In this document: positions 1-20,266 of the stretch, piece after piece | How positions within the stretch are numbered: the first letter of the stretch is position 1 | How the letters are laid out: each line of letters begins with the position of its first letter | Origin: a virus | Reading direction: 5' to 3' (one strand) | IMG/VR virus record: IMGVR_UViG_3300009505_000091 | Coordinates: 1-20,266 of that record | DNA: 20,266 bases | Notes under the pieces: generated by a model | Databases searched by the model: none | Told to the model about the DNA's origin: nothing | What the model saw: only the letters and a program-made list of their open reading frames with translations | Translations under genes and position numbers: made by a program

Positions 1-69
1 CCTTATAGTATTCTCAAACTCGTAAAACCAATGATGGCAAATAGTACTAGGTCTTGGGAAGGGTGGTAA
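1..69 (+). CDS. 3' end of upstream gene, probably a head-tail connector (partial)
   Basis: The first frame is open from base 1 to a TAA at 67-69 and encodes 22 residues, ending in ...MMANSTRSWEGW. The stop lies 3 nt before the next ATG, and the Shine-Dalgarno sequence of the next gene (GGAAGGG, 57-63) sits inside this end, as expected for tightly packed phage late genes. In lambda- and HK97-type modules the gene just before the head-closure protein is the head-tail connector (gp6-like), so that is the best guess. The identity is inferred from position only, because 22 residues are too few to recognise a family. Confidence 0.55.
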   Translation, partial: PYSILKLVKPMMANSTRSWEGW

Positions 70-72
70 GCT

Positions 73-423
73 ATGTCAATACGAGCAAAAATCACCCAAG
101 CTGTCAACGCTGCTTTTAGTGCCGTTGGCGATCTAGCGCAAGATGTTATTCTTAAAGAAAGTTCTGAGGGAGTCTATGACTTCACTACTGGAGCTACTGC
201 TTCAACTGTTACAGAATCTACTGTTGTAGGTATTGTGATGGCTATGAAGGAGAAGCCTACAATAGAGAACATAGCTACCCCTATGTCAGAGGTTTACATT
301 AAGGAAGCAGACTTGCCTAACCCAAAGCTATACAGTGTAGTAAGCATTGCAAGCGTAGATCATAGCATTATTTCCTACATAGTAGAACCGGGACTTGTCA
401 CACTCAGGGTAACGGAGGGCTAA
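73..423 (+). CDS. Head-closure / stopper-like neck protein
   Basis: A 116-residue protein that probably joins the DNA-filled capsid to the tail and plugs the portal channel. The N-terminal ~25 residues are helical. They are followed by a beta-rich part with a YDFTTGATAST turn near residue 35, a VVGIVMAMKEKP strand, and a C-terminal strand series ending in VEPGLVTLRVTEG. This pattern (Y-D-x-x-T-G, then V-x-G-I-V, then a final L-x-V-R-type strand) and the length match small head-closure proteins of the lambda FII / HK97 gp7 / SPP1 gp16 class. The start has a good GGAAGGG ribosome site 9 nt upstream. The gene lies between the connector remnant and a tail-terminator-like gene, the usual place for a stopper. 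Sequence similarity in this class is weak, so position carries much of the call. A tail-completion role is the main alternative. Confidence 0.6.
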   Translation: MSIRAKITQAVNAAFSAVGDLAQDVILKESSEGVYDFTTGATASTVTESTVVGIVMAMKEKPTIENIATPMSEVYIKEADLPNPKLYSVVSIASVDHSIISYIVEPGLVTLRVTEG

Positions 424-424
424 T

Positions 425-820
425 ATGTCTAAATATGTAAATGTACAGCGGGACATAGAAGGCGTTTTCGCCACTTCCGCTTGGACAACTAATAGCATAT
501 CTGCATATCCTGTCAACTTTGCCATCCCTGCTAACATTGCTGAATTCGTCAAGATAGAAGTTCTTCCTTTGAAGAGTAATATCGATTACGGACGGTTTGG
601 CATTTCGGGATTAGCGATTATCCAAGTTTACGTTCCTACCAATAAAGGTACGACACGTATACTTCAGATATCAGATTTACTAGATACCGTACTACAAAAC
701 AAAACACTAGGGAATGGAACCCAGACTCAAGAGAGTCTCGTACAGATCCTAGGTCAAGATCCTGAAACTCCTAACCTCTTCAGAGGCGACTATCAGGTTC
801 ACTTCAACTTATACAACTAA
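425..820 (+). CDS. Tail terminator-like protein
   Basis: A 131-residue protein, probably the ring that caps the head-proximal end of the tail tube and ends tube growth (lambda gpU / DUF4128-like role). Visible features are an N-terminal helix (VQRDIEGVFATSAWTT), a conserved-looking N-F-A-I-P strand, two core strands (FVKIEVLPL and LAIIQVYVP), a helix (TRILQISDLLDTVLQNK), and a C-terminal strand of the type Y-Q-V-H-F-N-L. This alpha-helix, beta-sheet, helix, strand order is typical of tail terminators. GGAGGG at 414-419 serves as ribosome site, only 1 nt separates it from the upstream stop, and the major tail protein gene follows. Position directly upstream of the tube gene supports the call. 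A generic tail-completion protein is the alternative. Confidence 0.68.
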   Translation: MSKYVNVQRDIEGVFATSAWTTNSISAYPVNFAIPANIAEFVKIEVLPLKSNIDYGRFGISGLAIIQVYVPTNKGTTRILQISDLLDTVLQNKTLGNGTQTQESLVQILGQDPETPNLFRGDYQVHFNLYN

Positions 821-834
821 GAGGTTTTTCTCTA

Positions 835-1446
835 ATGGCTCATATATCTTCTATCGGTGCGTCCAAGTTCACTACTCTGGACTACGTACTAAACACTGCG
901 AACAGCGACATCAGCACAGCTGCTGATCTGAACGACCTGTTCATCTCTAACCAAACTGCTATCCTTGCAGCTGACTCTCAGATCGACGAAGTTCCAGAAT
1001 CTGCTGTAGTTCACGTTGGCAACATCCGTGAATTCCCTAGCTTGGGTTCTCCTGCAAACATCGTAAACGTTCCTGTTTACGGCGCTGCTGTTTCTTCACA
1101 GGTAGCTGGTCAGTCTGACAACGCTTCTTTGGAATTCTCTTTGAACTACGTTCCTAGCGATCACCACGCACTTGAAACTATCCGTAAGGCTGGTTCACGT
1201 TTGTGTTTCAGAGTTCGTTTAGCTGATGCTGACATCACTGTTGATGGTAACCGAGTTATCACTGCTGACAATCTTGACACTTTTGCTGACTTCTTCTTCT
1301 TCGGTAAGATCGCATCTTTTGAGATCCAGCCCGGACTGACTGACGCTCTGCAAGCTACAATGTCAATCGCTATCGACGGCGACTTCAATGGCCCGTTCAG
1401 CTTAGTTGCTGGTAGCGGCACAAGCACTTACGCACTTCCTGCTTAA
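835..1446 (+). CDS. Major tail protein (tail tube subunit)
   Basis: A 203-residue protein that would polymerise as hexameric rings into the tail tube (lambda gpV type). The sequence is beta-rich with the order expected for a tube fold: a helix near residues 40-50, a central block ASLEFSLNYVPSDHHALETIRKAG in which a strand leads into a loop and helix, and a late strand pair (FFFFGKIASFEIQPG, then ATMSIAIDGDF). AAGAGG at 819-824 precedes the ATG. Codon choice differs sharply from the neighbours: 14 of 15 Ile codons are ATC and 4 of 6 Arg codons are CGT, the mark of a very highly expressed structural gene. A UUCG-loop hairpin follows the stop. There is no C-terminal Ig domain of the lambda gpV kind. 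Its place between terminator and chaperones supports the assignment. Confidence 0.85.
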   Translation: MAHISSIGASKFTTLDYVLNTANSDISTAADLNDLFISNQTAILAADSQIDEVPESAVVHVGNIREFPSLGSPANIVNVPVYGAAVSSQVAGQSDNASLEFSLNYVPSDHHALETIRKAGSRLCFRVRLADADITVDGNRVITADNLDTFADFFFFGKIASFEIQPGLTDALQATMSIAIDGDFNGPFSLVAGSGTSTYALPA

Positions 1447-1466
1447 GTACTGACTGTATTGAGTAC

Positions 1467-1490
1467 AAGGGGATCCTTCGGGGTCTCCTT
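1467..1490 (+). terminator. UUCG-tetraloop hairpin after the major tail protein gene
   Basis: A 10-bp inverted repeat (AAGGGGATCC / GGGTCTCCTT, two G-U pairs) closes on a C-UUCG-G tetraloop, the most stable RNA tetraloop type. It starts 20 nt after the major tail protein stop. What follows is CT-rich (CTCTCTACTATTCTT) rather than a run of T, so it may be a leaky terminator or a 3' mRNA stabiliser that keeps tube mRNA abundant relative to downstream genes. The structure is seen; the function is inferred. Confidence 0.65.
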
Positions 1491-1528
1491 CTCTCTACTA
1501 TTCTTATAAACTAATGGATTAAATAATA

Positions 1529-1777
1529 ATGGATACCGAACGAACTACTCCATTTGATAAAGGTTTTGTAATCCAGACCACACTTCGGAACATGAAGAAA
1601 GATATAGACTTCAGTTCACGTAAGACGTTTGACAGATACAAAGACTTTCCAAATGAGCTCGACACTGCTCATAAAGAGAAGCGCACTGAGATCTTCGAGA
1701 CTCTCGATGTACTAAACAAAATGCATAAACTGATTGACGAGTTCCAAGCGAACAACAGTCATCTGTTTGGCAAGTAA
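1529..1777 (+). CDS. Unknown 82-aa charged helical protein beside the tail chaperones
   Basis: I do not recognise this gene. It encodes 82 residues, strongly charged (many K, D, E, R), with no signal peptide or membrane segment. It looks mostly helical from about residue 20 onwards, including an amphipathic stretch (EIFETLDVLNKMHKLIDEFQ, about residues 53-72). The ATG is preceded by AT-rich sequence with no clear Shine-Dalgarno site, and the upstream hairpin separates it from the tube gene, so it may be weakly expressed. It sits where lambda-like phages go straight from tube gene to chaperone gene. A chaperone-like or tube-binding helper role is possible from position alone. Frame integrity and start placement are plausible but unproven. 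Confidence 0.6.
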   Translation: MDTERTTPFDKGFVIQTTLRNMKKDIDFSSRKTFDRYKDFPNELDTAHKEKRTEIFETLDVLNKMHKLIDEFQANNSHLFGK

Positions 1778-1823
1778 CATAACCTAAACTTAAATACAAA
1801 CTAACACATACAGGATTATTAAA

Positions 1824-2126
1824 ATGAAGCAATTTATCGGACAAGTACAAACACGAACAGTTTCTTTCATGGACGGAGAAGTTGAAGTTAGAACTCTCAC
1901 AGTTGGTGGTGCTAAAGCTATCGACCTGAAGACCAAAGAACTGGCTAAGAAGAAAGGCGCATCCGATATGGATCAGCTCGAGCTTCTGCGATTCATCATT
2001 CGCACCTCAGTAGTAGGCGCAGAAGAGATGACTGACGAAGAGATTGACGGTTTCCCTATGACTGAACTAACCAAACTTGCTGAAGGCGTCATGGGCGTCA
2101 CTGGTGCTCCAGAGGGAAAAGGCTAG
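1824..2126 (+). CDS. Tail assembly chaperone, short form (gpG-like)
   Basis: The 100-residue product of normal termination. The N-terminal half is beta-rich (IGQVQTRTVSFMDGEVEVRTLTVG). The C-terminal half is helical, with the acidic stretch EEMTDEEIDGFPMTELTKLAEGVM (about residues 67-90) that is common in siphophage tail assembly chaperones. In lambda, gpG binds the tape measure protein in excess over the frameshifted form and helps recruit tube subunits. AGGA at 1812-1815 is the likely ribosome site. The last sense codons GAG GGA AAA GGC before the TAG contain a perfect slippery heptamer, so a minority of ribosomes should continue into the -1 frame. Position just after the tube gene and close upstream of the tape measure gene fits. 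Confidence 0.85.
   Translation: MKQFIGQVQTRTVSFMDGEVEVRTLTVGGAKAIDLKTKELAKKKGASDMDQLELLRFIIRTSVVGAEEMTDEEIDGFPMTELTKLAEGVMGVTGAPEGKG
2114..2120 (+). promoter_or_regulatory. Programmed -1 ribosomal frameshift slippery site G GGA AAA
   Basis: In the frame of the short chaperone the codons read GAG GGA AAA GGC TAG. The heptamer G GGA AAA fits the X XXY YYZ rule: after a tandem -1 slip the tRNAs re-pair as GGG AAA. The zero-frame stop is only 3 nt after the heptamer, while the -1 frame is open from here to 2452. Lambda uses GGGAAAG at the matching place in G-T, and such frameshifting is conserved in long-tailed phages. I see no convincing downstream pseudoknot; a weak 4-bp GATC/GATC pairing near 2135-2153 is the only candidate. 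Confidence 0.92.
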
Positions 2127-2452
2127 AACCGGCTGATCTATGGCTGTATGATCTCGCTTTTCATTTAGGCATCCCTGTCTACTTGATTGAGCGGGATATG
2201 CCAGCAGCAGAACTGCGTAACTGGGCTAAGTACCTTGATGCAAGACCTATAGGATGGAGGGCAGACAACGCTGCCGCTATGCAACTCTCCGCAGCTGGAG
2301 TGAAAGCAAGTGGCCACGAGTTGTTCAGTTCTCTCGCACAAATGAAAGTGTGGGAAGATGGAAGAGATGAGGAAGAGAAAGAGCGTATAGCGATGCAAAG
2401 CTCCTTATCCAAGTCTGTCTTCGGCGCACTCCTACAACAAGCTCACAAGTAA
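2120..2452 (+). CDS. Tail assembly chaperone T extension, made as a G-T frameshift fusion (1824-2452, 209 aa)
   Basis: This is the -1 frame extension. The full fusion has 99 residues of the G part plus 110 residues encoded from 2120. The T part starts RLEPADLWLYDLAFHLGIP, contains a typical gpT-like segment (MPAAELRNWAKYLDARPIG with W-R-A-D-N-A-A-A-M), and ends in a charged helix (GRDEEEKERIAMQ...). The region from 2120 to the first possible internal start (TTG at 2183) is open, and that TTG has no ribosome site, which argues that this part is made only by frameshifting. In lambda, the T domain recruits tube subunits to the tape measure complex, and a fixed low ratio of G-T to G is needed for tail assembly. 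The next gene starts 14 nt downstream with its own strong ribosome site. Confidence 0.88.
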   Translation, partial: RLEPADLWLYDLAFHLGIPVYLIERDMPAAELRNWAKYLDARPIGWRADNAAAMQLSAAGVKASGHELFSSLAQMKVWEDGRDEEEKERIAMQSSLSKSVFGALLQQAHK

Positions 2453-2466
2453 TCAAGGAGGTCACA

Positions 2467-2868
2467 ATGGCAGTAGGTATAAAACTGTCGCTCAGAGGGG
2501 TTGATAAGACGTTTGCTAACCTCAACGAAGAACTTACCATGTTAGTAAACAACGCTCAAAGATCCTCCGCTATCGCTGCCACTGGTGCCTTGCAAATTAA
2601 GACCCCCGTGGATACAGGTCGGGCCAGAAGTTCTTGGTCGGTAGGAAAAACAAACACTGCTAAAGACGCTGCTTTCACAGCACTCAGGTCAACAGCGGTG
2701 CTAGGGCCAGTCCCTAGTCGCACCATTGAAACTTTATACATAACTAACGGGACACCTTACATTCAGGAATTGAACCAAGGTAGTTCTGTCCAAGCACCAC
2801 CCCGGTTTATTGAGAAAACCCTCAATAAGTACTTCACGTTTACAGCTGGTTCTGTAAAATACACATGA
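2467..2868 (+). CDS. HK97 gp10 / lambda gpZ-like tail completion protein
   Basis: A 133-residue protein with the hallmarks of the HK97-gp10-like neck/tail completion family: an N-terminal helix (NLNEELTMLVNNAQRSSAIAATGAL), the motif T-P-V-D-T-G-R-A-R-S-S-W (about residues 46-57), then LYITNGTPYIQELNQGSSVQAPP, where the family has N-x-x-P-Y-A-x-x-L-E-x-G-x-S-x-Q-A-P, and a C-terminal helix. Such proteins sit at the head-tail interface. A near-perfect AAGGAGG (2455-2461) lies 5 nt before the ATG. The location is odd: this gene normally precedes the tail terminator gene, but here it lies after the chaperones and directly before the tape measure gene. The terminator hairpin follows its stop by 6 nt. 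Confidence 0.72.
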   Translation: MAVGIKLSLRGVDKTFANLNEELTMLVNNAQRSSAIAATGALQIKTPVDTGRARSSWSVGKTNTAKDAAFTALRSTAVLGPVPSRTIETLYITNGTPYIQELNQGSSVQAPPRFIEKTLNKYFTFTAGSVKYT

Positions 2869-2874
2869 ATTAAG

Positions 2875-2928
2875 ATGCCCCTGATGGTTGACCTAACAAC
2901 ATTAGGTTTAACTGACAGGGGCATTTTT
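2875..2928 (+). terminator. Nested intrinsic terminator ahead of the tape measure gene
   Basis: An uninterrupted 9-bp stem (ATGCCCCTG 2875-2883, CAGGGGCAT 2916-2924) is followed at once by a T run (2924-2928). The 32-nt loop itself contains a 6-bp hairpin (ACCTAA 2891-2896, TTAGGT 2902-2907), giving a two-tier structure. It lies between the stop of the gp10-like gene and the ribosome site (AAAGGA, 2934-2939) of the tape measure gene. It is the only hairpin in the window with a real T tract, so it is the best intrinsic terminator, probably partial or antiterminated, lowering tape measure transcription relative to the upstream genes. Confidence 0.78.
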
Positions 2929-2948
2929 ATGCTAAAGGAAACTTTATA

Positions 2949-5900
2949 ATGGCTATCGAAATTGAGGTAAAATCGAATTCGAGACAGGCAAGAGCAGACT
3001 TAGACCGGCTAAATAGTTCAGTTGATAAAATAAATACTTCCACCGAAAATGCAGGGAAGATGTTGAAGCGACTTGCCATCCAAGCAGGTGCTGCTTTCGC
3101 AGTCATCGGGTCTACACGAGCCGTAACTAATATCACAGACTCCTACCGTAGACTAGAGGCACGTATTGCTCTGACTACTAAGAGTACTGAAGAACAAGTA
3201 AGGGCATTCAAGCAACTTAACGCTGTCGCCTTAGAAACACGCTCCAATCAAGAATCACTCGCAGACCTCTACTCTCGGATATCGAGAGCTACAGCTTCTC
3301 TTGGTGTAGAGCAAAAAGAAGTATTAAAGATCACCCGATCTATTTCACAAGCTATAACCATCTCTGGTTCATCTGCTGAATCCGCTAACTCTGCTATTGT
3401 GCAGTTAGGGCAGGGACTAGCAGCTGGTGCTTTGAGAGGTCAGGAATTAAACTCTGTAATGGAACAAACACCTGCTGTAGCGCAAGCTATTGCTCGTGGG
3501 ATGGGCATTACGATCGGTCAGCTAAGAGCCTTCGCCAACGAAGGAAAGCTCTCGGCACTAGCTGTTGTTGAAGCGTTATCTAGCCAGACAGCCTCTATTG
3601 ATGAAGAGTTTAGCAGAATACCCATAACCTTCGCCCAAGCGTCACTTGTGATGAGCACAGGTATTGGTCGGATTGTGAACGAAGTAGATAAAGGTTTAGG
3701 AGTAACTACTAAGATCACGGATAGCCTTATGGCAGCAGGTCACTCGCTGAATGCTGCTGCTGAAGGTATCGGCCTTAATGCTATCGCCTTTAAAGAGTCG
3801 TTCGAGTCGATGACAAAAGGTGGTGCCGTACTAGTAGATTCTCTTAAACACCTCGGACGCGCTTTCCAAAGCTTAGCGGCTATGGCTATCGATCGGATAT
3901 TCTCAACAAAGATGTTGCTTATGTTTCAATCTATAGGGTTTGCTGTAAGAGGGTTTGGCATTGCGCTACTCTACTTACTCGCGCCTCTGACTCGGATAGC
4001 TAGTATAATAGACAGACTAGCATTCAAGATGGAAACCTTTGTTTCCCGCTTCGAACTTGGGCCAATTGAAAAAAGCATGCGTAGCCTCTCCCTTGGTTTC
4101 GGTAGTGCAATAGGCGAGATGGGTTTGGCAATCAACTTATTCATGGCTAAGAGTGGACAAATACTGTTCCTGTTCAGTCGGAAGATAGCATTTGCATTCT
4201 TTAGTTTAGAAGCAAGCATCACTCAAACAGGTATCGCTTTCGGATTACTCGGCAAAGAATTAGGTCTTTCTTTTGGGCTTATGGGCCCAGCCCTCCAAGC
4301 TGTTGGTTCCCTACTAGAAAGCACCCTTGGTAAAATGGTAGGTAACATCGGCAAGTTCTTCTCTAAGGGTCTTATTGAAGAAATAGTAGCCGCCTTTTCT
4401 TTCTTGCAAGCGTATCTATCTAACATGGGCGGTAACGCTGCTGACGCTTTCTTAACTGGTATCTCAAAAAAGATGGGAATAGGTAAAGCGCAATCTTCTG
4501 TAACAGAAGCTCTCTCTGGACTATTCGGAAATTTCAAAGACGTATTTACAATGATGAATAAGGCACCTCTGTCGGGTCTTAAAAGTACTCTTAACAATAT
4601 TATGTCTGTGTTTGAGAATTTCACTGACAAAGTTGCTAAGTACTTCTTTGTAGTATACGATAAGGTAGTTGGTAACAGCTACTGGCCAGATCTGATCGAC
4701 GAAGTTGTAGCATACACTTCTAAGATAGCCCCTGCGCAAGAAGGTATCCGTAGCTTTACTGATAAAGTAAGTGGATTCTTCAAAAAGGGATTTGGGGACG
4801 TCAAAGGACTCTTAAGCTCTGCTGGTGCGGAAATCAAAATCTTCATTAAGTCATTCGTAGAGTCCCTTAAAACTGTAGAAGGCATCGCCCTCGCTATTGC
4901 AGGCGTATTCTTATCGCTAGCAGCGGGAGTTGTCGGGCCAGTCTTTGCTGCGGTATTCGGAGCAGTGTCCTTACTGAGCAGCCTCCTTAGACACAGCTCA
5001 CTTTCTATGGAACATCTTATAGAGTTCTCTGAATCATTAACTGATAAGATAAGAGACTTAGTAAACAACTTTGACTTGTTGAATGATGGACTGAGTTCCT
5101 TTGCTAGTGCAGCAAGCTCAATAGCTTCTAGCTCCCTATTCGCAGGGTTAGCGGAAGGGTTAAAGGGTATTCTTGTGCTGTTAAAGCCCCTTACCATGCT
5201 GATATCTGACACGTTTGGTAGTGCCTTAGTAGGCGCTATTACAATAGGTCTCGCTTACTTAATAGCACCTATTGGTGTATTCGCTGCTATAATGGCGGGT
5301 CTTTTTGCTTCTGAGCTAACTACTGCTTTTGATTCAGTCTTAGGAATGTTCGGATCCAGCATGAGTTCTTTGCTAGGTAGTATTTCTGAAAACGTAGGTA
5401 CTATCGTAGAGAAGTTGACAGAGGCTTTCGTCAGGCACATACCTTACATGGTTGGTCTTGTGTACGAAATTGGCTCAGGTCTCGTCCGTGGATTTCTTGA
5501 CGGGGTACCCCTAATAGGTGGTGCGCTATCTAGCTTGTTTGACCTCATTAATGGGCTCACTCTTGGACTATTAGGTACTGCTGTAGGTGGTGGTATTCTC
5601 TACATGCTATTTGCTCCTAAAGGTCTTAAAACAGCATTAGGCGCTTTGTTCACTTGGATCAGAACTGAAACAGCTGTGCTTTCTGGGCTACAATGGATAG
5701 GCACAAGTTTGATAGCGGAAGGAGTAGGCTTCGCTAAAATGCAATTCGCAGGATTATATGCATGGACTACGGGATTGTTTTCTAGAGCAAGAAGCTACTT
5801 CTCTGACATCCTTTTTGGAGCAGCAGGAAGAGCAGGAGCTGCAGCTGATGCTGCTTTCGCAACTGGTCTATTTAGCAACATATCTAACGCTGCTAACGCT

Positions 5901-8900
5901 GGCTCTTTTGGTACTATGTTTAGAGGCGGGGGACTGCTAAAGAAGCTGCTAGTAGGTGCTGCGGGTCTTGCAGCCTTGTTAGGGATGACCGGCGCTTTCG
6001 CATCTGACGTTGCTGTTGAAGCTGAATCTAGCTTTATGAGCTCGTTAGGAGGAATGGATTTACTGGAGGGAGGTCTTATAGGCTTGTCACTCTTCGGTAC
6101 CGCAGGTGTTACTTGGATTGCTGCTAAACTCGCAATGGTAACCTCCCCTGTATTAGCCGCGCTCACTGCTATAATGCTCCACCCTGTGTTCTTAACTATC
6201 GCAGCTATAGTAGCAGCAATCACTGCTGTTGGTTTAATAGGTGCCTACTTCTTTGGAAAGGGTGATTCGTTAACTGACAAGATGGACAGTGCTGCTCATC
6301 AACTAGCTACGGTCTTTGGTCTGGCTGATAAGTATGTCAGCAAGTACAACCAAAAGGGTGTGTTAGAGTCTATAATGGGCGACTTCGATATAGAGGGTAT
6401 GAATGCTGACCGTATGTTTTACGACCAGTTGGAAGACCCCAGTAAAGAGTTGGCTAAGCTAGGATCAGGTGCTCTTACCGGTGATCAGTTCCAACAGCTA
6501 TCTGAAGCTTCACTTGACGTTCAAAGAGCAATCGATAGTCAAGGTAGAAACCTCACAGGTACTATCGAGTCTGTCAACGCTAATGTTGAGGCCTCTAAGA
6601 AGATTGAAGCAGCTATTTTGCTTACTAACAAGATCTTGAAAGAAGCACAAACAGCTGCTATTGCAAGAGCAGAGCAATCTCTTAAAGACACAAACAGAGT
6701 CGATGGACTCCGTGGCGTTGGTATAGAAGCTAGTTTCTTTGAACAACTAGGTAACGCCTTTGATGGTGTTCTCTCCGCTAACAATGCTCTTGGCTTTGGA
6801 AGACAAGAAACAGAATCAGAAGCTGAAAGCAGAGTAGATCAAGAGCGTAACGACGATGGGGAATTCACCCTAACAGCAGCTAACAATCTCCACAATGCGT
6901 TAGATAAGTTTGCTGAAGATATAGACTCATTGTCACCTGCTAGCAAGCTGGCTATAGATAGTATGTTACAACTCAACGAACAAGTGAAGCAAGGTGCTTC
7001 CACTTACGCCGATCAGGCTCTAGACTTCTTTAGAGAAGCCAAGACTAGCTTCATAGGTTTCGTAACTAGTCAAAACACTGATAACCTAGCCGCACAGGAC
7101 GCTGAGTTAAACTCTCTCAACCGGACTAACGCAGAGGTACAAGAGGCGCAAGCGAACGCTATAACTATAGTAGCGCAAGTTGAGGCTCAGTTAAACTTTA
7201 CTAAGTTCAATGAGGAAGCTACTAAAGCCTTTAAGGAAGTAGGAAAGTCTGTTTCTGCTGTTGATCTAGGATTTCTTAGTGATAAGAAACGAAAGGAAGT
7301 AGGTGCTTTAGTACTGGCTTACAGAGACGCAGCCGAAGTTTTCGCTGACTCTACTACCGAAACCGGCGCTGCTAATGCTGCACTCTTAAAGGCAGCTACT
7401 GAAAACTTGCAGGAAGGCTTAGAGTCTGCCTCAGACAAAGTTTCTCGTAAAGTTAAGTCGATGGGTTTAGACATAAGTGAAAGCCAGTTTGCTAACCTTG
7501 GTTTAGATCAGGCCAGTCGCATTAACGGTCTCTATTTGCAAATAGCGACAGAAGAGAATAAGATTAAAGGTCTTAAGTCTAATCAGGTTTTAGAGCAGCA
7601 AAAGCTGAACAAGAAGATCCAAGAGTACAAAGATATACTAGCAGGTATCCTAGTAGATACTCAAGGCATCAACGTTGCAATATCTAACGCTGGTCTGACT
7701 TACTCTCAAATCACCAACTCTTCAGATGCTCAATTAGTCGCAGTGGCTAATACAGCAAATGAAATTGCTGACATAGAGAGGAAACTAAGTCGCGTAGGCA
7801 CAATCAGTGAAGCTAATGCTGCAGCTTATAGAGCCCAAGTAGTAGCTCTTAAAGAGCAACTTACTCTTCAGAACGAACAGATAGCTGCTACTCGCACTAT
7901 TGGTGAGTTAGTCAACGCTTCCAATCTTTCTCAAGATAACCTTCTTAGGCTTAGTGGTGAAGAACTTACCAACGCTCTTCAGATCGCAGAAGCGAAGCGT
8001 AACCTCGGTCTGGAAATTGCAGCCTTGGGCAAACTTGACGAAGAAAATCTCGCTGTGTATATAGCGAAGACTCAAGAGCTTTACGAGCAAGACCTTTTGA
8101 TGAAAGGCTTACTGGATAGCACACGTACTCAGTACGAGCTAATCAATGGCTTATCTAACATAGGTTTCGCTGGCGGAATAGAAAGGTTCTATGACCTCGG
8201 CCCTACTATGCAAGCAGGTCTTTTAGCCGCAAGTAAACAAGCTGAAAAACTCCAAGCTATAATGGACGCCCCTAATGCAACTAGCGCAGAGATACAAGAG
8301 GCATTTCAACAACAGCTGCTATTAACCAAGCAGACTGAAAAGTTGAACGAAGTAATGGCTCGTGGTACTGAAGTTGCTGGTGCAATAAGAGACACGTTTG
8401 CTGACTCTGTCAAAGACATAGCAGATGGTGTCGGTGGTCTTGGTGATGTCTTCAAGAACGTTATGAAGGAAATCCAAAGCACGCTTATTGACACTGCTAT
8501 AGACACGCTGACCAATGCTGTATTCGGAACCGATGGTGGTTTTGAAGGCGCTATACAAGCGATGTTTGCTAAGGGTATCACACCTCAAGGCGAAGAAAGC
8601 GGTGGATTGTTTGGAAAAGCATCTAGCGCTATCGGTGGTATCGGTGGTGTTGCTAGCATTGGAGAAGGTTCAGATGAGGAAGGTCTCACTGAAGCTGCTA
8701 CCGGTCTTGCTGGTTTCTCAGCATCTATCAAAGGAGCAGTAGGCGGCTTAGCCGAATGGGGAAGTGGTATACTTTCTTCTATCCTTAACTTCTTTGGTTT
8801 CCAAACAGCACAAACAGCTGCTACTGCGGTTACTGCTACAACTACTGGTGTCACCACTGCACTAAGTGCAGCAATGGTACTCGCTACTGCCGCCGCTACA

Positions 8901-9332
8901 TCATTAGCTTCTGCTATGGCTTCCGCAGCGTTTACTTCTGGTATTCCGGGATTCGCTACAGGTGGTTACGTAAGTGGCCCCGGTACTGGTACTTCGGATA
9001 GCATCTTGGCACACTTGTCTAACGGCGAGTATGTTATGAATGCTAAGGCTGTTAAAGAGAATGGTGCGCTGATCGCTGCAATCAACAACGGTGATGCTTT
9101 ACCCAAGTTTGCCACAGGTGGATTAGTTGCCACTGGCCCCACGAATACAGCATCTGCTGCGTCTCAAAGAGCATTAGTCACTGCTGCCCCTTCGCAAGGT
9201 GGTCAAAGTCAACAAGTCATAAACCTGAATATCACAGGTGATATCTCTAGACAGACTAAGAAAGAAGTAATGAAAATGCTGCCATCAATAGCTGGTGGTG
9301 TCAACCAACACAATCGAGAAAATCAGAGGTAA
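2949..9332 (+). CDS. Tape measure protein
   Basis: A 2127-residue protein, by far the largest complete gene here, placed right after the chaperones. Residues ~20-220 match the tape measure N-terminal domain: helical, with TKSTEEQVRAFKQLNAVALE, SISGSSAES-type turns, GQGLAAGALRGQELNSVMEQ, and GMGITIGQLRAFANEGKLSA. There are many hydrophobic segments, for example ~646-680, ~757-785, ~870-890 and a long one at ~1043-1103, as expected for a protein ejected to form a membrane channel. Residues ~1110-1900 are helical and charged. The C-terminal part has the common FATGG-Y/L-V ... GTSDSI ... LSNGEYVMNAKAV signature (from residue 2002) and a second FATGG at 2054. No lysozyme or peptidase motif was seen. 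Tape length implies a tail of roughly 300 nm. The start is supported by AAAGGA at 2934-2939. Confidence 0.95.
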   Translation: MAIEIEVKSNSRQARADLDRLNSSVDKINTSTENAGKMLKRLAIQAGAAFAVIGSTRAVTNITDSYRRLEARIALTTKSTEEQVRAFKQLNAVALETRSNQESLADLYSRISRATASLGVEQKEVLKITRSISQAITISGSSAESANSAIVQLGQGLAAGALRGQELNSVMEQTPAVAQAIARGMGITIGQLRAFANEGKLSALAVVEALSSQTASIDEEFSRIPITFAQASLVMSTGIGRIVNEVDKGLGVTTKITDSLMAAGHSLNAAAEGIGLNAIAFKESFESMTKGGAVLVDSLKHLGRAFQSLAAMAIDRIFSTKMLLMFQSIGFAVRGFGIALLYLLAPLTRIASIIDRLAFKMETFVSRFELGPIEKSMRSLSLGFGSAIGEMGLAINLFMAKSGQILFLFSRKIAFAFFSLEASITQTGIAFGLLGKELGLSFGLMGPALQAVGSLLESTLGKMVGNIGKFFSKGLIEEIVAAFSFLQAYLSNMGGNAADAFLTGISKKMGIGKAQSSVTEALSGLFGNFKDVFTMMNKAPLSGLKSTLNNIMSVFENFTDKVAKYFFVVYDKVVGNSYWPDLIDEVVAYTSKIAPAQEGIRSFTDKVSGFFKKGFGDVKGLLSSAGAEIKIFIKSFVESLKTVEGIALAIAGVFLSLAAGVVGPVFAAVFGAVSLLSSLLRHSSLSMEHLIEFSESLTDKIRDLVNNFDLLNDGLSSFASAASSIASSSLFAGLAEGLKGILVLLKPLTMLISDTFGSALVGAITIGLAYLIAPIGVFAAIMAGLFASELTTAFDSVLGMFGSSMSSLLGSISENVGTIVEKLTEAFVRHIPYMVGLVYEIGSGLVRGFLDGVPLIGGALSSLFDLINGLTLGLLGTAVGGGILYMLFAPKGLKTALGALFTWIRTETAVLSGLQWIGTSLIAEGVGFAKMQFAGLYAWTTGLFSRARSYFSDILFGAAGRAGAAADAAFATGLFSNISNAANAGSFGTMFRGGGLLKKLLVGAAGLAALLGMTGAFASDVAVEAESSFMSSLGGMDLLEGGLIGLSLFGTAGVTWIAAKLAMVTSPVLAALTAIMLHPVFLTIAAIVAAITAVGLIGAYFFGKGDSLTDKMDSAAHQLATVFGLADKYVSKYNQKGVLESIMGDFDIEGMNADRMFYDQLEDPSKELAKLGSGALTGDQFQQLSEASLDVQRAIDSQGRNLTGTIESVNANVEASKKIEAAILLTNKILKEAQTAAIARAEQSLKDTNRVDGLRGVGIEASFFEQLGNAFDGVLSANNALGFGRQETESEAESRVDQERNDDGEFTLTAANNLHNALDKFAEDIDSLSPASKLAIDSMLQLNEQVKQGASTYADQALDFFREAKTSFIGFVTSQNTDNLAAQDAELNSLNRTNAEVQEAQANAITIVAQVEAQLNFTKFNEEATKAFKEVGKSVSAVDLGFLSDKKRKEVGALVLAYRDAAEVFADSTTETGAANAALLKAATENLQEGLESASDKVSRKVKSMGLDISESQFANLGLDQASRINGLYLQIATEENKIKGLKSNQVLEQQKLNKKIQEYKDILAGILVDTQGINVAISNAGLTYSQITNSSDAQLVAVANTANEIADIERKLSRVGTISEANAAAYRAQVVALKEQLTLQNEQIAATRTIGELVNASNLSQDNLLRLSGEELTNALQIAEAKRNLGLEIAALGKLDEENLAVYIAKTQELYEQDLLMKGLLDSTRTQYELINGLSNIGFAGGIERFYDLGPTMQAGLLAASKQAEKLQAIMDAPNATSAEIQEAFQQQLLLTKQTEKLNEVMARGTEVAGAIRDTFADSVKDIADGVGGLGDVFKNVMKEIQSTLIDTAIDTLTNAVFGTDGGFEGAIQAMFAKGITPQGEESGGLFGKASSAIGGIGGVASIGEGSDEEGLTEAATGLAGFSASIKGAVGGLAEWGSGILSSILNFFGFQTAQTAATAVTATTTGVTTALSAAMVLATAAATSLASAMASAAFTSGIPGFATGGYVSGPGTGTSDSILAHLSNGEYVMNAKAVKENGALIAAINNGDALPKFATGGLVATGPTNTASAASQRALVTAAPSQGGQSQQVINLNITGDISRQTKKEVMKMLPSIAGGVNQHNRENQR

Positions 9333-9338
9333 ATAGAA

Positions 9339-9941
9339 ATGGCAACATATCAATTTCAAGGTCAAGATATTGTTGCCCCATTTCGTATAACTTCCAATGA
9401 ACCCGCTCTCTCTACGGACTCTATAACACTTAGAGTTCGTAGGGTGACGCAGGGCGCTCAGAGGTGGGAATTAGATTTTGGGGTGGTAATGGAAGACGCG
9501 TCAAGCTATCTAGCCGATATGGTTAGTACTTTCAACGAAACAGTTCAAATGGAAATGCCACAACTTAATGTTAGAGGAGAGACGATCTCTTCCGGTACTT
9601 CCACAACTGCCATAACAACAGCTGGTACTGGCAACGTAGGTAACACTACTGCCGTCAGTGTCACTGGTGCCAATGGTACCATAAAGAAAGGTCGCTTTGT
9701 TAAGTTCTCAGATCACGACAAAGTATACCTTGTAATAGCAGACTTTACCGGAACAGGGAATATAAGTCTCTATCCTAGCTTACGACAGAACGTTGTAGCA
9801 GGAACCACACTGCTGTATCGAGATGGTACAGACGCAATAACCTTCACCGCTTTTCGTGACATAGATAACCAAGCAGGCATAACGTTTGTAGATGGTATCC
9901 TAAGTGACGGAGGCAGTATCACACTAATAGAGGCACTATAG
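9339..9941 (+). CDS. Distal tail / minor tail protein (lambda gpM or Dit position)
   Basis: A 200-residue protein directly after the tape measure gene; its ribosome site AGAGG (9325-9329) overlaps that gene's end. Residues ~1-75 (YQFQGQDIV, ITLRVRRVTQGAQRWELDFGV) form a beta-rich domain in which a W-x-L-x-F-type strand precedes a helix, as in distal tail proteins. Residues ~85-170 look like an inserted beta domain with the recurring phage tail pattern KKGRFVKFSDHDKVYLVIAD ... ISLYPSLRQNV, i.e. G-x-x-V-K-F-x-x-H-x-K-V-Y followed by Y-P-x-L-R. A C-terminal strand series returns to the first domain. The likely role is the ring linking tube end and tip hub. The position matches lambda gpM. I am confident it is a tail-tip structural protein and less sure of the exact family. 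Confidence 0.65.
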   Translation: MATYQFQGQDIVAPFRITSNEPALSTDSITLRVRRVTQGAQRWELDFGVVMEDASSYLADMVSTFNETVQMEMPQLNVRGETISSGTSTTAITTAGTGNVGNTTAVSVTGANGTIKKGRFVKFSDHDKVYLVIADFTGTGNISLYPSLRQNVVAGTTLLYRDGTDAITFTAFRDIDNQAGITFVDGILSDGGSITLIEAL

Positions 9942-9943
9942 CA

Positions 9944-10498
9944 ATGAAAAGTACTCCAACTTCGATCCTTACGGGTCTCGCCGCAGACGTAGCAGAACCC
10001 TATTTGATTCTAGATATGGAGTTTGCTGCCTTTCATGTAAGGCTTACCAACTTACCTTTTGATGTATCAGTTGGTGGTAACACTTATGTTTCTGACGGGG
10101 GGTTAACTAAGTTTTCCCCTCCTCAGTTAACTAATGTAGCAGACAAAGAAACATATCGTATAGAATTAATAGATTTTAATAATGAATTCAAATCATACTT
10201 TGATAACAGTGCAATAGGGACAGATGTTACCGTCAGGTTAGGTATCACCGGTAACTACACAGATCTTGACACTGTATATAAAGGTAGAATCGATGCTACC
10301 CAAATTACTATGTCACCTTCAGACGGAACCAAAGATGCCATCATTGAATGCTCTTCTCCGTTTGGTGCCTTAGACAGAACAAACGAAAGGCTCTCAGATG
10401 ATCAGACCCAGAAAGGCATTAATGCCACTGATACCTGCTTTGAGAACATATACAAAAACATAGAATCCATCCAAGTTAGATGGGGAAAGAAACCATAA
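9944..10498 (+). CDS. Tail tip hub protein (lambda gpL position; DUF2163-like)
   Basis: A 184-residue protein following the previous gene by 2 nt, with AGAGG (9929-9933) as ribosome site. It is beta-rich: EPYLILDMEFAAFHVRLTN, then GGNTYVSDGGLTKFSPP, ADKETYRIELIDFNN, and DVTVRLGITGNYTDLDTVYKGRIDA. The C-terminal part (DAIIECSSPFGALDRTNERLSDDQTQ, ending IQVRWGKK) resembles hub proteins of the DUF2163 / gp27-like type, where a strand of the form I-x-C-S-S precedes an R-T-N-x-R-L turn and a final W-G-K. The likely role is a hub ring under the tape measure, between distal tail protein and central tip protein. No Fe-S cysteine cluster of the lambda gpL kind is apparent. In lambda and gene-transfer-agent gene orders the next gene would often be a peptidase; here the gpJ-like gene follows directly. 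Confidence 0.6.
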   Translation: MKSTPTSILTGLAADVAEPYLILDMEFAAFHVRLTNLPFDVSVGGNTYVSDGGLTKFSPPQLTNVADKETYRIELIDFNNEFKSYFDNSAIGTDVTVRLGITGNYTDLDTVYKGRIDATQITMSPSDGTKDAIIECSSPFGALDRTNERLSDDQTQKGINATDTCFENIYKNIESIQVRWGKKP

Positions 10499-10519
10499 TA
10501 CTCAGAGGAGTAACACGTA

Positions 10520-13500
10520 ATGGGTCTATTTTCAATTATCGCACTCATAGTATCAGTAGTATCTTCTGCTGTACAAATGCGGAAGCAAAAGAAAGCACAG
10601 AAGAAAGCTAAAGAAGACGCATTAGACCGCGCAGGCTTTCAGATAACAGTAAAAGGAGACTCCGCACCGATCCCTATTGTCTATGGTAGGCAAATGGTAG
10701 GCGGTGTCCTTGCCGATGTAGTTGTCAACAATGACTACGTTTGGGCAGATACTCCTAACAGAGATTCCGGATGGTCAGCAAGTACACAGATGCGCACGAC
10801 AAGCTGGGATCAGGACACCGATAGGCATAGGAACCACTTCCTTACTGCTCAGTACGCTATCTGTCAAGGCGACATCGAAGAGATCAAGTATCTCAAAGTA
10901 GATGACGTCCCTTATAACGACAAAGAGTTCACGCAGGAATACGGTGGACACTGGATCGTTGGTTACAACAGCGGTGGCACAGCTTGCCCTCTTGCTACAG
11001 CCAACGGTATGTTAGCAAACAACAAGTTCACCGATCTAGCTTTTGCTACGGGTGCCTTCAGGTTAGACCTTGAGAACCCTCAGTACTTCCAAATACCAGA
11101 GCTGCAGTTCTTTGTTAAAGGTAAGAAGATTGCCGCTGTTACTGAAGCAGCTGGTGTGTACTCTTATGACCGTACTACGGGTCTTACATACAGCAACAAC
11201 CCTGCTTTAGTTCTCCTCGATTACCTCACTGGTGAATATGGAATGAACTTGGCGGCAACTGACTGTAATCTGAAGTCATTCTACGATGCCGCAGCTGTTT
11301 GCGCTCTAACCGTAAACCCTTTAGCTGGACTAGGTGCTGTAGAACGTAGAGGACGTATTTGGAAAGGAGATGCAGGCGGTAATGCTGGTAACCCTTTGTA
11401 CCCCTCCACAGGAGCGGGTTCAAATTTTATGGGTATAAACTTCGCTGAGATACGAGCGCAGACAGACACCCTCGGCACTACCTACGCCTCTAACCTCGCA
11501 AGCCAAGGTTATGCAGGTCAGGTAACTACTTCTGGGCCCGGTCACTATGACATCGATTTCACCAATGTCACTTATAACTCAGGTGCGGACGAGCTACGAG
11601 TACCCCTCGCAGACGTTACTGCTCAAGATGGTGCTACTGCTATAACTACCGCTACAGCTATCCCACAGGTAGAGTTCTCTTCCATCTCGGACAAGATTGC
11701 TACAGGTGTAGACTCCTTGCCTCTCTATGAGTGTAATATCACATTAGACCCTTCTCAGCCTGTAAGAGACAACGTTTCTGGTATTCTTAACTCAATGCCT
11801 AACGCTGATCTCATATGGGCAGAAGGTAAGTTCAAGCTTAATCTGGAATACCACTTGACCCAAAGTGCCCTTATTGCAGCAGCAGAAGCTAACCTGATTG
11901 TCACAGATGACCTGTTAGCCAGAGCGGATATCACTACCATCTATGCCTCTGCTGATGTTAAGCTAAACCAAGCTTCAGTAAGGTATTCAGACGAACAAGA
12001 AGACTTCAAATCTAATACACAAACGTGGCCACCTAGTGGTAGCACTGTACACAACACCTATCTCAACGAGGACAATGGGGTAGTTCTTAACACTCAGCTT
12101 GACGGTTTCGGTCTATCTGATCCGTATCACGCAATGGCGTTAGCTGAACAAACAGTAAGAGAGTCTCGTAGGCAAACCCAGTATGAGTTCACTATGTACG
12201 CAGAAGGCTACGCATTAGAGCCCGGCGATGTCATCAAGCTCAACAGTGTAATCAATAACCTCGTAAGCGCAGATGACGTTATCAAGATAGAAAGAGTTTC
12301 TATTGACGAGAGCCTACTAGTCACGGTTACAGGTTCGCGTATACACGCTTCTGACTTTGCTTGGAACATAGCGGATAATATGTTGAGCCCTCTGGACAGA
12401 CACATTCCTTTCGGATTGTTTCCACCTGTCTTGACTAATACAGAGATAGCTGAAGCAGACCTTAGCACTAATACAGTGAAAGGCTATCGAGCACTCTCTG
12501 ATGAGAACTCTGTATTCTTGAGGTTTGAACCCGGACTAAGCCATTCCTTCGATTACTATGAAATAGAATGGGCTAAATCTAGCAGTACTGACGATGATGA
12601 TTGGTTTGTTGCTGGTAGAACTAAGAACGAAAACTTTACCCTTATCGTAGGTAATCCCGCAGAGGACATCTACATACGAGCAAGGTCTGTATCGCAAACT
12701 GGAAGGCGTTCAGTAGCGTCTACTGTTGTGATTGGCCCTGTCAATATAGAAAACCCTTCAGCAACATCCTCTTTGAGCTTCCTCTGGGATACAACAGGTA
12801 TAACTTGGTCTCAGATAGCAGACCTCTCTTACACCTCCGCAGATGCTGACGCAACCCTTACCGTCTATAAAGGTTTAGGGGTATTCCCCAGACTGGCCTA
12901 CACAGGTGTCCCTGCGGATCTCACCGATGGCAACTGGTGGGTAACCAGTGTTTCTAATACAGGAACATTCACTCGTACAGATTCTTCGTATAGTGCCGCA
13001 GGCTTCACCACTACCACGAGTGCCTTTACAGTCTCTGGTACCATAACTGTCAATGTTGAAGTAAACATGGGCGGGACTGTTAGTAGTGCTGCTTTGAAGC
13101 TCCCTGTCACAGGTAGTTTGATCGGCGCAACAGGTGCTGACGGTACTGATGGCAACAATGGCACTGATGGCACTAATGGCACCAATGGAACGAACGGAAC
13201 CAATGGAACCAATGGAGCCGTAGGAGCTAAATCTGCCTTTGCTACACTCTATACCACAACAGAGCAATCAACAGTCCCAAGTGCGCCAACAGCTACAATC
13301 ACGTGGGCCACCGGTGTTTTGACACCTCCTGCTGGTTGGAGTTTATCCGTGCCTACTGTAGACGGTGCTGAGACGTCTGGTAAGTATTACCATTCAAACG
13401 TATCGTTTAGTGAGGTAGCAGGATCAACCGCTACGACAACTACATCCGTAGGAACAACACCCTCTACTATCGTCAGCTTTTCAGGACTGGTAGTATTTGG

Positions 13501-13711
13501 TGGAGCAGCAGCTGACATAAACGCAGGAGCTACGACTATCAACGGCGGTAAGATCACAGCTAACACTGTGGCTTTAAGCTCTATCAATCCGACTGGTTCT
13601 ATTGTTGGAACTGACATTGTTCGGCTGACAGACAAAGGCATGGCTATCTTCTCAGGCGGTGTCTTGAGAGTGAAGCTCGGAGACTTGTCTGACGCGTTTG
13701 ATGGTACGTAA
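10520..13711 (+). CDS. Central tail tip protein, lambda gpJ-like
   Basis: A 1063-residue protein with AGAGGAG (10504-10510) upstream. Residues ~4-18 form a hydrophobic helix followed by a K/Q-rich helix to ~residue 35. Next comes the hallmark GDSAPIPIVYGRQMVGGVLADVVV (about residues 47-70), the start of the conserved tip-protein core found in gpJ-like proteins. The core runs to ~residue 610 and includes MPNADLIWAEGKFKLNLEYH. A fibronectin-III-like segment (SVFLRFEPGLSHSFDYYEIEWAKSS ... IYIRARSVSQTGRRS) follows at about 665-735. Further beta domains lead to 12 collagen-like G-x-x triplets (869-904). The C-terminal part contains DINAGATTINGGKITANTV and a short terminal domain. It caps the tail and carries the host-contact parts. 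It ends without a large receptor-binding domain, so separate downstream proteins may do the binding. Confidence 0.85.
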   Translation: MGLFSIIALIVSVVSSAVQMRKQKKAQKKAKEDALDRAGFQITVKGDSAPIPIVYGRQMVGGVLADVVVNNDYVWADTPNRDSGWSASTQMRTTSWDQDTDRHRNHFLTAQYAICQGDIEEIKYLKVDDVPYNDKEFTQEYGGHWIVGYNSGGTACPLATANGMLANNKFTDLAFATGAFRLDLENPQYFQIPELQFFVKGKKIAAVTEAAGVYSYDRTTGLTYSNNPALVLLDYLTGEYGMNLAATDCNLKSFYDAAAVCALTVNPLAGLGAVERRGRIWKGDAGGNAGNPLYPSTGAGSNFMGINFAEIRAQTDTLGTTYASNLASQGYAGQVTTSGPGHYDIDFTNVTYNSGADELRVPLADVTAQDGATAITTATAIPQVEFSSISDKIATGVDSLPLYECNITLDPSQPVRDNVSGILNSMPNADLIWAEGKFKLNLEYHLTQSALIAAAEANLIVTDDLLARADITTIYASADVKLNQASVRYSDEQEDFKSNTQTWPPSGSTVHNTYLNEDNGVVLNTQLDGFGLSDPYHAMALAEQTVRESRRQTQYEFTMYAEGYALEPGDVIKLNSVINNLVSADDVIKIERVSIDESLLVTVTGSRIHASDFAWNIADNMLSPLDRHIPFGLFPPVLTNTEIAEADLSTNTVKGYRALSDENSVFLRFEPGLSHSFDYYEIEWAKSSSTDDDDWFVAGRTKNENFTLIVGNPAEDIYIRARSVSQTGRRSVASTVVIGPVNIENPSATSSLSFLWDTTGITWSQIADLSYTSADADATLTVYKGLGVFPRLAYTGVPADLTDGNWWVTSVSNTGTFTRTDSSYSAAGFTTTTSAFTVSGTITVNVEVNMGGTVSSAALKLPVTGSLIGATGADGTDGNNGTDGTNGTNGTNGTNGTNGAVGAKSAFATLYTTTEQSTVPSAPTATITWATGVLTPPAGWSLSVPTVDGAETSGKYYHSNVSFSEVAGSTATTTTSVGTTPSTIVSFSGLVVFGGAAADINAGATTINGGKITANTVALSSINPTGSIVGTDIVRLTDKGMAIFSGGVLRVKLGDLSDAFDGT
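13124..13231 (+). repeat. Collagen-like G-x-x repeat within the gpJ-like gene
   Basis: Twelve consecutive Gly-x-x triplets (residues 869-904 of the gpJ-like protein), dominated by G-T-N and G-T-D, are encoded by short 9-bp-like repeats (variants of AATGGAACC / GATGGCACT). Such stretches form trimeric triple-helical linkers in phage fibres. The near-identical short units make the tract prone to slippage, so its length may vary between relatives. Confidence 0.85.
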
Positions 13712-13736
13712 TCAATCACTCTATAGCAGCAAAACA

Positions 13737-13756
13737 GAGGGGCCTTCGGGCCTCTT
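13737..13756 (+). terminator. UUCG-tetraloop hairpin after the gpJ-like gene
   Basis: An 8-bp inverted repeat (GAGGGGCC / GGCCTCTT, two G-U pairs) closes on C-UUCG-G, 25 nt after the stop at 13711. Only a weak pyrimidine stretch (ACCTCTT) follows. It resembles the hairpin after the major tail protein gene in loop, size and lack of a T run. It could be a terminator or an mRNA 3' end/processing element between the tip genes and the fibre genes. Confidence 0.65.
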
Positions 13757-13794
13757 ACCTCTTAAACTAACATACATTTAATAAGGAGACACTT

Positions 13795-15858
13795 ATGGCA
13801 AACATAACCACATCTATCACGCTTGCCATCGTTGGCAGCGGTGGAAACATTTCAGGACAGAACATTTACGGCTCTGAAACAATCAGCGTTACTGTAACGA
13901 CCCCTGCTGGCCATGGGAGCTGGACAGCCAGTGAGTTTAGTAGTGCCATTTCTCTGTCTCCTTCATCCGGAGCTTCAGGCTCCACTTGTGTTATTACTGC
14001 TCACGCTTCAAATACTGGCTCATTTAGTGCTTCATTCCTGTCCTCCAGTAGCTCAGGCGAAGTTACTGCTACTGGTGCTGTTTCAGGTTCTGTGTTAGCG
14101 AGTGTAAACGGAACAGTTCCCTCTGGTATCACTCTCTCTTATCAATCAGATGGTGAAGTCGTTGGAAGACATATCAAAGCCCTCGCATCCGGGGGTACGG
14201 GTACTCTCCAAGTCTCTGGTGATAACGTGACGTGGCAGACTAATGGATTTTGGTTTTACAGAAACCGAGGAAGCTCTCCTGTCTTCTACGCAAGGTCTCT
14301 CGGAATAGGGTCAGGGGCAACTCCAAGTGCGTCTTTGGGGCCGGTAGCTAATGGTCAAGTACCTTATCTGCCGCCTTCAACAGCATCAGGTAGCCTTGGT
14401 GGCCCTTATAATGTTTTATTTTCTCACGGAACAACATACACGTTCCCAAGCCCCGGTGTTCCTACCGGACACAACTTCAGTATTAGCTTCAACACGATAA
14501 ACTCAACAACGGTACCTTTACCTGCCGCAGCGGGTACTTACACGTTCTCTTTATATACTAAAAGACAAGTAGCGTATGGTGGAGATAACTCAACGTGGTC
14601 AAGCGGATACGCCTCTACGACAGTTACAAGAGCCGCAGAACCTACTACGGTTTCACCTCCTACTTCTATCACTTTCAATCCTTCAAATACTTTGAGTGCT
14701 ACAACAAACGTAGTCCTCACTGCGTCAGGAGGTACAGCTGGCGGTACTTTGAACGTTGGTATCTCAGACTACGCAGCGTCTCCAAGGACACTCAGTTTGA
14801 CCAGAGGAACCACCTATACAGCTTCTGCTTATAGAGAGCTTGGAGGGACAAATAGCTCTACTATCTCTCAATCATACACAGTGCCTTATCTACCAAATAG
14901 CTTTGGTGATTTATCTATTGGCACCACAGTATCGAATACTACTATAACAAGCACTACTACCACTCAGACAGCCGTGGTCACCAATGGCAACGCTAACACT
15001 CAATACCGCCTTATCAAAAACGGTACGTGGATAAGCACACATAACTATGGCTCCACACCTTTCCAGATACCTACGGCACATTTGCCCACGGCAGGGAACA
15101 CCCAAGTCTATAGCGTTGAAGGCAGGTTATTAGTATCGTCAGGAGGTGATGGAACTACGTGGTCTTCTACAGGCCATACGTTTAGCATCACACACACTTC
15201 CGCTACTTCTGGCCCTAATGCTTTCGACCTTGGCTCGGATGGTGTAGGTGTCCCTCTCTCTACTCTTATTTACTCTGACCTAACCCCTACAATAACAGGG
15301 ATGGTTAGCCCTACTTCTCATACAGTAACAGCGTCTGGAGCAGGATCGCCTGAAGTAAGTGTGGCAGGAGGCGCTTACGCTACATCAGCGACAGTGACAA
15401 ACAACCAGACAGTCAGTCTTCGTTTTAGTTCCTCTAATACTTATAACACTGCTAACACGGCGACACTGACTATCAATGGTGTGTCCGATTCAGTAACAGC
15501 AACTACTATGGTCGATCCCGGCACAGGTGGTAGTACTGGTACAACTGGCTCTAATGCTTATGGTTTAGAAGTAAGGAACAGCAGTGGCACTGTGATCTTC
15601 GGGCCTGATTTTAGGTCAGGAAGAGCTATCAACTCTGGCACTTGGAGTGCCGCAGCAAATAGTAGTTCAATATCATATACTGTTGAAGGTATGACAGCGA
15701 GTAACAGAGATACCATCGGTGTCCTCCTTGCTGTAACTACTGCTGGAGCCGCTGCCGCAGGGTTCTCACTGACAATACAATACGGTGCTGGTTCTTTCTA
15801 CATTCAGAATAACAGTAGCACTGCTTATACTGGCAACTTTTTAGCTTTGAGGTATTAA
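13795..15858 (+). CDS. Modular, Ser/Thr/Gly-rich tail fibre or tip protein with C-terminal YGL domain
   Basis: A 687-residue protein rich in S, T and G, beta-stranded throughout, with no signal peptide, membrane segment or catalytic motif. AAGGAG (13783-13788) marks the start. It appears to be a string of Ig-like or related beta modules. Three copies of a S/G-G-D-N/G-x-T-W turn occur at residues ~142, 263 and 451, and two VPYLP linkers at ~189 and ~363. The last ~100 residues form a separate domain beginning NAYGLEVRNSSGTVIFGPDFRSG (YGL at 589) and ending TGNFLALRY, preceded by a G/T/S-rich linker (DPGTGGSTGTTGS). This domain resembles parts of the next gene. A role as a side fibre or tip appendage is inferred from composition, modularity and position after the gpJ-like gene. 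I cannot name a family. Confidence 0.7.
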   Translation: MANITTSITLAIVGSGGNISGQNIYGSETISVTVTTPAGHGSWTASEFSSAISLSPSSGASGSTCVITAHASNTGSFSASFLSSSSSGEVTATGAVSGSVLASVNGTVPSGITLSYQSDGEVVGRHIKALASGGTGTLQVSGDNVTWQTNGFWFYRNRGSSPVFYARSLGIGSGATPSASLGPVANGQVPYLPPSTASGSLGGPYNVLFSHGTTYTFPSPGVPTGHNFSISFNTINSTTVPLPAAAGTYTFSLYTKRQVAYGGDNSTWSSGYASTTVTRAAEPTTVSPPTSITFNPSNTLSATTNVVLTASGGTAGGTLNVGISDYAASPRTLSLTRGTTYTASAYRELGGTNSSTISQSYTVPYLPNSFGDLSIGTTVSNTTITSTTTTQTAVVTNGNANTQYRLIKNGTWISTHNYGSTPFQIPTAHLPTAGNTQVYSVEGRLLVSSGGDGTTWSSTGHTFSITHTSATSGPNAFDLGSDGVGVPLSTLIYSDLTPTITGMVSPTSHTVTASGAGSPEVSVAGGAYATSATVTNNQTVSLRFSSSNTYNTANTATLTINGVSDSVTATTMVDPGTGGSTGTTGSNAYGLEVRNSSGTVIFGPDFRSGRAINSGTWSAAANSSSISYTVEGMTASNRDTIGVLLAVTTAGAAAAGFSLTIQYGAGSFYIQNNSSTAYTGNFLALRY

Positions 15859-15859
15859 T

Positions 15860-16498
15860 ATGGCATACGGATTACAAATAACGGGTGCGAATAACATCAC
15901 TCAACTAGATACACAGCTGACCTCTACGGTTCAACTCGTGGTATTCAGTGAAGGCGCGACCCTCACTAATAACGCAGCGATAGCAGGTTATACTACCGGA
16001 GACTTCATAGTAGGCAGACCTACAAGCGGGAGCGGGGCTTTCTCATCAAACTTTGCGAGTAACCCTCCTACGCTTAATGTACCGGGGACTTATAAGATCC
16101 TACGGGCTGTTAGTGGCAGTGGTGCTACCTCAGAGACAGCAAACGGAACAGGGTATGGTCTCACAGTTTATAAAGCTGATGGGACTACCAAGGTCTTCGA
16201 TTCCCGTAGCTCTGCGAACGGCTTTGGTATAGAAACCATATGGTCAAAAGCAGGTCTCTACGGGGCAAAACAAACATCAGGTTCTCTAACCACCGCAAAT
16301 AACACAGTCAGCAGCACGCTAACCTCTAACACGATGGTGGGGCTGAACGGTGGTATGGGGAACCTAAACGGCTTTTGGTTTGACAATGTAGGCTCACAGG
16401 TGTTGTATAACTCTTACATAGCCTTCGGGGGCTTCTTGGGCCTCGGTGATGTGCCGATAGCAAACTTTAGCGAAGTAATAGCAGGAGAATTCAAATGA
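15860..16498 (+). CDS. Small tail tip/fibre protein with two YGL-type motifs
   Basis: A 212-residue protein starting 1 nt after the previous stop; GAGG near 15847 is a likely ribosome site. It begins MAYGLQITGANNITQLDTQ and carries a second copy of the motif at residues 99-101 (GYGLTVYKADGTTKVFDSRSS). That copy lines up with the C-terminal domain of the upstream protein: Y-G-L-x-V, then a turn with G-T, then a V-I/F-x-x-x-x-R-S end. The rest is beta-rich, S/T/G-rich and has no enzyme motif. A C-terminal strand region (YIAFGGFLGLGDVPIANFSEVIAGEF) precedes a 4-nt ATGA overlap with the next gene. Proteins of this build are typical of tail tips. A receptor-binding role is an inference from location and from pairing with the downstream chaperone-like gene. 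Confidence 0.6.
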   Translation: MAYGLQITGANNITQLDTQLTSTVQLVVFSEGATLTNNAAIAGYTTGDFIVGRPTSGSGAFSSNFASNPPTLNVPGTYKILRAVSGSGATSETANGTGYGLTVYKADGTTKVFDSRSSANGFGIETIWSKAGLYGAKQTSGSLTTANNTVSSTLTSNTMVGLNGGMGNLNGFWFDNVGSQVLYNSYIAFGGFLGLGDVPIANFSEVIAGEFK

Positions 16499-16953
16499 CA
16501 GTTTATGCGATAGCAATAATAGATGACCAAGGCGACTGCGGTGCGATTTATACACCCGGTGCCGTCTTTGATGATGAAGGAGTGTGGGCTAATGACCCTA
16601 CAAAGCGGGTTGTTCACATAACAACTCAACTTTCCGACAATGTCCTCTTTGCTAAGAATAACTTTTATAGTGAAGATGACGTATGGCTACCTCGGACTGA
16701 GAGGCCCGGAGACTACTACAACTGGGTTAACTCTGTTTGGGTGGTAGATGCTGATAGGTTATCAGAAGAAATAAGACAACAGAGAGATACTCTACTGTTC
16801 AAATCCGACTGGACACAAGTAGCAGACAGCCCTTTGACAGAAACACAAATAGCAAGTTGGGCAACCTATCGACAAGCTCTAAGGGATGTTCCCAGCCTTA
16901 ACACAGGTGTTACACACTTGGATCAAGTAGCGTGGCCTACGCCTCCATCCTGA
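16495..16953 (+). CDS. Tail fibre assembly chaperone-like protein (Phage_tail_APC type)
   Basis: A 152-residue protein overlapping the previous gene by 4 nt (ATGA), with AGGAGA near 16482. The N-terminal half is beta-rich with W/Y turns (DDVWLPRTERPGDYYNWVNSVWV). The C-terminal half matches the pattern of phage tail assembly chaperones that end tail-fibre operons: LSEEIRQQRDTLLFKSDWTQ, then D-S-P-L-T, W-A-T-Y-R-Q-A-L-R-D-V-P, and a final W-P-x-P-P. The R-D-x-L-L-x-x-S-D-W-T-Q ... Y-R-Q-A-L-R-D signature is distinctive. Such proteins assist folding or trimerisation of a receptor-binding protein, usually encoded just upstream. The tight overlap with the 212-aa gene suggests that protein, or the 687-residue one, as client. 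It need not be part of the virion. Confidence 0.8.
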   Translation: MTVYAIAIIDDQGDCGAIYTPGAVFDDEGVWANDPTKRVVHITTQLSDNVLFAKNNFYSEDDVWLPRTERPGDYYNWVNSVWVVDADRLSEEIRQQRDTLLFKSDWTQVADSPLTETQIASWATYRQALRDVPSLNTGVTHLDQVAWPTPPS

Positions 16954-16979
16954 TCACACTAAAGATAACCACAAACAAC

Positions 16980-16996
16980 GGGGTCACTAAGGCCCC
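16980..16996 (+). terminator. Short GC hairpin after the fibre chaperone-like gene
   Basis: A 6-bp stem (GGGGTC / GGCCCC, one T-G pair) with a 5-nt loop lies in the 88-nt gap after 16953. TTCACTTC follows, without a true T run. It occupies the same relative place as the two UUCG hairpins, at the end of a gene set, so it may be a weak terminator or mRNA end. Confidence 0.45.
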
Positions 16997-17041
16997 TTCA
17001 CTTCATAATTGCCCATCTGAGGATCGGCAGGAGAAGAACAT

Positions 17042-17521
17042 ATGGCACGCTCAACAAGCACCAGTTCAGGAAGATCACGAATAACAGCGCCTACCAGAGA
17101 TGTCCTAACGGATGATGGTACCGCTTTAATCTCGCTAGTAAAAGGCGAACAAATACAAATAGAGTTCACAGCAGCTTGGATGACCAGCCTGTTAGGAGCT
17201 ACGATTACTGCTAAGGTAGTGGAAGGAGACAACGATGTGTTAGGTACTAAACCTACACACGAAGCTCACCACGGTAGTCAACAATCAGCTATCATAACCA
17301 CATTGGAAGTGATCGATGAAATACCTACAGACAACGTTTTTAAAATAGTCTTTCCCGAAACACTAATAGCAACTTGGTCTACTGCCCCTCTTCCTAATCT
17401 CCCTGTATATGGCTTCTTTGGCATAGAGATAGCAGATGTGGGTGTTGGATCTGCTCAACAAATATGGAAGCCCGTTCGTGGCTTAGTAGAAGTTCTATAC
17501 AGCCCCACGGAGGCAACCTAA
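17042..17521 (+). CDS. Ig-like tail protein, BppU-like linker (unassigned)
   Basis: A 159-residue protein with AGGAG (17029-17033) before the ATG. The N-terminal ~20 residues are basic and S/T-rich. A beta-sandwich-like body follows: LVKGEQIQIEFTAAWMTSLLGATITAKVVEGDN, a helix/turn, DNVFKIVFPETLIATW, VYGFFGIEIADVG, and a last strand GLVEVLYSP. This order (a G-x-x-I-x-I-E-F strand, an A-T-I-T-A-K-V strand, a later F-G-I-E-I strand, and a final G-L-V-E-V strand) is like the Ig-like domain of upper-baseplate (BppU N-terminal) and similar fibre-anchoring proteins. It is coupled to the downstream fibre by a TAATG overlap, which suggests the two proteins work together, perhaps as anchor and fibre. 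The family call is tentative. Confidence 0.55.
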   Translation: MARSTSTSSGRSRITAPTRDVLTDDGTALISLVKGEQIQIEFTAAWMTSLLGATITAKVVEGDNDVLGTKPTHEAHHGSQQSAIITTLEVIDEIPTDNVFKIVFPETLIATWSTAPLPNLPVYGFFGIEIADVGVGSAQQIWKPVRGLVEVLYSPTEAT

Positions 17522-20266
17522 TGTCATATACTATCGATCTAAATAACCCCAAGTACAATGTTAGCCTCTCACGAGTAGGCGCACAAGGTGCCAAGGGTAC
17601 ATCCGTGTCCAACGTTGTTATCGATGAAAACGATGCACTGATGGTCACTCTTGTAGATGGTGCTGGTGTCGTTACTGAAACGATTAATGCTGGCACTATC
17701 GTAGGTGTAGCTCCTGCTGACTTGACTGTCTTGTCTCACTGGACATTTGACCCTGTTAATCGAAAACTGATCTCAGACGTTGCTATTGAAACAACCCTGA
17801 ACTCTATCTACTTGGGTGAGCAGCACAAGATGTCTTCTGGTTCAGAGAACATCTACTTCACTAACTTAACCAGCGACATAAACTTCTTCCCTATGTGGGG
17901 TGGACTAAAAGACCAGAGCATTACTGTTAACCGTGATGCCACAGGTTTCATACCTCCAAGCGGACGAATATACTCAGATATGTTCTCCTTGCCTCTCGGT
18001 GGACAACCAAACCCTTTGACATCAACAGGCTATGCTGGTGATAACTACTTCGGTATCAACATCGCTGGACTAGGTATTACGACTGTTGCGGCAGAGCAAG
18101 TCAATGAAGACGTTCGTCTTGAATACCGTATTACTATTGCTGGCAATCAGGTGTATATGCAAGAGCTGCCTCGAAATGCTTTACGTTCGTCAGCTGCTTC
18201 CATTATCTACCCGAATGATGTTATCGAATGGTTCTTTGACCACCCTGTCGATGTTAGAGCAGGTACTACTTTGTTCGCAGAGATACACAAAGTACGTAAA
18301 AGCGATGATGTCGATTTAGGTATCTTCCAAGTTCGACAAGGTGACACAGTAGATCCTAACACTGGATTGTACAGATACCAAGCAACAGTTCACAATAGAT
18401 TGTTCGAAGACAAAGATATCGAACTGATCTCCCCTTACCTCAAGTATAAGGCGATGGACTTCAGTGCAGATAGCACTGGTGGTGTCATCCTCCTTAAAGA
18501 CTTAACATTGGCAGCAGGAACAGAACTTCTTATTCCTCACCCTGTTAACACGCTTCAAGCGATAGCTAATGGTACTGAGATACAGATCAAAGCTAAAGGT
18601 GGAGCAAAAGTAATCATCGAGTCTCTCCCAGTAACCGGCGTGAGCATCGGCGGTGTTCTTGTAAACTCTGTCTTGAACCTTGCTGTAACAGAACTAAACA
18701 ACTTATTCACTAACACTCTCAGCTTTGCTTCACAAGGGAACCCTGTAAACAGCTTTGCCCTTAGTGGCAACAACCTAACTCTTGGTTTAACTGACGGTAC
18801 TTCTTACACAGTAGATGTTACTACATTAGGTGTAGATACTGACAACTTCGTATCCAGCGCTGCCTTGAACGGTTCTGATCTGGTTCTTACGATGGACGAT
18901 GCTACTCTTGTCACTGTTGATGCTACAACTCTCCTCCTTGACGAGAATGATGTAGTCCAAAGCGGTACGCTAGTTGGTGATGACTTAGTACTAACCTTGA
19001 GCAACAGCCAAACAGTTACTATTGACGTAACAGCATTGGGCTTAAGCAGTAACGCCACAGTGGTTAGTGGTGCGATGAATAATGATAACATAACCCTCGA
19101 TCTGACTATGAGCGATGGCTCCATAATCGGGATAGACGTAGCTAACTTAGTAGTCGATCCTAACACACACGTAAACTTCGGTAATGTTGTGGGTAACTCT
19201 TTAATCATGTCTCTTACTGACGGTTCTAGTGTTACTGTCGATGTATCTACTCTCAACCTCGATTCTAACGATTACGTGGTTAGCGGTGGCCTTAATGCTG
19301 ACGGTATAAACATCGATCTAGTATTGAACAACGGTACTACGATCCAGTTGCCAGTAGCAGGTTTGGCTGTTGATAACGACACGGTAATCACAGGTGGCAC
19401 AGTCTTAGGTACTGACTTACGTCTTACCCTTAGCACTGGCTCTATCATCATTGTTGACGCAACTGATTTCACCATTGACACTGATACCACGATTACCAGC
19501 GGTGCTATGAATGCTGACGGTGTTAACATCGATCTGACCATGAGCGATGCGACTGTAGTTCAGATACCCGTAGCAGCCTTAGCAGTTGATACTAACACTG
19601 TGGTTTCTAGTGGCCTAGTTAACGGCACAGATCTAGAACTCACACTTAGCAACGGCACAGTTATTGTTATTGATGCAACAGCTTTCACCTTGGCAGCGAG
19701 TGTCACCGTTGTTAGCGGTGCTATGAATGCTGACGGTATTAACCTTGATTTAACTATGAGCGATGCTACCACAATACAGGTAGATGTAAGTGACTTAGCC
19801 CTCGACACAAACACTGTTATTTCTAGCGGTGCTGTTGTAGGTACAGACATCCAGCTTACTCTTAGCTCAGGTGTTGTTGTTTCTGTAGATGCAACTTCTT
19901 TGTTGTTAGACACTAATGACTTTGTGGCCAGCGGTGCTATGAATGCTGACGGTGTTAACATCGATCTCACGATGGACAGCGGTACTGTCATACAGATAGC
20001 GGTAGGTGATTTAGCACTCGACACTAACAACTTTGTGGCTAGCGGTGCTGTTGTAGGTACTGACTTAGTCCTTACGATGAGTGATGCTACTACGATTACT
20101 ATTGATGCTACAACCTTGGCTACTGGATCAAGTACACAAGTGGCCAGCGGTGCTGTTGTAGGTACTGACTTAATCCTTACGATGAGCGATGCTACTACGA
20201 TTACTATTGATGCCTTGAATATGGTCAATGGTTCTACGATGACTGCTACAAATGACGACTGGTACA
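17521..20266 (+). CDS. Giant repeat tail fibre/adhesin (partial, runs off the window)
   Basis: The frame is open from the ATG at 17521, which shares one base with the previous stop (TAATG), to the last base. That gives at least 915 residues with no stop. Residues ~1-62 are a likely anchor: NPKYNVSLSRVGAQGAKGTS, a short collagen-like element common at fibre N-termini, then one degenerate copy of the repeat (NVVIDENDALMVTLVDGAGV). Residues ~63-410 form a beta-rich region without a recognised family (HWTFDPVNRKLISDVAIE, FFPMWGGLKDQSITVN, YFGINIAGLGITTV, ELISPYLKYKAMDF). From residue 411 at least 14 tandem units of 34-37 residues follow, consensus like S-G-A-x-x-G-T-D-L-x-L-T-x-S-D-x-T-x-x-x-x-D-A-T-x-L-x-x-D-T-N. 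They probably build a long trimeric beta shaft. A host-binding tip would lie beyond the window. Confidence 0.85.
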   Translation, partial: MSYTIDLNNPKYNVSLSRVGAQGAKGTSVSNVVIDENDALMVTLVDGAGVVTETINAGTIVGVAPADLTVLSHWTFDPVNRKLISDVAIETTLNSIYLGEQHKMSSGSENIYFTNLTSDINFFPMWGGLKDQSITVNRDATGFIPPSGRIYSDMFSLPLGGQPNPLTSTGYAGDNYFGINIAGLGITTVAAEQVNEDVRLEYRITIAGNQVYMQELPRNALRSSAASIIYPNDVIEWFFDHPVDVRAGTTLFAEIHKVRKSDDVDLGIFQVRQGDTVDPNTGLYRYQATVHNRLFEDKDIELISPYLKYKAMDFSADSTGGVILLKDLTLAAGTELLIPHPVNTLQAIANGTEIQIKAKGGAKVIIESLPVTGVSIGGVLVNSVLNLAVTELNNLFTNTLSFASQGNPVNSFALSGNNLTLGLTDGTSYTVDVTTLGVDTDNFVSSAALNGSDLVLTMDDATLVTVDATTLLLDENDVVQSGTLVGDDLVLTLSNSQTVTIDVTALGLSSNATVVSGAMNNDNITLDLTMSDGSIIGIDVANLVVDPNTHVNFGNVVGNSLIMSLTDGSSVTVDVSTLNLDSNDYVVSGGLNADGINIDLVLNNGTTIQLPVAGLAVDNDTVITGGTVLGTDLRLTLSTGSIIIVDATDFTIDTDTTITSGAMNADGVNIDLTMSDATVVQIPVAALAVDTNTVVSSGLVNGTDLELTLSNGTVIVIDATAFTLAASVTVVSGAMNADGINLDLTMSDATTIQVDVSDLALDTNTVISSGAVVGTDIQLTLSSGVVVSVDATSLLLDTNDFVASGAMNADGVNIDLTMDSGTVIQIAVGDLALDTNNFVASGAVVGTDLVLTMSDATTITIDATTLATGSSTQVASGAVVGTDLILTMSDATTITIDALNMVNGSTMTATNDDWY
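18751..20266 (+). repeat. Tandem beta-repeat array, at least 14 units, mostly alternating 35/37 residues
   Basis: Unit starts are at 18751, 18853, 18958, 19063, 19174, 19279, 19390, 19495, 19606, 19711, 19822, 19927, 20038 and 20143. From the third to the twelfth unit, lengths alternate strictly between 105 nt (type A, like SGAVVGTDLxLTLS) and 111 nt (type B, SGAMNADGxNIDLTM), a 216-nt two-unit period. Type B units 8 and 12 share 38 identical bases from AGCGGTGCTATGAATGC onwards. The last two units are both type A and almost identical. The array continues or ends beyond the window. Confidence 0.9.
20038..20214 (+). repeat. Recent tandem duplication of one fibre repeat unit
   Basis: The 72 nt from 20038 and the 72 nt from 20143 differ at four positions by direct comparison (GCT/GCC, GTC/ATC, AGT/AGC, GCT/GCC), with only one amino-acid change (V to I). 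The copies are exactly 105 nt apart. This is far closer than any other pair of units in the array, pointing to a recent duplication or to conversion. Confidence 0.88.

Follow-up and report, generated by a model that had tools for sequence, protein, structure and literature searches.

Results

The window analysed here, a stretch of 20,266 nucleotides from a single metagenomic virus record, very probably carries a programmed -1 ribosomal frameshift like that of lambda G/GT, which would yield a short G protein and a 209-aa G-T fusion. The G-like ORF, encoding a putative short tail-assembly chaperone of 100 aa, occupies the zero frame at 1824..2126 on the plus strand, and the frame of this ORF as read from the sequence sets the phase of the slippery heptamer GGGAAAA at 2114..2120 (+) as G_GGA_AAA. 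A single GGC codon follows the heptamer and then comes the zero-frame TAG (2124..2126, +) that ends G, so the original prediction was correct in placing the heptamer in phase with the stop 3 nt further on. It was equally correct about the -1 frame, which is open from 2084 to a TAA at 2450-2452 and encodes a T-like extension of 110 aa (2120..2452, +), and about the junction of the predicted fusion, where ...APEGK from the G part continues into RLEPADLW... of the T part. The -1 frame had also been described as having no ribosome site of its own. Indeed AGGA, GGAG and AGGAG are all absent from 2105-2215, the only Shine-Dalgarno-like word in this interval being a GAGG at 2112 that overlaps the heptamer, and the earliest ATG, GTG or TTG of the frame is the TTG at 2183, 62 nt past the heptamer and inside a conserved block.

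A nucleotide search for near DNA relatives of the window among phage records gave no match. Relatives were gathered by protein similarity and are thus not selected for the heptamer. Fifty-three distinct relatives carry a heptamer in the zero-frame phase (GGGAAAC in 49 and GGGAAAA in 4) with a T homologue in the -1 frame, and the spacer from the heptamer to the G stop is 3 nt in 37 of them, 0 nt in 14, 9 nt in one and 18 nt in one. These relatives are not independent, 33 being left at <80% protein identity. The alignment proposed in the original prediction as a check therefore finds the heptamer and both frames conserved. A sister group (L105-L111 and L113-L115) retains GGGAAAG, the heptamer of lambda.

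The third codon positions at the site show that this conservation is not that of a protein sequence. The codon preceding the slippery codons specifies eight different amino acids (E in 24 relatives, A in 15, S in 4, V in 4, L in 3, plus M, Q and T), yet G is its last base in 53/53, compared with 776/5004 codons (15.5%) elsewhere in the G genes. The slippery glycine is likewise GGA in 53/53, while only 73/353 of the other glycine codons in G genes are GGA. Among the 36 closer relatives, codon pairs that specify the same residue are identical in 100% of cases at E97 (185 pairs), G98 (630) and K99 (502), where codon identities of 48, 30 and 52% are expected. The two codons 3' of the slippery codons are constrained as well because of the overlap with the zero-frame stop, and about 6 codons past the slippery codons the constraint is at background level in the same 36 relatives. 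Frozen wobble bases are expected if a slippery site is under selection and would not be produced by selection on the protein alone; by this wobble-base test the heptamer is conserved far beyond chance across the 53 distinct relatives.

The window contains another in-phase heptamer, a lambda-type GGGAAAG at 10483-10489 near the end of the ORF 9944-10498, which we considered as a further frameshift site and rejected. The six relatives examined at this position keep Trp-Gly-Lys but encode it as TGG GGT AAA or TGG GGG AAG. Since the residues are kept and the codons are not, the heptamer there is due to chance and can be used as a negative control for the site at 2114-2120.

The T half of the predicted fusion is related to Pfam family PF06223 (Minor tail protein T), as judged from profile matches: the window scores 21.5 bits (3.1e-4), below the gathering cut-off of 25.9 for formal membership, and all 15 relatives tested match at E <= 0.1, every match being weak and the best 1.3e-5. 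The T half also matches the tail protein family phrog_337 at 7.2e-8. The gpT-like character ascribed to the -1 frame is thus borne out by a signal that is weak in each sequence and present in every relative tested. Over T codons 5-21 the pairwise differences at codon positions 1, 2 and 3 are 0.265, 0.145 and 0.611 (36 relatives), and the -1 frame evolves as a protein from its first codons. In 27/53 relatives it has no ATG, GTG or TTG before T codon 13. Taken together, these two observations mean that translation most likely enters the -1 frame from upstream.

For the G half we obtained an AlphaFold model (pLDDT 77). Its four best solved structures in VIA-align were 3fgx, 2ob9, 5ir0 and 3klu, with Z from 6.8 to 5.8 over 85-90 residues. 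They include the HK97 tail assembly chaperone (2ob9; Z 6.8, 90 residues) and YqbN (3klu; Z 5.8), and the next chain, an unrelated one, had a Z of 3.0. The predicted fold is that of a tail-assembly chaperone; we consider the support moderate because Foldseek alone gave no match to the model with E <0.001. Profile PF10109 (Phage_TAC_7) matches G weakly, with 15.4 bits for the window, below the gathering cut-off of 25, and with weak matches in 8/14 relatives, the best at 6.7e-5. A sequence search of solved structures returned nothing, and NCBIfam nothing useful.

The surrounding genes appear in the order tail terminator, tail tube, an 82-aa ORF, G-T, tail completion and tape measure, which fits a long-tailed phage. 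Matches to phrog_158 (8e-9) and to the lambda-like tail tube profile PF16460 (1.4e-5, below cut-off) assign 835..1446 (+) to the major tail (tube) protein, with which the T domain is expected to pair. G-T lies between this gene and the putative tape measure gene, with one tail completion/Neck1-like gene (2467..2868, +; phrog_169, 2.2e-16) intervening before the latter. The putative tape measure protein of 2127 aa (2949..9332, +) is recognised by its size and its position after the chaperone genes, and its counterpart in Roseophage DSS3_VP1 is annotated as a tail tape-measure protein. It is about 2.5 times as long as lambda gpH (853 aa); by the usual length rule for tape measures, should it apply, the tail would measure at least some 300 nm. 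For the 82-aa ORF at 1529-1777, which separates tail tube and G, neither Pfam nor PHROG gave a match. Over 75 aa it shares 44% identity with the equivalently positioned Kolga_gp6 of a Pelagibacter phage; judging from this similarity it is a conserved small tail-module gene. At the other end of the window the last large ORF runs off the contig; its C-terminal portion (18800-20265) consists of diverged repeats like 'VVSGAMNADGINLDLTMSDATT', and Tandem Repeats Finder reports a 216-bp period at 19672-20064.

The region downstream of the heptamer, described in the original prediction as lacking an obvious pseudoknot, is not free of structure and contains a predicted stable RNA hairpin at 2143..2205 (+), with -27.8 kcal/mol for 2139-2208. 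Its onset is 22 nt past the heptamer, farther than that of usual stimulators, which are spaced by 5-9 nt. The fold of 2141-2200 was equalled by 0/1200 synonymous-codon permutations. In 128/1200 permutations, however, some window within T folded as stably as the best T window, which limits the significance of the hairpin. A comparison of 41 windows of 60 nt in 33 dereplicated relatives puts the minimum at +20 (mean z -1.2, sem 0.29), with 8 relatives below -2.5 there against 0 to 5 at other windows. Hairpins occur at similar places in the relatives with pairings that differ between lineages, and RNAalifold found no common structure in 27 relatives, which gives no support to a conserved pseudoknot or to a stem shared among them. 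We regard the hairpin as a lead to a possible part of the mechanism. The idea that it masks the internal ATG at +77 was set aside, as the predicted stem excludes this ATG in L012, L037, L041, L043 and L049.

A few lineages depart from the common arrangement. One sequence shared by eight contigs (L063-L070) reads GGGTAAG TAA ATG, with the slippery site broken and an ATG directly after the G stop (L063:1774-1782, also L064-L070), and L112 has no heptamer and an ATG overlapping the G stop in TAATG (L112:1039-1044). From these sequences, stop-start coupling has apparently replaced the frameshift in both, or in L063 the stop is possibly read through instead. That an ATG was gained where the heptamer disappeared is consistent with T normally being reached through the heptamer. 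In L090-L092 and in Pelagibacter phage Kolga the -1 offset is kept without a canonical heptamer, which counts against the frameshift reading. The L090-L092 site (L090:644-670) has no obvious start codon and contains a CCCCT run, which may act as a non-standard slip site.

Discussion

In phage lambda most ribosomes make G and a small share slip to make GT, G binding the tape measure protein and the T part the tail tube protein, and -1 frameshifting in the G/GT gene pair is conserved across long-tailed phages (PMC5009743; for the lambda chaperones themselves, Levin 1993 and Xu 2004 as cited there), as the original prediction had stated. By analogy most ribosomes in the phage studied here would translate 1824-2126 and stop at the TAG to give the short chaperone G, while in a minority the tRNAs on GGA and AAA would slip back one base at 2114-2120 and the ribosomes would read on in the -1 frame to 2452, producing the 209-aa fusion. 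G would then coat the tape measure protein and the T part would recruit the major tail tube protein, the ratio of G to GT would matter for tail assembly, and neither protein would stay in the virion. Our analysis establishes the heptamer, its phase and conservation, the coding character of the -1 frame and the predicted chaperone fold of G; that slippage occurs, how often it does so and how G and GT divide the labour we infer from this comparison. Frameshifting in lambda runs at a few percent.

The main competing possibility is that T is an independent gene, translated from a start within the -1 frame (TTG 2183 or an ATG at 2198) or by ribosomes that re-initiate once they have terminated G. 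The stop-adjacent ATG of two divergent lineages (TAAATG in L063-L070, TAATG in L112) speaks for it, as does the internal ATG at +77, which is common in relatives. The window itself, however, offers no start before 2183 and no AGGA or GGAG word, the TTG at 2183 is unconserved, and the protein is conserved from the heptamer onward, ahead of any start. A separate T gene would moreover leave the frozen wobble bases of the heptamer unexplained, and we judge it very unlikely.

Slippage of the RNA polymerase on the A run, giving mRNAs of altered frame, is less probable still. The window does have four consecutive A, but in 49/53 relatives the run is only AAAC, and three A are too short for transcriptional slippage; the relatives moreover retain the complete X XXY YYZ pattern. 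As for a sequencing or assembly indel, the least credible of the three readings, the window is indeed one contig, yet dozens of independent contigs, as well as the GenBank phage DSS3_VP1, show the same offset and heptamer, and this conserved offset already refutes it. Programmed -1 frameshifting is therefore the reading we retain.

A bolder proposal goes further. The downstream hairpin, lying 20-35 nt away in several relatives with different sequences, might have been selected to tune frameshifting, or what becomes of the terminating ribosome, from a distance beyond the usual 5-9 nt, and the replacement of the frameshift by stop-start coupling in some lineages might mean that free T can substitute for the GT fusion. 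We hold this combination to be unlikely. The lineages in which the site was lost and a start gained are natural experiments on the need for the fusion itself.

Compared with lambda, the window shares a small ORF between the tail tube and tape measure genes with an in-phase GGGAAAN near its end, and a -1 extension related to the Pfam T family. It differs in having GGGAAAA where lambda has GGGAAAG and a tail-completion-like gene between T and the tape measure. The statement that lambda has its heptamer at the same place holds for phase and position near the ORF end but not for the distance to the stop, which is 15 nt in lambda and 3 nt here. Profile comparisons with lambda G and lambda T, each as one sequence, were not significant, so "G-T" names a role rather than a proven close kinship.

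Both heptamers found in this family have already been reported as slippery sites for the same role, GGGAAAC in KL1, Colossus and HCTV-1 and GGGAAAA in Bush. Burkholderia phage KL1 (gp18/gp19; PMC3483164) has GGGAAAC directly before the zero-frame stop, like 14 of our relatives, and an intervening gene before the tape measure; it belongs to another phage group and its stop is TGA, whereas in the window the second codon is AAA and the spacer measures 3 nt. Microbacterium phage Bush (PMC11749239), with the heptamer of the window, and Caulobacter phage Colossus (PMC3556154), with that of 49 relatives, resemble this family in the heptamer and are also of other phage groups. The closest annotated relative spanning both halves is Roseophage DSS3_VP1 (MN602266, 29696-30402), which has GGGAAAC, a -1 shift and homologues of G and T before the tape measure gene, and differs in its 0-nt spacer, at ~39% identity.

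The original prediction had warned that gene callers would miss the fusion or call a false start, and this is the case: in the GenBank records of DSS3_VP1 and EBPR siphovirus 1 the two halves are entered as separate hypothetical proteins without a fusion, the second ORF of DSS3_VP1 starting at an internal ATG. Under-annotation of frameshifted G/GT genes is already known (PMC10885494). The finding is thus correct but ordinary, a known lambda G/GT mechanism in a new phage family. The wobble-freeze test, in which any residue may precede the site while the third base is always G, provides clean non-experimental support for slippery sites. For the phages themselves, our analysis adds a broad and largely unannotated family, mostly uncultivated, to the G/GT set, and in its members GT comes out split or cut short under standard annotation.

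Follow-up and report, generated by a model that had tools for sequence, protein, structure and literature searches.

The last gene of the window (the whole stretch of DNA analysed, an IMG/VR virus record of 20,266 bases) raises the question of why a fibre shaft should be built from units of 35 and 37 residues in alternation, and whether this alternation reflects how the shaft grows, how it folds, or both. The window contains part of a tail module. One ORF, of 2127 residues, has the size of a tape-measure gene; other genes encode a distal-tail-like protein, a J-like tail-tip protein that includes a collagen-like stretch and a tail assembly chaperone-type protein, and the fibre gene stands last. 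This placement in the virion structural module, after the tape-measure-sized, distal-tail, J-like and chaperone-type genes, is that of a phage fibre gene. Between the J-like gene and the fibre module, positions 13795–15858 encode a 687-residue Ser/Thr/Gly-rich protein with no Pfam match and a very weak PHROGs match. The parts of the fibre gene that flank its repeats are as follows.

17521..20266, plus strand: fibre gene, cut by the contig end; 915 residues present (ORF list and translation)
17731..18660, plus strand: conserved N-terminal fibre domain, end approximate; 58–84% identity to dozens of IMG/VR loci
18664..18708, plus strand: alpha helix shortly before the array; AlphaFold2 helix, residues 44–58 of the window model and 40–66 of the model of relative L008
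20245..20266, plus strand: first residues past the array, ATNDDWY; relatives continue ATNDSWFISYG...

An alternative in-frame ATG lies upstream at 17464. The ORF is still open at the contig end, so that the C-terminus is missing; array-bearing relatives that close with a stop codon have 951–1447 residues. Complete relatives in IMG/VR share one order: a variable N-terminus or anchor, a conserved domain of about 340 residues, a helix, the repeat array, a conserved end motif NMINGST and a C-terminal region with a lectin-like Laminin_G_3 domain. Some 350–720 residues follow the array in these relatives, in which an elongated repeat region is thus followed by a C-terminal binding domain (Laminin_G_3), the part that is cut off in the window. 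Because the window array ends with a motif common to the array ends of relatives, it is complete, with only the C-terminal part of the gene missing, and it is the longest array found in the family. The gene product, an attachment fibre of a marine virus, is a phage fibre of a known kind, a phage beta-repeat fibre; its noteworthy part is an even-number rule.

The array consists of 14 tandem units at 18745–20244, in the frame of the ORF opening at 17521. Units 4, 6, 8, 10 and 12 have 37 residues and all others 35.

18745..18849, plus strand: unit 1 (35 aa), start-type; both halves match position 1 of relatives
18850..18954, plus strand: unit 2 (35 aa); both halves match position 2 of relatives
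18955..19059, plus strand: unit 3 (35 aa); matches position 3 of relatives
19060..19170, plus strand: unit 4 (37 aa); groups with unit 4 of L008 (support 96)
19171..19275, plus strand: unit 5 (35 aa); groups with unit 3 of relatives
19276..19386, plus strand: unit 6 (37 aa); unit-4 type
19387..19491, plus strand: unit 7 (35 aa); groups with the penultimate unit of relatives
19492..19602, plus strand: unit 8 (37 aa); unit-4 type, 40-base identical run with unit 12
19603..19707, plus strand: unit 9 (35 aa); groups with penultimate-type units
19708..19818, plus strand: unit 10 (37 aa); unit-4 type
19819..19923, plus strand: unit 11 (35 aa); groups with penultimate-type units
19924..20034, plus strand: unit 12 (37 aa); unit-4 type
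20035..20139, plus strand: unit 13 (35 aa), penultimate-type linker, core shared with unit 14 by copying in one direction or the other; 96% identity between the two over 74 nt
20140..20244, plus strand: unit 14 (35 aa), last-type, carries the end motif NMVNGST; second half matches the last unit of relatives

The unit-to-unit spacings (35, 35, 35, 37, 35, 37, 35, 37, 35, 37, 35, 37 and 35 residues) confirm the strict 35/37 alternation that had been described, here from unit 3 to unit 13. The 216-nt two-unit period of the original prediction was recovered as well, with a DNA identity of 0.527 at a shift of 216 and 0.530 at 432, compared to at most 0.347 in 1000 codon shuffles. As had been claimed, units of like type are the most alike in DNA: identity between inner units is 0.57 at spacings of 2, 4 and 6 and 0.46–0.48 at odd spacings (p = 0.002, obtained by shuffling unit order). 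The identical stretch shared by units 8 and 12 is 40 bases long rather than the 38 given earlier. The alternation is broken by units 13 and 14, both of 35 residues; over 74 nt (window 20035–20213) they show 96% identity, the result of a recent exchange or copying between adjoining units. Half-unit profiles assign the first half of unit 13 to position 6 (last-type) and its second half to position 5 (penultimate-type). Taken with the near-identity to unit 14, these mixed halves indicate that neighbouring units can exchange sequence.

The origin of the array was evaluated with a tree of individual units, which are short sequences, so that most branches are weakly supported. Window units 4, 6, 8, 10 and 12 fall with unit 4 of L008 (support 96); unit 5 joins unit 3 of relatives, and units 7, 9, 11 and 13 lie close to their penultimate one. 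Half-unit profiles agree with the tree for most units, and the sequences indicate that units 4, 6, 8, 10 and 12 descend from one position. In L008 and the L022 group unit 4 already has 37 residues, its first hairpin being longer by two, and no other position there has this length; the 35/37 alternation itself is peculiar to the window. The simplest history would start from a six-unit plan, with the unit 4–5 block amplified to four copies and the unit 3–4 block duplicated once (6 + 6 + 2 = 14). Since the 37-residue unit 4 predates this amplification, the length alternation is a by-product of which block was copied. Growth by two-unit blocks, as first proposed, is thus well supported by positional matching, by the unit tree and by unit numbers that are always even across the family.

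The original prediction went further and proposed that short and long turns give the shaft a two-step structural period. This part was not supported as stated, as most relatives have inner units of 35 residues without any length alternation, and the 35/37 alternation was rejected as itself defining a structural period because relatives with the same shaft lack it. AlphaFold2 was run on the L008 array as a monomer, with an alignment of 14 sequences. The model contains a long helix before the array and three antiparallel strands in every unit (for example 71–77, 80–85 and 90–94), and in it unit 4 is lengthened at the loop joining strands 1 and 2, where its two additional residues fall, and is otherwise equivalent to the other units. 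The competing view, equivalent repeats with the extra residues in a disordered loop, was therefore matched as to the equivalence of the units and the position of the insert; the loop itself is not clearly disordered. The window model agrees with that of L008 where the alignment is deep and is poor in the amplified middle. Confidence is low throughout (mean pLDDT 56–58, pTM 0.21–0.22) and the monomer does not give the packing of units, so that each unit is only tentatively modelled as a three-stranded beta meander. The fibre is probably a homotrimer, with which the pre-array helix, a probable trimeric coiled coil, is compatible. WD40/BamB-like fold matches in the PDB (TM-scores near 0.1, rmsd above 17 Å) came from this weak model and were dismissed as meaningless.

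Array length was then compared among relatives. A single scan of viral contigs with the N-terminal domain as query returned 63 loci; later scans added to these, and many of the loci were repeats of the same contigs. Among the 65 distinct fibres with a readable array region, no odd unit number was found: 4 fibres have no units, 22 have two, 24 have four, 14 have six and the window has 14. Assembly collapse or expansion is an unlikely source of these figures, since the longest identical run found between units is 40 bases and the same counts recur in many independent contigs. On the tree of N-terminal domains, array size changes at least 20 times, always by even steps. With equal odds for odd and even steps, a run of 20 even ones would be expected about once in a million, but the changes may include whole-array exchange between phages, which would leave fewer, possibly few, independent even steps. 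The even-number rule is well observed, and the shaft seems to grow only in pairs of units; its cause may be structural selection, recombination register or a founder effect.

A two-unit sequence period also exists in the family beyond the length difference, although a modest one that is due in part to shared descent. Odd and even profiles built from the inner units of six-unit relatives, with insert columns removed, sorted window units 2–13 correctly in 12 of 12 cases and ranked the inner pair correctly in all 24 four-unit arrays; transfer of the signature between positions was moderate (10/14 and 13/14). A two-unit structural period is plausible but unproven, and could come from three strands per unit rather than from unit lengths.

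The structural explanation can be set out as follows. An anchor and the conserved N-terminal domain would fix the fibre to the particle, and a short helix, probably a coiled coil, would begin a shaft in which three-stranded beta meanders, each of about 35 residues, are stacked. The C-terminal region, known from relatives, would bind the host surface as a putative lectin. The number of units would set shaft length and change in steps of two, making the pair of units the working element. With an odd number of strands per unit, the chain may leave each unit turned relative to the next, its direction being restored every second unit, so that only an even number of units would return the distal part to register. 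The 37-residue units represent one even position, that of unit 4; two residues were added to its first hairpin, and the block was then amplified in the lineage of the window as the six-unit plan became 14. The shaft may in this way be quantised, a ruler that changes in module pairs because the receptor-binding end would be in register with the anchor only when the module number is even; we put this geometric step forward tentatively, as a possible cause that we favour without expecting it to prevail.

A serious rival, itself less likely than not, is that evenness is an effect of recombination: crossing over between same-type units two apart would keep counts even with no structural requirement. 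Array-size junctions often lie between even-type units, and short arrays have the look of recombinants between such units, which alone would yield even counts without a structural rule. In 17 of 19 cases, the second unit of a two-unit array has a start resembling unit 2 or 4 and an end resembling the last unit; in four-unit arrays unit 2 mostly starts like unit 2 and ends like unit 4; and window units of like parity share the longer identical runs. However, in six-unit relatives DNA similarity is 0.532 both between neighbours and between units two apart, so DNA similarity alone does not forbid odd steps there, yet odd arrays are not seen. Nor are they seen despite the exchange between neighbours recorded in window units 13 and 14. 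An improbable alternative is a founder effect, in which a few ancient arrays of two, four and six units spread by module exchange and evenness stems from a handful of events, partly by luck. The scatter of array sizes over the N-terminal-domain tree is what module exchange predicts, and the inner units of four- and six-unit arrays are recognisably the same positions; but the growth of the window array from the six-unit plan to 14 needs several further steps, again even, and fibres with no units as well as the divergent six-unit arrays of L062 and L139 also obey the rule. The reading we prefer, a probably trimeric fibre with a pair of units as its working element, a geometric cause of evenness and block amplification, has as a whole a probability of about one half.

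Searches of known families bear out the earlier statement, which could name no described fibre with this alternation, and gave the repeat no convincing match in Pfam, PHROGs, NCBIfam or the PDB: neither Pfam nor PHROGs gave a significant match within the array, and a profile search of the PDB found no solved structure for the repeat. The array of the window or of relatives gave no tblastn match to annotated phages even at E = 10, likely owing to low-complexity filtering, and a search for related loci with the array as query gave no matches. In BFVD, A0A516LTE7 (1146 aa, 40–52% identity) has the best support by sequence and is probably a relative. From 24 to 28 residues of single units match the C-terminal motif of the NCBIfam BapA prefix-like domain NF033677; L062 scores 38.1 bits against a cut-off of 35, and the window protein, at 31.6, falls below it. 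Identity with this domain was rejected, as the match extends over only 24–28 of the 64 model positions (28 for the window protein) and is set in a phage fibre, not in a secreted biofilm adhesin.

In the triple beta-spiral of the adenovirus fibre, two-strand repeats of about 15 residues stand between the anchor and the receptor-binding head, and their number sets fibre length; we know of no parity rule for such shafts. The present shaft likewise arrays short beta repeats between anchor and binding end, but its 35- and 37-residue repeats with three predicted strands do not fit the triple beta-spiral. The nearest studied analogue in kind is the T4 long tail fibre protein gp34, also a slender phage fibre of tandem structural repeats, described as a trimer with beta-prism domains (an antiparallel beta sheet per chain) and short tandem repeats with insertions of different length (PMC5537660). 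In contrast to the units described here, the repeats of gp34 include helices; its sequence showed no similarity to the present fibre, and the excerpted account of gp34 notes no even-number rule (PMC5537660). The BACON tandem repeats of crAss-like phages also belong to a phage protein whose domain repeats are discussed, in the portion of the account considered, as evolution hotspots (PMC6949934); BACON is a separate, named carbohydrate-binding domain, to which the present array has no Pfam match. Our non-exhaustive literature search found no phage fibres described as having an even repeat number.

The N-terminal domain reaches further than the array, with 26–39% identity to proteins of Vibrio phages and of an Oceanicoccus MAG contig. 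Vibrio phages PWH3a-P1, VP16T, S4-7, D164 and 234P9 have homologous N-terminal domains (26–38% identity), and the unit profile detected no 35-residue array in them. Several of these genes sit among head or head-closure genes, and not after a central tail-tip gene; the distant homologues L002–L007 (Vibrio phages and phage KZY1) lie mostly near head, head-closure or adaptor genes. Given these positions, the domain may serve to attach fibres at more than one site on the virion. Fibre N-termini differ among relatives (L008–L070), and that of L008 starts with a collagen-like stretch. The fibre of L062 (634–3786) carries a fused Phage_HCP head-completion domain (PF05521), which suggests a form anchored at the neck or head. 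Among bacterial genomes, the N-terminal domain has matches only in the MAG contigs L144 (JAAELM010000176.1) and L145 (JAAGZR010000385.1), labelled Oceanicoccus and Aliivibrio, a weak hint of gammaproteobacterial hosts.

Phage fibres must vary in length and in host-binding tips and yet still fold. If the shaft changes only in module pairs, this would expose a folding rule of beta fibres, with a possible use in the design of protein rods of set length. The natural series of 0, 2, 4, 6 and 14 units offers a means to test fibre length against adsorption.
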